A DNA stretch of 64,000 bases, from contig JAACZV010000016.1 in assembly GCA_009996515.1 (NCBI GenBank), positions 62,001-126,000 on the forward strand, in the 5' to 3' direction. A program made the translations under genes and the position numbers. Shown here piece by piece: positions 1 through 64,000 of the stretch. This DNA is from Comamonadaceae bacterium. Its GTDB lineage: Bacteria > Pseudomonadota > Gammaproteobacteria > Burkholderiales > Burkholderiaceae_C. Within the stretch, counting starts at the first letter, position 1. Every line of letters begins with the position of its first letter. The notes below the pieces were generated by a model. It did not search any database, was not told where the DNA came from, and worked only from the letters and a program-made list of their open reading frames with translations.

Positions 1-1
1 G

Positions 2-253
2 GCCAAGGCCAGCTGGCGCCAGGGCCTGGCGCTGTCCATCACGATGACGCCGCTGTCGGCCACGGCGCTGGTCATGCTCAGCGAGCTGATGCGGGCCGAG
101 CCGGAACTGGCCGCGGGCGCCGTGCCCATCATCCTGGCGGCCATCGCCGTGCTGGAGCTGCTGGGCCCCATCGCGGTGCAGTTCGCGCTGCGCCTGGCCG
201 GCGAGCTGCCGCCGGCGCCCGCACGCCGCCAACGCAAGGAGAGCCGTGAATGA
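2..253 (+). CDS. Cation:proton antiporter (CPA-type), C-terminal part
   Basis: Only the last 83 codons are in the window; the frame is open from base 2. The fragment is a hydrophobic segment ending in a short basic tail, with two membrane helices (roughly residues 5-32 and 38-62 of the fragment). Helices rich in Pro, Ser and Met such as [12 protein letters not shown] resemble the end of the membrane domain of CPA-family sodium/proton antiporters. The stop overlaps the next start as ATGA, so it is translationally coupled to the ligase gene. Family assignment from such a short piece is an inference; another multi-helix transporter is possible. Confidence 0.55.
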
Positions 254-1368
254 GCCTGGGTGTGTTCTCCCAATCGCAGTCGCTGACGCTGGGCGTCGAG
301 TTGGAGCTGCAGATCGTCAACAACGACGACTACGACCTCGCGCCCGTGTCGGGCGACCTGCTGCGGCTGATGAAAAAACACCGCATCCCCGGCAACGTGA
401 CGCCCGAGATCACCAGCAGCATGATCGAGCTGTCGACCGGCGTCTGCGCCGGCTACGGCCAGGTGCTGTCGGAGCTGGGCCAGATCCGCGATGCGCTGGT
501 GGACTGCGCCGAGCAGCTGGACGTGAGCCTGTGCGGCGGCGGCACCCACCCCTTCCAGCACTGGTCGCAGCGGCGCATCTTCGAGACGCCGCGCTTCCAC
601 GAGCTGTCGTCGCTGTACGGCTATCTGTCCAAGCAGTTCACCGTGTTCGGCCAGCATGTGCACATCGGCTGCCCCGGCGCCGACGAGGCGCTGGTGCTGC
701 TGCACGGCATGAGCCGTTTCATCCCGCACCTGATCGCGTTGGCCGCCTCCTCGCCCTTCGTGCAGGGCGAGGACACCGGCTTCGACTCGGCGCGGCTGAA
801 CTCGGTGTTCGCCTTCCCGCTGTCGGGCCGCGCGCCCTTCGTGCAGACCTGGGGCGACTTCGAGACCTTCTTCACCAAGATGACGCGCACCGGCGTCGTC
901 TCGGGCATGAAGGACTTCTACTGGGACATCCGCCCCAAGCCCGAATTCGGCACCATCGAGGTCCGCGTGCTGGACACGCCGCTCACCATCGAGAAGGCCG
1001 CAGCGCTGGCCGGCTTCATCCAGTGCCTGGGGCGCTGGCTGACGCTGGAGAAGCCGTTCACGCTCAGCGAGGACGACTACCTGCCCTACACCTTCAACCG
1101 CTTCCAGGCCTGCCGCTTCGGCCTGGACGGCACCTTCGTCGACCCCGAGACCGGCGAGCACCGGGTGCTGCGCGACGACCTCAGCGCGGTGCTGGGCCGG
1201 CTGGAGCCCCATGCCGCCGAGCTGCGCGCCGAGCCGGCGCTGCAGCACATTCGCCGCGAGCTCAACGGCAGCGGCAACGACGCCACCTGGCTGCGTGGCG
1301 TCGAGGCGCGCGAGCATCTGCTGCCCGAGATGGTGCGCCAGGCGGCCCGGCGCTGGCACGGGCGCTGA
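250..1368 (+). CDS. ybdK: Carboxylate-amine ligase, GCS2/YbdK family
   Basis: A 372-residue protein of the glutamate-cysteine ligase type 2 family, full length for YbdK. The N-terminus has the family pattern LGVELELQ (about residues 15-22), with acidic metal/ATP ligands, followed by the HPF and HVHIG motifs (about 100 and 138) typical of GCS2 proteins. E. coli YbdK has weak glutamate-cysteine ligase activity; the physiological amine and acid are unknown. The start overlaps the stop of the upstream antiporter by four bases (ATGA), which fixes the start and suggests one transcript. No second glutathione gene is nearby, so I would not call it gshA. Confidence 0.88.
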
Positions 1369-1380
1369 GCGGCGCCGCCA

Positions 1381-2274
1381 TCAGCCCGGCAGATAGCGGT
1401 CCGCCAGCAGCGCGGCGAACAGGCCGGCCAGGTAGAGGATGGAGAACCTGAAGGTCGGCAGGCCGCGGCGGGCGTCCCGCGTCAGCCGCCAGGCCTGGGC
1501 GATGAAGCCCAGGCCCAGCAGCAGCGCCGCCACGAGGTAGGGCCAGCCGCTCATGCCTATGGCCACCGGCAGCAGGCTGATGGGCAGCAAGGCCAGCGTG
1601 TAGGCCAGCACGCGCGCCGCCGTGAACGCCACGCCATGCGTGACCGGCAGCATGGGCACGCCGGCCTGGGCATAGTCGTCGCGGCGGTGGATGGCCAGCG
1701 CCCAGAAATGCGGCGGCGTCCACACGAAGATGATGAGGAACAGCAGCAGCGCGCCGGCCTCGATGTGGCCCGTGATGGCCACCCAGCCCAGCAGCGGCGG
1801 CGCGGCGCCGGCAGCCCCACCGATGACGATGTTCTGCGGCGTCGCATGCTTGAGGAACAGGCTGTAGACCACCGCATAGCCCAGCAGCGAGGCCAGCGTC
1901 AGCAACGCGCACAAGAGGTTGGTGAAGGCCAGCAGCAGCGCCAGGCCGGCCGCCCCCAGCAGGGCCGCGAACCCCGCGACCTCGCGCGGCCCCAGCGCGC
2001 CGCGCGGCAGCGGCCGGCCGCGCGTGCGGGCCATGCGCGCGTCCAGCCGGCGGTCCACCAGATGGTTGAGCGCCGCCGCCGCGCCGGCCACCAGCGCGAT
2101 GCCCAGCGTGCCGAGCAGCAGGGGCTGCCAGGGCGGCGGGCGCGCCGACAGCAGCATGCCGACGACCACCGTGAACGCCATCAGCGCGACGACGCGCGGC
2201 TTGGTCAGCGCCAGGTAGTCGCGCCAGCGCGGCCGGGCGGCCGGCAGCGTCTTGGCGAGCTCGACGGCGGCCAT
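1381..2274 (-). CDS. ctaB: Protoheme IX farnesyltransferase (heme O synthase)
   Basis: An integral membrane prenyltransferase (UbiA superfamily) of about 297 residues that adds a farnesyl group to heme B to make heme O for the oxidase encoded upstream. Visible are the family start DYLALTKPRVV and two Asp-rich prenyl-diphosphate sites: NHLVDRRLDARMART in the N-terminal half and the YAQAGVPM-preceding RRDD region in the C-terminal half. About nine hydrophobic helices. It is last in the oxidase operon. A GTG at 2283 in frame is an alternative start giving 300 residues; neither has a clear Shine-Dalgarno, and I prefer the ATG. Function is secure from context and motifs. Confidence 0.93.
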   Translation of the reverse strand: MAAVELAKTLPAARPRWRDYLALTKPRVVALMAFTVVVGMLLSARPPPWQPLLLGTLGIALVAGAAAALNHLVDRRLDARMARTRGRPLPRGALGPREVAGFAALLGAAGLALLLAFTNLLCALLTLASLLGYAVVYSLFLKHATPQNIVIGGAAGAAPPLLGWVAITGHIEAGALLLFLIIFVWTPPHFWALAIHRRDDYAQAGVPMLPVTHGVAFTAARVLAYTLALLPISLLPVAIGMSGWPYLVAALLLGLGFIAQAWRLTRDARRGLPTFRFSILYLAGLFAALLADRYLPG

Positions 2275-2284
2275 GGTGCCCACG

Positions 2285-2620
2285 CTATTTGAAGAACAGC
2301 AGCCGGCTGAGCAGCGTGTGGCTGGCCTCGGACGCCATCAGCCCGACCAGCACCAGCAGGGCCGCCGGCGGCAGCAGGATGGCGCAGACCAGCGCCAGCC
2401 GCTCCCAGGCCATGTGCATGAAGACGGCGACGATGAGGCCGGCCTTGAGCAGCATCAGCACGACGATCAGGCCCCAGCGCCACAGGCCCTGGACATGGAA
2501 GTAGTCCACCAGATAGGAGAAGGTGCTGAGCACGAACAGCAGCAGCCAGACCTTGAGGTACAGGCCCACCGGGTGCTGCTGATGCGGCGGTTGTGAGGGC
2601 TGCGGTTGTGAGTCGTTCAT
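2285..2620 (-). CDS. Cytochrome c oxidase subunit IV family protein
   Basis: A 111-residue membrane protein with three hydrophobic helices (about residues 24-42, 50-72 and 80-100) and a Pro/Gln-rich N-terminal tail of about 18 residues. The helix-2 pattern LKAGLIVAVFMHMAWE is the signature of the bacterial subunit IV (COX4_pro/CyoD-like) family, a small accessory subunit of heme-copper oxidases that helps stabilise the complex. The ATG follows a strong AAGGAGG site. It lies between the subunit III gene and ctaB. Confidence 0.9.
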   Translation of the reverse strand: MNDSQPQPSQPPHQQHPVGLYLKVWLLLFVLSTFSYLVDYFHVQGLWRWGLIVVLMLLKAGLIVAVFMHMAWERLALVCAILLPPAALLVLVGLMASEASHTLLSRLLFFK

Positions 2621-2638
2621 GCTGCACCTCCTTGCCTG

Positions 2639-3349
2639 TCACCAGAGATAGAAGACCGCGAAGATGAAGACCCAGACCAGGTCGACGAAGTGCCAGTACA
2701 GGCCGGCGATCTCGACGATCTGGTAGTTGCCGCGCCGCCCGGGAGGCAGGGCCGGGTCGTCGTAGCGGCCGCGCAGCAGCCGCGTCGCGACGACGCCGAG
2801 GTAGATGACGCCGGCAGTCACGTGCAGGCCGTGAAAGCCCGTGATCATGAAGAAGCTGGCGCCGAACTGGGCCGCGCCCATGGCGTTGCCCCAGGGCCGC
2901 ACGCCCTCCTGGACGATGAGCTTGGTCCATTCGAAGGCCTGCATGGACACGAAGGCGACGCCGAACGCGGCGGTCGCGAACATCAGCAGCGCGGCCTGGC
3001 GGCGCTTGCGCTGGTAGGCGTAGTTCACGGCCATGGCCATGGTGCCGCTGCTGCTGATCAGCACGAAAGTCATGATGGCGATCAGCAGCAGCGGCAGCTC
3101 GGCGCCGCCGATGCGCAGCGCGAAGACCTCGCTGGTGTTGGGCCAGGGCGCCGTGGTCGACGCGCGCACCGTCATGTAGCCGGTCAGGAAGCTGCCGAAG
3201 ACGAAGGTGTCGCTGAGCAGGAAGATCCACATCATCAGCTTGCCCCAGGCGACGTGGAAGGCCTGGCGGTCGGACGACCAGTCGGCGACCATGCCGCGCA
3301 GGCCCGTGAGCGGGAGCTGCGATGGCGGGGCTTGGGGGATGGCGCTCAT
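2639..3349 (-). CDS. ctaE: Cytochrome c oxidase subunit III (first of two, larger)
   Basis: A 236-residue heme-copper oxidase subunit III, a membrane subunit without redox cofactors that supports proton uptake and stability of subunit I. Six to seven helices; family motifs are DTFVFGSFLTGY near residue 50, an EWTKLI segment, FHGLHVTAGVIYLG, and YWHFVDLVWVFIF at the C-terminus. The frame is open further upstream, but the ATG at 3349 gives a conventional N-terminus right after the preceding gene. A second, shorter subunit III gene is directly upstream, so the operon encodes two members of this family. Confidence 0.92.
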   Translation of the reverse strand: MSAIPQAPPSQLPLTGLRGMVADWSSDRQAFHVAWGKLMMWIFLLSDTFVFGSFLTGYMTVRASTTAPWPNTSEVFALRIGGAELPLLLIAIMTFVLISSSGTMAMAVNYAYQRKRRQAALLMFATAAFGVAFVSMQAFEWTKLIVQEGVRPWGNAMGAAQFGASFFMITGFHGLHVTAGVIYLGVVATRLLRGRYDDPALPPGRRGNYQIVEIAGLYWHFVDLVWVFIFAVFYLW

Positions 3350-3362
3350 GGCTCGCTCCTCG

Positions 3363-3959
3363 TCAGCGGGTGCCGCAGATGCGGCCGGCCAGCTCGGGGT
3401 CGATGAGGCCCAGGGTGGCGAACAGCGCCGCCCAGACCCCCAGCAGGAAATGCCAGTAGCGCGCGCACAGCACGATGCGCCAGGGCGCCCTGTCCGACGC
3501 GCCCAGCACCCAGGCCCAGGCCAGCAGCCCGCCCAGCACATGCAGCCCATGCAGAGCCGTCAGCACATAGAAGAAGCTGGCGGCCGGGTTGCCGGTGAAC
3601 GACACCCGGGCGCCCAGCAACGCGGCCCAGGCCCAGGCCTGGCAGGCGACGAAGAGCAGCGCGCAGCCGCCGCCGGCCAGCAGAGGCGCCCGCGCCGCCC
3701 GGCCGCGCTGCGCCCGCCATGCGGCCCGCTGCAGCAGCAGGCTGCCCGCCAGCAGCCAGGCCGTGCTGAGCCAGAGCTGCCGGGGCAGCGCGAGGGCGAC
3801 CGCGTCGCCGGCGCTCAGCCGCATCACATAGGCGACGCCGAACAGCGCGAACAGCGCCGTCGCGACGGCCATGAAGACCCACAGCCCGACGCTGGGCGCC
3901 GCGCCCGGCCGCTGGCGCCACGGCGGCAGGGCCGATGCCGGCAGCACGCCGGCGTTCAT
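3363..3959 (-). CDS. Cytochrome c oxidase subunit III family protein (second copy, short)
   Basis: A 198-residue protein with about five helices and the subunit III ending YWHFLLGVWAALFATLG, plus ALHGLHVLGGLLAWAW, matching the same family as the neighbouring 236-residue subunit III but shorter and more diverged. The start overlaps the ctaD stop by four bases (ATGA), so it is translationally coupled to subunit I. Tandem subunit III-like genes occur in some caa3-type oxidase operons; whether both enter one complex or one is an assembly or alternative subunit cannot be told from sequence. Confidence 0.85.
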   Translation of the reverse strand: MNAGVLPASALPPWRQRPGAAPSVGLWVFMAVATALFALFGVAYVMRLSAGDAVALALPRQLWLSTAWLLAGSLLLQRAAWRAQRGRAARAPLLAGGGCALLFVACQAWAWAALLGARVSFTGNPAASFFYVLTALHGLHVLGGLLAWAWVLGASDRAPWRIVLCARYWHFLLGVWAALFATLGLIDPELAGRICGTR

Positions 3960-5719
3960 GCGTGCGCTCCCTTGGGCGCCGGCTGAGGCTCGGCCTCGGG
4001 TTCCAGGCCCCCGGCCGACGGCGGCGCGTTCTGCGCAATGAAGTCCTCGGCCGCGCCAGGCACGCTGTAGGCATAGGCCCAGCGATGCACCACCGGCAGC
4101 TGCGGCCCCCAGTTGCCATGCGCCGGCGGCGTCTGCGGCGTGAACCATTCCAGCGACGCCGCGCGCCAGGGGTTGGGGGGGGCGCGGCGGCCGCGCAAGA
4201 CGCTCCACACCAGGTTGAAGACGAACACCAGCTGCGCCGCGCCGACGACCAGCGCGACGACCGTGATGAAGGCGTTGAGCTGGTGGGCCGAGGCCGGGAT
4301 GAACTGGTAGCCGTCGAAGTTGTAGTAGCGCCGCGGCATGCCCAGCACGCCCAGGTAGTGCATGGGGAAATAGATCAGATAGGTGCCGAGGAAGGTGACC
4401 CAGAAGTGCAGCCGGCCCAGCCGCTCGTCCAGCATGCGGCCGCTGATCTTGGGGAACCAGTGGTAGATCGCGCCGAACACCACCAGCAGCGGCGCCACGC
4501 CCATGACCATGTGGAAATGCGCGACGACGAAATAGGTGCCCGACAGCGGGATGTCGACGCTGACGTTGCCCAGGAACAGGCCGGTCAGCCCGCCGGCCAG
4601 GAAGGTCAGCAGGAAGGCCAGCGTGAACAGCATGGGCAGCGACAGATGTATGTCGCCGCGCCACAGCGTCAGCACCCAGTTGTAGACCTTGATGGCGGTG
4701 GGCACCGCGATGATCAGCGTGCTGGTCGCGAAGAAGAAGCCGAACCACGGGTTCATGCCGCTGACGAACATGTGGTGGGCCCAGACGACGAAGCTCAGGG
4801 CGCCGATGATGACGATGGCCCAGACCATCATGCGGTAGCCGAAGATGGCCTTGCGCGCATGCACGCTGATGAGGTCGGACACGATGCCGAAGGCCGGCAG
4901 CGCGACGATGTAGACCTCGGGGTGGCCGAAGAACCAGAACAGGTGCTGGAACAGCAGCGGGCTGCCGCCCTTGTAGCCGGCCAGCTGGCCCATGGACACC
5001 AGCGCCGGCATGAAGAAGCTGGTGCCCAGCGTCTTGTCCAGCAGCATCATGACGCCGCTGACGAACAGCGCCGGGAAGGCCAGCAGCGCCAGCACCGTGG
5101 CCGTGAAGATGCCCCACACCGACAGCGGCATGCGCAGCAGCGTCATGCCCTCGCAGCGCGCCTGCAGCACGGTGGTGACGTAGTTGAGGCCGCCCATGGT
5201 CGTCGCGACGATGAAGATCAGCAGCGACACCAGCATCAGGATGATGCCCCAGTCGTGGCCCGGCGTGCCGGGCAGGATGGACTGTGGCGGGTACAGCGTC
5301 CAGCCCGCACCGGTGGGGCCGCCGGGCGCGAAGAAGCTGGCCATCAGCACCACCACCGACAGCAGGTAGGTCCAGAAGCTCAGCATGTTCAGGTAGGGGA
5401 ACACCATGTCCCGCGCGCCGACCATCAGCGGGATCAGGTAGTTGCCGAAGCCGCCGAGGAACAGGGCCGTGAGCAGGTAGATCACCATGATCATCCCGTG
5501 CATGGTCACGAACTGGTAATAGCGCTCCGGCGTGATGAAGGCGAACTGGCCGGGGAAGCCGATCTGCAGCCGCATCAGGTTGGACAGCAGCACGCCCACC
5601 AGGCCGACGACGATGGCCGTGCTGGCGTACTGCACGGCGATGACCTTGTGGTCCTGGCTCCAGACGTACTTGGTGAGGAAGGTCGTCGGCGCATGATCTA
5701 GGGCGGCGTGCTCGCTCAT
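3956..5719 (-). CDS. ctaD: Cytochrome c oxidase subunit I
   Basis: The 587-residue catalytic subunit holding low-spin heme a and the heme a3/CuB centre that reduces O2 to water while pumping protons. Twelve main helices. Diagnostic motifs are GHPEVYI (CuB histidine and the cross-linked tyrosine), WAHHMFVSGM (the CuB His pair) and VAHFHMVMG (heme ligands). The C-terminal 80 residues are polar and proline-rich. The ATG follows a GGAGG site. It overlaps the short subunit III gene by ATGA. Together with the cytochrome c-fused subunit II this defines a caa3-like A-family enzyme. Confidence 0.96.
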   Translation of the reverse strand: MSEHAALDHAPTTFLTKYVWSQDHKVIAVQYASTAIVVGLVGVLLSNLMRLQIGFPGQFAFITPERYYQFVTMHGMIMVIYLLTALFLGGFGNYLIPLMVGARDMVFPYLNMLSFWTYLLSVVVLMASFFAPGGPTGAGWTLYPPQSILPGTPGHDWGIILMLVSLLIFIVATTMGGLNYVTTVLQARCEGMTLLRMPLSVWGIFTATVLALLAFPALFVSGVMMLLDKTLGTSFFMPALVSMGQLAGYKGGSPLLFQHLFWFFGHPEVYIVALPAFGIVSDLISVHARKAIFGYRMMVWAIVIIGALSFVVWAHHMFVSGMNPWFGFFFATSTLIIAVPTAIKVYNWVLTLWRGDIHLSLPMLFTLAFLLTFLAGGLTGLFLGNVSVDIPLSGTYFVVAHFHMVMGVAPLLVVFGAIYHWFPKISGRMLDERLGRLHFWVTFLGTYLIYFPMHYLGVLGMPRRYYNFDGYQFIPASAHQLNAFITVVALVVGAAQLVFVFNLVWSVLRGRRAPPNPWRAASLEWFTPQTPPAHGNWGPQLPVVHRWAYAYSVPGAAEDFIAQNAPPSAGGLEPEAEPQPAPKGAHA

Positions 5720-5731
5720 GGCTGGCCTCCG

Positions 5732-6835
5732 TCAGTGGACCGACTGGATGTAGGCCACCAGCGCGTCGAGCTCGTCATCCTTGATGTCGAGCTTGGGCAT
5801 CAGCGGCGGGAAGCCCTTCACCGTCCTGGACTGGGGCTCGCGGATCTTGTGCCTCAGCGCCGCCGCATCCACAAGAGCCGTCGAGCCGTCGGCGAAGGTC
5901 TCGGTCTTGCCGAACAAGCCCTTCCAGCTCGGGCCGACGAGGGGGCTGCCGTCGACCGAGTGGCAGCCGACGCAGCCCTTGCTCTGCGCCAGCGCCTTGC
6001 CGCGGGCCGCCAGGTCCAGCGCAGCGGTCTGCGCCGGGGCGGCCGGTGCCAGCAGCGCGGCGAAGGTCGGCTGCGCGCCCAGCCAGGCCTGGAAGGCCGC
6101 CTCGTCCTCGACCACCACCGTGCCGCGCATGTTCGGATGGCCGATGCCGCAGAGCTGGGCGCACATGGCCTCGAAGCGGCCGGCGACCGTGGGCGTGAAC
6201 CAGAAGCTGCTGACCTGGCCCGGCACGATGTTCATGCGCGCGCGCATGGGCGGCACGAAGAAGTCGTGCAGCACATCGTTGGAGCGCGCCAGCACCCGCA
6301 CCGGCCGGTTCAGCGGCAGATGCACCTCGTTGCCGCTGATGACGATGTTGGCGCGCGCCGCCGCGTCGTCGGGGTCCAGCCCCAGCGGGTTGCCCGCGCC
6401 GATGAAGCGGGCGTCGCTGGCGCCCAGCCGGTCCGCCGTGCCGACGAAGCGGAAGCGCCACTGCCATTGCTGGCCCACCACCTCCAGCACCAGCGCATCG
6501 GGCGGCGGCTTGATGTAGCTCGCGTAGACCACCAGCCCCGGCGTCAGCAGCGCCACGATGCCCAGCGCCGTGACGCCGATCAGCCAGCGCTCCAGCCGCT
6601 TGTTCTCGGGCTGGTAGGCGGCGCGCCGGCCTTCGCGATGGCGATAGCGCAGCAGGCAGTAGACGACGAACAGGTTGATGACGACGAAGAACAGGCCGGT
6701 GATGACCAGCGTGATGCTCAAGGTGTCGTCCATCTGCCGCCAGTTGGACGCCAGTGCCGTCGACCACCAGGGGCTGACCCAGTGGAACAGCAGCGAGCCA
6801 GCCACGATGGCGAGCAGCGCGACGACCATCCACAT
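5732..6835 (-). CDS. ctaC: Cytochrome c oxidase subunit II with fused cytochrome c domain
   Basis: A 367-residue protein with two N-terminal helices (about 3-22 and 40-62, plus a hydrophobic stretch near 85-105), a periplasmic cupredoxin domain and a C-terminal cytochrome c domain. CuA ligands are visible as H190, C225, C229, H233 and M236 (CAQLCGIGHPNM; the usual Glu between the cysteines is Gln here, its backbone carbonyl being the ligand). Covalent heme site CVGCH is residues 288-292, with a distal Met near PLMPKLD. The fused heme domain is the hallmark of caa3-type oxidases, which take electrons from small c-type cytochromes. First catalytic gene of the operon. Confidence 0.95.
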   Translation of the reverse strand: MWMVVALLAIVAGSLLFHWVSPWWSTALASNWRQMDDTLSITLVITGLFFVVINLFVVYCLLRYRHREGRRAAYQPENKRLERWLIGVTALGIVALLTPGLVVYASYIKPPPDALVLEVVGQQWQWRFRFVGTADRLGASDARFIGAGNPLGLDPDDAAARANIVISGNEVHLPLNRPVRVLARSNDVLHDFFVPPMRARMNIVPGQVSSFWFTPTVAGRFEAMCAQLCGIGHPNMRGTVVVEDEAAFQAWLGAQPTFAALLAPAAPAQTAALDLAARGKALAQSKGCVGCHSVDGSPLVGPSWKGLFGKTETFADGSTALVDAAALRHKIREPQSRTVKGFPPLMPKLDIKDDELDALVAYIQSVH

Positions 6836-6868
6836 GGCGGCACTCCCGTGACGGCGCGGCGTCTCCCG

Positions 6869-7372
6869 TCAGCCGCTCGCCCGCGCGCGGCTCAGCTGAC
6901 GATAGACCGACGCCACGCAGACGCCGAACGCCAGCTGCCCCAGGAAGGTGGCCTCGCCGCGCATCTCCTGGAACCACGGGAACAGCGCCGCCAGCACATA
7001 GAAGTTCACGAAATAGACGACGACGCCGAACACATAGCCGATGAGCTGCGTCATGGCGATGCTGGCCTCACAGCGCAGCGCGGCGATGGCGGCAGCGACG
7101 ACCAGGCCCGAGAAGGCACCCAGCGTGTAATGGATGAGCAGCGCCGTCGCGACGACGCCAAACGCGAAGCCCGACGAGTGCAAGGCCTGCTGGCCCAGCA
7201 GCAGCGCGGCGACCTTGTGCGACGTGGCCCAGGGGTCGCCGTTGCCGAACATCAGCGGCCACAGCAGATCCAGCACCATCAGCAGCGCGCCAGCGGCGAG
7301 GCCGGCCACGATGGCGGCCCACCCATCGGGCGCGCGCCAGGGCCAGAACCGGGAATGCAGTTGGAGTTCCAT
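6869..7372 (-). CDS. Conserved membrane protein at the head of the caa3 oxidase operon
   Basis: A 167-residue protein with four hydrophobic helices (about 17-38, 66-90, 90-108 and 110-135). No cofactor motif is visible and I do not recognise the family. It starts with ATG after a perfect AAGGAGG site and is followed after 33 bases by ctaC, so it belongs to the oxidase operon. A role in assembly or as an extra small subunit is plausible from position only. The operon has no ctaG (Cox11) or SURF1 gene in this window, the usual CuB and heme a insertion factors. Confidence 0.75.
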   Translation of the reverse strand: MELQLHSRFWPWRAPDGWAAIVAGLAAGALLMVLDLLWPLMFGNGDPWATSHKVAALLLGQQALHSSGFAFGVVATALLIHYTLGAFSGLVVAAAIAALRCEASIAMTQLIGYVFGVVVYFVNFYVLAALFPWFQEMRGEATFLGQLAFGVCVASVYRQLSRARASG

Positions 7373-7374
7373 GA

Positions 7375-7626
7375 CTACCTCCTTGCTGGCGACCGGGCTG
7401 CCTGCCTGGCGGGCCGGGACGCCGGGTGACCGGCCCGCGGGAGCGGGGCGCGGCAGCCGTCGCGGACACCCGCTCCGGTGAGCGCGCTTGCCGCGGGGAA
7501 GCCTGTTGAGGTCTGAGAGGGACCGGGGCAGATCGCCCAGACCCCGGGCGGCGCGAACGGCAAAACCTGTACGGTGCCGCGCGCGATCTCGGCGCTGGCC
7601 CGCAACCCATGGAGGGGATGGTTCAC
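7375..7626 (-). CDS. Candidate small leader ORF before the oxidase operon
   Basis: An 83-codon frame starting with GTG at 7626. A perfect AGGAGG lies five bases upstream (7637 to 7632). The frame ends at a TAG that sits inside the ribosome-binding site of the next gene, and it falls inside the 5' leader defined by the promoter at 7677-7705. The predicted peptide is Pro/Arg/Ala-rich, with no helices or motif and no family I know. It may be a real small protein, a translated leader that couples to the membrane-protein gene, or a chance frame in GC-rich DNA. The strong initiation signal is the only reason to list it. Confidence 0.35.
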   Translation of the reverse strand: MNHPLHGLRASAEIARGTVQVLPFAPPGVWAICPGPSQTSTGFPAASALTGAGVRDGCRAPLPRAGHPASRPARQAARSPARR

Positions 7627-7676
7627 CGCAACCTCCTGCGACTCACGACGCGTGAGACAAGGTGGTGTTGCATGTG

Positions 7677-7705
7677 CTTATACACCTGCCCCCAGGGGGT
7701 CGCAA
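7677..7705 (-). promoter_or_regulatory. Sigma-70-like promoter of the caa3 oxidase operon
   Basis: On the minus strand, TTGCGA (7705 to 7700) and TATAAG (7682 to 7677) are separated by exactly 17 bases, so transcription should start near 7670. That gives a leader of about 44 bases before the GTG of the leader ORF and about 300 bases before the first conserved gene. Confidence 0.55.
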
Positions 7706-7998
7706 CGCGCCGTCACGGCGGCCCACGCCCCCGTGTCGGGGTTGCGGTCTTGCCCGGCCGATGCGAGCGGCAGCGTCCGGATTTCTCCTGGTTTCACGCC
7801 CACGCAAGACTTGCCCTGTGGCGAAACCCGACTTGAACCCAGGACCGCATGGATTTATTCGCGTTTTGCATGACGCTGTCGGGCCCGGCGGTTACATCGC
7901 AATTACAGAGCCCGGACAATGCTGTCCCCGGGCCCGGTGTGCTTGGGCCAGCTCCGCACGGCTGACCCAAACACATCACCATGATCGGAGCTGTCACC
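7706..7998. other. Intergenic region upstream of pckG
   Basis: No convincing coding region. GACAAT at 7915-7920 could be a -10 box for pckG, with a poor -35 (TTACAT at 7892-7897) 17 bases upstream. A short GGCCC/GGGCC stem lies at 7931-7949. Nothing else is recognised. Confidence 0.35.
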
Positions 7999-9873
7999 AT
8001 GAACCAACCGCTGATGCAGGGCTTGCGCCTGAATCTGCCCGCCTACGTCAAACATGCCCGGCTGATCGCCTGGGTGGCCGAGATTGCGGCACTGACCGAG
8101 GCCGCCGACGTCTACTGGTGCGACGGCAGCGACGAGGAATACCAGCGCCTGTGCGAGCAACTGGTCGCCGCCGGCACCTTCAAGAAGCTCAACCCGGCGC
8201 TTCGCCCCGGCAGCTATCTGGCCAACTCCGATCCCAGCGACGTGGCCCGCGTCGAGGACCGCACCTTCATCTGCTCTGCCCGCAAGGAAGACGCCGGCCC
8301 CACCAACAACTGGATGGCCCCGGCCGAGATGCGCGCGCTGCTGCAGACCGGCGAGCAGGCCTTGTTCAAGGGCTGCATGCGCGGCCGCACGCTGTACGTC
8401 GTGCCCTTCAGCATGGGGCCGCTGGGCAGCCCCATCGCCCACATCGGCGTGGAGCTCAGCGACAGCCCCTACGTGGCCGTCAACATGCGCATGATGACGC
8501 GCATGGGCCGGGCCGTCGTCGAGCTGCTGGGCGAAGACGGCGCCTTCGTGCCCTGCGTGCACACGGTGGGCGCGCCGCTGGCCGAGGGCCAGAAGGACGT
8601 GGCCTGGCCCTGCAACAAGACCAAGTACATCGTCCACTACCCCGAGACGCGCGAGATCTGGAGCTATGGCTCGGGCTACGGCGGCAACGCGCTGCTGGGC
8701 AAGAAATGCTTTGCGCTGCGCATCGCCTCCACCATGGGCCGCGACCAGGGCTGGCTGGCCGAGCACATGCTGGTGCTGGGCGTGGAAAGCCCCGCCGGCA
8801 AGAAGATGCACGTGGCTGCCGCCTTCCCCAGCGCCTGCGGCAAGACCAACTTCGCGATGCTGATCCCGCCCAAGGCCTTCGCCGGCTGGAAGATCACCAC
8901 CATCGGCGACGACATCGCCTGGATCAAGCCGCATGCCGACGGCCGGCTCTACGCCATCAACCCCGAGGCCGGCTACTTCGGCGTCGCGCCGGGCACCAAC
9001 TCGCACACCAACCCCAACTGCATGGCCAGCCTGCAGCGCGACGTGATCTTCACGAACGTGGCGCTGACCGACGACGGCGACGTCTGGTGGGAAGGCATGA
9101 CGGAGCAGCCGCCGGCCCACTGCATCGACTGGCAGGGCAAGGACTGGACGCCCGCCATCGCCAAGGAGACCGGCGCCAAGGCCGCCCACCCGAACGCGCG
9201 CTTCACGGTGGCCGCCACCAACAACCCGGCCCTGGACGAGAACTGGGACAACCCCGCCGGCGTGCCCATCGACGCCTTCATCTTCGGCGGCCGTCGCTCC
9301 ACCACCGTGCCGCTGGTGACCGAGGCGCGCGACTGGACCGAGGGCGTCTACATGGCCGCCACCATGGGCAGCGAAACCACGGCCGCCGCGGCCGGCCAGC
9401 AGGGCGTGGTGCGCCGCGACCCGTTCGCGATGCTGCCCTTCATGGGCTACAACATGGCCGACTACTTCCAGCACTGGCTGGACCTGGGCGCCAAGCTCGA
9501 GGCCTCGGGCGTGCAGCTGCCCAAGATCTACTGCGTCAACTGGTTCCGCAAGGGTGCCGACGGCAAGTTCGTCTGGCCCGGCTACGGCGAGAACATGCGC
9601 GTGCTGAAGTGGATGCTGGACCGCCTGGAAGGCCAGGGCGGCGGCGAGGACCATGTGTTCGGCGTCACGCCCGGCTACGGCGACCTGAACTGGGACGGCC
9701 TGGACTTCTCGCGGCAGCAGTTCGACACCGTCACCCGCATCGACGCCGCCGAATGGCAGGCCGAGATGAAGCTGCATGACGAGCTGTTCGCCCAGCTGGC
9801 CTACCACCTGCCCGCCGCGCTGCCGGCCGTCAAGGCCCGCATCGAGCAGCGCCTGGCGCAAGAGGCCGGCTGA
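7999..9873 (+). CDS. pckG: Phosphoenolpyruvate carboxykinase (GTP)
   Basis: A 624-residue cytosolic enzyme that converts oxaloacetate and GTP to phosphoenolpyruvate, CO2 and GDP, the entry step of gluconeogenesis. The GTP-type signature [13 protein letters not shown] (P-loop with the reactive cysteine) is near residue 280, and the metal/substrate region GDDIAW is near 305. Length matches bacterial GTP-dependent PEPCK; the ATP-dependent form is unrelated at this level. An ATG 18 bases upstream (7981) is in frame, but GGAG at 7987-7990 is eight bases before 7999, which decides this start. It is monocistronic, ending in a strong intrinsic terminator. Confidence 0.96.
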
Positions 9874-9901
9874 AGCGCCCACCCTTGAGAGACACCTTGA
9901 C

Positions 9902-9927
9902 CGGGCGCCATGGGCGCCCGTTTTTTT
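9902..9927 (+). terminator. Intrinsic terminator of pckG
   Basis: Perfect 8-base stem CGGGCGCC / GGCGCCCG with a 3-base loop, followed directly by seven T. Confidence 0.9.
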
Positions 9928-9953
9928 GCCCGCCAGCGCCTGGCACCCGGGCG

Positions 9954-9989
9954 CACAATGGCCGCCACGGGCCTGGTGTCGACCAGGCC
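9954..9989 (+). promoter_or_regulatory. -10-like box and 5'-end stem-loop before the 96-residue gene
   Basis: CACAAT at 9954-9959 is followed after 10 bases by a perfect 8-base stem, GGCCTGGT (9970-9977) and ACCAGGCC (9982-9989), with loop GTCG. The stem would lie at the very 5' end of the mRNA, ahead of the AGGAGG-like ribosome site at 9991. Confidence 0.45.
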
Positions 9990-10003
9990 GAGGAGGGCGG
10001 AAG

Positions 10004-10294
10004 ATGAACCAGGGCTTCGGTCATGAACTGCCGCCGCGGCATGCCCAGCAGGCGCACCGCCAGGTGTCCCGCTACCTCGTCGTCATCGAGTCCGGCGCCG
10101 GCCCGGTGGCCAAGCTGTTCCTGGACAGCCGCGAGCTGGTCGGCGAGTTCGATGCCGGCACCGAGGAGGTCGCCGTCATGACGCGCGACGCCACCGCGTC
10201 GCTGGGCGCCGCCGGGCAGGAATGGGACAAGGCCCTGGGCGGCCATGGCGCCGACGAGCGCGCCGCGGCGGTGGTCTACCGGCTGGACGTCTAG
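10004..10294 (+). CDS. Conserved hypothetical protein, 96 residues
   Basis: A small soluble acidic protein with no signal peptide or helix. The ATG follows AGGAGGGCGGA, a strong ribosome site. The middle reads as a beta-rich segment (SRYLVVIESGAGPVAKLFLD) with a C-terminal acidic helix; I recognise no catalytic motif. The track record of such small proteins in Burkholderiales is only as conserved unknowns. Its last four bases overlap the end of the convergent DUF924 gene. Codon usage is like the neighbours, so I regard it as real. Confidence 0.7.
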   Translation: MNQGFGHELPPRHAQQAHRQVSRYLVVIESGAGPVAKLFLDSRELVGEFDAGTEEVAVMTRDATASLGAAGQEWDKALGGHGADERAAAVVYRLDV

Positions 10295-10827
10295 AAGCTC
10301 GATCCCGGCTGGGTCAGGAAGACCTCTTCCTCGGCCGTCGACACGCGGCCCAGGATGGCGTTGCGGTGCGGGTAGCGGCCGAAGCGGTCGATGATGGCCT
10401 TGTGCCTGAGCTCGAACTCATGCGTGTGCTGGGGCGCGCGCTCGCGCATCAGCGGCTCGCCGGCCGCGTGGATGGCGGCGGACTCGCTGTGCATATAGGG
10501 CAGGTAGAAGAAGGCCCGCCGCTCCACGGCCAGGGCCAGGTCGGCACCGGCGGCGACGGCCTCCTGCGCGAGCGCCAGCGCCAGCGGGTCGGCCGCGAAC
10601 GCCCCGGGGCTGCCGCGATGGATGTTGCGCGCGAACTGATCCAGCACGATGACCTCGGCCAGCCGGCCCTCGGGCCTGGCGCGCCAGGCGAAGAGCTCGC
10701 AGCGCAAGGCCTGCTCATGCAGCGCGCCGAAGCGGCTGCGGACGAGCGCGTCGAAGGCCGGGTCGACCTTCCACCATTGGGCCGGCTGGGTCTCCTCGAA
10801 CCAGAAGCGCAGCACCGTGTCGTGCAT
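10291..10827 (-). CDS. DUF924 family protein
   Basis: A 178-residue soluble protein of the DUF924 (TPR-like, alpha-helical) family. The N-terminal VLRFWFEE and the motifs IVLDQFARNIHRG (about residues 62-74) and FFYLPYMHSES (about 108-118) are diagnostic. The biochemical role of the family is not established. The ATG at 10827 is preferred to longer in-frame extensions because the family begins right at this motif. It follows the 73-residue membrane protein gene on the same strand after five bases, so the two are probably co-transcribed. Confidence 0.88.
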   Translation of the reverse strand: MHDTVLRFWFEETQPAQWWKVDPAFDALVRSRFGALHEQALRCELFAWRARPEGRLAEVIVLDQFARNIHRGSPGAFAADPLALALAQEAVAAGADLALAVERRAFFYLPYMHSESAAIHAAGEPLMRERAPQHTHEFELRHKAIIDRFGRYPHRNAILGRVSTAEEEVFLTQPGSSF

Positions 10828-10832
10828 GGCGC

Positions 10833-11054
10833 TCAACCCTTGCGGCCGCCGAACAGCAGCAGCAGGCCGCCCACGGCGATCGCGCCCACGCCCAGCCAGA
10901 CCGGCAGGTTGACCTCCTCCTTCTGCTGGGCGGTCAGCTCCAGCGACCCCAGCTTCACGACGGTGCTGTCCTTGGTGTAGCTGAAGCCCCCGGTGGCCAG
11001 GCTGGCTGCGCCGGCGACGAGGAGGAGCACGCCGACGATCTTGGTGAAGTTCAT
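10833..11054 (-). CDS. Small two-helix membrane protein
   Basis: A 73-residue protein with hydrophobic helices at about residues 5-23 and 50-68, linked by a polar segment that contains a Lys/Glu stretch (AQQKEEVN). The layout resembles the DUF3185-type small membrane proteins, but I cannot confirm this by eye. Start chosen at the ATG 11054, which gives a clean N-terminal helix; the longer frame upstream would overlap the promoter area of the divergent MoxR gene. Five bases upstream of the DUF924 gene on the same strand. Confidence 0.65.
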   Translation of the reverse strand: MNFTKIVGVLLLVAGAASLATGGFSYTKDSTVVKLGSLELTAQQKEEVNLPVWLGVGAIAVGGLLLLFGGRKG

Positions 11055-11170
11055 GGCTGGCGGGATGCGTGGATGAGGCCGCCAGCTTAAGCGCTTCGCC
11101 CCGTCCGCGTGGTGAAAACGGGCGCCGAGCGCCGCATACTCGCGCCAGCCACTCACCCGTGAGGCCCGCC

Positions 11171-12067
11171 GTGCCCGACCCCGCACCGGACAGCATCGAC
11201 GCCGTCGCCCAAGGCCTGCAGGCCCAGGCCTATCTGCCCTCGCGCGAGCTGGCGACGGCCGCCTTCCTGGCGCTGCGCCTGGCCCGCCCGCTGCTGCTGG
11301 AGGGCGCGCCCGGCACCGGCAAGACGGCCATCGCCGCCGCGCTGGCCGCCATGCTGCAGCGGCCGCTGATCCGGCTGCAATGCTATGAAGGCCTGGACCT
11401 CGCGGCCGCCGCCTATGAGTGGAACTATGCGCGCCAGATGCTGGAGATCCGGCTCGCCCAGGCGCATGAGCGCGAGCGCACGGCGGACGAGCTCTTCGCG
11501 CGCCGCTTCCTCATCGAGCGGCCCCTGCTGCAGGCGCTGACGACCACGCCCGCGCCGGTGCTGCTCATCGACGAGCTGGACCGCGCCGACGCCCCCTTCG
11601 AGGCCTTTCTGCTGGAGTTCCTGGCCGACTTCCAGATCAGCATTCCCGAGCTGGGCACCCTCGCGGCCGCCGCGCCGCCGCTGGTCATCCTGACCAGCAA
11701 CCGCAGCCGCGAGATCCACGACGCCGTCAAGCGCCGCTGCCTCTACCACTGGGTGGACTTCCCCGACGCCGCGCGCGAGCTGGCCATCGTGCGCGCCCGC
11801 TTGCCGCACATCGAGCAGCGGCTGGCCCGGCAGGTCGTCGCCTTCGTGCAAGGCCTGCGCGCGCTGGACCTCTACAAGCTGCCCGGCCTGGCCGAGACGC
11901 TGGACTGGTCGCGCGCCCTCATCGAGCTGAACGCCGTCAGCCTGGACCCCGCCACCGTGCAGTCCACGCTGGGCGTGCTGCTCAAGTACCAGGACGACAT
12001 CGCCCGCGTGCAGGGCAGCGAGGCGGCGCGGCTGCTGGCCGAGCTGCACGAGGTCACGCGCGCCTGA
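11171..12067 (+). CDS. MoxR-type AAA+ ATPase (CoxD-like)
   Basis: A 298-residue AAA+ ATPase of the MoxR group, chaperone-like proteins that remodel partner enzymes and are usually paired with a VWA-domain protein. Walker A GAPGTGKT is residues 45-52, Walker B LLIDELDRAD is near 132-141, and sensor-1 TSNRSRE near 176. GTG at 11171 is chosen because GAGG lies six bases upstream; GTG 11159 is an alternative. Four bases separate it from the CoxE-like gene. In Oligotropha-type CO dehydrogenase clusters CoxD and CoxE insert sulfur and copper into the enzyme; no CO dehydrogenase structural gene is present here. Confidence 0.88.
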   Translation: MPDPAPDSIDAVAQGLQAQAYLPSRELATAAFLALRLARPLLLEGAPGTGKTAIAAALAAMLQRPLIRLQCYEGLDLAAAAYEWNYARQMLEIRLAQAHERERTADELFARRFLIERPLLQALTTTPAPVLLIDELDRADAPFEAFLLEFLADFQISIPELGTLAAAAPPLVILTSNRSREIHDAVKRRCLYHWVDFPDAARELAIVRARLPHIEQRLARQVVAFVQGLRALDLYKLPGLAETLDWSRALIELNAVSLDPATVQSTLGVLLKYQDDIARVQGSEAARLLAELHEVTRA

Positions 12068-12071
12068 GGCC

Positions 12072-13238
12072 ATGGACCGCCTGGCGGAGAACGTCCTGCA
12101 CTTCGGCCGCGTGCTGCGCACCGCCGGCCTGCCCGTCGGCACGGACCGGCTGCTGCTCGCCGCCCAGGCGCTGGAGGCCGGCGGCCTGGCCTCGCGCGCC
12201 GACTTCAAGGCGGCGCTGGCCGCCTGCCTGGTCGACCGGCCCGAGCACCGGCCGCTGTTCGAGCAGGCCTTCCACGTGTTCTGGCGCGACCCCGACCTGC
12301 TGGGCCGCATCATGGCCTTGCTGCTGCCCCAGGCCCAGGGCCGCACGGCCACGCCGCCGCCGCCCGAGAACCGGCGCCTGGCCGACGCGCTGTTCCCGCC
12401 GCGCCCGACGGCGCCGCCGCGCACCGAGCAGGTCGACATCGAGGCCCGCCTGGACGCCGGCGACCGCGAGCTGCTGCAGCGCCGCGACTTCGACACCATG
12501 ACGGCCACCGAATGGGCCGCGGCGCGGCGCGCGCTGGCCGAGATGCAGCCGGCGCTGGCGCGGCGGCTGACGCGCCGCCACGAGGCGGCACCGCGCGGCC
12601 GCATCGCCTGGCGCGCCACGCTGCGCGCCGAGGCCCGCCACGAGCCGGCGCTGCCGCTGCGCGAGCGCGCCCGCTCCCGCCCCACGCCGCTGGTGCTGCT
12701 GGCCGACATCTCGGGCTCCATGGGCCGCTACTCGCGCGTGCTGCTGCAGCTGGCCCAGGGCCTGCTGAACCCGGGGCCCGGTCTGCGCGAGCGGCCCGCC
12801 GTCGAGGCCTTCGTGTTCGGCACCCGGCTGACCCGCATCACGCGAGCGCTGCGGCAGCGCGACCCCGATGCGGCGCTGGCTGCCGTCTGCGCCGCCGTGC
12901 CGGACTGGGCCGGCGGCACCCGCATCAGCCACAGCCTGCACGCCTTCAACCGCGACTGGGCGCGCCGCGTGCTGGCCGGCGGCACGGCCACGGTGCTGCT
13001 GGTCAGCGACGGGCTGGAGCACGGCCAGGACGGCGACGGCGGGCCCGACCTGGCCCGCGAGGCCGAGCGGCTGCGCCTGTCCTGCCGCGAGCTGATCTGG
13101 CTCAACCCGCTGCTGCGCTACGACGGCTTCGAGCCGCGCGCCGCCGGCGTGCGGGCGCTGCTGCCCCAGGTCAGCCGCCACCTGCCCGTGCACAACCTGG
13201 ACAGCGTGGGCCGCCTGCTGGACGCGCTGGCGCGCTGA
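12072..13238 (+). CDS. VWA-domain protein, CoxE-like
   Basis: A 388-residue soluble protein of the CoxE-like VWA family. The MIDAS metal site is intact: D212-I-S214-G-S216 (DISGSMGRYSR), with the downstream Thr in GGTRIS and Asp in VSDGLEHG. The N-terminal 190 residues are helical and arginine-rich, as in this family. It is the expected partner of the MoxR ATPase encoded four bases upstream; together they probably form a remodelling complex for a metal-dependent enzyme. Which enzyme is served cannot be read from the window. Confidence 0.88.
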   Translation: MDRLAENVLHFGRVLRTAGLPVGTDRLLLAAQALEAGGLASRADFKAALAACLVDRPEHRPLFEQAFHVFWRDPDLLGRIMALLLPQAQGRTATPPPPENRRLADALFPPRPTAPPRTEQVDIEARLDAGDRELLQRRDFDTMTATEWAAARRALAEMQPALARRLTRRHEAAPRGRIAWRATLRAEARHEPALPLRERARSRPTPLVLLADISGSMGRYSRVLLQLAQGLLNPGPGLRERPAVEAFVFGTRLTRITRALRQRDPDAALAAVCAAVPDWAGGTRISHSLHAFNRDWARRVLAGGTATVLLVSDGLEHGQDGDGGPDLAREAERLRLSCRELIWLNPLLRYDGFEPRAAGVRALLPQVSRHLPVHNLDSVGRLLDALAR

Positions 13239-13296
13239 GCCGCGGTCCTACAGGGCGGCGGCGCACCGTCCGCCATGCCCTGCCGGGCCGGCTGTC

Positions 13297-13334
13297 TAGA
13301 TTCTGGTGACAGGCGGCGCGCATCGTGCGCCGCC
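13297..13334 (+). promoter_or_regulatory. -10-like box and 5'-end stem-loop before the BON-domain gene
   Basis: TAGATT at 13297-13302 is followed nine bases later by GGCGGCGC (13312-13319) and GCGCCGCC (13327-13334), an 8-base perfect stem with a 7-base loop. The Shine-Dalgarno GAAAGGA lies downstream at 13344-13350. Confidence 0.4.
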
Positions 13335-13356
13335 CCATCCGTTGAAAGGACTCCCC

Positions 13357-13677
13357 ATGACGCTCTCCAAACTCGCCTCCCTCATCGTCGTCGGCGCTCT
13401 CTTGGCGCCCCTGGCCAGCCAGGCCGCGGACAAGCCCGCCGACACGGCCAAGGTCTGGGTCAAGGACTCCGTCGTGACGACCAAGATCAAGGCCCAGCTG
13501 GCGGCCAGCAAGGTGTCGTCGCTGGCCATGGTGCACGTCGAGACCGACGCCGACGGCTGGGTGCAGCTGACCGGCAAGGTCGCCAGCCAGGCCGAGAAGG
13601 ACCGCGCCGAGGCCATCGCGCGCGCGGTGGACGGCGTGAAGTCGGTCGACAACCAGCTGACCGTCACCGGCAAGTGA
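13357..13677 (+). CDS. Periplasmic BON-domain protein
   Basis: A 106-residue exported protein. A Sec signal peptide is visible (Lys at 5, hydrophobic core to about residue 20, cleavage near SQA-AD). The mature part is a single BON domain (WVKDSVVTTKIKAQL to VDNQLTV, about residues 31-103) with the invariant glycine in WVQLTGKV. BON domains bind membranes or peptidoglycan-associated structures; related small proteins (OsmY-like) are stress-induced. The ATG is seven bases after GAAAGGA. It lies between coxE- and coxG-like genes on the same strand but has its own probable promoter. Confidence 0.85.
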   Translation: MTLSKLASLIVVGALLAPLASQAADKPADTAKVWVKDSVVTTKIKAQLAASKVSSLAMVHVETDADGWVQLTGKVASQAEKDRAEAIARAVDGVKSVDNQLTVTGK

Positions 13678-13728
13678 CGCCGGCCCGCGGCCCGGCGCGC
13701 GGGGCGTGTGCTTTGGCGCGCCGGCGGT

Positions 13729-13734
13729 CAGAAT
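13729..13734 (+). promoter_or_regulatory. -10-like box, possible leaderless promoter of coxG-like gene
   Basis: CAGAAT ends six bases before the ATG at 13741 and there is no Shine-Dalgarno. The transcript would start at or next to the start codon. Confidence 0.4.
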
Positions 13735-13740
13735 CGGCCC

Positions 13741-14289
13741 ATGAACCTGACCGGCCAGCAAACCCTGCCCGTTTCCCAGGCCCAGGCCTGGGAGGCGCTG
13801 AACGACACCGCCATGCTGCAGGCCGCCGTGCCCGGCTGCGAGGCCATCACGCCCGCCGGCGACCACGCCTTCGACGTGCTGATGGCCGTCTCCATCGGCC
13901 CCGTGAAGGCGAAGTTCAAGGGCCGGCTGCAGCTGTCCGACCTGCAGCCGCCGCACAGCTACCGACTGGCCTTCGAGGGCTCGGGCGGCGCGGCCGGCCA
14001 CGGCAAGGGCCAGGCCCTCGTCACGCTGGAGGCGCTGGCGCCGCAGCAGACGCGGTTGAACTACGAGGTGAGCGCCAGCGTGGGCGGCAAGCTGGCGCAG
14101 ATCGGCTCGCGCCTGGTGGACATGGCCGCGCAGAAGCTGGCCGAGGACTTCTTTGCCCGCTTCCAGGCCGCGCTGCTGGAGCGCCATCCGCCGGCCGCGA
14201 CAGCCGCAACGGGCGAGGCAGCCGCGCCAGCGCCGGCCGCGAGCCCGTGGCGGCGCCTGCTCGACTGGCTGCGCCGCCTGTTCGGCTGA
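13741..14289 (+). CDS. CoxG-like SRPBCC-domain protein
   Basis: A 182-residue protein. Residues 1-145 form a START/SRPBCC fold of the CoxG (CO dehydrogenase subunit G) family, with typical VPGCEAITP near residue 32, VKAKFKGRL near 56 and the C-terminal helix LVDMAAQKLAEDFFARF. After an Ala/Pro-rich linker the last 15 residues are basic and aromatic (PWRRLLDWLRRLFG), suggesting peripheral membrane attachment. CoxG family proteins help recruit CO dehydrogenase to the membrane or bind hydrophobic ligands. With the nearby MoxR and CoxE genes this makes a CoxD-E-G set lacking coxMSL. Confidence 0.85.
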   Translation: MNLTGQQTLPVSQAQAWEALNDTAMLQAAVPGCEAITPAGDHAFDVLMAVSIGPVKAKFKGRLQLSDLQPPHSYRLAFEGSGGAAGHGKGQALVTLEALAPQQTRLNYEVSASVGGKLAQIGSRLVDMAAQKLAEDFFARFQAALLERHPPAATAATGEAAAPAPAASPWRRLLDWLRRLFG

Positions 14290-14368
14290 GCCACCGCGCC
14301 TTTGCAAGAGAGCCGCGGCCCTTGGTGACCAGCTGCAACCTTGCGGGTTTTCCCGAGCCTCGCGCCGC

Positions 14369-14424
14369 TACAATTTCCGCCGTCCGAGACCACGGGCCTG
14401 CCACAGCGCAGGCCCGTTGTTTTT
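14369..14424 (+). terminator. Intrinsic terminator preceded by a -10-like box
   Basis: Perfect 9-base stem ACGGGCCTG (14392-14400) and CAGGCCCGT (14409-14417), loop of eight, then TGTTTTT. It ends the coxG-like transcript. TACAAT at 14369-14374 lies 17 bases before the stem, so a short transcript starting here would be terminated at once unless the stem is read through. An attenuator for the acyltransferase gene or a small RNA is possible. Confidence 0.75.
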
Positions 14425-14503
14425 CCTGAATCGAAGGCCCAAGCCCGCACCGCCCGCTGCCCCCTGGGGGCCTGCCGGCCTCCCCGGGCCGGGCGCTGCC
14501 GAG

Positions 14504-15586
14504 ATGTCCAGCTCTTCCCGCCGCCTGCCGCATGTCGACGCCCTGAAGGCCCTGGCCGCCCAGGTCATCGTGCTGCACCACCTCGTCAGCTACGGCCCCA
14601 TCGCCCGCGCCGCCCACGAGGCCCTGCCCTGGCTGGCCGAGGCCCTGCACCAGTACGGCCGCATGGCGGTGCAGCTCTTCCTGGTCGTCGGCGGCTACCT
14701 GAGTGCGCGCGCGCTGTCGCCGCGCGGCAAGGCCTTGCAGGCCGGCGTGCCCGGGCTGCTGTGGCGGCGCTATCTGCGCCTGACCCTGCCCTTCCTGGCC
14801 GCACTGGCGCTGACGCTGGCGGCCTGCGGCCTGGTCGCGTCCTCCTGGCCCGAGCTGGTGCCCACCGACATCGGCGCGGGCCAGCTGCTGGCCCATGCGC
14901 TGCTGCTGCACGACGTGCTGGGCTACGAGGCGCTGACGGTGGGCGCCTGGTACGTGGCCATAGACCTGCAGCTGTTCGCGCTGCTGGTGGGCCTGCTGTG
15001 GCTGGCGCGGCGCGGCTGGCGCCACCCCGGCCGCCTGGTCGTCGGGCCGCTGCTGGTCGCGGGCGTCGCGCTGGCCGCGGCCTTCGTCTTCAACCGCGAC
15101 CCGGCGCTGGATGCCTTCGCGCCCTACTTCTTCGCCTCCTACGGCCTGGGCGCGCTGGTGCACTGGCTGGGCCTGTGGCGCCACCGCCGCGCGGGCCTGG
15201 CGCTGCTGGCCCTGGCCATGGGCGCCGCGCTGCTGCTGGACTGGCGCGACCGCCTGGCCCTGGCGCTGGCGACGGCGCTGTGGCTGGCCTGGGCACAGCA
15301 GCGCCATGCCGAGGGCCGGCCGCTGCTGCCGGCGCACTGGGCCGGCGCGCTGGCCGGCGGCGCGCGGCCGTCCTATGCGCTGTTCCTGCTGCATTTCCCG
15401 GTGCTGCTGCTGGGCAATGCGCTGCTGGCCAACATTCCCGGCGCGACGCCGGCCCTGGGGCTGGCGCTGCTGCTGGCCAGCTGGCTGGTGGCCAACGGGC
15501 TGGCGCGGCCCTTCCACCGCTGGGTGGAGGCGCCGGCCGCGCGCCTGGACCCGCTGACCTGGCTGCCCCGCCCGCGCTGGGCCTGA
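14504..15586 (+). CDS. Membrane acyltransferase, acyltransferase-3 (OafB/NodX) family
   Basis: A 360-residue integral membrane protein with about ten helices. N-terminal HVDALKALAAQVIVLHH holds the family's catalytic-type His and Arg/Lys region, followed by MAVQLFLVVGGYLSA (the conserved FF-x-SG-like element, here VVGGYLSA). Such proteins transfer acetyl or other acyl groups to cell-surface sugars, lipids or exported glycans. No glycan cluster is adjacent, so the acceptor is unknown. The reading frame is open far upstream; ATG 14504 is chosen because it starts just before the family motif. It is monocistronic by position, behind the terminator at 14392. Confidence 0.83.
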   Translation: MSSSSRRLPHVDALKALAAQVIVLHHLVSYGPIARAAHEALPWLAEALHQYGRMAVQLFLVVGGYLSARALSPRGKALQAGVPGLLWRRYLRLTLPFLAALALTLAACGLVASSWPELVPTDIGAGQLLAHALLLHDVLGYEALTVGAWYVAIDLQLFALLVGLLWLARRGWRHPGRLVVGPLLVAGVALAAAFVFNRDPALDAFAPYFFASYGLGALVHWLGLWRHRRAGLALLALAMGAALLLDWRDRLALALATALWLAWAQQRHAEGRPLLPAHWAGALAGGARPSYALFLLHFPVLLLGNALLANIPGATPALGLALLLASWLVANGLARPFHRWVEAPAARLDPLTWLPRPRWA

Positions 15587-15782
15587 GCGCCGGCCGTGCG
15601 CGGCGCCCCCGCCTGCCGCGCACGGGCCAACCACGACAGGCGGCAGCATCCTGCGTGCTAATGTCGCGCGCAGCCACGAGGACGCGTTTCCATGACGATT
15701 CCAACCCGGGCGGCACGGCGGCAGCACTGCCCAGACGCCGCCCCCCGCCCCCCCGATTGCCACGACGGCATGCATCCCGGCC

Positions 15783-18578
<2,796 letters not shown>

Positions 18579-18592
18579 GAGGAGCAGACCGC

Positions 18593-18979
18593 ATGGCCAT
18601 CCGCATCGTCCGCCTTGGCAGCCCCCGCGCCGAGGGCGAAGGCACCCGCATCGGCACCGTGCGCCGCCCGCCGCGCGGCGTGCCCAAGGCGGAGTTCGCG
18701 TCGCGCGACTTCTACGACGTCTGGTTCCCCAACCTGGCGCCCAGCCTGGAGACCATGAAGCTGGGCCAGGCCGCCGAGACGCCGGCCCAGTGGCAGGCCT
18801 TCAAGAAGAAGTACCGCGCCGAGATGGCCCAGCCCGAGGCCCAGCATGCGCTGGCGCTGCTGGCCACGCTGTCGGCGCAGACGGATTTCTCGGTGGGCTG
18901 CTACTGCGAGAACGAGGCCCACTGCCACCGCTCGGTGCTGCGCGAGCTGCTCGACGAGAAGGGCGCACGCTGGGCCTGA
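18593..18979 (+). CDS. DUF488 domain-containing protein
   Basis: A 128-residue soluble protein of the DUF488 family (YeaO-like). Diagnostic parts are RPPRGVPK near residue 24, [10 protein letters not shown] near 45 and the C-terminal cysteine/histidine segment [15 protein letters not shown] (about 100-114). The role is not established; conserved Cys and His suggest a redox or nucleic-acid linked enzyme. ATG follows GAGAGGAG. Fifteen bases after the histidine kinase stop, so probably in the same transcript though functionally unrelated. Confidence 0.85.
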
Positions 18980-19002
18980 TGGCCATGTGGGGTTCGCGTT
19001 GC

Positions 19003-19138
19003 GGGCCGAGCGCCGGGCCGCCCCAAGCCGGCCCGCGCCGGCGATGTGCTTGCGGCTCAATGCCGCAAGCATCGCCGTCCCCTCGGGGGACCGGCTGGAT
19101 CGCCCGCGTTCAGCGCGGCGAGACGGACGAGGGGCTCA
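19003..19138. repeat. Intergenic repeat, copy 1
   Basis: A 136-base element that matches 36799-36933 along its length. It contains an outer GCGGGCCG/CGGCCCGC pair (19001-19036), a central stem GCTTGCGGC (19048-19056) / GCCGCAAGC (19062-19070) extended by GGCGAT/ATCGCC, a small GTCCCC/GGGGAC stem (19077-19090) and a third stem around GTTCA. It fills the space between two convergent genes and reaches the stop codon of the YafY-type regulator. Confidence 0.85.
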
Positions 19139-19822
19139 CTGCTCCTGCGCCTCCCGCTGCCGGTTCATGTCCGCCAGCGTCTTGCCCGCCTCGTCGCGGA
19201 AAGCCTCGTCCAGCACCTGCAGCGTCTCCACGCGGTCGACGCGGAAGCTGCGGAAGTCCTGGCGCAGCTCGCACCAGGCGGCCAGCGTCCAGACAGGGCC
19301 CCAGAACAAACAGGCCAGCGGCCGCACGACGCGCTCGCTGCGCACGCCGCCCAGGTCCAGGTAGCCCACCCTGAGCTTGCGCCGCGCCTCGGTGGCCTCG
19401 CGCATGGCGGTCAGGTGGGCGCTGGTGGCCGGGTCCAGCGCCGGCAGCGGCGCGTACAGCGCCAGGCTCTCGGCGGCGGCGCGGGCGTCCAGCGGCAGCA
19501 CGGCGAGGATCTTGGACAGCGCGTTCTCGGCCTGACGGGCCAGCGCCGCGTCCAGGCGCGACTCGGACATGCGCACCGTGGCGACCAGGGCCTGGGCCTC
19601 CTGCTTGCTGAACATCAGCGGCGGCAGGTCGAAGCCGGCCCGCATGCGATAGCCCACGCCCGCCTCGCCCTCGATGGGCACGCCCTGCTGGCCCAGCGCC
19701 GCGATGTCGCGGTAGACGGTGCGCATGGACACCTCCAGCCGCTGGGCCAGGTAGTCGGCCGTCGTGAGGCGGCGGCCGCGGATGAGCTGGACGATCTGGA
19801 AGAGGCGGTCGGCGCGGCGCAT
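19136..19822 (-). CDS. YafY-type HTH transcriptional regulator with WYL domain
   Basis: A 228-residue DNA-binding protein. The N-terminal winged helix (residues 1-60, RADRLFQIVQLIRG and a recognition helix in VSMRTVYRDIAAL) is the DeoR/YafY type. Residues 135-200 form the WYL ligand-sensing domain (VGYLDLGG, PLACLFWGPVWTLAAWCELR). Members usually act as local repressors responding to nucleic acid or small-molecule ligands. A CACAAT box (19836 to 19831) sits eight bases before the ATG and there is no Shine-Dalgarno, so a leaderless mRNA is likely. The VOC-protein gene just upstream on the same strand may be its target. Confidence 0.88.
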   Translation of the reverse strand: MRRADRLFQIVQLIRGRRLTTADYLAQRLEVSMRTVYRDIAALGQQGVPIEGEAGVGYRMRAGFDLPPLMFSKQEAQALVATVRMSESRLDAALARQAENALSKILAVLPLDARAAAESLALYAPLPALDPATSAHLTAMREATEARRKLRVGYLDLGGVRSERVVRPLACLFWGPVWTLAAWCELRQDFRSFRVDRVETLQVLDEAFRDEAGKTLADMNRQREAQEQ

Positions 19823-19830
19823 GGGGCGGC

Positions 19831-19836
19831 ATTGTG
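19831..19836 (-). promoter_or_regulatory. -10-like box, possible leaderless promoter of the YafY-type gene
   Basis: CACAAT on the minus strand, eight bases before the start codon at 19822; no ribosome-binding site between them. Confidence 0.4.
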
Positions 19837-19882
19837 CGGGAGCATGGCGCGCCTGCCGCAGCCTCGGGAGCCGCGGGCCGGC

Positions 19883-20278
19883 TCAGCCCATGGCGGTGCA
19901 GAGCTCCACCAGCGTGCCGTCCGGGCAGCGCACATAGGCCACCGTCTGGCCCCAGGGCTTGGTGACGGGCGCGGCCAGCGGCCGGGCACCGGCGGCCACG
20001 GCGCGGTCGAAGGCGGCCGGCACGTCGGCGACGGTGAAGCCGATCTCCATGCCCAGCGGCTTCGCGCTGGCGTCGGCGGCGACATAGTCATGCTGCACGC
20101 TGTCGCGCGCCGTCGCATGATCCACGAAGGCCAGCGCGGTGCCGCCGGCACCGGTGTCCACCTCGCCGTAGGCGCCGCTCTCGTGCAGAAAGCGCGTTTT
20201 CAGGCCGAAGGCGCGCTCGAAGAAGGCCAGCGACGCGGGCACGTCGGCGACGTAGACGAGGGTGTAGGCGAATTTCAT
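19883..20278 (-). CDS. VOC family (glyoxalase/bleomycin-resistance fold) protein
   Basis: A 131-residue single-chain VOC protein, two beta-alpha-beta-beta-beta modules: FAYTLVYVADVPASLAFFERAFG at the start and IGFTVADVPAAFDRAVAAGA at the second module. His/Glu-type metal ligands may be E61-like EVDTG and the terminal E in LVELCTAMG. The family covers glyoxalases, dioxygenases and antibiotic-binding proteins; no substrate can be assigned. ATG follows AGGAG. It lies 60 bases upstream of the YafY-type regulator gene on the same strand, a common pairing. Confidence 0.87.
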   Translation of the reverse strand: MKFAYTLVYVADVPASLAFFERAFGLKTRFLHESGAYGEVDTGAGGTALAFVDHATARDSVQHDYVAADASAKPLGMEIGFTVADVPAAFDRAVAAGARPLAAPVTKPWGQTVAYVRCPDGTLVELCTAMG

Positions 20279-20353
20279 GGGAGCTCCTGGGGGCTGGAAT
20301 TGCCCGCATGCTCGCCGGGCCGGCTGCCAGCGCGTGTCAGCAGGCGCGGGGCG

Positions 20354-20509
20354 TCATGCCTTGAGTAGGCGATAGCCCACCCCGCAGGACACGCTTCCTG
20401 CAACCATCCAAAGCAGTCCGCCGAGCCATGTGCCCGCGGCGTCGCCGAACAGTTCCGTCGCCAGCATGGCCAGGCAGCCAGAAACCTTCGCGTCACGTTG
20501 CATCGCCAT
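20354..20509 (-). CDS. Small membrane protein coupled to glpK
   Basis: A 51-residue frame whose ATG overlaps the glpK stop as TGATG, so translation can re-initiate directly. The sequence is mildly hydrophobic, with one probable helix (about residues 27-47, TWLGGLLWMVAGSVSCGVGY) and a basic ending. I recognise no family. Support comes from the overlap arrangement and the helix rather than from similarity; a chance frame cannot be excluded. If real it could be a small inner-membrane partner of glycerol uptake or metabolism, which is speculation. Confidence 0.5.
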   Translation of the reverse strand: MAMQRDAKVSGCLAMLATELFGDAAGTWLGGLLWMVAGSVSCGVGYRLLKA

Positions 20510-21987
20510 CACTCCGCCAGCACCTGCCGCACCGCGCGCTCCCACTGCGCCATGCGCGCGCCGGCCGCGTCGCGCGACATGCGCGGCTCGAAGGCGCGCT
20601 CCAGCTGCCAGATCGCGCCGGTCTCCGCGGTGGATGCGTACAGGCCGCAGCCCAGGCCGGCCAGCAGCGCCGCGCCCAGCGCCGTGGTCTCGATGACGCG
20701 CGGGCGCAGCACGGGGATGCCCAGCAGGTCGGCCTGGAACTGCATCAGCAAGTCATTGGCGCTGGCGCCGCCGTCCACGCGCAGCTCCGTCAGGCGTTCG
20801 CTGCTGCCCACGTCGGCGTTCATCGCGGCCAGCACCGCGGCGCTCTGGAAGGCGATGCTCTCCAGCGCCGCATGGGCGATATGGGCCTGCGTGGTGCCGC
20901 GCGTCAGGCCTAGCAGCGCGCCGCGCGCGTCGGGCCGCCAGTAGGGCGCGCCCAGGCCGGCAAAGGCCGGCACGAAGACCACGCCGCCCGCATCGTGCAC
21001 GCTGCTGGCGAGTGCCTGCACCTCGCTGCTGGAGCGCACCGCGTGCAGCCCGTCGCGCAGCCACTGCACGACGGCACCGCCGACGAAGACGCTGCCTTCC
21101 AGCGCGAACTGCGCGGCGGCGTCCACCTGGGCCGCGCGCGTCGTCACCAGGCCTTGCGTGGAGCTGCGCGCCTGCGCGCCGGTGTGCATCAGCAAAAAGC
21201 AGCCGGTGCCATAGGTGTTCTTGGCCTGGCCGGGCTGCAGCGCGGCCTGGCCGAACAGCGCGGCCTGCTGGTCGCCGGCGATGCCCGCGATGGGTACGCC
21301 GAACTCCTCGGCCTGGCCGAAGACGCCGGCCGACGGGCGCACCTCGGGCAGCAGGCCGCGCGGGATGTCGAAGGCCGCCAGCAGCTCGTCGCTCCAGTCG
21401 CCGCGGTGGATGTCGAACAGCAGCGTGCGCGACGCGTTGCTGACGTCGGTGGCATGCACCCGGCCCCCGGTCAGCTGCCACAGCAGCCAGCTGTCCACGG
21501 TGCCGAAGGCCAGCTCGCCGCGCACCGCGCGCTCGCGGGCGCCGGGCACATGGTCCAGCAGCCAGCGCAGCTTGGTGGCGGAGAAATAGGGGTCCAGCAG
21601 CAGGCCGGTGAGCTCGCGCACGCGGGGTTCCAGGCCTTGCCGTTTCAGCGCCGCGCAGAAGTCCGCGGTGCGGCGGTCCTGCCAGACCAGCGCCCGATGC
21701 AGCGGCCTGCCGGTCTTGCGGTCCCACAGCACCACCGTCTCGCGCTGGTTGGTGATGCCTATGGCGGCCACCCTCACCCCCGCCTTGGCCAGCGCCTCGC
21801 GGGCGCATTCGAGCTGGTGGGCCCAGATCTGCTCGGCGTCATGCTCCACCCAGCCCGGCTGCGGGAAATGCTGGGGCAGCTCGCGCTGCGCGACGGCCAG
21901 CAGCCGGCCCGAGCGGTCGAAGACCAGGGCCCGCGAACTCGACGTTCCCTGATCCAGCGCCAGCAGTGCTTCCATGTGCGTGTCCAT
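20509..21987 (-). CDS. glpK: Glycerol kinase
   Basis: A 492-residue FGGY-family cytosolic kinase that phosphorylates glycerol with ATP to sn-glycerol 3-phosphate, the substrate of GlpD encoded divergently. Motifs: [11 protein letters not shown] at the N-terminus (phosphate 1), [12 protein letters not shown] near 80, [14 protein letters not shown] near 255 and the FGGY-type signature GLGAPYW with [12 protein letters not shown] near 340. Length matches E. coli GlpK. GTG/ATG choice: ATG 21987 gives four extra residues before ATG 21975, which fits the family start better; neither has a ribosome site. No glpF is in the window. Confidence 0.95.
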
Positions 21988-21998
21988 TCATCGTTGGC

Positions 21999-22107
21999 GG
22001 GCCGAGCGCCGGGCCTGCCATAGGCCAGAGGCCCTTGGCCTTCCGTAGGCACCAGCAGTCCGCAGGGACTGCTGGTGTCCGACTCCAGTTCCCAAGCCGG
22101 CCCGCGC
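21999..22107. repeat. Interrupted third copy of the intergenic repeat's outer arms
   Basis: Two 17-base blocks identical to copy 1 occur here: GGGCCGAGCGCCGGGCC (21999-22015; copy 1 19003-19019) and CCCAAGCCGGCCCGCGC (22091-22107; copy 1 19022-19038). In copy 1 they are two bases apart, here 75 bases. The intervening DNA contains a perfect 12-base stem, CACCAGCAGTCC (22050-22061) and GGACTGCTGGTG (22066-22077). The element lies between the divergent glpK and glpD genes. Confidence 0.7.
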
Positions 22108-22118
22108 TGGGCGGGGGC

Positions 22119-22124
22119 TAGAGT
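22119..22124 (+). promoter_or_regulatory. -10-like box, possible leaderless promoter of glpD
   Basis: TAGAGT ends six bases before the glpD ATG at 22131; no Shine-Dalgarno is present. Confidence 0.4.
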
Positions 22125-22130
22125 ACCTTC

Positions 22131-23591
22131 ATGGATGATTTTGACGTCGTGGTGGTCGGGGGCGGCATCAACGGCACGGGCCTGGCGCGCGACCTGGCCG
22201 GGCGCGGCTGGCGGGTGCTGCTGGCGGAGGCGCAAGACCTGGCCCAGCACACCTCGTCCAGCTCCACCAAGCTCATCCACGGCGGCCTGCGCTACCTGGA
22301 GACCTACGAGTTCTCGCTGGTCGCCAAGGCCTTGCAGGAGCGCGAGGTGCTGCTGCGCAGCGCCCCCCACATCGTGCGGCCGCTGCGCTTCGTGCTGCCG
22401 CATGCGCCGCACCTGCGGCCGGCGTGGATGATCCGCATCGGCCTGTTCCTGTACGACCACTTGGCGCGGCGCGAGCTGCTGCCGGGCTCGCGCGGCCTGC
22501 GCCTGGCCGGCACGCCTTTCGGCGCGGCGCTGCGGCCCGAGTTCACGCGCGGCTTCGTCTATTCCGACGGCTGGGTGGACGACGCCCGCTGCGTGGTGCT
22601 GAACGCGCTGGACGCCCGCCAGCGCGGCGCCGAGGTGCTGACGCGCTGCGCGGTGACCGAGGCCAGGCGCGGCGCCGACGGCTGGCAGCTGGCGCTGGCC
22701 GGCGGCCGCCGGCTGCGCAGCCGCGCGCTGGTCAACGCGGCCGGGCCCTGGGCCGAGAGCTTTCTGCGCGGCCAGGGCCTGCCGGCGCGCGGCATGCGCC
22801 TGGTCAAGGGCAGCCACATCGTCGTGCCGCAGCGCTTCGCGCACGACCATGCCTACATCTTCCAGAACCCCGACGGCCGCATCATCTTCGCCATCCCCTA
22901 CGAGGGTCGCTTCACGCTGATCGGCACGACCGACGTTGAGCTGCCCGACGACGGGGCGCCGCCCGAGCGCGCCGAGATCAGCGCGGCCGAGACCGCCTAT
23001 CTGTGCGAGCAGGCCAGCCGTTATCTGGCCCAGCCCGTGCGGCCGGCCGACGTGGTGTGGAGCTATGCCGGCGTGCGCCCGCTGCTGGACGAGGGCGGCT
23101 CGGCCTCGTCCGTCACGCGCGACTACCTGCTGGAGGCCGACGCCCACAACGGCGCGCCGCTGCTCAATGTCTGGGGCGGCAAGCTGACGACCTACCGCAA
23201 GCTGGCCGAGGACGGCGCCAGCCAGCTCGGCGCCCTGCTGGGCGACGCGCGCCGGCCCTGGACCCGCGGCGCCAGGCTGCCGGGCGGCGACCTGGGCGCG
23301 CACGGTGTGGACCTCGCCGGCTTCACGCGCGCCCTGCAGGCCCGCCACGCCGACCGGCCGCCGGCCCTGGTCGCAAGGCTGGCCCAGGCCTATGGCAGCG
23401 AGGCCGAGGCGCTGCTGGCCGCCCCGCCCGGCGCGGAGGTGGCACCAGGGCTGTTCGAGGCCGAGCTGCATCACCTCGTCGAGCAGGAATGGGCGCGCAG
23501 CGCCGAGGACGTGCTGTGGCGGCGCAGCAAGCTGGGCCTGCACTACACGGCCGCGCAGCGCGCGGCGGTGGCGGACTGGATGAAGGGCTGA
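22131..23591 (+). CDS. glpD: Glycerol-3-phosphate dehydrogenase (FAD, aerobic)
   Basis: A 486-residue membrane-associated flavoenzyme that oxidises sn-glycerol 3-phosphate to dihydroxyacetone phosphate and passes electrons to quinone. The N-terminal Rossmann motif VVVGGGINGTG (residues 5-15) binds FAD, SSSTKLIHGGLRYLE (about 43-57) is the GlpD signature, and VWGGKLTTYRKLAE (about 348-361) is the FAD-binding C-terminal motif. The C-terminal DAO_C domain is present (ELHHLVEQEWARSAEDVLWRR). It is divergent from glpK with a repeat-containing 143-base spacer. The two make a complete route from glycerol to triose phosphate. Confidence 0.96.
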   Translation: MDDFDVVVVGGGINGTGLARDLAGRGWRVLLAEAQDLAQHTSSSSTKLIHGGLRYLETYEFSLVAKALQEREVLLRSAPHIVRPLRFVLPHAPHLRPAWMIRIGLFLYDHLARRELLPGSRGLRLAGTPFGAALRPEFTRGFVYSDGWVDDARCVVLNALDARQRGAEVLTRCAVTEARRGADGWQLALAGGRRLRSRALVNAAGPWAESFLRGQGLPARGMRLVKGSHIVVPQRFAHDHAYIFQNPDGRIIFAIPYEGRFTLIGTTDVELPDDGAPPERAEISAAETAYLCEQASRYLAQPVRPADVVWSYAGVRPLLDEGGSASSVTRDYLLEADAHNGAPLLNVWGGKLTTYRKLAEDGASQLGALLGDARRPWTRGARLPGGDLGAHGVDLAGFTRALQARHADRPPALVARLAQAYGSEAEALLAAPPGAEVAPGLFEAELHHLVEQEWARSAEDVLWRRSKLGLHYTAAQRAAVADWMKG

Positions 23592-23628
23592 TTGCGACGG
23601 GCGCCCGGCGCGCAGCCGTCCATCACCG

Positions 23629-24609
23629 ATGATGGGCGGCATGCTGCTAGGCCTGTTGTTCGCCCTCGCCGCCGGGCTGATGTGGGGGCTGGTGTTCGTC
23701 GCGCCCGTCATGCTGCCCGGCTATGCGCCCGCGCTGCTGACGGTGGGGCGCTACCTGGCCTTCGGCCTGATCGCGCTGCCGCTGGCGCTGGCGCTGGACC
23801 GGCGCGCGCTGCGCGAGCTGCGGCCGGCCGACTGGTGGGAGGCGGCCCGGCTCAGCCTGGTCGGCAACTTCCTGTACTACCTCTGCCTGTCGGCCGCCAT
23901 CCAGCGCGCTGGCGCGCCGCTGCCGACCATGATCATCGGCACGCTGCCGGTGGTCATCGCCGTCTGCGCCAACCACCGCAACCGCGTGCGCGACGGCCAG
24001 CTGCCCTGGCCGAAGCTGGCGCCGTCGCTGGCGCTGATCGCCGCCGGCCTGGGCCTGGTGAACCGCGACGAGCTGGCCCAGCTGCAGGCCCAGGCCGGCG
24101 ACGCGCGCCGCTATGCCGAGGGCGCGCTGCTGGCCCTGGCGGCCGTGGCCTGCTGGACCTGGTACCCCATCCGCAATGCCGACTGGCTGCGCGCCCATGC
24201 CGACCGCAGCCCCAGGGCCTGGGCGACGGCGCAGGGCCTGGTCACGCTGCCGATGGCACTGATCGGAGCGGTGCTGCTGGGCGGCGTGCACCTGGCCGCG
24301 CCGGGCACGCTGATCCCGGCCGGCTATGCGCTGCCGCTAGGCGAGAGCCCCTGGGCCTACGTGGGCCTGATGGCGGCCATCGGCCTGTGCTCGTCCTGGC
24401 TGGGCACGCTGTGCTGGAACGAGGCCAGCCAGCGCCTGCCGACCTCGCTGTCGGGCCAGCTCATCGTGTTCGAGACGCTGGCGGCGCTGGCCTATGCCTT
24501 CACCTGGAATCAGCGAGTGCCGCCACCGGCCACGCTGGCAGGCGTGGCGCTGCTGGTGGCGGGCGTGGTGTGGGCGCTGCGCATCAAGCCGGTGAAGCAC
24601 GCCGTCTGA
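23629..24609 (+). CDS. DMT-superfamily transporter (EamA domains)
   Basis: A 326-residue inner-membrane protein with ten helices arranged as two EamA repeats, as in drug/metabolite exporters. The first repeat starts LLFALAAGLMWGLVFVAP, and the second ends FETLAALAYAFTWNQR with PPATLAGVALLVAGV, both typical. A 45-residue hydrophilic loop (about 140-165) separates parts of the halves. No substrate can be assigned. An alternative start at 23641 places the N-terminus at the first helix and has GATGAT seven bases upstream, resembling other leaderless starts here. It converges with the next gene, three bases apart. Confidence 0.87.
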   Translation: MMGGMLLGLLFALAAGLMWGLVFVAPVMLPGYAPALLTVGRYLAFGLIALPLALALDRRALRELRPADWWEAARLSLVGNFLYYLCLSAAIQRAGAPLPTMIIGTLPVVIAVCANHRNRVRDGQLPWPKLAPSLALIAAGLGLVNRDELAQLQAQAGDARRYAEGALLALAAVACWTWYPIRNADWLRAHADRSPRAWATAQGLVTLPMALIGAVLLGGVHLAAPGTLIPAGYALPLGESPWAYVGLMAAIGLCSSWLGTLCWNEASQRLPTSLSGQLIVFETLAALAYAFTWNQRVPPPATLAGVALLVAGVVWALRIKPVKHAV

Positions 24610-24612
24610 TGC

Positions 24613-25215
24613 TCACCGCAGGTATTTCGGGCGCTTCTTGCCGCCGGTGAAGATGACGTCGGCGAACAGGCTAACCAAGGTGACCGGCAGCGCACCGATC
24701 GGAATGCTGGCAAAACACACCGCCAAGCCTCCCATGAACGCATAGCCCAGCCGGCCATCGGTGGTCAGCCCGGGCGCCAAGCTGGGATCGCCTGGGAGCG
24801 CGAAGAACGAGAAGAGGCAGAACAGCCCGAACGGTGGCGCTACGAAGACCATGCCGGCAATCGATTTGGCACCCGTCTCACGGTAGCCGGCCCGCACTGC
24901 CTTGTGGTTCGCGGACAGCAGGATCGCCGTGGCCACGGTCATCCACAGCCACCACACGCTGGCATACGCGGTGGCCAGCGTGGCGACCTCTGGAAACCGT
25001 GTGCTGCGCGCATGCCGGAAGAAGTCAATCTCGGGAAACCGCGCCACGAGCGTGTGCTGCACCGCGTCGCAGAGGGCCTTCAGCTCAGGATTCGTCGTCA
25101 GTACATCGGATGGCGACGACAGCACCAGGACGAAGAACAGCAGGGTCGGGAGAGCAATACCTGCCAGTACGAGTGCAGCTGCGGCCAGCGCGCCAACGGT
25201 TTTCAGCGTTTTCAT
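24613..25215 (-). CDS. Membrane protein of unknown function with lower GC
   Basis: A 200-residue protein with about four helices (roughly 8-32, 82-102, 112-138 and 155-185) and a charged C-terminus (GGKKRPKYLR). Between helices 1 and 2 lies a soluble loop with a Cys and several charged residues. I recognise no family. Base composition is visibly lower in GC than all neighbours and uses more A/T-ending codons, suggesting later acquisition. The start overlaps the stop of the phosphoesterase gene by ATGA, so it has nevertheless been placed in a coupled operon. Confidence 0.7.
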   Translation of the reverse strand: MKTLKTVGALAAAALVLAGIALPTLLFFVLVLSSPSDVLTTNPELKALCDAVQHTLVARFPEIDFFRHARSTRFPEVATLATAYASVWWLWMTVATAILLSANHKAVRAGYRETGAKSIAGMVFVAPPFGLFCLFSFFALPGDPSLAPGLTTDGRLGYAFMGGLAVCFASIPIGALPVTLVSLFADVIFTGGKKRPKYLR

Positions 25216-25979
25216 GACGCGGCGAAGACGTCGACCGTTCGCAACCCATCGAAGCCGTCGGCCTCGCCGCGCTTCATGTGGCCGCGGGCGTTGCTGACGA
25301 TGCGGGTGGCGCCCAGCCGGTAGTCGTGCCGGCAGTGCAGGTGGCCGTGCAGCCACAGCTGCGCGCCGGGCAGCAGGTCCTCGTCGTCGTTGCAGAAACT
25401 GGCCGTGCCGGGCTGGCGGCCGTAGCGCGGGTCGGCGCTCTTCAGGCTGGGCGCGAAATGCGTGATGGCCACCGTCGCGTCCCAGTCGCCGTCGCGCCGC
25501 AGCTCCTCGGCCAGCCAGGCGCGCTGCTGCAGCGCCAGCGCGCGCACCGCCTCCACGCCGAAGGCCTCGCCATGGCGGGTGGCCTGCATGACCTTCTGGA
25601 AATAGCCGCCGGCCCGCATCGCGCGCTCGCGCTCCTTGGGGCCGAAGGCGTCGAAGTCGCACCAGCGCGTGCAGCCGACGAAGCGCACGCGCCGGCCCTG
25701 GGCGTCGGGGATGACGACGGACTCGTCATCCAGCATGCGCAGGCCCAGCGCCTGCACATGGGCACGCAAGGCCAAGCGCGCCTCGTCCACGTCGCGGCCG
25801 TCGTACTCATGGTTGCCGGGCACGAACAGCACCGGCACGGGCCAGTCGCGGAACAGCTCGAGGCTGCGCCAGCTCGCGTCGATGTCGCCGGCCAGCACCA
25901 GCAGCTCCGCGTCGGGCGCGGGTGGGGGAACGTAGCTCTCGGTCTCCAGGTGGAGATCCGAGAGCAGCTGCAGCCTCAA
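25212..25979 (-). CDS. Calcineurin-like metallophosphoesterase
   Basis: A 255-residue soluble hydrolase with all metal motifs of the family: SDLHLE (7-12, D-x-H), VLAGDIDA (28-35, GD), PGNHEYDG (53-60, GNHE), ITHFAPS (about 172-178) and LHGHLHCRHDY (about 208-218, GHxH). The active site binds two divalent metals and cleaves phosphomono- or diesters; the substrate is unknown. No signal peptide, so it is cytoplasmic. Four-base overlap with the downstream membrane-protein gene. Confidence 0.9.
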   Translation of the reverse strand: MRLQLLSDLHLETESYVPPPAPDAELLVLAGDIDASWRSLELFRDWPVPVLFVPGNHEYDGRDVDEARLALRAHVQALGLRMLDDESVVIPDAQGRRVRFVGCTRWCDFDAFGPKERERAMRAGGYFQKVMQATRHGEAFGVEAVRALALQQRAWLAEELRRDGDWDATVAITHFAPSLKSADPRYGRQPGTASFCNDDEDLLPGAQLWLHGHLHCRHDYRLGATRIVSNARGHMKRGEADGFDGLRTVDVFAAS

Positions 25980-26033
25980 GTCAGTCGGGGACAGAGCTCG
26001 GCGCCGCGCGCCTTCAGCCCGTCCCGCGAGTGA

Positions 26034-26795
26034 TCAGTTGCTGCCATGGCACTGCTTGTACTTGCGGCCCGAACCGCAGGGGCAGGGGTCGTTGCGCCCC
26101 ACCTTGGGCGTGTCGCGCTTGATGGTCTCGACGCGATAGCGCTCGGCCTCGGTCAGGTCGGCCAGGTCGGCCACCGTGGCGACCAGCTCCTCGATGGCCT
26201 CGTCCAGGTCCTTCAGCGGATGCTCGCGGTTCAGCGTCGCGACGACTTCCTTCTCCTCGTCGGTCTCGGCCGGCAGGTGGCGGTAGAGGCGGGCCATGGC
26301 CGCGCTCACGTCCTCGTTGGGCAGGTCGGCCAGCTCGGGAAAGCACAGCGCCGCATGCTGGAAGCCGGCCACCCAGGGCATCAGCGCGCGCGAGATCGGG
26401 CCCAGCGCGTCGTAGCTGGCGCGGGCGGCGCGCTCCTCCTCGCTGGCGTCCTCGGGCAGGGGCTCGGGCTCCTGTTCCTCGTCGACGTCCAGGATGACGG
26501 GGTCGAACCAGCCGTCCTCCACCAGGCTGCGGTTCAGCGCGGCATGGCGGCGCTCGACCAGCTGGGTCAGCTTGTCCAGCCAGGCCGCGTCCACGGTCTC
26601 GGGAAGCAGGCCGCCGTCGTAGTCGAAGATGTTGGGCAGCCATTCGTCGCTCTCGATGAGGCGGGGCTGCACGATGACGCCGCAGAGGTAGCCGTCCAGC
26701 ATGGAGGCGTCCAGCGGCTGCAGCGGCGCCGGCGTGGCGGCGAGGAGTTCGTCGAGTTCGGCGAACTCGGCGTCGGTGAGGTCATGGGTGCTCAT
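26034..26795 (-). CDS. UPF0149/YecA-type protein with C-terminal SEC-C zinc motif
   Basis: A 253-residue acidic protein. Residues 1-190 are the YecA/UPF0149 helical domain ([37 protein letters not shown]). The last 25 residues carry the SEC-C motif [19 protein letters not shown], a zinc-binding CxCx8CH tail shared with SecA and used for ribosome or protein contacts. E. coli YecA binds the ribosome near the exit tunnel. A GACAAT box (26808 to 26803) lies seven bases before ATG and there is no Shine-Dalgarno, so a leaderless mRNA is likely. Divergent from the CPBP protease gene. Confidence 0.88.
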
Positions 26796-26802
26796 GAACG
26801 GG

Positions 26803-26808
26803 ATTGTC
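26803..26808 (-). promoter_or_regulatory. -10-like box, possible leaderless promoter of the SEC-C gene
   Basis: GACAAT on the minus strand, seven bases from the start codon at 26795. The divergent gene has TAAGCT at 26847-26852, eight bases before its own ATG at 26861. Confidence 0.45.
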
Positions 26809-26860
26809 GGGCTTTGCCCGGCAGCGGCAAGCCGGCCGGCTCGGGCTAAGCTGGCGCGCC

Positions 26861-27538
26861 ATGCCTGCCGCCCCGCTCAGCCCCGCCGCCCTCGCCCGCT
26901 GCATTCCCTTCGCCGCCTTCATGGCGCTGCTGGCACTGCGCGGCCACCTGCCGGCCGGGCTGGGCCTGGACGCGCGCTGGATCTATGGCCTGCAAACCGC
27001 CATCGTCGCCGGCCTGCTGGGCTGGTACTGGCGCGGCTACGGCGAGCTGGTGCGCCAGAACCTGCCCGGTGCGCGCGAGGCCGGCTGGGCCGTCGCCGTC
27101 GGCATTGCCGTGTTCGCGCTCTGGGTGCAGCTGGACGCGCCCTGGATGCAGCTGGGCGAGGCCACGGCCAGCTTCGTGCCGCTGGACGCCGCGGGCCGGC
27201 CGATCTGGCCGCTGATCGCGCTGCGCCTGATCGGCGCGGCCCTGGTGGTGCCGGTCATGGAGGAGCTGTTCTGGCGCAGCTTCCTGATGCGCTGGGTGCA
27301 GCATCCGGGCTTCGAGCGCGTGGACCCGCAGGCGGTGGGCCTCAAGGCCGTCGTGGTGTCCACCTTCGTCTTCACGCTGGCCCACACGCTGTGGCTGGCC
27401 GCCGTCGTCGCCGGCCTGGCCTATGCGTGGCTCTACCGCCGCACCGGCAAGCTGTGGACGGCCGTCATCGCGCACGCGGTGACGAACGGGCTGCTGGGCA
27501 TCTGGGTCATCGCGACCGGCCGTTGGGAGTTCTGGTGA
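26861..27538 (+). CDS. CPBP intramembrane metalloprotease (CAAX prenyl protease-related)
   Basis: A 225-residue membrane protein with about seven helices. The CPBP (Abi) catalytic motifs are intact: EELFWRSFL (EExxxR, about residues 140-148), FTLAHTLW (FxxxH, about 172-179) and the C-terminal HAVTNG (HxxxN, about 205-210). It most resembles the exosortase-associated CAAX-protease-related subfamily, usually found with PEP-CTERM/exosortase genes; none is nearby. ATG 26861 is chosen over an upstream in-frame start because TAAGCT lies eight bases before it. Confidence 0.86.
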
Positions 27539-27574
27539 TGGGGCCAGCGCAGAGGCAAGCTCGACGGCGCGGCA

Positions 27575-27629
27575 TCCCCTGGCCCGCGCGGCATGGGTGG
27601 ACCGAACCGCACTCATCACGGCCAGGGGA
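27575..27629. repeat. Inverted repeat between convergent genes
   Basis: TCCCCTGGCC (27575-27584) and GGCCAGGGGA (27620-27629) form a perfect 10-base inverted repeat with a 35-base loop, in the 174-base gap between the CPBP protease and XRE regulator stops. A bidirectional termination role is possible; there is no T-run. Confidence 0.45.
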
Positions 27630-27712
27630 CGCCCCTTCGGGCGGGGCCTGACCGGGCCGGCTGCGTCGTTGCGGCGCTTGCCAAGGCGGCCAGCCTTGGT
27701 TGCGCACCGCGC

Positions 27713-28510
27713 CTAGCCGCCAACCCGGCCAGCCCCCCGCGCGCCGCCGATCTCGCCCCTGCGCTGGCCCAACCCCGGCCTTTCCAGATCCCTGAACGCC
27801 TCGAACACCCAGGACCTCAGCCCGATGACGACGCTGTAGGGCCGCTTCTCGGCGGACGGCAGCTTCTGGTCCAGCAGGTGCTGGCGCGCGAAGTCGTCGG
27901 CGGCGCGCTGCAGCCGCTCGGCCAGCTCGCGCGCATGGCCGGCGCCGAACTCGCCGTGCACCAGCGTCAGCAGCTCGCCCTCGCCGTCGAAGCCGCCGGC
28001 GAAGAAATCGGCCATCACGCGCTCGCGGAAGAACTGCATCACCGGGCCCTGCGGCCGCCAGCGCAGCGTCTTGGCCACCTTGAGCTTGTAGCGGTTGTGT
28101 GGCCGCAGCTCGATGACGCCCAGCCGGTCCAGCTGCACCAGCGCCGCGACGGCATCGGCCTCGGCCAGCCGGTAGCGCGCCAGCACGTCCTCCAGCGCCC
28201 AGTGGCTGAGGCAGCAGATGGCCACCAGCAGCAGCACCGGCGAGGCGACGACGGCGCGCTCCTGCTCCAGGCTGAGCTCGCGCAGCTCCGGCGTCTGCTG
28301 CGCCAGCCGTGCCGCCAGCTCGGCGAACTCCAGCTTCAGCACGCGGCAGATCTCGTCCACGCGCGACAGCGGCATCTCGCCGCCCGGCGCCAGCATGCGC
28401 TTGATGCTGGACTCGGACAGGTCCAGCGCCTGCGCCAGCTCGGCATAGCTCAGGCCCTGGCTCTTCAGCTCGGCCTTGATCAAGGCCACGAGGGATTGCG
28501 TGCTCGACAT
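27713..28510 (-). CDS. XRE-family transcriptional regulator
   Basis: A 265-residue protein with an N-terminal Cro/C1-type helix-turn-helix (residues 5-65: LSYAELAQALDLSESSIKRM). The remaining 200 residues contain two segments that look like a winged-helix or ligand domain (ALVQLDRLGVIELRPHNRYKLKV; VMQFFRERVMADFF), typical of a group of Proteobacterial XRE regulators of unknown ligand. The C-terminal 15 residues are Gly/Arg-rich and unstructured. TACCGT (28524 to 28519) lies eight bases before the ATG, another probable leaderless start. Confidence 0.83.
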   Translation of the reverse strand: MSSTQSLVALIKAELKSQGLSYAELAQALDLSESSIKRMLAPGGEMPLSRVDEICRVLKLEFAELAARLAQQTPELRELSLEQERAVVASPVLLLVAICCLSHWALEDVLARYRLAEADAVAALVQLDRLGVIELRPHNRYKLKVAKTLRWRPQGPVMQFFRERVMADFFAGGFDGEGELLTLVHGEFGAGHARELAERLQRAADDFARQHLLDQKLPSAEKRPYSVVIGLRSWVFEAFRDLERPGLGQRRGEIGGARGAGRVGG

Positions 28511-28637
28511 GGGCGCGAACGGTAGCGCATGACGCGCCCGGCGGGTGCAGCCGCCGCGCCGCCGCGACAAAAGCCGCGGCGCCGGCGCGGGTCACCACGA
28601 AGCTCGCGGCCCTCGCCACCTCCGCCACGTCCAAGAC

Positions 28638-29861
28638 ATGCTCACCCGACGCCATCTGCTGTGCTGCGGCGCAGCCGCCGGCCTGTTCACCTCGCTGGCC
28701 GCCCCGGCCCGAGCCGGCCTGCTCAACCCCTGCCGCAGCGGCATCCCCGACGACCTGAGGCCGCTGCTGGCACGCAGCTTCGACGGCCTGGACCCGACCC
28801 AGCTCTGGGATGTCCACACCCACCTGCTCGGCAGCGGCGACTCGGGTTCGGGCTGCACGGTCAACGCCCAGCTGAGCCAGTGGCAGCACCCGGTCGAGAT
28901 GCTGCGCAAGCGCCTCATCCTGAACGCCGCCTGCGTGCCGGCCGACGCCCCCAGCGTGGACCGCGCCTATGTGCAGCGGCTGCAGGCGCTGGCCGCCGAC
29001 TTCCCCGCCGGCGCGCGCTGGATGCTGTTCGCGTTTGATGAGGCCTGCGACGACGCCGGGCGGCCCGTCGCGGCCCACACCACCTTCCACGTGCCCGACG
29101 CCTACGCGGCCCGCGTCGCCGCCGAGACGCCGCAGCGCTTCGCCTGGGTCGCGTCCATCCATCCCTACCGGCCCGATGCGCTGGCGCGGCTGGACGCGGC
29201 GCTCGCGAACGGCGCCGTCGCGCTGAAATGGCTGCCGTCCAGCATGGCCATCGACCTGCGCGACCGGCGGCTGCGGCCCTTCTACGACCGCCTGGCCTCG
29301 GCACGCCTGCCCGTCATCGTGCACTGCGGCGAGGAGCGCGCCGTGCCCGGCGCCGGCCGCGACGCGCTGGGCAACCCGCTGCTGGTGCGCGCGGCGCTGG
29401 AGCGCGGCGTGCGCGTCGTCATCGCGCATTGCGCATCGCTGGGTATGGCGCTGGACCTGGACCGTGCACGGCCGCGCGAGGTGCCGGCCTTCTCGCTGTT
29501 CGCGCGGCTGATGGACGAAGGCTGGGGCCAGCACCTGCTGGGCGACATCTCCGTCGTGCTGCAGACCAACCGCGAGCCCGAGGTCGCGCGCACGCTGCTG
29601 ACGCGCGAGGACTGGCAGCCGCGCCTGCTGCACGGCTCCGACTACCCGCTGCCCGGCATCCCGGCCGCCGTGCATCTGCCCGCGCTGGTCCGCGCCGGCC
29701 TGCTGGACGCCACCGACGCGCCCGCGCTGGCGCGGCTGCGGGAGCACAACCCGCTGCTGTTCGACCTGGCGCTGAAGCGCCTGGCGCGCTGGCGCGGCGC
29801 GCGCCTGCCGGCGGCGGTGTTCGCGACCCGCCCGCATTTCCAGCGCGGGGCGGGCGCATGA
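28638..29861 (+). CDS. Tat-exported amidohydrolase-superfamily protein
   Basis: A 407-residue exported hydrolase. The N-terminus is a Tat-type signal (TRRHLLCCG, hydrophobic core, cleavage after ARA near residue 27). The mature part is a TIM-barrel amidohydrolase: DVHTHLLG (about 56-63, HxH metal pair), a Lys in ALKWLP (about 197), VIVHCGE (about 222-228), VIAHCASLG (about 262-270) and GSDYPLPG (about 335-342, final Asp). It resembles the amidohydrolase-2 group. Substrate unknown. It ends 107 bases before the lipid-related operon and may or may not belong to it. Confidence 0.85.
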   Translation: MLTRRHLLCCGAAAGLFTSLAAPARAGLLNPCRSGIPDDLRPLLARSFDGLDPTQLWDVHTHLLGSGDSGSGCTVNAQLSQWQHPVEMLRKRLILNAACVPADAPSVDRAYVQRLQALAADFPAGARWMLFAFDEACDDAGRPVAAHTTFHVPDAYAARVAAETPQRFAWVASIHPYRPDALARLDAALANGAVALKWLPSSMAIDLRDRRLRPFYDRLASARLPVIVHCGEERAVPGAGRDALGNPLLVRAALERGVRVVIAHCASLGMALDLDRARPREVPAFSLFARLMDEGWGQHLLGDISVVLQTNREPEVARTLLTREDWQPRLLHGSDYPLPGIPAAVHLPALVRAGLLDATDAPALARLREHNPLLFDLALKRLARWRGARLPAAVFATRPHFQRGAGA

Positions 29862-29892
29862 AACGCTACTGCACGGCGCTTGGCGCGCGTCT

Positions 29893-29905
29893 GGGAACTA
29901 TTCCC
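29893..29905 (+). promoter_or_regulatory. Short palindrome upstream of the 30-36 kb operon
   Basis: GGGAACTATTCCC is a 13-base palindrome in the 107-base gap before the YiaA-like gene. GGAAC-type -35 boxes are used by many ECF sigma factors, but no matching -10 is evident, so an operator is equally possible. Confidence 0.3.
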
Positions 29906-29968
29906 GGGCACGCCTGCGCCGGCATCGCGCAACATCGCGCCCACTCAACCAACAGACAGGGAACTCAG

Positions 29969-30436
29969 ATGGCATCCACCCCGAACATCCGCCGCGACAC
30001 CAGCGCCTGGCGCCTCCAGGTCTGGGTCTCGTTCGGCCTCAGCGTCATGCTGTGCGGCTCGGGCCTGGCCTGGCTGCCGGGCGCCGACCTGGACCGTGCC
30101 TTCATGGTCATGGGCTATGTGTTCTGCCTGTCGACCGCGTTTGCGCTGGCCAAGTTCATCCGCGACAACCAGGACCGTCCGGTCGACACGCCGATGTGGC
30201 GCGTCGTCGTCTGGGCCGGCTTCGCCCTCGCGATGGGCCTGACGGCCTGGGGCCTGTGGCGCATGGACGTGCAGCCGGTGTGGAAGGCCTATCTGCTGGT
30301 CTGCTGGCTCTACCTGATCTCCAACGTCTTCACGCTGGCCAAGATGCTGCGCGACGCCCACGAGGCCGACCTGCTCGAAGCCCGGCTGCAGGGCCGCCGC
30401 GAGGCCGCGCTGCAGGTCGGCCCCGAAGCCCTGTAA
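29969..30436 (+). CDS. YiaA/YiaB-type inner-membrane protein
   Basis: A 155-residue membrane protein with four helices in two similar hairpins (about 14-32, 42-60, 73-92 and 98-118). The repeats AFMVMGYVFCLSTAFALAKFIRD and YLLVCWLYLISNVFTLAKMLRD are the doubled YiaA/B domain: both hairpins end in a helix with ALAK/TLAK followed by a basic-acidic turn. Function of the family is unknown. ATG follows GGGAACTCAG. It is 15 bases before the next gene and is the likely first gene of the operon running to 36262. Confidence 0.83.
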   Translation: MASTPNIRRDTSAWRLQVWVSFGLSVMLCGSGLAWLPGADLDRAFMVMGYVFCLSTAFALAKFIRDNQDRPVDTPMWRVVVWAGFALAMGLTAWGLWRMDVQPVWKAYLLVCWLYLISNVFTLAKMLRDAHEADLLEARLQGRREAALQVGPEAL

Positions 30437-30451
30437 CCCCTGGAGCTCCCC

Positions 30452-30892
30452 ATGAAACGCCTGCTCGCCCTCACCGCACTGGCCCTGGCCATCAGCCAAG
30501 GTGCCCAGGCCCACAACGGCCCGTCCGAAGCCAGCGCGGCGCTGTCGCTGGCGCCCGTGGTGCTGTCGGTCGGCGCGGTCAGCGCCACCGGCGCCGCGCT
30601 CATCGCCATCCCCGCGGGCCTGCTGTCGGCCGGCGTCACGCTGGCGGTCGTCAGCGTCGAGGTCGTCGGCGGCGCCACGGTCTGGGTGCTGGAGCGCGCC
30701 TCCGACGGCGCGCGCATCAGCCTCAAGACTGCCGGCAAGCTGGCGGTGGGCTCCGTCGTGTCCGCCGGTGCGGCCGTCACGGTGTCGGTCATCGGCGCGG
30801 GCACGCTGCTGTCCGTCGCCGGCGAGGTCATCGCCTTCATCCCCAACGAGATCGGCAAGGCCCTGCTCTACAACGAACAGGTGAGCCGTTGA
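30452..30892 (+). CDS. Exported Ala/Val/Gly-rich protein of unknown function
   Basis: A 146-residue protein with a clear signal peptide (MKRLLALTALALAISQGAQA, cleavage after residue 20). The mature part has three long Ala/Val/Gly/Ser-rich hydrophobic stretches (about 28-60, 60-75 and 88-125) with few charges and no cysteines, so it is probably membrane-inserted or surface-associated. I recognise no family. It is fixed in the operon: its TGA overlaps the TTG start of the DUF2145 gene (TTGA). Confidence 0.72.
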   Translation: MKRLLALTALALAISQGAQAHNGPSEASAALSLAPVVLSVGAVSATGAALIAIPAGLLSAGVTLAVVSVEVVGGATVWVLERASDGARISLKTAGKLAVGSVVSAGAAVTVSVIGAGTLLSVAGEVIAFIPNEIGKALLYNEQVSR

Positions 30893-31671
30893 AGCGGATC
30901 GTCGCCATCGCGGCCCTGGCCGTGGCCACGGCAGCCCAGGCGGGCCGGCCCTGCGAAGACAGGCCGCCGACGGCGCGCCAGATCGAGCAGGGCCTGAACC
31001 TCGCGCAGGCCACCGCCCGCCAGCTCGATGCCAGCGGCGCGCAGGTCGCCATCCTGGCCCGCGCGGGGCAGGACCTGAGCAAGTACGGGCTGCGCTGGTC
31101 CCACCTCGGCTTCGTCTACCGGGACGCGAGCCAGCAGCCCGCCGTCTGGCGCGTCATGCACAAGCTCAACCACTGCGGCAGCGACCACGCGGCGCTGTAC
31201 CGCCAGGGCCTGGGCGAGTTCTTCCTCGACAACCCGCACCGCTACGACGCCGCCTTCGTCGTGCTCAAGCCCGAGCTGCAGCAGGCGCTGCTGCCCGTGC
31301 TGGCGGACAACGGCCGCGTCGCACGCTTCAACGAGCGCCGCTACAGCATGGTGGCCTATGCCTTCGGCACCCAATACCAGCAGAGCAACCAATGGGTGCT
31401 GGAGACGCTGGCCGGTGCCGCGGCGCCCGCCGTCGGCAGCCGCCGCGACGCCCAGGACTGGCTGCAGCGCCAGGGTTACCGGCCCACCGACCTGCGCCTG
31501 TCGACCATGACCCGCCTCGGCGGCCGCCTGACCCAGGCCAACATCGCCTTCGACGATCATCCGGGCGCGCGCCGCTTCGCCGGCCACATCGACACGGTCA
31601 CCGTGGACTCGATGCTCGACTGGCTGCCGCGCGCCAACCTCTCGGAACCCGTTCAACTGGTCAAGCCATGA
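30889..31671 (+). CDS. DUF2145 family exported protein
   Basis: A 260-residue periplasmic protein of the DUF2145 family. TTG at 30889 is the start: it overlaps the previous stop (TTGA) and gives a proper signal peptide (KRIVAIAALAVATAAQA). The mature domain contains paired Cys (PCEDRPP and KLNHCGSDHAALYRQGLGEFF), a conserved HLGF and FLDNPHRYDAAFVVL, and a NERRYSMVAYAFGTQYQQSNQW segment that resembles the catalytic layout of NlpC/P60-like papain folds (Cys/His). A hydrolase or amidase acting on a cell-envelope substrate is therefore possible but not shown. Its stop overlaps the next start as ATGA. Confidence 0.82.
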   Translation: MKRIVAIAALAVATAAQAGRPCEDRPPTARQIEQGLNLAQATARQLDASGAQVAILARAGQDLSKYGLRWSHLGFVYRDASQQPAVWRVMHKLNHCGSDHAALYRQGLGEFFLDNPHRYDAAFVVLKPELQQALLPVLADNGRVARFNERRYSMVAYAFGTQYQQSNQWVLETLAGAAAPAVGSRRDAQDWLQRQGYRPTDLRLSTMTRLGGRLTQANIAFDDHPGARRFAGHIDTVTVDSMLDWLPRANLSEPVQLVKP

Positions 31672-33569
31672 GCCACGACTCGCACCCGAATCAGTTCGCC
31701 CTGCTGGGCCAGCGCCGATTCGCGCCCTTCTTCTGGACCCAGTTCCTCGGCGCCGCGAACGACAACGTCTTCAAGTTCGCGTTCACGCTGATGATCACCT
31801 ACCAGCTGCAGCTGGACTGGCTGCCGCCCAGCCATGCGGGCCTGGTCATCGGTGCGCTCTTCATCCTGCCCTATGTGCTGTTCTCGGCCACCAGCGGCCA
31901 GCTCGCCGACAAGCACGACAAGGCGCGGCTGATGCAGCTGGTGAAGAGCCTGGAGATCGCCATCATGGCCATCGCGGCCTGGGGCTTCTACACGGCCCAT
32001 GTGCCGACGCTGCTGGCCTGCGTGTTCCTGATGGGCCTGCACTCCACGCTGTTCGGCCCGGTCAAGTACGCCTACCTGCCGCAGCAGCTCAACGAGCGCG
32101 AGCTGACCGGCGGCAACGGCATGGTGGAGATGGGCACTTTCGTCGCCATCCTGCTGGGCCAGCTGCTGGGCGGCCTGCTCGTCGACGCGCCGCTCGTCGG
32201 CCCGCAGCATGTGGCCTGGGCCTGCCTGGGCCTGGCCGTGCTGGGCCGTGCGACGGCGCAGGGCATTCCGGCCAGCCCGTCCACCGACCCCCATCTCGTC
32301 ATCAACTGGAACCCCTTCACCGAGACCTGGCGCAACCTCAGGCTGGCGCGCGAGGGGCTGGCCGTGTTCCGCTCGCTGCTGGGCATCTCGTGGATGTGGT
32401 TCTTCGGCGCGGTGTTCCTCAGCAACTTCCCGGCCTTCGCCAAGGAAGTGCTACACGGCGGCCCGCAGGTGGCCTCGCTGCTGCTGGCGGTGTTCTCCAT
32501 CGGCATCGGCATCGGCTCGCTGCTGTGCGAGCTGCTGTCCAAGCGTCACGTCGAGATCGGCCTGGTGCCGCTGGGCGCTTTGGGCATGAGCGTGTTCGCC
32601 ATCGACCTCTACTTCGCCGCGAGCGGCCTGCCCCCCGCCCAGCCCTACGGCGTGGCCGCCTTCCTCGGCGTGGCGGCGCACTGGCGCGTGCTGGCCGACC
32701 TGGGCCTGCTGGCCCTGTTCGCCGGCCTCTACAGCGTGCCCATGTATGCGCTGATCCAGCTGCGGGCGCAGCCCACGCACCGCGCCCGCATCATCGCGGC
32801 CAACAACATCCTGAACGCGCTGTTCATGATCGCCAGCTCCCTCATCGCCGGCGCCATGCTGAGCGCGGGCCTGACGATCCCGCAGGTCTTCCTCGCGCTG
32901 GGCATCGCCAATGCGGTGGTGGCGGCCTACATCTTCCTCATCGTGCCGGAGTATTTGCTGCGCTTCATCGCCTTCGTGCTGACGCGCCTGGTCTACCGTT
33001 TCCGCATCGTCCACGACCAGCGCATCCCCACCAGCGGCCCGGCCGTGCTGGTGTGCAACCACGTCAGCTTCGTCGACGCCGTGCTGCTGATGGCGGCCAG
33101 CCCGCGCCCCATCCGCTTCCTGATGGACCACCAGATCTTCCGCATCCCGGTGCTGGGCTGGATGTTCCGCCTCGCCAAGGCCATTCCCATCGCGCCGCAG
33201 AAGACCGACCCGGCCACCTACGAGGCCGCCTTCGCCGCCGCCCGCGCGGTGCTGCAGGACGGCGAGATGGTCTGCATCTTCCCCGAGGGCGGCATCACGC
33301 GCGACGGCACGCTGCAGCCCTTCAAGGGCGGCGTCATGAAGCTCATCGAGGGCCAGCCGGACCTGCCGGTGATTCCGATGGCGCTGGGCAATCTGTGGGG
33401 CAGCTTCTTCTCGCGCGTGGAGGGCGGCCAGGCCATGGTCAAGCCGCTGCGGCGCGGGTTCTGGAGCCGGGTGTCGCTGACGGTGGACCAGCCGGTGGCG
33501 CCCGGCGACGTCACGCCCGAGGGCTTGCGCGAGCGCGTGGCGGGCTTGCTCGCCGCCCGGGTCGCATGA
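31668..33569 (+). CDS. MFS transporter fused to 1-acylglycerol-phosphate acyltransferase domain (LplT-Aas-like)
   Basis: A 633-residue inner-membrane fusion. Residues 12-425 are an MFS transporter of the lysophospholipid transporter (LplT) type, about 12 helices, with SGQLADKHDKARL near 82 as the MFS loop. Residues 445-630 are a PlsC-type acyltransferase: NHVSFVDA (HX4D catalytic, about 462-469), FPEGGITRDGTL (about 538-549) and VIPMALGN. In E. coli, LplT flips lysophospholipids inward and Aas re-acylates them. The acyl-ACP synthetase half of Aas is absent here, so acyl donors must be made elsewhere. ATGA overlaps on both sides. Confidence 0.9.
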   Translation: MSHDSHPNQFALLGQRRFAPFFWTQFLGAANDNVFKFAFTLMITYQLQLDWLPPSHAGLVIGALFILPYVLFSATSGQLADKHDKARLMQLVKSLEIAIMAIAAWGFYTAHVPTLLACVFLMGLHSTLFGPVKYAYLPQQLNERELTGGNGMVEMGTFVAILLGQLLGGLLVDAPLVGPQHVAWACLGLAVLGRATAQGIPASPSTDPHLVINWNPFTETWRNLRLAREGLAVFRSLLGISWMWFFGAVFLSNFPAFAKEVLHGGPQVASLLLAVFSIGIGIGSLLCELLSKRHVEIGLVPLGALGMSVFAIDLYFAASGLPPAQPYGVAAFLGVAAHWRVLADLGLLALFAGLYSVPMYALIQLRAQPTHRARIIAANNILNALFMIASSLIAGAMLSAGLTIPQVFLALGIANAVVAAYIFLIVPEYLLRFIAFVLTRLVYRFRIVHDQRIPTSGPAVLVCNHVSFVDAVLLMAASPRPIRFLMDHQIFRIPVLGWMFRLAKAIPIAPQKTDPATYEAAFAAARAVLQDGEMVCIFPEGGITRDGTLQPFKGGVMKLIEGQPDLPVIPMALGNLWGSFFSRVEGGQAMVKPLRRGFWSRVSLTVDQPVAPGDVTPEGLRERVAGLLAARVA

Positions 33570-33823
33570 AGGCGCTGGCCCGCGGGCTGCTGGTCGTCGT
33601 GCTGGCGCTGGGCGTGCTGGGCTTTGGCGCGGTGGGCCTGTGCGGCGGCTACGTCACCGTATGGATGGCGCACGCCCTGTTCGCACCGGGCGGGGCCGGC
33701 GCTCTGGCGATACTGGCGCTGTCCGTCCCCTGCCTGATCGGCGGCCTGGCCCTGGTCTGGCTATGCGGTGGCAAGCTGCGCGCGCTGCTGCGCGGACCCC
33801 AAGCGGAGAACGACCCATCATGA
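33566..33823 (+). CDS. Small two-helix membrane protein, paralogue A
   Basis: An 85-residue protein with helices at about 7-35 and 45-68 and a basic C-terminal tail. LGFGAVGLCGGY in helix 1 and a VWLCGGKLRALLR ending are shared with the next gene (LGFGLAGLCG and AWLCGRRLVRLLR), so the two are tandem duplicates. No known family. ATGA overlaps with both neighbours make it an integral operon member. Two conserved cysteines, one per helix end, could bind something or form a pair. Confidence 0.75.
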   Translation: MKALARGLLVVVLALGVLGFGAVGLCGGYVTVWMAHALFAPGGAGALAILALSVPCLIGGLALVWLCGGKLRALLRGPQAENDPS

Positions 33824-34083
33824 GCATGAACCGCGCCACCGGGTTGGGCCGCTTCATCATCGTCGGCCTGCTCATGCTGGCCACGCTGGGCTTTGGCCTG
33901 GCCGGTCTGTGCGGCGCGGCGTTCACGCTGATGTCGCTGCCCGACCTCGCCAAGCCCGGCAGCTATGCCGGCGCGGCGCTGGTCGTTGCCATCCCCAGCC
34001 TGCTGATCGGCGGGGGGATCGCGTGGCTGTGCGGGCGCCGGCTGGTCCGGCTGCTGCGCCACGACGACAGCGCGGCACCTTGA
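33820..34083 (+). CDS. Small two-helix membrane protein, paralogue B
   Basis: An 87-residue protein with the same layout as the preceding gene: helices at about 12-36 and 45-70, one conserved Cys in each (GLCG and WLCG), and a basic C-terminus. A tandem duplication that has diverged to roughly one third identity. Its ATG overlaps the previous stop (ATGA) and its TGA overlaps the TTG start of the Lgt-family gene. Function unknown; small partners of the membrane enzymes encoded around them is the simplest reading. Confidence 0.75.
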   Translation: MSMNRATGLGRFIIVGLLMLATLGFGLAGLCGAAFTLMSLPDLAKPGSYAGAALVVAIPSLLIGGGIAWLCGRRLVRLLRHDDSAAP

Positions 34084-34808
34084 TCGCCGACACCGCCACC
34101 GCCGCCTGGGTGCACAGCGCCTTCGCCTGGGCCGGCATGGCGCTGGGCGCCGCGATGTGGCGCGCCACGCTGAAGCACCAGCAGCGCGGCGGCGCGCTGG
34201 CGCCGGGCAACTTCGGCGTGCTCGTCGGCCTGCTGATGGGCGCGGCGCTGGGCAACAAGCTCGTGTTCCTCATCGAACGCCCTGACGTCGTGCAGGCCAT
34301 GTGGCGCGGCGGCGCGCTGACGCTTCCGGGCCAGAGCATCGTCGGCGGACTGCTGGGAGGCCTCATCGGCGTGGAGATCGCCAAGAAGCTCACCGGCCAG
34401 ACCCGCAGCACCGGCGACGCCATGGTGTGGCCCATCGCGGTGGGCCTGGCCATCGGCCGCGTGGGCTGCTTCCTGGCCGGCCTGCATGACGACACCTATG
34501 GCCTGCCCACCCGCGCCCCCTGGGGCGTGGACTTCGGCGACGGCATCCCGCGCCACCCGACGCAGCTCTACGAGATCGCCGTCGTGCTGCCGCTGGGCCT
34601 GGCGCTGCACCGCGCCCGCTTCGCCACGCCGGGCCTGGCCTTCAAGCTGTTCCTGAGCGGCTATCTGCTGTGGCGCTTCTTCATCGAGTTCCTCAAGCCC
34701 GTGCCGGTCGCCTGGCCGCTGGGGCTGTCCGGCATCCAGTGGACCTGCGTCGTTGCACTCGCCGTCTACCTGCCTCTCACGCTGCGGGCCGCCCGCAGGA
34801 CGCCATGA
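34080..34808 (+). CDS. Divergent prolipoprotein diacylglyceryl transferase (Lgt) family protein
   Basis: A 242-residue membrane protein with about seven helices and the Lgt family layout. TTG 34080 is the start (TTGA overlap). The family signature is present but altered: GRVGCFLAGLHDDTYG (G126-R127) keeps the arginine equivalent to E. coli R143, but the following Asn (N146) is C130. The HGGL motif is VGGL, with V88 in place of H103. RHPTQLYE is intact. It may move a lipid group other than diacylglyceryl from phosphatidylglycerol, or use another acceptor. It is coupled by ATGA to the radical SAM gene. It is unlikely to be the housekeeping Lgt. Confidence 0.85.
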   Translation: MIADTATAAWVHSAFAWAGMALGAAMWRATLKHQQRGGALAPGNFGVLVGLLMGAALGNKLVFLIERPDVVQAMWRGGALTLPGQSIVGGLLGGLIGVEIAKKLTGQTRSTGDAMVWPIAVGLAIGRVGCFLAGLHDDTYGLPTRAPWGVDFGDGIPRHPTQLYEIAVVLPLGLALHRARFATPGLAFKLFLSGYLLWRFFIEFLKPVPVAWPLGLSGIQWTCVVALAVYLPLTLRAARRTP

Positions 34809-36262
34809 ACCGCAAGACTCGACCCTATCTGTTCTACGACACGACGCAGTCGGTCTGCACCAGCTGCCTGCGGCCGTGCGAGGCCAAGATCGTCATCAAG
34901 GACGACCGGGTCTACATGGACAAATGGTGCCCCGCCCATGGCACCGAGCGCGTGCTCGTCAGCGACGACGCGGCGTACTACCGGCAATGCCGCGAGGTCT
35001 TCGTGAAGCCGCCCGAGATGCCGCAGCGCTTCGCGACGCCCATGCAGTACGGCTGCCCCTATGACTGCGGCCTGTGCCCCGACCACATGCAGCACAGCTG
35101 CCTGTCCATCGTCGAGGTCAGCGACCACTGCAACCTGCGCTGCCCCACCTGCTACGCGGCCTCGGGCCCGGAGCGGCTGACCCACCGCTCGCTGGACGAG
35201 GTGGTCGCGATGCTGGACGCCATCGTCGCCAGCGAGGGCGAGGCCGACGTGGTGCAGATCTCCGGCGGCGAGCCCACGCTGCATCCGCAGTTCTTCGACA
35301 TCCTGGACGCGGCCAAGGCCCGGCCCATCAAGCACCTGATGGTCAACACGAATGGCCTGCGCATCGCCCAGGATGCGGCCTTCGCCGAGCGGCTGGCCGG
35401 TTATGCGCCGGGGCTGGAGGTCTATCTGCAGTTCGACTCGCTGAAGCGCGAGGCGCTGCTGGACCTGCGCGGCGCCGACCTGCGCCGGCCGCACGAGGAG
35501 GCGCTGGCGCGGCTGGAGGCTTTAAGCCTGTCGACCACGCTGGTGATGACGGTCAAGCGCGGCGTCAACGACGACGAGATCGGCGACGTGATCCGCCACG
35601 GCCAGGGCTACGCCTGCGTGCGCGGCGTGACGCTGCAGCCCATCCAGAACGCCGGCCGCGTCGAGGCCTACGACGCGGCCAGGCATCGCCTGACGGTGAG
35701 CGAACTGCGCCGCCGCATCGCCGCGCAGAGCGGCGTGTTCACGGCCGCCGACGTGCTGCCCGTGCCCTGCAACCCGGACACGCTGGCCATGGCCTATGCC
35801 ATCCGCGGCGAGGACGGGCTGGTGCCGCTGACCCGCTACCTGGACGCCGGGACGCTGCTCGCCGGCGAGCGCAGCACCATCGTCTTCGAGGGCGATCCGG
35901 CGCTGAAGGCCGCCGTCTTCAAGCTGTTCTCCACCAACCACTCGCCCGAGAGCGGCGCCAACTGCCTGTCCGAGTTGCTGTGCTGCCTGCCGAAGATAGC
36001 CGCGCCGCAGCTCAGCTATCGCGACGTGTTTCGTGTGCTCATCGTGCAGTTCATGGACGCGCAGTCGCTGGACATCCGCGCGCTGAAGAAGAGCTGCATC
36101 CACATCGCGCGGCCGGACGGCCGGCTCGTCCCCTTCGAGGCCTACAACCTGTTCTACCGCGACGAGCGCCAGACCCAGCTGGCGCAGATCCGCGCCGAGA
36201 TCGACGCCCAGCGCGAACAGCGCCTGCGCCTCATGACTAAGGTGTCTGCCGCCCGCGCCTGA
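34805..36262 (+). CDS. Radical SAM protein, COG1964 / tetraether lipid synthase-like
   Basis: A 485-residue iron-sulfur enzyme. The N-terminal zinc/iron knuckle has C18-x2-C21-x3-C25 and C42-P-x-H-G. It is followed by an auxiliary cysteine set C84, C88, C91 and C99 (GCPYDCGLCPDH), then the radical SAM motif C109-x3-C113-x2-C116 (CNLRCPTC) and SGGEPTLHP (about 155-163). A C-terminal NCLSELLCC segment adds more cysteines. This order is that of COG1964 proteins, whose archaeal member Tes (MJ0619) joins lipid alkyl chains carbon-to-carbon. Beside Lgt-like and acyltransferase genes, a lipid chain is the likely substrate; this is inference. Confidence 0.85.
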   Translation: MNRKTRPYLFYDTTQSVCTSCLRPCEAKIVIKDDRVYMDKWCPAHGTERVLVSDDAAYYRQCREVFVKPPEMPQRFATPMQYGCPYDCGLCPDHMQHSCLSIVEVSDHCNLRCPTCYAASGPERLTHRSLDEVVAMLDAIVASEGEADVVQISGGEPTLHPQFFDILDAAKARPIKHLMVNTNGLRIAQDAAFAERLAGYAPGLEVYLQFDSLKREALLDLRGADLRRPHEEALARLEALSLSTTLVMTVKRGVNDDEIGDVIRHGQGYACVRGVTLQPIQNAGRVEAYDAARHRLTVSELRRRIAAQSGVFTAADVLPVPCNPDTLAMAYAIRGEDGLVPLTRYLDAGTLLAGERSTIVFEGDPALKAAVFKLFSTNHSPESGANCLSELLCCLPKIAAPQLSYRDVFRVLIVQFMDAQSLDIRALKKSCIHIARPDGRLVPFEAYNLFYRDERQTQLAQIRAEIDAQREQRLRLMTKVSAARA

Positions 36263-36737
36263 ACAGCCGCTTCACGCGCAGCTTGATGGCCCGCGCCGTG
36301 CGCCACACGCCGCTGGCGCGCACCCAGGCCAGCAGCTCGGCCTTCCAGGCCGCCCAGCGCGCATAGAGGCGGGCGAACCAGCCCAGCTGCATCAACGCCG
36401 GCTGGATGAGCTGGAACAGCCAGGCCAGCAGCGCCGTGCCGCCCAGCTTGGCCGCGACGATGACGCCCAGGCCGAACACCACATGGCCGCGGGCGACGAA
36501 CCAGACGGCCGCCAGCTTGACCGGCAGGATCAGCAGGCTGGGCAGCACCAGCACGACGAAGGCCCAGCGCGGCGGCAGGCGCTTCAGCGCCGCCTCGACC
36601 TGCCGGATGAGCGGCAGCCTCGCGATCAGCGCGAACACGCGCCGCAGCGGCTCCCAGCCCCATTCCTCGAAGAGGATGAGCAGCGCGAAGACGACGCGGA
36701 ACAGCCAGCGCAGCGGGGCGAGCACGGCTTTCAGCAC
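36237..36737 (-). CDS. Conserved membrane protein of unknown function
   Basis: A 166-residue protein with hydrophobic helices at about 8-25 and 56-90 and 95-112, an Arg/Trp-rich N-terminus and a strongly basic C-terminus (RVKRLFRRGRQTP). No motif is recognised. It converges on the radical SAM gene and the two overlap by 26 bases at their 3' ends. Composition matches the neighbourhood. It is separated from tgt, on the same strand, by the repeat element at 36799. Confidence 0.75.
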   Translation of the reverse strand: MLKAVLAPLRWLFRVVFALLILFEEWGWEPLRRVFALIARLPLIRQVEAALKRLPPRWAFVVLVLPSLLILPVKLAAVWFVARGHVVFGLGVIVAAKLGGTALLAWLFQLIQPALMQLGWFARLYARWAAWKAELLAWVRASGVWRTARAIKLRVKRLFRRGRQTP

Positions 36738-36798
36738 GCAGCCCTCCCAACGTCAGTGCCCCGTTTGGCGTCGTAGCGCCTCCAGCGCATGGCTTGAG

Positions 36799-36933
36799 GG
36801 GCCGGCGCCGGGCCGCCCCAAGCCGGCCCGCGGGCGATGTGCTGGCGGCTTGATGCCGCCAGCATCGCCGTCCCCCAGGGGGACCGACCAGACTCGCTCG
36901 CGTTCAGCGAGGCGAGCATGGGCGAGGGGCTCA
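36799..36933. repeat. Intergenic repeat, copy 2
   Basis: Matches 19003-19138 along its length. The central stem is GCTGGCGGC (36841-36849) / GCCGCCAGC (36855-36863), extended by GGCGAT/ATCGCC. Compared with copy 1 the fourth stem pair changes from T-A to G-C on both sides. It ends at GAGGGGCTCA, two bases before the tgt stop codon, in the same orientation relative to the minus-strand stop as copy 1. Confidence 0.85.
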
Positions 36934-36935
36934 CA

Positions 36936-38701
<1,766 letters not shown>

Positions 38702-39778
38702 TCAGCCGGCGCTGCGCGCCAGCAGCATCGCGTCGCCGTAGCTGAAGAAGCGGTAGCGCGCGCCGATCGCATGGCGGTACAGCGCCATCACCCGCTCATA
38801 CCCGGCGAACGCGCTGACCAGCATCATCAGCGTGCTGCGCGGCAGATGGAAGTTCGTCAGCAGCAGGTCGGCCACCTGGAACTCGAAGCCGGGCGTGATG
38901 AAGATGTCGGTCTCGCGCGGGCCGGTCTGCAGCAGCTCGGCCAGGCCCGCGCGGCGCGCCGCGACGGCGGCCGACTCGAGCGTGCGCATCGTCGTCGTGC
39001 CGACCGCGAGCACGCGGCCGCCGGCCGCCTTCGTCGCGGCGATGCGCGCGGCCGTCTCGGGCGGGACCTGGCACCACTCGCTGTGCATCTTGTGGTCGGC
39101 GATCGACTCCACGCGCACCGGCTGGAAGGTGCCCGCGCCCACGTGCAGCGTCACCTCGGCCGTGCCGACGCCGCGCTCGGCCAGCGCCGCGAGCACGGCC
39201 TCGTCGAAATGCAGCGCGGCCGTCGGCGCGGCGACGGCGCCCGGCTCGGCGGCGAACACGGTCTGGTAGCGGCGCACGTCGTCCGCGTCGTCGGCATGCG
39301 CGATATAGGGCGGCAGCGGCACGTGGCCGTGCTGCTCCAGCAGCGCGAAGGGGTCGCCCGCGAAGCGCAGGTGGAACAACCCGTTGTCGGGCCCGCAGCG
39401 GCCCAGCACCTCGGCGTCGAAGGCGTCGGCAAAGCGCACCCGGCTGCCGGGTTTGGGGCTCTTGCTGGCGCGCAGGTGCATCCACACCTCCTGCGTGCCG
39501 GGCAGCACGCGCTCCACCAGCGCCTCGACGTTGCCGCCGGTGGCCTTCACGCCATACAGCCGCGCCTTGATGACGCGGGTGTTGTTGAAGACCAGCAGGT
39601 CGCCCGCGCGCAGCAGGCCGGGCAGCTCGCGGAACACGCGGTCCACCGGCGCGGTCCCGCTGCCGTCCAGCAGCCGCGACGCGCTGCGCTCGGCGGCGGG
39701 ATGCTGGGCGATCAGCTCGGGTGGGAGCTCGAAATCGAAGTCGGCCACCGTGTAGGCCGGCGGGGCGGAATGGTTCAT
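38702..39778 (-). CDS. queA: S-adenosylmethionine:tRNA ribosyltransferase-isomerase
   Basis: A 358-residue enzyme that transfers and isomerises the ribosyl part of S-adenosylmethionine onto preQ1-tRNA, giving epoxyqueuosine after Tgt. Motifs: [25 protein letters not shown] at the N-terminus, [36 protein letters not shown] and [19 protein letters not shown], all characteristic. Start at ATG 39778, which fits the family N-terminus; longer in-frame extensions add non-family sequence. Same strand as tgt but separated by the opposite-strand yigZ, so probably its own transcript. Confidence 0.95.
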
Positions 39779-39897
39779 GGATGCGCTGCAGGGCCGGACA
39801 GACCCCGCCGAAAGCCATGGATTCTCCCATCGCACTTCTTGATGCAGCTCAAGGCGGCGCCACCGCGGCGCTGCCAGCATGGGGGCAAGGAGCCGCC

Positions 39898-40260
39898 ATG
39901 ACCACTGCCCTCACCCCCGGACAACAGGCGCTGCTGGAGAGCGAGCTGAGGCTGGCCCGCCAGCGCACGCTGGCCGCGCTGCAGGCCCAGCGCGACGGCA
40001 GCGACCGGCTGGCCCACGCCGCCGCGCTGCTGCAGGACGACCCCCAGGAGCATGAGCCCGAACGCGAGCTGGACCAGGCCCGTGGCGAGCATCTGCTGGC
40101 CGAGCTGCAGGCCCTCGACGACGCGCTGATGCGGCTGAAGACGCCCGGCTATGGCCGCTGCATCGACTGCGGCGCCGTCATCCCCTTCGACCGCCTGCAG
40201 CACCAGCCCCAGGCGCTGCGCTGCGTAGCCTGCCAGGCCGACGCCGAGGCCCGCCGCTGA
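39898..40260 (+). CDS. TraR/DksA-type zinc finger protein
   Basis: A 120-residue protein with a long N-terminal coiled-coil (about residues 8-80) and a C-terminal Cys4 zinc finger, CIDCG...CVAC (about 88-114), as in DksA/TraR proteins, which enter the RNA polymerase secondary channel and modify promoter response. It is shorter than DksA (about 150) and lacks the typical coiled-coil tip DxxDxA in a form I can recognise, so it may be a DksA2-like or YbiI-like variant. ATG follows AAGGAG. Twenty-nine bases before the next gene. Confidence 0.87.
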
Positions 40261-40289
40261 CCCGACCGCCAACACCCCAGGAGGCCCAG

Positions 40290-40658
40290 ATGTTCCACGC
40301 CGTCGTCCACCTCGACCATCACCACGCCCAGGTGCTGCATTTCGACGCCCACCAGGTGCATGCGGCCCGCATCGCCCCCCAGGACAGGCGCGCGCCCAGC
40401 CATGACGAGCACAGCGAGCACGCCCTGTTCGAAGCCGTCTGCCAGGCCTTGCAGGACACGCCCGAGGTGCTGGTCACGGGCTCGCACCCGGTCATCGGCC
40501 AGTTCCGCCATTACGTCGAGGCGCACCGGCCCCGGCTGGCCGCGCACATCGCCGACTACCGGCCCGCCGCGCCGCTGAGCCAGGGCCAGATGCTGGCGCT
40601 GGCGCGCCAGTTCTTCGTCGCCTACGACCGCATGGCCGGCGTGCCGACGCCGAGCTGA
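40290..40658 (+). CDS. Conserved small protein, translational-machinery-protein-like
   Basis: A 122-residue soluble protein starting FHAVVHLDHHHAQVLHFD, with a His-rich loop and a C-terminal domain resembling archaeal/eukaryotic release-factor or host-factor-like folds (VLVTGSHPVIGQFRHYVEAHRP; QMLALARQFFVAYDRM). Homologues in Burkholderiales are commonly labelled translational machinery protein, without experimental support that I know. ATG follows AGGAGGCCCAG. Probably co-transcribed with the DksA-like gene, both possibly growth-control or stress functions. Confidence 0.78.
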   Translation: MFHAVVHLDHHHAQVLHFDAHQVHAARIAPQDRRAPSHDEHSEHALFEAVCQALQDTPEVLVTGSHPVIGQFRHYVEAHRPRLAAHIADYRPAAPLSQGQMLALARQFFVAYDRMAGVPTPS

Positions 40659-40682
40659 GCGCGGGCCGGGCGGCCGGCGCGC

Positions 40683-41516
40683 TCAGCCCGCCAGCTGCTG
40701 GTGCACCCGCTGCGCCAGCGGCTGCAGTTCCACGGCCGGATGGGCGCTGAGGGCATAGCCGAAGCCGCCGTCCACCCAGTACAGCGTCGTGCGGCCGTCC
40801 TGCTGCAGCAGCCGGAACTCCGCGGCCGCCGGCGGGCTGCCGGGCTCGAAGACGGCCACATACAGGGTCAGCCGGTCGCCATCGGCGTTCTCGTACATGA
40901 ACTGCGCCCGCGGGGCGCCGGGCCGGTCGGCATCGCCGGGCAGCAGCCGCCCGCCCAGCAGCGCATAGCCGCGGTCGGTCAGCTCGGGCACCTTGAGCGG
41001 GCGGCCCAGCCGGCGGCTGAGCCACTGCACCAGATGGGCCTGCTCGGCGGCGCTCACCTCCACCGGATGGCGCTTCTCGGCGCTGTAGACGGCGAAGGCC
41101 ACGCCGGCCTCGCGGGCGAACTCGGGCACGCCCGCGCCGGCCAGGGAGGCCGCCGGCCAGGCGGGCACCGCGGCATCGTGGCGGCCCCATTGGTAGCCGC
41201 CGGCCAGGCCCAGGCTCAGCAACAAGCCCGCGGCCAGGGCCCGCGGCAGCAGGCCGCGCCGGCGCTCACCCGCACGCAGCACGAGGGCACTGAGCGCGGG
41301 CGGCGCGTCGTCCAGCGGCAGCTCGCGGGCCAGGCCGCGCAAGGCCTGGCGCTGGGCCTGCCACTGGGCCACGCGGGCGGCGGCCTCGGGGTCGGCGGCC
41401 AGCCGCTCCAGCACCGCCACGCGCTGCTGCGGCGACAGCCGGCCGTCGACGAAGGCATGCAGGCTGGCCTCGTCGGCGGGCAGCGGGGGCTCGGCGGAGT
41501 GGGTGGGCTGACTCAT
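40683..41516 (-). CDS. Membrane anti-sigma factor
   Basis: A 277-residue protein with an N-terminal cytoplasmic anti-sigma domain (residues 13-80: ASLHAFVDGRLSPQQRVAVLERLAADPEA, a putative zinc-finger-type fold lacking the Cys pair), one membrane helix (about 98-116, LAAGLLLSLGLAGGY) and a periplasmic domain of about 160 residues. The start overlaps the stop of the ECF sigma gene by ATGA, the standard sigma/anti-sigma arrangement. It should hold the sigma factor inactive at the membrane until an envelope or oxidative signal releases it. Confidence 0.87.
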   Translation of the reverse strand: MSQPTHSAEPPLPADEASLHAFVDGRLSPQQRVAVLERLAADPEAAARVAQWQAQRQALRGLARELPLDDAPPALSALVLRAGERRRGLLPRALAAGLLLSLGLAGGYQWGRHDAAVPAWPAASLAGAGVPEFAREAGVAFAVYSAEKRHPVEVSAAEQAHLVQWLSRRLGRPLKVPELTDRGYALLGGRLLPGDADRPGAPRAQFMYENADGDRLTLYVAVFEPGSPPAAAEFRLLQQDGRTTLYWVDGGFGYALSAHPAVELQPLAQRVHQQLAG

Positions 41517-42022
41517 CGCTTCATCCGCGGCAGGTTCACGATCTGGGCGCCGGCCGCCGGCGGCGACAGCTGCTGGCGCAAGGCCTCGCGCCCGCGGTGC
41601 AGGCGCGACATGACGGTGCCTATGGGCACCTGCAGGATCTGGGCGGCCTCGGCATAGCTGTACTCCTCGACGGCCACCAGCAGCAGCACCGCCCGCTGCC
41701 CGGCCGGCAGCGCCGCCAGCGCGCGCTCCAGGTCCAGGCGCACGCCGGCCGGCGCGGCGGGGTCGGGCCGCTCCGGCAGGTCGTCCAGCGATGCGTGGCC
41801 GTCGTCCAGATGCCAGTCACGCCGCTGGTTGGCATGCAGGTTGTGCATGATGGACAGCAGCCAGGGCCGCAGCGTCGTGCCGGGGCGCCACAGGCTCCAC
41901 TTGCGGCAGGCACGCTCCAGCGTGTCCTGCACCAGGTCGTCGGCCCGCGCGGCGTCGCCGGCCAGCAGCCGGGCGTAGCGGCGCAGTGCCGGGATATGGG
42001 CGAGCAGCTGTTCGACGGCCAT
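41513..42022 (-). CDS. ECF-type RNA polymerase sigma factor
   Basis: A 169-residue sigma-70 factor with only regions 2 and 4, as in the ECF group. Region 2 is residues 5-75 (ARLLAGDAARADDLVQDTLERA, RPWLLSIMHN) and region 4 is about 100-155 (LPAGQRAVLLLVAVEEYSYAEAAQIL, GTVMSRLHRGREAL). ATG 42022 gives a normal ECF N-terminus; the frame is open further upstream into the lipoprotein gene's region. It is coupled to the anti-sigma gene by ATGA and lies 14 bases after the lipoprotein gene. Confidence 0.9.
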   Translation of the reverse strand: MAVEQLLAHIPALRRYARLLAGDAARADDLVQDTLERACRKWSLWRPGTTLRPWLLSIMHNLHANQRRDWHLDDGHASLDDLPERPDPAAPAGVRLDLERALAALPAGQRAVLLLVAVEEYSYAEAAQILQVPIGTVMSRLHRGREALRQQLSPPAAGAQIVNLPRMKR

Positions 42023-42036
42023 GCGGGCGCCGGGAG

Positions 42037-42411
42037 TCAGGGCCTGGCGAGCTGCCAGACCTTGTTGAAGCCGTCGCCGCTGCGGTCGCCGGGCTTCTGG
42101 TCCTTGGCCCAGAAGTACAGCGGCTTGCCCTTGTAGGCCCATTGGCGGCTGCCGTCGTCGCGGGTGATGACGCTCCAGTCGCCGCTGGCGCTGGCGTTGG
42201 CCGCGGCAGCCAGCGGCGGCCAGTTGGTGGCACAGGGGCCGTTGCAGACGCTCTTGCCGCTGCCGGCGGCGTCCTTGTCGAAGGTGTACAGCGTCATGCC
42301 GTTGGCGCCCACGAAGACGCCGTCGGCCACGCTGGCGGGAGCCGGCGGGTTGGAGGCACAGGCGGTGACGGCCAGCAGCGCGGCCGCGGCGCAGAGGAGG
42401 CGAAGGTTCAT
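42037..42411 (-). CDS. COG4315-type secreted lipoprotein
   Basis: A 124-residue lipoprotein: signal and lipobox LLAVTAC at about residues 11-17. The mature part carries the YTFDKD motif and CNGPCATNWPPL, PDGSRQWAYKGKPLYFWAKDQKPGD-like segments of the COG4315 family, whose doubled Y-x-[FWY]-x-x-D repeat and Cys pair are conserved (here YTFDKD and YFWAKD). Function not established; often found beside ECF sigma factors. It is first of three minus-strand genes with the sigma and anti-sigma, and may be the target or sensor of that system. Confidence 0.85.
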   Translation of the reverse strand: MNLRLLCAAAALLAVTACASNPPAPASVADGVFVGANGMTLYTFDKDAAGSGKSVCNGPCATNWPPLAAAANASASGDWSVITRDDGSRQWAYKGKPLYFWAKDQKPGDRSGDGFNKVWQLARP

Positions 42412-42478
42412 GTCGGGGCTCATGCAGTGGATGGACATGACGGTAAACACGCGAGGGCCGCCCACTATTCCATGCCGC

Positions 42479-42484
42479 CAGAAT
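42479..42484 (+). promoter_or_regulatory. -10-like box, possible leaderless promoter of recG
   Basis: CAGAAT ends seven bases before ATG 42492. It overlaps the alternative ATG at 42483, arguing for 42492 as the recG start. Confidence 0.35.
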
Positions 42485-42491
42485 GCCGGCC

Positions 42492-44537
42492 ATGACCGAG
42501 CCCGCCCCGCCCAAGCCCAAATCCGCGCCGCAGAAGGCGATGGAGAAGCTCGGCCTGGTGCGCGACATCGACCTGGCCCTGCACCTGCCGCTGCGCTACG
42601 AGGACGAGACCCGCATCACCCCCATCGCCGCGCTCCACGACAACGAGCCGGCGCAGGTGGAGGGCGTGGTCGTCGACTGCCAGGTGGAGTTGCGCAGCCG
42701 GCGCCAGCTGCTGGTGCGGCTGAAGGACGAGTCCGGCACGCTGCTGCTGCGCTTTCTGCACTTCTACCCCTCGCAGCAGAAGCAGATGGCCGCCGCCACC
42801 CGGTTGCGGGTGCGCGGCGAGGCCCGCATCGGCTTCTTCGGCCGCGAGATGGTGCACCCGGTCGTCAAGGTGGTGGACGACGACACCCCGCTGGCCCAGG
42901 CGCTGACGCCGGTCTACCCCACCTCGGCCCAGCTGCCCCAGGCCTATCTGCGCAAGGCCGTGGCCGCCGGGCTGGCGCGGGCCGACCTGCGCGAGATCCT
43001 GCCGGCCGGCGTGGTGCCGCGCGGCCTGCCCTCCCTGAAGGAGGCGCTGCACTATCTGCACCATCCGCCGCCCAGCGCCTCGCAGGACGCGCTGCACGAG
43101 CACCGCCACCCGGCCTGGGAGCGCCTGAAGTTCGAGGAGCTGCTGGCCCAGCAGCTGTCGCAGCTGCAGGCCCAGCGCGAGCGCGCGCTGCTGGTGGCGC
43201 CGGCGCTGCGCGCCCGGCCGGGTGGCCTGCACGAGAAGCTGCTGGCGGCCCTGCCCTTCCAGCTCACGGCGGCGCAGCAGCGCGTGTCCGAGGAGATCGC
43301 GCAAGACCTGGCCCGCGCCCAGCCGACCCACCGCCTGCTGCAGGGCGACGTCGGTTCGGGCAAGACCGTCGTCGCGGCGCTGGCCGCGGCCGTGGCCATA
43401 GACGCCGGTTGGCAATGCGCGCTGATGGCGCCCACCGAGATCCTGGCCGAGCAGCATTTCCGCAAGCTCATCGGCTGGCTGGAGCCGCTGGGGTTGAAGG
43501 TGGCCTGGATCACCGGCAGCGTGAAGGGCAAGGCGCGGCAGAAGATGCTGGACGCCGCCGCGTCGGGCGAGGCCCAGCTGGTCGTCGGCACGCACGCGGT
43601 CATCGAGGACAAGGTGAAGTTCGCGAAGCTGGGCCTCGCGGTCATCGACGAGCAGCATCGCTTCGGCGTGGCGCAGCGGCTGGCGCTGCGCAACAAGCTC
43701 AAGGCCATGGACTTGGAGCCGCACCTGCTGATGATGAGCGCCACGCCCATCCCGCGCACGCTGGCGATGACCTATTTCGCCGACCTGGACGTGTCCACCA
43801 TCGACGAGCTGCCGCCGGGCCGCAGCCCCATCGTGACCAAGGTGTTCACCGAGTCCAAGCGCGACGACGTCATCGCCAAGATACGCGGCGCGGTGGCCGA
43901 TGGCGCGCAGGTCTACTGGGTCTGCCCGCTGGTGGAGGAGAGCGAGGCCGTGGACCTGCGCAATGCCACCGAGACGCATGCCGAGCTGAGCGCGGCGCTG
44001 CCGGGCGTGCAGGTGGGCCTGCTGCACGGCCGCATGTCGCCGGCCGACAAGGCGGCCGTGATGGCGCAGTTCTCCAGCGGCGCGATGAGCCTGCTGGTGG
44101 CCACCACGGTCATCGAGGTGGGCGTGGACGTGCCCAATGCCAGCCTGATGGTCATCGAGCATGCGGAGCGCTTCGGCCTGGCGCAGCTGCACCAGCTGCG
44201 CGGGCGCGTGGGCCGCGGCGCCAAGGCCAGCGTCTGCGTGCTGATCTACACGCCGCCGCTGTCCGACACCGGCAAGTCACGCCTGAAGGCCATGGCCGAG
44301 ACCACCGACGGCTTCGAGATCGCGCGGCGCGACCTGGACATCCGCGGCCCCGGCGAGTTCATGGGCGCGCGCCAGAGCGGCGCCGAGCTGCTGCGCTTTG
44401 CCGACCTGCAGGAGGACGCGCCGCTGCTGGTGGCCGCGCGCGCGCTGGCGCCGCGGCTGCTGGACCAGCATCCCGAGGCCGCGCGCCGCCAGGTGGCGCG
44501 CTGGCTGGGCACCAAGGCGGAGTTCCTGAAGGCCTAG
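42492..44537 (+). CDS. recG: ATP-dependent DNA helicase RecG
   Basis: A 681-residue superfamily 2 helicase that remodels stalled forks and branched DNA. The N-terminal wedge domain with OB fold (about 60-150; VDCQVELRSRRQLLVRLKDESG) precedes the helicase core: Walker A QGDVGSGKTVVA (about 290), DEQHRFG (about 395; the family's DExH), SATPIPRTLAMT (about 420), and the C-terminal RGRVGRG motif VI with the TRG-like DLDIRGPGEFMGARQSG. Length and domains match RecG. ATG at 42483 is an alternative, adding three residues. Confidence 0.95.
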   Translation: MTEPAPPKPKSAPQKAMEKLGLVRDIDLALHLPLRYEDETRITPIAALHDNEPAQVEGVVVDCQVELRSRRQLLVRLKDESGTLLLRFLHFYPSQQKQMAAATRLRVRGEARIGFFGREMVHPVVKVVDDDTPLAQALTPVYPTSAQLPQAYLRKAVAAGLARADLREILPAGVVPRGLPSLKEALHYLHHPPPSASQDALHEHRHPAWERLKFEELLAQQLSQLQAQRERALLVAPALRARPGGLHEKLLAALPFQLTAAQQRVSEEIAQDLARAQPTHRLLQGDVGSGKTVVAALAAAVAIDAGWQCALMAPTEILAEQHFRKLIGWLEPLGLKVAWITGSVKGKARQKMLDAAASGEAQLVVGTHAVIEDKVKFAKLGLAVIDEQHRFGVAQRLALRNKLKAMDLEPHLLMMSATPIPRTLAMTYFADLDVSTIDELPPGRSPIVTKVFTESKRDDVIAKIRGAVADGAQVYWVCPLVEESEAVDLRNATETHAELSAALPGVQVGLLHGRMSPADKAAVMAQFSSGAMSLLVATTVIEVGVDVPNASLMVIEHAERFGLAQLHQLRGRVGRGAKASVCVLIYTPPLSDTGKSRLKAMAETTDGFEIARRDLDIRGPGEFMGARQSGAELLRFADLQEDAPLLVAARALAPRLLDQHPEAARRQVARWLGTKAEFLKA

Positions 44538-44550
44538 GCGAGCACCCGCC

Positions 44551-44739
44551 TCACTTGCAGCTGAAGCTCTTGGCGCTGACTTCCTTGACGTTGCCGGCGC
44601 CGCAGGTCGCCAGGGCCTGCTCGCCCATCTTGGTGACGGCGTTGGTGTCGGTCGAGGTCGTGACGGGCGGCGCAAAGACGCAGGCGCTGAGCAGGGCGGC
44701 GGCGGCCAGGATGGCGGAGAGGGAAGCGATGCGGGTCAT
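44551..44739 (-). CDS. Small lipoprotein
   Basis: A 62-residue protein with a lipoprotein signal peptide (TRIASLSAILAAAALLSAC; lipobox LSAC at about residue 17-20). The mature part is about 43 residues, polar, with two further cysteines (ATCGAGN and the last-but-one position SCK) that may form a disulfide. No family recognised. It converges on recG. Small lipoproteins of this sort are commonly missed; the signal peptide and composition make it credible. Confidence 0.65.
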   Translation of the reverse strand: MTRIASLSAILAAAALLSACVFAPPVTTSTDTNAVTKMGEQALATCGAGNVKEVSAKSFSCK

Positions 44740-44863
44740 GCGGGGTCCGGTGGTTGGAGTGAAGAAGGCCGCAGCCTAGGCGAGCCCGGCCGCGGCGTCG
44801 CGCGGCATGCGACGAGATGCACGCCGGCGGGGTCAGCCTGCGCCGGCACCGGATGCGCCGTGC

Positions 44864-45991
44864 TCAGTCACCCAGGCAGATGCCCAGGTCGCGCGCCGTG
44901 GCGAGGGTATCGCCGTCCAGCGGCACGGCCTTCATGCGGCCGGCCACCTCGGCCAGCGGCACGGGGCGCACGTCGCTGCCGTCCAGCGCCACCATGATGC
45001 CGCTCGCGCCGGCCGCCAGCTCGCGCACCGCGGCGGCGCCGAAGCGCAGCGCGGCGACGCGGTCGAAGGCCGTCGGGCAGCCGCCGCGCAGCAGATGGCC
45101 CAGCACCACGCAGCGCGTGTCCTTGCCCGTCAGCCGGGCAAGCGCCTGGCCGACCTGCTCGCCCATGCCGCCCAGGCGCTCGGCATGGCCGGCCTGGGCG
45201 GGCTCCTGCAGCGCCCGCTGGCCGTCGCGCGGCCGCGCGCCCTCGGCGACGACGACGATGGAATAGGACTGGCCCTGAGCTTCGCGCCGCGCCACCAGGT
45301 CGGCCACGGCCTGAGGCCGGAACGGCAGTTCGGGCAGCAGGATGGCGTGGGCGCCGCCGGCCAGGCCGGCGTGCAGCGCGATCCAGCCGGCATAGCGGCC
45401 CATCACCTCCACCACCAGCACGCGGTGGTGGCTGGCGGCCGTCGTGTGCAGCCGGTCTATGCACTCGGCGGCGAAGGCCACGGCGCTGTCGAAGCCGAAG
45501 GTGGTGACCGTGCGATCCAGGTCGTTGTCTATGGTCTTGGGCACGCCCACCACGCGCAGGCCGCGCTGCGCCAGCCGGTGCGCGATGGCCAGCGAGCCAT
45601 CGCCGCCCACGGCCACCAGCGCGTCGATGTGCTCGCGGGCCAGCGCGTCCAGCAAGTCCTGCGAGCGGTCCGTGAGCGCGACGCTGCCGTCGGGCTGCGG
45701 CGCCGGGTAGGCGAAGGGGTCGCCCTGGTTGGTGGAGCCCAGCAGCGTGCCGCCCAGCGCCGCGATGCCTTCGACGCGTTCGCGCGTCAGCGCCAAGCAG
45801 CCGTCGCCGGCGCGGTAGCGCTCGGGCCGCAGCAGGCCGTCATAGCCGTCGCGTATGCCGACGCAGGTCCAGCCGCGCTGCAGCGCGGCGCGCGTGACGG
45901 CGCAGATCACCGCGTTGAGGCCGGGGGCGTCGCCGCCGCCGGTGGTGATGGCGATGCGACGGATGGGAGCAGGTGGGGCAGCAACAGACAT
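44864..45991 (-). CDS. pfkA: 6-phosphofructokinase (group III type)
   Basis: A 375-residue PFK-family enzyme that phosphorylates fructose 6-phosphate in glycolysis. Motifs: TTGGGDAPGLNAV (N-terminus), VGGDGS with D131-G132 and PKTIDNDL with K152, HRVLVVEVMGRYAGWIA and LGHLLRGG. In E. coli numbering these give Gly at 104 (an ATP-type residue) and Lys at 124 (a PPi-type residue), the mixed signature of group III enzymes, so the phosphoryl donor is not decided by sequence. CAGACT (46004 to 45999) lies seven bases before the ATG. Confidence 0.92.
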   Translation of the reverse strand: MSVAAPPAPIRRIAITTGGGDAPGLNAVICAVTRAALQRGWTCVGIRDGYDGLLRPERYRAGDGCLALTRERVEGIAALGGTLLGSTNQGDPFAYPAPQPDGSVALTDRSQDLLDALAREHIDALVAVGGDGSLAIAHRLAQRGLRVVGVPKTIDNDLDRTVTTFGFDSAVAFAAECIDRLHTTAASHHRVLVVEVMGRYAGWIALHAGLAGGAHAILLPELPFRPQAVADLVARREAQGQSYSIVVVAEGARPRDGQRALQEPAQAGHAERLGGMGEQVGQALARLTGKDTRCVVLGHLLRGGCPTAFDRVAALRFGAAAVRELAAGASGIMVALDGSDVRPVPLAEVAGRMKAVPLDGDTLATARDLGICLGD

Positions 45992-45998
45992 GGCCGCC

Positions 45999-46004
45999 AG
46001 TCTG
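45999..46004 (-). promoter_or_regulatory. -10-like box before pfkA
   Basis: CAGACT on the minus strand, seven bases before the start at 45991, with no Shine-Dalgarno between. Confidence 0.3.
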
Positions 46005-46017
46005 CCACCCACCCGGC

Positions 46018-46902
46018 TCAACGGCCGGCCAGGAAGCCCTTGACCTCGCCCACCAGCCAGTCGGCGTCGTCCCACATCAGGAAGTGGTAGCCGCGCTGGC
46101 TCATGGCCACGCGCGCGCCCTTCAGGCCGGCGTACTGGGTCTCGAAGATCTTCTTCGTGCTCTCCAGCGTCGAGCCCATGGGCGCGAAGGCCGCCCAGGC
46201 GCCCAGCACCAGCGTCGGCGCCGTGATGCGCGGCAGCAGCGGGCGCAGGTCCTCGCCCCACAGCTCGGACATGGCCTGGGCCGAGGTGGCGCGGTCGCTG
46301 GCCAGGCTCCAGCCGTAGACGCGCTCGTTGTTGGCGGGGTCGCGGCTCATGCCCTGGGCACCCTGGCGCGCGCCGGCTTCCCACTGCGCCTGCGTGGCGC
46401 CCAGCATCTGCTGGCGCATCGCCACCGCGGCCCCCTTGGCCGCCTCGGGCGTCATGCCGCGCAGGCCGGCGAGAAAGGGCAGCGAGTCGACGATGACCAG
46501 GCGCTCGATGCGGCCGGGCTGCTGGGCCGCCATCTGCAGCGCCAGCACGCCGCCCAGGCTGTGGCCCATGACGGCGGGGCGCTCGAGCTGGCGGTCGTCC
46601 AGATAGGCCAGCAGGCGGTCGCGCATGCCGGCGAGGAAGTGATCCGTCGCCACGGCCGGCGCGCCGGCAAAGCCGGGCAGCTGCACGATGTGGCATTGCA
46701 CGCCGGGCTGCAGCGCGGCGCAGGTCTGCGTCCAGGTGCTGGCGGCGCTGTTCAGGCCCGGAATCATCAGCACCGGCCGGCCCTGGCCGACGACGTCCAC
46801 GCGCAGGTCCTGGAACTCGGCCGGCGCGGCCCGGCTCGCACCCAGCGTCAGCGCGAGGGCGGCAGCGAACAAGCTCTTCAGCACAGGCTTGCGAATCGAC
46901 AT
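46018..46902 (-). CDS. Exported alpha/beta hydrolase
   Basis: A 294-residue hydrolase with a signal peptide (KPVLKSLFAAALALTLGASRAA, cleavage near 26). The fold is standard alpha/beta: oxyanion segment LMIPGLNSAASTW, nucleophile elbow GHSLGGVLA (Ser near residue 114), acidic residue after VLGAWAAFAP and catalytic His in RGYHFLMWDD. Esterase or lipase-type activity is likely; the substrate is unknown. It follows a clear GGAGGAG ribosome site. Same strand as pfkA, 26 bases upstream of it. Confidence 0.88.
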   Translation of the reverse strand: MSIRKPVLKSLFAAALALTLGASRAAPAEFQDLRVDVVGQGRPVLMIPGLNSAASTWTQTCAALQPGVQCHIVQLPGFAGAPAVATDHFLAGMRDRLLAYLDDRQLERPAVMGHSLGGVLALQMAAQQPGRIERLVIVDSLPFLAGLRGMTPEAAKGAAVAMRQQMLGATQAQWEAGARQGAQGMSRDPANNERVYGWSLASDRATSAQAMSELWGEDLRPLLPRITAPTLVLGAWAAFAPMGSTLESTKKIFETQYAGLKGARVAMSQRGYHFLMWDDADWLVGEVKGFLAGR

Positions 46903-47017
46903 GGGGTCTCCTCCATCGTTGTGATGGCCGGCATCTTGCCCAGGTCGGGGCGCCCGGGCCGCCGCCGTCCGACGAACGGCAAGCCGCGCGGACGGGTGGC
47001 GGGCCGGCGCGACGGGC

Positions 47018-47725
47018 CTACTTCAGCCGCTGCATCCAGTAGACCAGCACCTCGGTGCGCGGCTGGATGTCCGTCTGGCTGTAGGTGTAGGTGGGCACGA
47101 CGTTGATCGCGTCCAGCGTGTTCAGTCCCGAGATGATGCGGCCGAACACCGCATAGCCGGGGTTGGCGGCGCTCTGGTAGTCCAGGCCCGTGTTGTCCAG
47201 CACGTTGAAGAAGAACTGGCTGGTCGCCGAGTCGGCGTCGCTGCGCCGCGCCATCGCGATCGTGCCGCGCAGGTTGGACAGGCCGTTGTTGCTCTCCAGC
47301 CTGATGGGCGCGTACAGCGGCTGCTTGGCCACCATGCCGCTCGTGTAGCCGCCGCCCTGGACGACGAAGTCGCGGTCGACGCGGTGGATCAGCGTGCTCG
47401 TGTAGAAGCCCGCGGCGACGTATTTGTAGAAGTTGGCCACCGTCTGCGGCGCATACGTGTCGTAGAGCTCGACGACCATCTCACCGCTGCTGGTCAGCAT
47501 GCAGACCGTGCCCCATTTGCTCGCGGCGGACGCGGCCAGGCCGGCCGCGGAGCAGGACAGCGTCGGCGGGTTCGGATTGGGATTGGGGCGCGGGTAGGGC
47601 GTGCCACCGCCGCCGCCACCACCGCCGCCGCCGATCTCGACCGAGACACCGCCGCCGCAGGCGCTGAGCAGGGCGGCCACGCCGAAGGCGAGAACAAGGC
47701 TGGCAAGACGGGTGGGCAGGCGCAT
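47018..47725 (-). CDS. Cyclophilin-type peptidyl-prolyl isomerase, lipoprotein
   Basis: A 235-residue outer-envelope lipoprotein: lipobox LLSACGGG near residue 20, then a Gly run and an NPNP linker (to about 60), and a cyclophilin domain (about 75-230; FVVQGGGYTSG, TIAMARRSDADSATSQFFFNV, GYAVFGRII). The catalytic region FFFN with the Arg of IHRVDRDF fits PPIase. It helps fold periplasmic or outer-membrane proteins. It is divergent from the FKBP lipoprotein at 47866 across a 140-base spacer, two PPIase types paired. The first Met of the frame is 47791; ATG 47725 fits the signal peptide. Confidence 0.88.
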   Translation of the reverse strand: MRLPTRLASLVLAFGVAALLSACGGGVSVEIGGGGGGGGGGTPYPRPNPNPNPPTLSCSAAGLAASAASKWGTVCMLTSSGEMVVELYDTYAPQTVANFYKYVAAGFYTSTLIHRVDRDFVVQGGGYTSGMVAKQPLYAPIRLESNNGLSNLRGTIAMARRSDADSATSQFFFNVLDNTGLDYQSAANPGYAVFGRIISGLNTLDAINVVPTYTYSQTDIQPRTEVLVYWMQRLK

Positions 47726-47805
47726 GTCGATCTCCGTGCAATGGCGGCTCAACGCCTGACGCCCTGTTCTGTTGACTCTGCTTACAAGCATTTACCCGCG
47801 CTGGC

Positions 47806-47837
47806 TATAGTCCGCGCCGCCGCCCGCAACGGGCGGC
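47806..47837 (+). promoter_or_regulatory. -10-like box and 5'-end stem-loop before the FKBP gene
   Basis: TATAGT at 47806-47811 is followed seven bases later by GCCGCCCG (47819-47826) and CGGGCGGC (47830-47837), loop CAA, then TTT. The stem lies at the expected 5' end of the mRNA. No good -35 at 17 bases; TTACAA at 47782-47787 is 18 bases upstream. Confidence 0.45.
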
Positions 47838-47865
47838 TTTCATCATCCTGCAGCCAATTCCATCC

Positions 47866-51326
<3,461 letters not shown>

Positions 51327-51368
51327 AGCGGTGGACCGGGACGAATCATTTGCTTTTGCTATCAGTTT

Positions 51369-51395
51369 GTTTTGATCAATTGAATTGATCAAAAC
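51369..51395. promoter_or_regulatory. 27-base perfect palindrome before katG, candidate OxyR operator
   Basis: GTTTTGATCAATT, a central G, then AATTGATCAAAAC: a perfect 13-base inverted repeat, in the most AT-rich stretch of the region. It lies between oxyR and katG, about 55 bases before the katG start. It contains a LysR-type T-N11-A. OxyR is the natural binder; the quarter-site match to ATAG/CTAT is imperfect (GATC instead). Confidence 0.6.
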
Positions 51396-51438
51396 ATCTC
51401 CGCCGCCTAACCTTGCTGCATCCGGGCCCGGCCCCTAA

Positions 51439-53601
<2,163 letters not shown>

Positions 53602-53621
53602 GCCGCGCGCGCACCGATGGG

Positions 53622-53645
53622 CGGGCGGCCTGGTGCCGCCCGTTT
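53622..53645 (+). terminator. Stem-loop after katG
   Basis: Perfect 8-base stem CGGGCGGC (53622-53629) / GCCGCCCG (53635-53642) with 5-base loop, followed by TTTCC; a moderate intrinsic terminator. Confidence 0.55.
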
Positions 53646-53685
53646 CCGCTAGGCTCGCACCATCACCCTGTACGGAGCTGCCCTC

Positions 53686-54183
53686 ATGGCCAAGAAATCC
53701 GCCGCCACCCCCGCCATCAGCATCGGCATCAACGAGAAAGACCGCGCGGCCATCGCCGCCGGCCTGTCCAAGCTGCTGGCCGAGACCTACACGCTGTACC
53801 TGACGACGCACAACTTTCACTGGAACGTCACCGGGCCCATGTTCAACAGCCTGCACGCGATGTTCATGGCCCAGTACACCGAGCTGTGGAACGCGGTGGA
53901 CCCCATCGCCGAGCGCATCCGCTCGCTGGGCTTCCCGGCGCCCGGCAGCTATGCCCAGTTCGCCAAGCTCAGCGGCCTGCCCGACGCGCCGGCCACGCCG
54001 CCCAAGGCGATGAAGATGGTGGAGGTGCTGATGCAAGGCCACGAGGCCGTTGCGCGCACCGCGCGCGCGCTGTTCCCGCTGGTCGACAAGGCCGGCGACG
54101 AGCCCAGCGCCGACCTGCTGACGCAGCGCCTCACCGTGCACGAGCAGACGGCCTGGATGCTGCGCAGCCTGCTCGAAGAGTGA
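53686..54183 (+). CDS. dps: Dps-family DNA-binding ferritin-like protein
   Basis: A 165-residue Dps protein that forms a dodecamer, oxidises and stores iron, and protects DNA from peroxide. The ferroxidase site is inter-subunit: [19 protein letters not shown] (about 45-63, two His) and the following [12 protein letters not shown] (Asp/Glu). The Lys/Ala-rich N-terminus ([11 protein letters not shown]) can bind DNA. ATG follows CGGAG. The stop overlaps the start of the next gene as TGATG. Placed after oxyR and katG as an oxidative-stress set. Confidence 0.94.
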
Positions 54184-54788
54184 TGAAGGTTGCCGTCCTC
54201 ACCTTCGACGGCTTCAACGAGCTCGACAGCTTCATCGCGCTGGGCCTGATCAACCGGCTCTATGCGCGGGGCTGGTCGGCCGCCATCACCAGCCCCAGCG
54301 CGCAGGTGACGTCGATGAACGGCGTCACCGTCACGGCCCAGCAGCCGCTGGAGTTCGCCAACGAGGCCGACATCGTGCTGTTCGGCAGCGGCATCCACAC
54401 CCGCGCCATCGCCGGCGACCGCGCGCTGCTGGACCGGCTGCAGCTGGACCCGCTGCGCCAGCTCATCGCCGGCCAATGCTCCGGCATGCTGCTGATGGCC
54501 CGCCTGGGCCTGCTGGCCGACATGCCCGCCTGCACCGATTCGACGACCAAGCCCTGGGTCGTCGAGGCCGGCGTGCGCGTCGTCGACGAACCCTTCCACG
54601 CCCGCGGCCCCATCGCGACGGCCGGCGGCTGCCTGGCCTCGCAATACCTGGCCGCCTGGGCCATGGCCTCGCGCGCCGGGCTGGACGCCGCGCGCAGCGC
54701 GCTGCACGACGCGGCGCCCGTGGGCGAGAAGGACGCCTACGTCGAGCGGCTGCTGGCCGTCGTCAAGCCCTTCCTGCCGCCGGCCTGA
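54183..54788 (+). CDS. DJ-1/PfpI family protein
   Basis: A 201-residue class-I glutamine amidotransferase-like protein. The nucleophile elbow is [10 protein letters not shown] with Cys near residue 99; the usual Glu and His of the DJ-1/PfpI site are plausible in the N-terminal FDGFNELD and after TAGGC. Related proteins act as chaperones, glyoxalase III or proteases, or as AraC-type regulators' sensor domain (none is fused here). Its start is coupled to the dps stop (TGATG), so it is likely expressed with dps under peroxide stress. Confidence 0.86.
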
Positions 54789-54939
54789 TGCCCGCCGCGG
54801 CCCGCCGGCCTCCGTTCGTGTCGTCTTTCGGCGGCTTGCTGCACGTGCTGGCCCCGTTCGCCCCGTCGTGCCGCGGCACGGGCCGCCCGGCCCTAGCCTG
54901 CAGGCGAACCGATACGGGTTCGTCACGGGAGATTGATCG

Positions 54940-55509
54940 ATGAAGACCTATGCCATCGTGGCCGCCATCGCGGTCGGCACCCTGGCCACCGCGCTCGCCA
55001 GCCCCTCGGGGCTGCCTGCGGGCTGGCTGCAGACCGGCAATGCCAAGACCTGCGAAGGCCGCGTCGTGTCGGCCAGCAACGCTCCCAGCGCCAACGTGTT
55101 CAGCCTGGACTGCCAGCCCGGCACCGCGGGCTTCTCGACGCTGATGCAGCAGGTGGCCGGCACCGACTACGCCGGCAAGCGCGTGCGCCTGAGCGCCCAG
55201 CTGCGCGCCGAGCAGCTCGCCGCCTGGGGCGGGCTGTGGATGCGCGCCGACAGCGGCCAGCGCGTCACGGCCTTCGACAACATGTACAACCGGCCGCTGC
55301 GCGGCAGCTTCGGCTGGCAGCCGGCCCAGGTCGTGCTGGACATCCCGGCCGACGCCACCACCGTCAGCTTCGGCTTCCTGCTTCACGGCGCGGGCCAGCT
55401 GCAGGCCACGCAGTTCAAGCTCGAAGTCGTCGCCAACAACGTGGCGGTCACGGGTGAGGGCGGCACCCCCGTGCTGCCGCGTCAACCCAGGGACATGACG
55501 CCGCCTTGA
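54940..55509 (+). CDS. Exported beta-rich protein coupled to a LytS-type kinase
   Basis: A 189-residue protein with a signal peptide (KTYAIVAAIAVGTLATALAS). The mature part is a beta-sandwich-like domain with LSAQLRAEQLAAWGGLWMRAD and VSFGFLLHGAGQLQATQFKLEVV, similar to carbohydrate-binding-type domains seen beside regulators; two cysteines (KTCEG and LDCQP) could form a disulfide. I do not recognise the exact family. Its TGA overlaps the TTG start of the histidine kinase gene, so it may be a periplasmic partner of that kinase or a co-regulated envelope protein. Confidence 0.72.
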   Translation: MKTYAIVAAIAVGTLATALASPSGLPAGWLQTGNAKTCEGRVVSASNAPSANVFSLDCQPGTAGFSTLMQQVAGTDYAGKRVRLSAQLRAEQLAAWGGLWMRADSGQRVTAFDNMYNRPLRGSFGWQPAQVVLDIPADATTVSFGFLLHGAGQLQATQFKLEVVANNVAVTGEGGTPVLPRQPRDMTPP

Positions 55510-56543
55510 ACGCCATTGCGCCATCGCTGGGCAGCGACCTGGCCCAGGCCCTGCGGGAAGAAGGCCTGGGCTGGCAACGCGCCACGCCGCTGCTGGCCGG
55601 CCTGGCGCTGTTCGGGCTGACGGCGCCCTGGCTGCGCGGGCAGCCGGCCTGGGCCTTGTCGCTGGGCCTGTGGCTGGGCCATGCCGCCACCGACGGCCTG
55701 GCCGGGCTGCTGGGCCGGCGCCTGCGCCCCGAGCATCGCGTCGCGCTGCCCAGCCTGCTGTTCCTGGCCCTGCTGCTGGGCGCCATGCTGGGCTGGAGCG
55801 CGGAGCAGGGGCTGACGACGGCGCTGCTGAGCGGCAACGACCGCGTCACCCGCGCCTGGCTGCACTTCGGCTTCGGCGCGCTGCTGCTGGGCCTGCCGCT
55901 GCTGCAAGGCCTGCGCCGGCTGCGCGCCGTGCGCCGCGTGGAGCAAGACCGCGCCCGGCTGCGCGCCGAACTGCAGATGCTGCAGGCGCAGATCGAGCCG
56001 CATTTCCTGTTCAACACGCTGGCCACGCTGCGCAGCTTCGTGCGCCAGGGCTCGGACCGCGCGCTGCCGCTGCTGGACGCGGTCAGCGGCCTGCTGGAGA
56101 CCACGCTGGAGCGGGTGCGCCAGGCCGAGGACTCGACGCTGGGCCAGGAATGCCAGGTGGTCGAACACTACCTGTCCATCATGGCGCTGCGCCTGGGCGG
56201 GCGGCTGGGTTACCGGCTGGACGTGGATGCCACGCTGCTGGAGCTGCCGCTGCCGCCGCTGATGCTGCAGCCGCTGGTGGAGAACGCCATCCAGCATGGC
56301 ATCGAGCCCAGCGAGGGCGGCGGCGAGGTGCTGCTGCAGGCCGAACGGGTGCCGGGCTGGCTGCGGCTCAGGGTCATCAACGGCGGCCTGCCGCTGAACG
56401 CCGCCACGACGGCGGGCCATGGCCTGGCGCTGGCCAATCTGCGCCAGCGCCTGCAGGCCTTGCACGGCGACCTGGGCCGGCTGCAGCTCGCGACCAATGA
56501 GCAAGGCCTGACCGAGGCCACACTGACGCTGCCCTTGCCATGA
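55506..56543 (+). CDS. Sensor histidine kinase, LytS/YehU type
   Basis: A 345-residue membrane kinase. TTG at 55506 is the start, overlapping the previous stop (TTGA). Residues 25-140 contain four helices. The catalytic part is the His_kinase type (LytS/YpdA): phosphorylated H166 in EPHFLFNTLATLR, N box PLMLQPLVENAIQHG and a C-terminal GHGLALANLRQRL G box. Its partner is the LytTR regulator encoded 26 bases downstream. The signal is unknown. Confidence 0.9.
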   Translation: MNAIAPSLGSDLAQALREEGLGWQRATPLLAGLALFGLTAPWLRGQPAWALSLGLWLGHAATDGLAGLLGRRLRPEHRVALPSLLFLALLLGAMLGWSAEQGLTTALLSGNDRVTRAWLHFGFGALLLGLPLLQGLRRLRAVRRVEQDRARLRAELQMLQAQIEPHFLFNTLATLRSFVRQGSDRALPLLDAVSGLLETTLERVRQAEDSTLGQECQVVEHYLSIMALRLGGRLGYRLDVDATLLELPLPPLMLQPLVENAIQHGIEPSEGGGEVLLQAERVPGWLRLRVINGGLPLNAATTAGHGLALANLRQRLQALHGDLGRLQLATNEQGLTEATLTLPLP

Positions 56544-56568
56544 CACCGCATCCGCCTCGCGCACCGAC

Positions 56569-57261
56569 ATGACCACCGCCCTGATCGCCGACGACGAACC
56601 CCAGCTGCTGGAGGAGCTGCGGCAGCTGCTGGCCGAGGCCTGGCCCGAGCTGGAGATCGTGGCGCTGGCGCGCAACGGCAGCGAGGCGCGCCGGCTGCTG
56701 GACGAGCTGCGCCCCGACATCGCCTTCCTGGACATCCGCATGCCCGGCATCGACGGCCTGGGCCTGGCCCAGCTCGCGCCGGCCGGCACGCGCCTGGTGT
56801 TCGTGACGGCGCATGCCGAGCATGCGCTGGCCGCCTTCGAGCGCGCGGCGGTGGACTATCTGCACAAGCCCGTCACGCCCGCGCGGCTGGCGGCCACCGT
56901 GCAGCGGCTGCAGGCCGCGCAAGCGCCGCGCGAGGCCTTGCGCTTTCTGCAGGCCTGGACCGGCAACACGATGAAGCTGCTGGAGGTGGACCAGCTCGCC
57001 GCGCTGCGCTCGGAGCTGCGCCACACGCGCGCGCTGAGCCAGGCCGGCGAGCAGCTGCTGCTGCGCACCTCGCTGGGCGAGCTGCAGCGGCAGCTGGACC
57101 CGCAGCTGTTCTGGCAGATCCACCGCGGCTCGGTCGTCAACGCGCGCGCCATCGAGCGCATCGAGCGCCGCGACGACGGCGAGCTGTGGGTGCAGCTGCG
57201 CGGGCTGGACCAGGCCTTGCCGGTCAGCCGCCCGCACCGCGGGCGCTTTCGCGGGATGTAG
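56569..57261 (+). CDS. LytTR-family response regulator
   Basis: A 230-residue regulator: receiver domain 1-115 with phosphorylated D55 (AFLDIRMPG), acidic pair near 9-10 (DDEP) and the Lys after YLHKPVTP; then a LytTR DNA-binding domain (about 130-228, QLDPQLFWQIHRGSVVNARAIERIERR) that binds imperfect direct repeats. Forms a two-component pair with the upstream LytS-type kinase; targets probably include its own operon. Confidence 0.92.
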   Translation: MTTALIADDEPQLLEELRQLLAEAWPELEIVALARNGSEARRLLDELRPDIAFLDIRMPGIDGLGLAQLAPAGTRLVFVTAHAEHALAAFERAAVDYLHKPVTPARLAATVQRLQAAQAPREALRFLQAWTGNTMKLLEVDQLAALRSELRHTRALSQAGEQLLLRTSLGELQRQLDPQLFWQIHRGSVVNARAIERIERRDDGELWVQLRGLDQALPVSRPHRGRFRGM

Positions 57262-57267
57262 GCCGAC

Positions 57268-59064
57268 CTACTCCACCAGCTGGCGCAGCGCTGCCTTGGC
57301 CGATGCCATGTTCGGGTCCAGCGCCAGCGCCTTGCGGTAGGCGCTGCGGGCCTGGGCCTTGTCGGCCAGCATCAGGTGCAGCTCGCCCAGGCTGTCCCAG
57401 GCGTTGGCCGACGCCGGATAGAGCTCGGTGTTCACCTGCATCAGCGCCAGGGCCGCAGCCTTGTCGCCACGCCGCGCCAGCCCGTAGGCCTGCTGGTTCA
57501 GATAGGCCTCGCGGCCCGCCTCGTCGCGGCTGTCGCGCAGTGCGCGGTAGGCCGCCAGGGCCGCGGCCTTGTCGCCGGCCAGCAGCAGCTCGCGCGGCAG
57601 GCGTTGCGTGTCGGCCAAACGCGGCAGCAGCTGCGCCGGCCCCTGCGGCTGCGCCAGGCTCAGGGCCAGGCGTCCATCGGGGCCCGGCTCGAAGGCGCGC
57701 CCCTGCTCTTGCCCGCGCTCGAAGTAGCGCCCACCGGCCACCGGCACCAATTCGCGGGCCTCCTCGCCGACCGCGCCGATGAAGAGGCGCTCGCCCCGGC
57801 GCGTCACCATCAGCACCTGTTCGGCGTTGAGCCGGTAGCGGCCCGGCGCCTGCTCCAGTGCTTCGGCCGTGGCCGGCACCGGCACCAGGGTCTTGAAGCC
57901 GGGCCAGCCGTACTCGTGCGCGATGGCGCGGCGCAGCTCATCCATCAGCGCAGGCTGGTTGGCGTTGATCATGATGGCGGCGCCCTGGCCGCTGCGCTGG
58001 CTGGCCATCAGGCTGGCGCAGAAGCCCTCGTTCCAGCCGCCGTGGGCGAAGTAGGCCTCACCGTCGACCTGGGGCAGGCCCAAGCCCAGCCCGTAGTCGC
58101 CGCCGGCGCGGCCGGTGAGCATGTCGCGGGCCAGCGCCGCGGACATGAGTTTGCTCCGGCCAGCCAGGGCTTGCTGCACGCCGATGGCGAAACGGGCCAG
58201 GTCTTGCGAGGTGCTCCACAGGCCGGCCGCGGCCAGCTCCGGGTAGCGGTGGTGCCTGCCCGCCACGGCGCTGCCGTCGGGCCGCACGCCGGCGGCGGCG
58301 CGTGCCAGCTGTGCGGCCGGCAGGGGCTGAGCAAAACTGCTGTCGGCCATGCCCAGCGGGCCGAGCACGCGCTGCTGCATCAGCGGCGCGAAGGGCTGGC
58401 CGGCGGCCTCGCCCATCAGCAGCTGCGCCACCGTGTAGCCCCCTCCCGAGTAGCGGAAGGCCTGGCCCGGCGCTTGATCCACCCGCACGGCCGCGGAGTT
58501 GGCGGGGGGACTGCCGTCCAGCACGGCGCGGACGTCCGGCAGCGCGGCATCCGCGGCATAGCCCATGAAGCCATGCACCGTCAGCCCGCCGGTGTGGCTG
58601 AGCAGATGGGCGAGCGTGACCGGCACCTGGCGGGTCCAGTCGTTCTCGGGAATGCGCCAGGACTTCAGCCGCGCGTTGACCGGCTCGTCCAGCGACAGCT
58701 TGCCGTCCCGCACCAGCGTCAGCGCGCCGAAGGCGGCCACCGGCTTGCTGACGGAGGCCGCCTGGAACAGCGTGTCCGGCCTGACCGGCAGGCCCAGCTC
58801 GCGGTCGGCCAGGCCGTAGACGCGGGTCCAGGCCAGTCCGTTCCTGTCGATGACGGTGACGGTGAGGCCCGGCACGCCGTAGTGCTTCATGCGCTCCTGC
58901 AGCGTCCAGGTGGCGTCGCCGACGAAGCTGACCGGCGGCCGCAGCCCGGCCAGCACGCGGGCGATGCGGGCCTCGGTGTCGTCTTCGGGCGTGGCCGCGT
59001 TGGCGACACCTATCGCCAGCGTGCACAGGGCCAGGGCCAGCGGTCGGAGCAAGGGGCTGTTCAT
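57268..59064 (-). CDS. Serine hydrolase (beta-lactamase class C fold) with TPR tail
   Basis: A 598-residue exported protein with a signal peptide (PLALALCTLAIGVANA). Residues 40-385 are a class C beta-lactamase/esterase domain: S104-V-S-K107 nucleophile, Y205-S-G (in place of Y-A-N), and HGGWNEGF as the K-T-G equivalent. A region of about 100 residues follows, then three TPR-like repeats (about 480-595, LAYRALRDSRDEAGREAYLNQQAYGL; SANAWDSLGELHLMLADKAQARSAYRKAL). Likely a penicillin-recognising esterase or D-aminopeptidase rather than a true beta-lactamase. Confidence 0.88.
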   Translation of the reverse strand: MNSPLLRPLALALCTLAIGVANAATPEDDTEARIARVLAGLRPPVSFVGDATWTLQERMKHYGVPGLTVTVIDRNGLAWTRVYGLADRELGLPVRPDTLFQAASVSKPVAAFGALTLVRDGKLSLDEPVNARLKSWRIPENDWTRQVPVTLAHLLSHTGGLTVHGFMGYAADAALPDVRAVLDGSPPANSAAVRVDQAPGQAFRYSGGGYTVAQLLMGEAAGQPFAPLMQQRVLGPLGMADSSFAQPLPAAQLARAAAGVRPDGSAVAGRHHRYPELAAAGLWSTSQDLARFAIGVQQALAGRSKLMSAALARDMLTGRAGGDYGLGLGLPQVDGEAYFAHGGWNEGFCASLMASQRSGQGAAIMINANQPALMDELRRAIAHEYGWPGFKTLVPVPATAEALEQAPGRYRLNAEQVLMVTRRGERLFIGAVGEEARELVPVAGGRYFERGQEQGRAFEPGPDGRLALSLAQPQGPAQLLPRLADTQRLPRELLLAGDKAAALAAYRALRDSRDEAGREAYLNQQAYGLARRGDKAAALALMQVNTELYPASANAWDSLGELHLMLADKAQARSAYRKALALDPNMASAKAALRQLVE

Positions 59065-59208
59065 GGGGAGCGGGGGCGGTCGGTGGATGGAAGGTCCAGC
59101 CTAACCGGGCGAGGCGTGGACCCTCCAGCACGGCCAGACGGATTGCCGTCTCGAAGGGCCCAGATGCAGCCAGCGCGGATAATTCGCGGTTCGCTCCGAG
59201 CCCGCACC

Positions 59209-60837
<1,629 letters not shown>

Positions 60838-60847
60838 CCACGGCACC

Positions 60848-60853
60848 TAACAT
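60848..60853 (+). promoter_or_regulatory. -10-like box before the zinc-ribbon gene
   Basis: TAACAT ends six bases before the ATG at 60860; no Shine-Dalgarno. Possible leaderless start. Confidence 0.35.
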
Positions 60854-60859
60854 CGGGGC

Positions 60860-61600
60860 ATGCAGACCCCGCCGTCCCGCCCCTGCCCCTCCTGCCGCCA
60901 GCCCATGCAGGTGCATGTGCTGCCGGCCGTCTACGACGGCGTGGTGGAGATCGACTTCTGCTTCGGCTGCCAGGGCCTGTGGTTCGACCACCTGGAGAAC
61001 CTCAAGCTGGCGCCCGCGGCCATCGCGACGCTGTTCAAGCAGATGCACCAGCACCGCGACGACCCGCGCCTGCCGCTGGCCCAGCGGCTGAGCTGCCCGC
61101 AGTGCAGCGGCCGGCTGGTGCAGGGCTTCGACCTGGTGCGCAGCGGCCGCTACATCACGCACCGCTGCGAGCAGCGCCATGGCCGCTTCAGCAGCTTCGC
61201 GTCCTTCATGATCGAGAAGGGCTTTGTGCGCCAGCTGACCCGGCCCGAGATCGCCGCCATCGCCGCCAAGGTGGGCGTCATCCACTGCAGCAGCTGCGGC
61301 GCGCCGGTGGACCTGCGCCTCGAGGACGCCTGCTCGCACTGCCGCTCGGCGCTGTCGCTGCTGGACCCCGAGGCCGTGGAACGGGCGCTGCAGCGCTATG
61401 CCAAGGCCCAGCCCGACCCCGCATCCGCCGCCGCCCGCAGCACGGACCTGGCCGACGCCCTCGTCGCGATGGCGCGCGAGCGCTCGCGGGCGGAGCGCGA
61501 AAACCCCAGGGCCGCCCTGCCCGGCGTCGTGGGCAGCGTGCTGGCGGTGGACCTGCTCAGCGCGGGCCTGGGCCTCATCAGCAGCCTGTGGGAAGACTGA
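60860..61600 (+). CDS. Zinc-ribbon (zf-TFIIB-like) protein
   Basis: A 246-residue cytoplasmic protein with three Cys pairs forming zinc ribbons: CPSC (9-12) with CFGC (34-37), CPQC (about 79-82) with the downstream His/Cys THRCEQ, and CSSC (about 144-147) with CSHC (about 160-163). The first resembles the zf-TFIIB domain. The C-terminus ends in a helix of about 20 hydrophobic residues (VVGSVLAVDLLSAGLGLISSLW). Role unknown; possibly a membrane-associated nucleic-acid or protein binder. Twenty-two bases after prfC. Confidence 0.82.
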   Translation: MQTPPSRPCPSCRQPMQVHVLPAVYDGVVEIDFCFGCQGLWFDHLENLKLAPAAIATLFKQMHQHRDDPRLPLAQRLSCPQCSGRLVQGFDLVRSGRYITHRCEQRHGRFSSFASFMIEKGFVRQLTRPEIAAIAAKVGVIHCSSCGAPVDLRLEDACSHCRSALSLLDPEAVERALQRYAKAQPDPASAAARSTDLADALVAMARERSRAERENPRAALPGVVGSVLAVDLLSAGLGLISSLWED

Positions 61601-61667
61601 GGCCGCCGCGGCCGTGCCGCACGGCTGCGATGATGTGCGACCACCTCTTGGCCCGAGTCCGATTTCG

Positions 61668-62765
61668 ATGAGCAAGCACCTCCTCCTCCCCCTCGCCGTC
61701 GCCCTCGCCGCAGCGCCCGTCGCGCAAGCCGCCCCCGAGCTGGAAACCGTCGTCGAAGGCCTGAAGACCCCCTGGGCCCTGGCCTTCCTGCCCGATGGCC
61801 AGTTGCTGATCACCGAGCGCGACGGCGCGCTGCGCACCGCCAAGCCGGGTGGCAAACCCGGCGCGCCCATCCAGGGCCTGCCGGCCATCGACGCCGTCGG
61901 CCAGGGCGGCCTGCTGGACGTGCAGCTGGACAGCGAGTTCGCCCGCAACCGCACGATCTACTTCTGCTACGCCGAGCCCGGCGCCGACAAGACCAACGGC
62001 ACGGCGCTGGCCCGCGCACGGCTCAGCGAGGACCTGAAGCGCCTCACCGACGTCAAGGTCATCTTCAGCCAGAGCCCCAAGATGGAAAGCCGGCTGCACT
62101 TCGGCTGCCGCATCGCCGAGGCGCCGGACGGCAAGCTGTTCCTGAGCCTGGGCGAGCGCTACAAGGGCATGCAGAGCGCGCAGACGCTGGACAACCACCT
62201 GGGCAAGATCGTGCGCGTGAACAAGGACGGCAGCGTGCCGGCCGACAACCCCTTTGTGAAGACGCCCGGCGCCCTGCCCGAGATCTGGAGCTACGGCCAC
62301 CGCAACTCGCAGGGCCTGATCGTCGACGCGCAGGGCCGGCTCTGGGAGCACGAGCACGGCCCCCAGGGCGGCGACGAGCTCAACCTCATCAGCCCGAAGC
62401 TGAACTACGGCTGGCCCGTCATCACCTACGGCGAGAACTACGGCGGCGGCAAGATCGGCGATGGCATCGCGGCCAAGGCCGGCATGGAGCAGCCGGTCGT
62501 CAAATGGGTGCCGTCCATCGCGCCCGCCGGCCTGGTGCGGCTGAAGAGCGCCAAGTACGGCGCGGCCTGGCAGAACAGCTTCTTCATCGGCTCGCTGAAG
62601 TTCGGCCACCTGGAGCGCGTGAAGCTCGATGCCGACAACCGCCCGGCCGAGCAGGAGAAGCTCTTCCCCGACACCGGCCGCATGCGCGATGTGCGCGAGG
62701 GCCCCGACGGGCTGCTGTACCTGGTGCTGGAAAGCGCGGGCAAGGTGGTGCGCGTGAAGCCCTGA
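61668..62765 (+). CDS. PQQ-dependent sugar dehydrogenase (soluble GDH/YliI family)
   Basis: A 365-residue periplasmic protein with a signal peptide (LLPLAVALAAAPVAQA, cleavage near 21). The mature part is a six-bladed propeller of the glucose/sorbosone dehydrogenase family: TPWALAFLPDG, GGLLDVQLD, LHFGCRIAEAPDG, YGHRNSQGLIVD, WEHEHGPQGGDELNL (PQQ/calcium region) and LNYGWPVITYG. E. coli YliI oxidises aldose sugars with PQQ. Substrate here unknown; no PQQ synthesis genes are in the window. ATG 61668 begins a normal signal peptide. Confidence 0.9.
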   Translation: MSKHLLLPLAVALAAAPVAQAAPELETVVEGLKTPWALAFLPDGQLLITERDGALRTAKPGGKPGAPIQGLPAIDAVGQGGLLDVQLDSEFARNRTIYFCYAEPGADKTNGTALARARLSEDLKRLTDVKVIFSQSPKMESRLHFGCRIAEAPDGKLFLSLGERYKGMQSAQTLDNHLGKIVRVNKDGSVPADNPFVKTPGALPEIWSYGHRNSQGLIVDAQGRLWEHEHGPQGGDELNLISPKLNYGWPVITYGENYGGGKIGDGIAAKAGMEQPVVKWVPSIAPAGLVRLKSAKYGAAWQNSFFIGSLKFGHLERVKLDADNRPAEQEKLFPDTGRMRDVREGPDGLLYLVLESAGKVVRVKP

Positions 62766-63078
62766 GCGACGGGCGGCCCCATCGCCGGGGCACGCGGCCG
62801 ATGCCAAGTTCGGGCCAGGCCATAACGCCAGACTATGCCGACGCGGCGCCGGGCCGGCCCCGAAACGACCTGCCGGGGCCCGGCCCGCCCAGGGCCCGCC
62901 GCGGCAGCGAGGTGCCGCGCGCCGCGGCCGGCAGGCATCGCCGGGGCCCGCGGCCAGGGCCCGCCGCGGCCGCAACAACCGCTCGCAAGGGCCGGCCGCG
63001 CTCTTACAGTTCGGCCGGCCCTGACTCCCCCGTTGCTGGGGCCGACCGCGCAACGGCTGCGAAACGCGCCCCCTTGGC
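62766..63078. other. GC-rich intergenic region before the TonB receptor
   Basis: No coding region. It is extremely GC-rich with short repeated blocks: CCAGGGCCCGCCGCGGC occurs at 62889-62905 and again at 62954-62970, 65 bases apart, within a run of GGCCC/CCGCGG palindromes able to form many stems. No convincing promoter; CTTACAGT around 63002 is a weak -10 candidate. Confidence 0.6.
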
Positions 63079-64000
63079 ATGACCTCACCTCGCCTCCTCC
63101 CCGCCCTCGCCCTGCTGCTGGCCAGCCTGGGCGCCCCGGCCCAGACGCCGCCGCCCCAGGCCGCATCGGCACCGGCGCCCGCCGCCTCCGCGCCGCCCGT
63201 GGCCGCCGCAGCGTCCGCGCCCGCGAAGGCGGCCGACGCGCCTCCCGCCAACACGCTGGAGCGCGTGCAGATCACCGCCGCCACCGAGACCGACGACGGC
63301 CTGCGCCGGCGCCAGTCCGTCGCCATGTCCGTCTACGGCCGCGAGGAGCTGGACCGGCAGGGCGACATCGACGTGACCGACGTGCTCAAGCGCCTGCCCG
63401 GCGTCTCCATGGACGGCGGCGCGCCCCGGCTGCGCGGCCTGGGGGGCGGCTACACGCAAATCCTGATCAACGGCGAGCCGGCCCCGCCCGGCTTCTCGCT
63501 GGACTCGCTGGCCCCGGCCGACGTGGAGCGCATCGAGGTGGTCAGCGGCGCCACGGCCGAGTACCCCGGCGTGGCCGGCACCATCAACGTCGTGCTGCGC
63601 GAGCCGCCGCGCACGCTGCAGCGCGAATGGCGCAGCAACCTCAACTACCGCGCGCTGCAGCCCGGCGGCAGCACCGCCTTCCAGTGGGGCGACCGCATCG
63701 CCGCGCTGTCCTTCGTCGTGCCGGTGAGCGTGTCGCGCGCCGCCCAGGCCACGCATTACGAGCAGGTGCGCATCTCGCGCACGCCGGGCGGCCAGGTGCA
63801 GTCCCAGGCCATCCAGGGCCGCGACGAGGGCCGCAGCACCACCGCGCAGATCGCACCGCGGCTGCAGTGGAAGGCCAGCGACTGGGACACGCTCAACCTC
63901 AGCGCCTTCTGGCAGCACGGGCAGTCGCGCAATGCCAGCGAGCGCAGCATCGTGGCCCTGCTGGGCACGCCCTGGGCGACCGCCCGCGACGAGGCCAGCT
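63079..64000 (+). CDS. TonB-dependent outer-membrane receptor, N-terminal part
   Basis: The first 307 residues of a TonB-dependent transporter; the frame is open at the window end. A signal peptide (PRLLPALALLLASLGAPAQ) precedes a Pro/Ala-rich linker (about 25-58), a TonB-box-like LERVQITA, and the plug domain with RRQSVAMSVYGREELDRQG, VLKRLPGVSM, GLGGGYTQILINGEPAPPG and ERIEVVSGATAEYPGVAGTINVVL. The barrel begins near residue 190. It takes up an iron chelate, vitamin or sugar polymer; the ligand cannot be told. Confidence 0.9.
   Translation, partial: MTSPRLLPALALLLASLGAPAQTPPPQAASAPAPAASAPPVAAAASAPAKAADAPPANTLERVQITAATETDDGLRRRQSVAMSVYGREELDRQGDIDVTDVLKRLPGVSMDGGAPRLRGLGGGYTQILINGEPAPPGFSLDSLAPADVERIEVVSGATAEYPGVAGTINVVLREPPRTLQREWRSNLNYRALQPGGSTAFQWGDRIAALSFVVPVSVSRAAQATHYEQVRISRTPGGQVQSQAIQGRDEGRSTTAQIAPRLQWKASDWDTLNLSAFWQHGQSRNASERSIVALLGTPWATARDEAS

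Follow-up and report, generated by a model that had tools for sequence, protein, structure and literature searches.

Bacterial co-inheritance of genes for a divergent Lgt-like and a Tes-like radical SAM enzyme, usually with small cysteine-bearing membrane proteins

Background

The archaeal radical SAM enzyme Tes (GDGT-MAS, MJ0619; PDB 7TOL, 7TOM) has homologues in bacteria for which biphytanyl chains are not known, and the authors leave the reactions of these homologues open in the accessible part of their report (PMC9433317). The same part describes Met439 and Tyr459 as invariant in 1,000 archaeal Tes homologues and reports that the M439A variant is still active. For E. coli Lgt (PDB 5AZB, 5AZC), the excerpted text of PMC13251419 reports Y26, H103 and N146 as essential. 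A second mycobacterial Lgt homologue, MSMEG_5408, is described there with the changes Y26H and N146C, and Cys at the N146 position is also found in Leptospira Lgt, where it possibly forms a structural disulfide. TrsS (NF045646), a further relative by profile score of the radical SAM enzyme treated below, is merely listed among selenoproteins in the accessible part of PMC13188914.

In the literature searched we found no description of an Lgt-like gene paired with a COG1964 radical SAM gene. Such a pair is present in the window analysed here, i.e., the whole stretch of 64,000 nucleotides from a Comamonadaceae bacterium.

Organization of the locus

Eight open reading frames (g1-g8, Table 1) lie on the plus strand where the initial annotation had placed them, and Pfam agrees with the YiaA-like, DUF2145, LplT-Aas, Lgt-family and radical SAM identities given there (YiaAB, DUF2145, MFS and Acyltransferase, LGT, Radical_SAM and Zn_ribbon_HMPTM). 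The 4-base overlaps reported from position 30889 onward are likewise present, six in number from g2/g3 through g7/g8 (TTGA at 30889-30892, ATGA at 31668-31671, 33566-33569 and 33820-33823, TTGA at 34080-34083, ATGA at 34805-34808); the g1/g2 junction is a 15-nt gap.

Table 1. Genes of the locus and of its borders, in window coordinates.
Feature	Position	Strand	Remarks
Helix-turn-helix-like protein	27713..28570	-	divergent, left of resident operon; named from its sequence; homologues at 14/80 loci
Amidohydrolase-family exported protein	28638..29861	+	PF04909, 42.8 bits; start codon chosen by judgement
g1, YiaAB-domain membrane protein	29969..30436	+	Pfam, 103.1 bits; resident neighbour
g2, small exported protein	30452..30892	+	no Pfam family; resident neighbour
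g3, DUF2145 exported protein	30889..31671	+	Pfam; TTG start; resident neighbour
g4, LplT-Aas fusion	31668..33569	+	MFS + Acyltransferase; resident neighbour, not cassette-specific
g5, two-helix membrane protein, 85 aa	33566..33823	+	no Pfam family; absent with g6-g8 in pair-less genomes; Cys26 codon 33641-33643
g6, paralogue of g5, 87 aa	33820..34083	+	tblastn with g5; Cys31 codon 33910-33912
g7, divergent Lgt-like enzyme, 242 aa	34080..34808	+	PF01790; TTG start
g8, Tes-like radical SAM enzyme, 485 aa	34805..36262	+	Pfam Radical_SAM + Zn_ribbon_HMPTM; profile, fold
Convergent membrane protein	36237..36737	-	right border marker; abutted by LplT-Aas in L222 and L225

The proposal that all eight genes constitute one pathway has to be rejected, because g1-g4, or parts of them, remain in genomes from which the Lgt-like/radical SAM pair is absent. 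LplT-Aas is not restricted to genomes with the pair: it occurs in 20/20 genomes of the window's genus, including all six pair-less ones, and in 49 of 60 relatives, and it lies near the radical SAM gene at 35 of 80 loci. DUF2145 is strong in four of the six pair-less genomes. The g4 product, an LplT-like transporter joined to an acyltransferase domain, resembles the known LplT-Aas lysophospholipid recycling system, but differs from a cassette gene in being present in the genus irrespective of the cassette, and is therefore a neighbour and not a component. The amidohydrolase gene upstream of g1 is probably the first gene of this resident operon; its homologues occur at 15/80 radical SAM loci, all 15 of which also have LplT-Aas.

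The natural unit is formed by the last four genes, g5-g8 (33566-36262). These are missing as one block in the pair-less genomes of the genus, and in two of them (L222, L225) an empty site is seen, in which LplT-Aas abuts the gene beyond the cassette. What is gained or lost is only g5-g8, not the whole run of eight genes.

Co-inheritance of the Lgt-like and radical SAM genes

The Lgt-like and Tes-like radical SAM genes are co-inherited, usually together with one or more membrane proteins in which an inside-to-outside helix carries Gly-x-Cys at its outer end. The expectation that the two enzyme genes co-occur was borne out by searches across genomes, in which the same nine of 299 Pseudomonadota hold both (seven of the nine supplied profile rows; the 290 misses are unaffected by this). 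Among 60 relatives the radical SAM gene was found in 16 and the Lgt-like gene in 15, the 16th locus being cut by a contig end, and the pair is absent from six of the 20 genus genomes. An Lgt-like gene is present at 76 of the 80 named radical SAM loci, a linkage beyond chance, and overlaps its partner by exactly 4 bases at 33 of these 76; two genomes without it at the radical SAM locus carry it on another contig. The pair recurs in Myxococcota, Bacteroidota and Actinomycetota. The annotated neighbourhood was without Lgt in the M. vanbaalenii and Haloarcula plasmid relatives (the first five plasmid matches, H4 excepted).

The Tes-like radical SAM enzyme

The assignment of g8 to a Tes-like enzyme holds over its full length, both by profile (E 2.3e-70) and by fold (Foldseek, TM 0.77). 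All four Tes metallocofactor sites have counterparts, the fourth a putative one, in the radical SAM rows of our alignment. Three of them, the rubredoxin-type CX2CX20CX2H, the N-terminal cluster CX3CX2C plus His, and the radical SAM CX3CX2C, are present as motifs in g8 and in 42/42 rows. The fourth, C-terminal cluster would be formed by the invariant C322, C393, C394 and C431, the second and third of which fall in a low-confidence stretch of the g8 model.

The enzymes studied here differ from Tes in being bacterial and encoded beside an Lgt-like gene. They also differ in two residues, as mapped from the full-length Tes profile alignment: Met439 is replaced by V in 40/42 rows (V414 in g8), and Tyr459 (position 434) by Phe, Met or Ile in 42/42. 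The replacement of both counts against the preferred reading given below. In NCBIfam, g8 stays below the Tes cut-off (257.8 of 450 bits) and scores best with TrsS, at 307 bits, which is likewise below the cut-off of 490 bits.

The Lgt-like enzyme

The g7 product matches the LGT family with 95.6 bits (cut-off 24.9) and the E. coli structure 5azb by sequence profile (E 2.1e-10), and stays below every NCBIfam lgt cut-off (best 45.4 of 334 bits; TIGR00544 39.3 of 118.9). It retains R127, Y195, R199 and G141 at the positions of R143, Y235, R239 and G154 of E. coli Lgt, as do 40/40 Lgt-like rows. Unlike E. coli Lgt, it has H12 at Y26, V88 at H103 and C130 at N146; across the 40 rows His stands at Y26 in 38, His is lacking at H103 in all and Cys occupies N146 in all, while E99 and K102 are new invariant residues. 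The His and Cys replacements parallel those published for MSMEG_5408. The lack of these three residues, reported as essential in E. coli Lgt, counts against the preferred reading given below. The g7 model (pLDDT 92) has seven long predicted helices and a short one; it yielded no Foldseek match at E <=0.001 and no Lgt among the best 50 of 212 matches, a further point against that reading.

An ordinary duplicate of Lgt can be rejected for g7. The same genome encodes a separate canonical lgt (266.2 versus 95.0 bits), the residues differ, and a midpoint-rooted FastTree phylogeny separates a clade of 23 canonical sequences (0.999) from 38/40 Lgt-like ones (0.972), two Archangium-type Lgt-like rows falling outside the 38. 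The canonical set comprises 23 of 26 candidate loci and was chosen by a pattern including R143 and N146, so that for these sequences independent evidence comes only from the Tyr at Y26 and the His at H103.

The small cysteine-bearing membrane proteins

The small Cys membrane proteins are a third component, which the initial annotation had missed. It had rightly regarded g5 and g6 as paralogues (40-42% identity by tblastn); besides g5, the genome holds only one weak match place for g6 (E 0.06). Their membership in a known family was rejected, as no Pfam match lies above cut-off (none at all for g5, two below it for g6). The motifs are GFGAVGLCGG with Cys26 in g5 and GFGLAGLCGA with Cys31 in g6.

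At 59/68 loci there are small membrane proteins in which a helix carries Gly-x-Cys at its outer end. Core strand has 79 corresponding open reading frames in 314 kb and the flank strands have 13 in 2093 kb, so that they are about 40-fold denser in the core; this figure is to be read with the limit that the rule was formulated after the proteins had been seen. In 77/78 of these proteins the termini are richer in Lys and Arg than the loop, which places the Cys on the outside. Actinobacterial and Bacteroidota partner proteins have another layout and end in VGVCTG, GGLCTG, AGICTG or GTGICGS. By the rule, no Cys protein was found at L060, L061, L111, L117, L130, L132, three Archangium-type loci and six Myxococcota loci, and these absences count against the preferred reading. 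For Myxococcota, a different protein of 108 aa with AICGG was then noticed by eye after the radical SAM gene in L201 and L202.

The lipobox consensus has G, A or S preceding the Cys. Among 68 distinct sequence windows of the small proteins, G or A stands at -1 in 11 and S in none. The motif departs from a canonical lipobox, which counts against the preferred reading.

Possible functions of the cassette

Our preferred reading, held tentatively and with rather less than even confidence, is that g5-g8 are a self-contained cassette for lipid transfer to the Cys of the small proteins plus radical modification of the lipid. Speaking for it are the co-inheritance of the two enzyme genes, the loss of the four genes as a block, the recurrence across phyla, the density and orientation of the Cys proteins, the GAC-box protein next to unlinked Lgt-like genes, the fold and cofactor motifs shared with Tes, and the retained equivalents of R143 and R239. 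If the Lgt-like enzyme works as Lgt does, its active site would face outward and could transfer a glycerolipid-derived group onto this Cys; Gly-x-Cys would then be a lipobox-like acceptor, mostly not cleaved by ordinary lipoprotein processing. Working on the cytoplasmic side, the radical SAM enzyme would attack the hydrocarbon part of this lipid and, like Tes, abstract hydrogen at an unactivated carbon, so that the lipid anchor would end up modified and perhaps coupled. As a resident lysolipid-recycling gene outside the cassette, LplT-Aas may assist. Of the lipid pathway originally suggested for the locus, the conserved pair and the full-length likeness of the radical SAM enzyme to Tes are supported, and the membership of g1-g4 is not; the chemistry proposed there is our best guess.

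The cassette may make a lipid or a lipid-anchored protein not described before. In one bacterial Tes-like branch an Lgt-like partner is co-inherited and small Cys proteins mostly accompany the pair, which makes the substrate question of the radical SAM enzyme directly testable on the Cys protein and on the lipid. A bolder version, which we consider unlikely, is a second bacterial protein-lipidation system apart from Lgt-Lsp-Lnt, in which a divergent Lgt would lipidate a non-cleaved Cys at the membrane edge of dedicated small proteins, and a Tes-like enzyme would remodel the lipid hydrocarbon, e.g., by coupling unactivated carbons, into a new membrane anchor. Should the lipidation reading be correct, members of culturable genera (Roseateles, Massilia, Collimonas, Dechloromonas) would own a dedicated second lipidation route via radical chemistry.

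It is possible, if somewhat unlikely, that both enzymes instead build an unusual (e.g., tail-coupled) membrane lipid, the Lgt-like enzyme moving glyceryl or acyl groups between lipids and the small proteins being subunits or scaffolds with a structural Cys. This would accord with the free lipids named as Tes substrates in the accessible part of PMC9433317, with the loss of H103, the Lgt residue tied to the peptide acceptor, and with six Myxococcota loci that have the pair and no small protein by our rule. Lipid genes also recur beside the pair (LplT-Aas at 35/80 loci, an Aas-like gene of at least 61% identity at 15/80, FA_hydroxylase adjoining it at L072 and L203), but the commonest of them, LplT-Aas, is found across the genus with or without the pair, and partner proteins across phyla keep one Cys motif on one side of the membrane, both of which speak against this reading.

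We judge it improbable that the small proteins are substrates of the radical SAM enzyme itself, as in peptide maturation, with the Lgt-like protein anchoring or presenting the product. One to two small, variable and sometimes tandem proteins beside a radical SAM gene would fit this arrangement. However, g8 resembles Tes along its whole length (among the Foldseek matches listed, TM is 0.33-0.37 for the peptide-modifying SkfB and SuiB versus 0.77 for Tes). In addition, in two genomes whose pair members are unlinked, the Cys-bearing partner is an exported GAC-box protein encoded immediately upstream of the Lgt-like gene and not of the radical SAM gene. Very improbable is an Lgt-like enzyme turned acyltransferase, whose Cys130, conserved in 40/40 rows, would take a phospholipid acyl chain as a thioester and pass it on, leaving a lysolipid for LplT-Aas (linked at 35/80 loci), since Leptospira Lgt and MSMEG_5408 have Cys at the same position (PMC13251419, in part), possibly in a structural disulfide in Leptospira, and LplT-Aas is independent of the cassette.

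Co-inheritance of the Lgt-like and radical SAM genes

The genome carrying the window is 4.58 Mb in size and 99.85% complete, and the nearest named relatives of its Tes-like radical SAM enzyme (rSAM, COG1964) are Pelomonas and Roseateles records. The initial annotation described eight ORFs (g1-g8) on one strand with six 4-base overlaps; their coordinates in the window bear this out, and the domain names given there match the domain search results. Its reading of all eight genes as one pathway holds only in part, since the Lgt-like gene (g7) and the rSAM gene (g8) are inherited together, whereas g2-g4 (small exported protein, DUF2145, LplT-Aas) occur without g5-g8 where this pair is missing.

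The genome co-occurrence proposed as a check was indeed found. Among 60 genomes of the genus and its relatives, own genome included, strong rSAM matches (E below 1e-200) occur in 16 and Lgt-like matches (E 1e-40) in 15; in the sixteenth, G001, a contig end truncates the Lgt-like gene (L017), and the remaining 44 have neither gene at these thresholds. LplT-Aas is present in 49 of the 60, including all 20 genus genomes. Six of these 20 lack the pair, and four of the six retain DUF2145 at 77-83% identity. Two 4.9-kb loci from pair-less genomes (L214, L215) contain g2-g4 and lack g5-g8. The corresponding region was fetched for four of the six: in two (L222, L225) LplT-Aas directly abuts the convergent gene that borders g8 on the right in the window, and g5-g8 (the cassette) are thus absent there as a block; in the other two (L223, L224) they are likewise missing, with different sequence following LplT-Aas.

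An rSAM scan of 84,980 species genomes yielded 131 relatives, of which the best 80 were taken as loci. The Lgt-like gene is found in 76 of these 80, in three of them (Archangium-type) on the opposite strand; of the four loci without it, L062 and L107 have less than 1 kb upstream, and the genomes of L091 and L114 carry it on another contig. Among 299 evenly drawn Pseudomonadota genomes, nine from eight genera possess the rSAM, and the Lgt-like profile, which includes rows from seven of these nine, scores 226.8-372.3 bits in those nine genomes and no higher than 102.5 bits elsewhere. Seven of these loci stand for deep relatives (rSAM identity 47-53%), and each has an Lgt-like gene no more than about 200 bases away. 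Of 193 genomes from the phylum to which the Archangium record belongs, 23 have a COG1964 match (E 1e-30), which is close (over 790 bits) in eight; six of these eight were examined and all have the Lgt-like gene nearby. Distant COG1964 members (29-34% identity) had no Lgt-like gene at the four loci examined. The pair is also present in plasmid records of Persicobacter (Bacteroidota), Mycobacterium branderi and Nonomuraea (both Actinomycetota); the M. branderi Lgt-like protein matches the profile with 99.9% probability, and the other two were identified from motifs.

The two enzymes

The rSAM g8 matches Tes over its full length by profile, and its predicted fold (mean pLDDT 79.8, weak stretch 352-399) has a TM score of 0.77 to 7tom and 0.75 to 7tol, the other 48 matches listed reaching at most 0.39. 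The three cofactor motifs described in PMC9433317 are present in all 42 aligned rSAM homologues, whereas Met439 and Tyr459 (Tes numbering) are replaced. Tes M439A is reported in that paper to be active, so the rSAM may still carry out coupling chemistry.

The 40 aligned Lgt-like homologues keep R143, Y235, R239 and G154 (E. coli Lgt numbering) but have Val (33/40) for H103, His (38/40) for Y26 and Cys (40/40) for N146, together with new invariant E99 and K102. PMC13251419 reports distant Lgt proteins with Cys at N146 and both Y26H and N146C in MSMEG_5408, and these substitutions thus extend beyond the cassette. The AF2 model of g7 (confidence 92.0) has seven long helices; Foldseek returned no Lgt among the matches listed. 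In Myxococcota, FA_hydroxylase-domain proteins adjoin the Lgt-like gene, placing another lipid enzyme nearby.

Small cysteine proteins and a proposed mechanism

Small two-helix Gly-x-Cys proteins, represented in the window by g5 and g6, adjoin the Lgt-like gene. By a counting rule fixed after the proteins had been seen (length 60-100 aa, a pair of hydrophobic peaks and an early G.{0,2}C), at least one occurs in 59 of 68 loci with an uncut, same-strand Lgt-like gene, taken from the best 80 of 131. Rule-matching ORFs number 79 along 314 kb of coding strand in the core and 2 on the core's opposite strand; the flank strands, 2093 kb in all, hold 13. Such a protein is seen by eye, just beyond the rule or region, in five of the nine misses (L048, L049, L050, L055, L116); L060, L061, L111 and L117 have none by either. 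Such proteins are present in five of the seven deep relatives, and by the rule they are missing from the three Archangium-type loci and from six in Myxococcota. Gly occupies -2 in 60 and +1 in 43 of 68 distinct motif windows. The ends are richer in Lys/Arg than the loop in 77 of 78 proteins (equal in the remaining one), placing the cysteine where helix 1 meets the outer side.

On the plasmids, a 59-aa Persicobacter protein with the C-terminus GTGICGSLLS overlaps the rSAM gene, M. branderi has two paralogous membrane proteins, encoded between the two genes of the pair, with GGLCTG and VGVCTG near their ends, and the Nonomuraea partner ends near AGICTG. Applying the positive-inside rule by eye, we read these cysteines as probably outside. 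In Methylococcaceae records, an exported GAC-box protein is encoded directly upstream of the Lgt-like gene at two loci with an unlinked pair (L177, L178) and, as a homologue, at one with a linked pair (L117); the two of the three scanned have no Pfam family.

Co-inheritance, absence as a block and conserved motifs are demonstrated. We propose that the Lgt-like enzyme would transfer a lipid group onto the outer-end cysteine of the small protein, and that the rSAM would modify the hydrocarbon of that lipid. The leading alternatives are a pathway confined to lipids and one in which radical chemistry acts directly on the small proteins. Lipid transfer to cysteine is suggested because partner proteins across phyla share a Cys placed where a lipobox Cys would meet Lgt; this common position, in proteins otherwise without evident similarity, is the strongest argument for the proposed mechanism.

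The protein families are already known. Their combination in the cassette is undescribed within the open-access literature searched, where the papers returned include one on engineered archaeal lipids and one on Lgt (PMC13251419).

Other observations

On M. vanbaalenii and Haloarcula plasmids (L227, L229), a COG1964 enzyme is directly followed by a methyltransferase-domain gene with no Lgt in view, a different COG1964 partnership. Two Myxococcota loci (L205, L208) cluster two or three distant COG1964 genes and lack an Lgt-like gene. The titles of L061 (Desulfovibrionaceae) and L048 (Methylotenera) seem at odds with rSAM identities to the window of 72% and 84%, and these contigs are possibly misnamed or mis-binned.

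The small hydrophobic exported protein g2, without a Pfam family in a Pfam search, remains together with DUF2145 and LplT-Aas in regions that lack the cassette. A second conserved association involves an amidohydrolase-family protein whose N-terminus is apparently twin-arginine-like: its gene shares the LplT-Aas neighbourhood in 15 of the 80 loci (best of 131), from Roseateles to Rhodocyclales records, and its partner is LplT-Aas rather than the rSAM.

Coordinates of features discussed in the text
Feature	Record	Position	Strand	Basis
Amidohydrolase-family protein	window	28638-29861	+	
Small exported protein (g2)	window	30452-30892	+	
Cassette (g5-g8)	window	33566-36262	+	
FA_hydroxylase-domain protein	L072	9208-9990	-	domain search
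FA_hydroxylase-domain protein	L203	6798-7388	+	domain search
Exported GAC-box protein	L117	8595-9224		
Exported GAC-box protein	L177	3084-3737		
Exported GAC-box protein	L178	1290-1922		
COG1964 enzyme and methyltransferase-domain gene	L227	5971-8339		
COG1964 enzyme and methyltransferase-domain gene	L229	3974-6084
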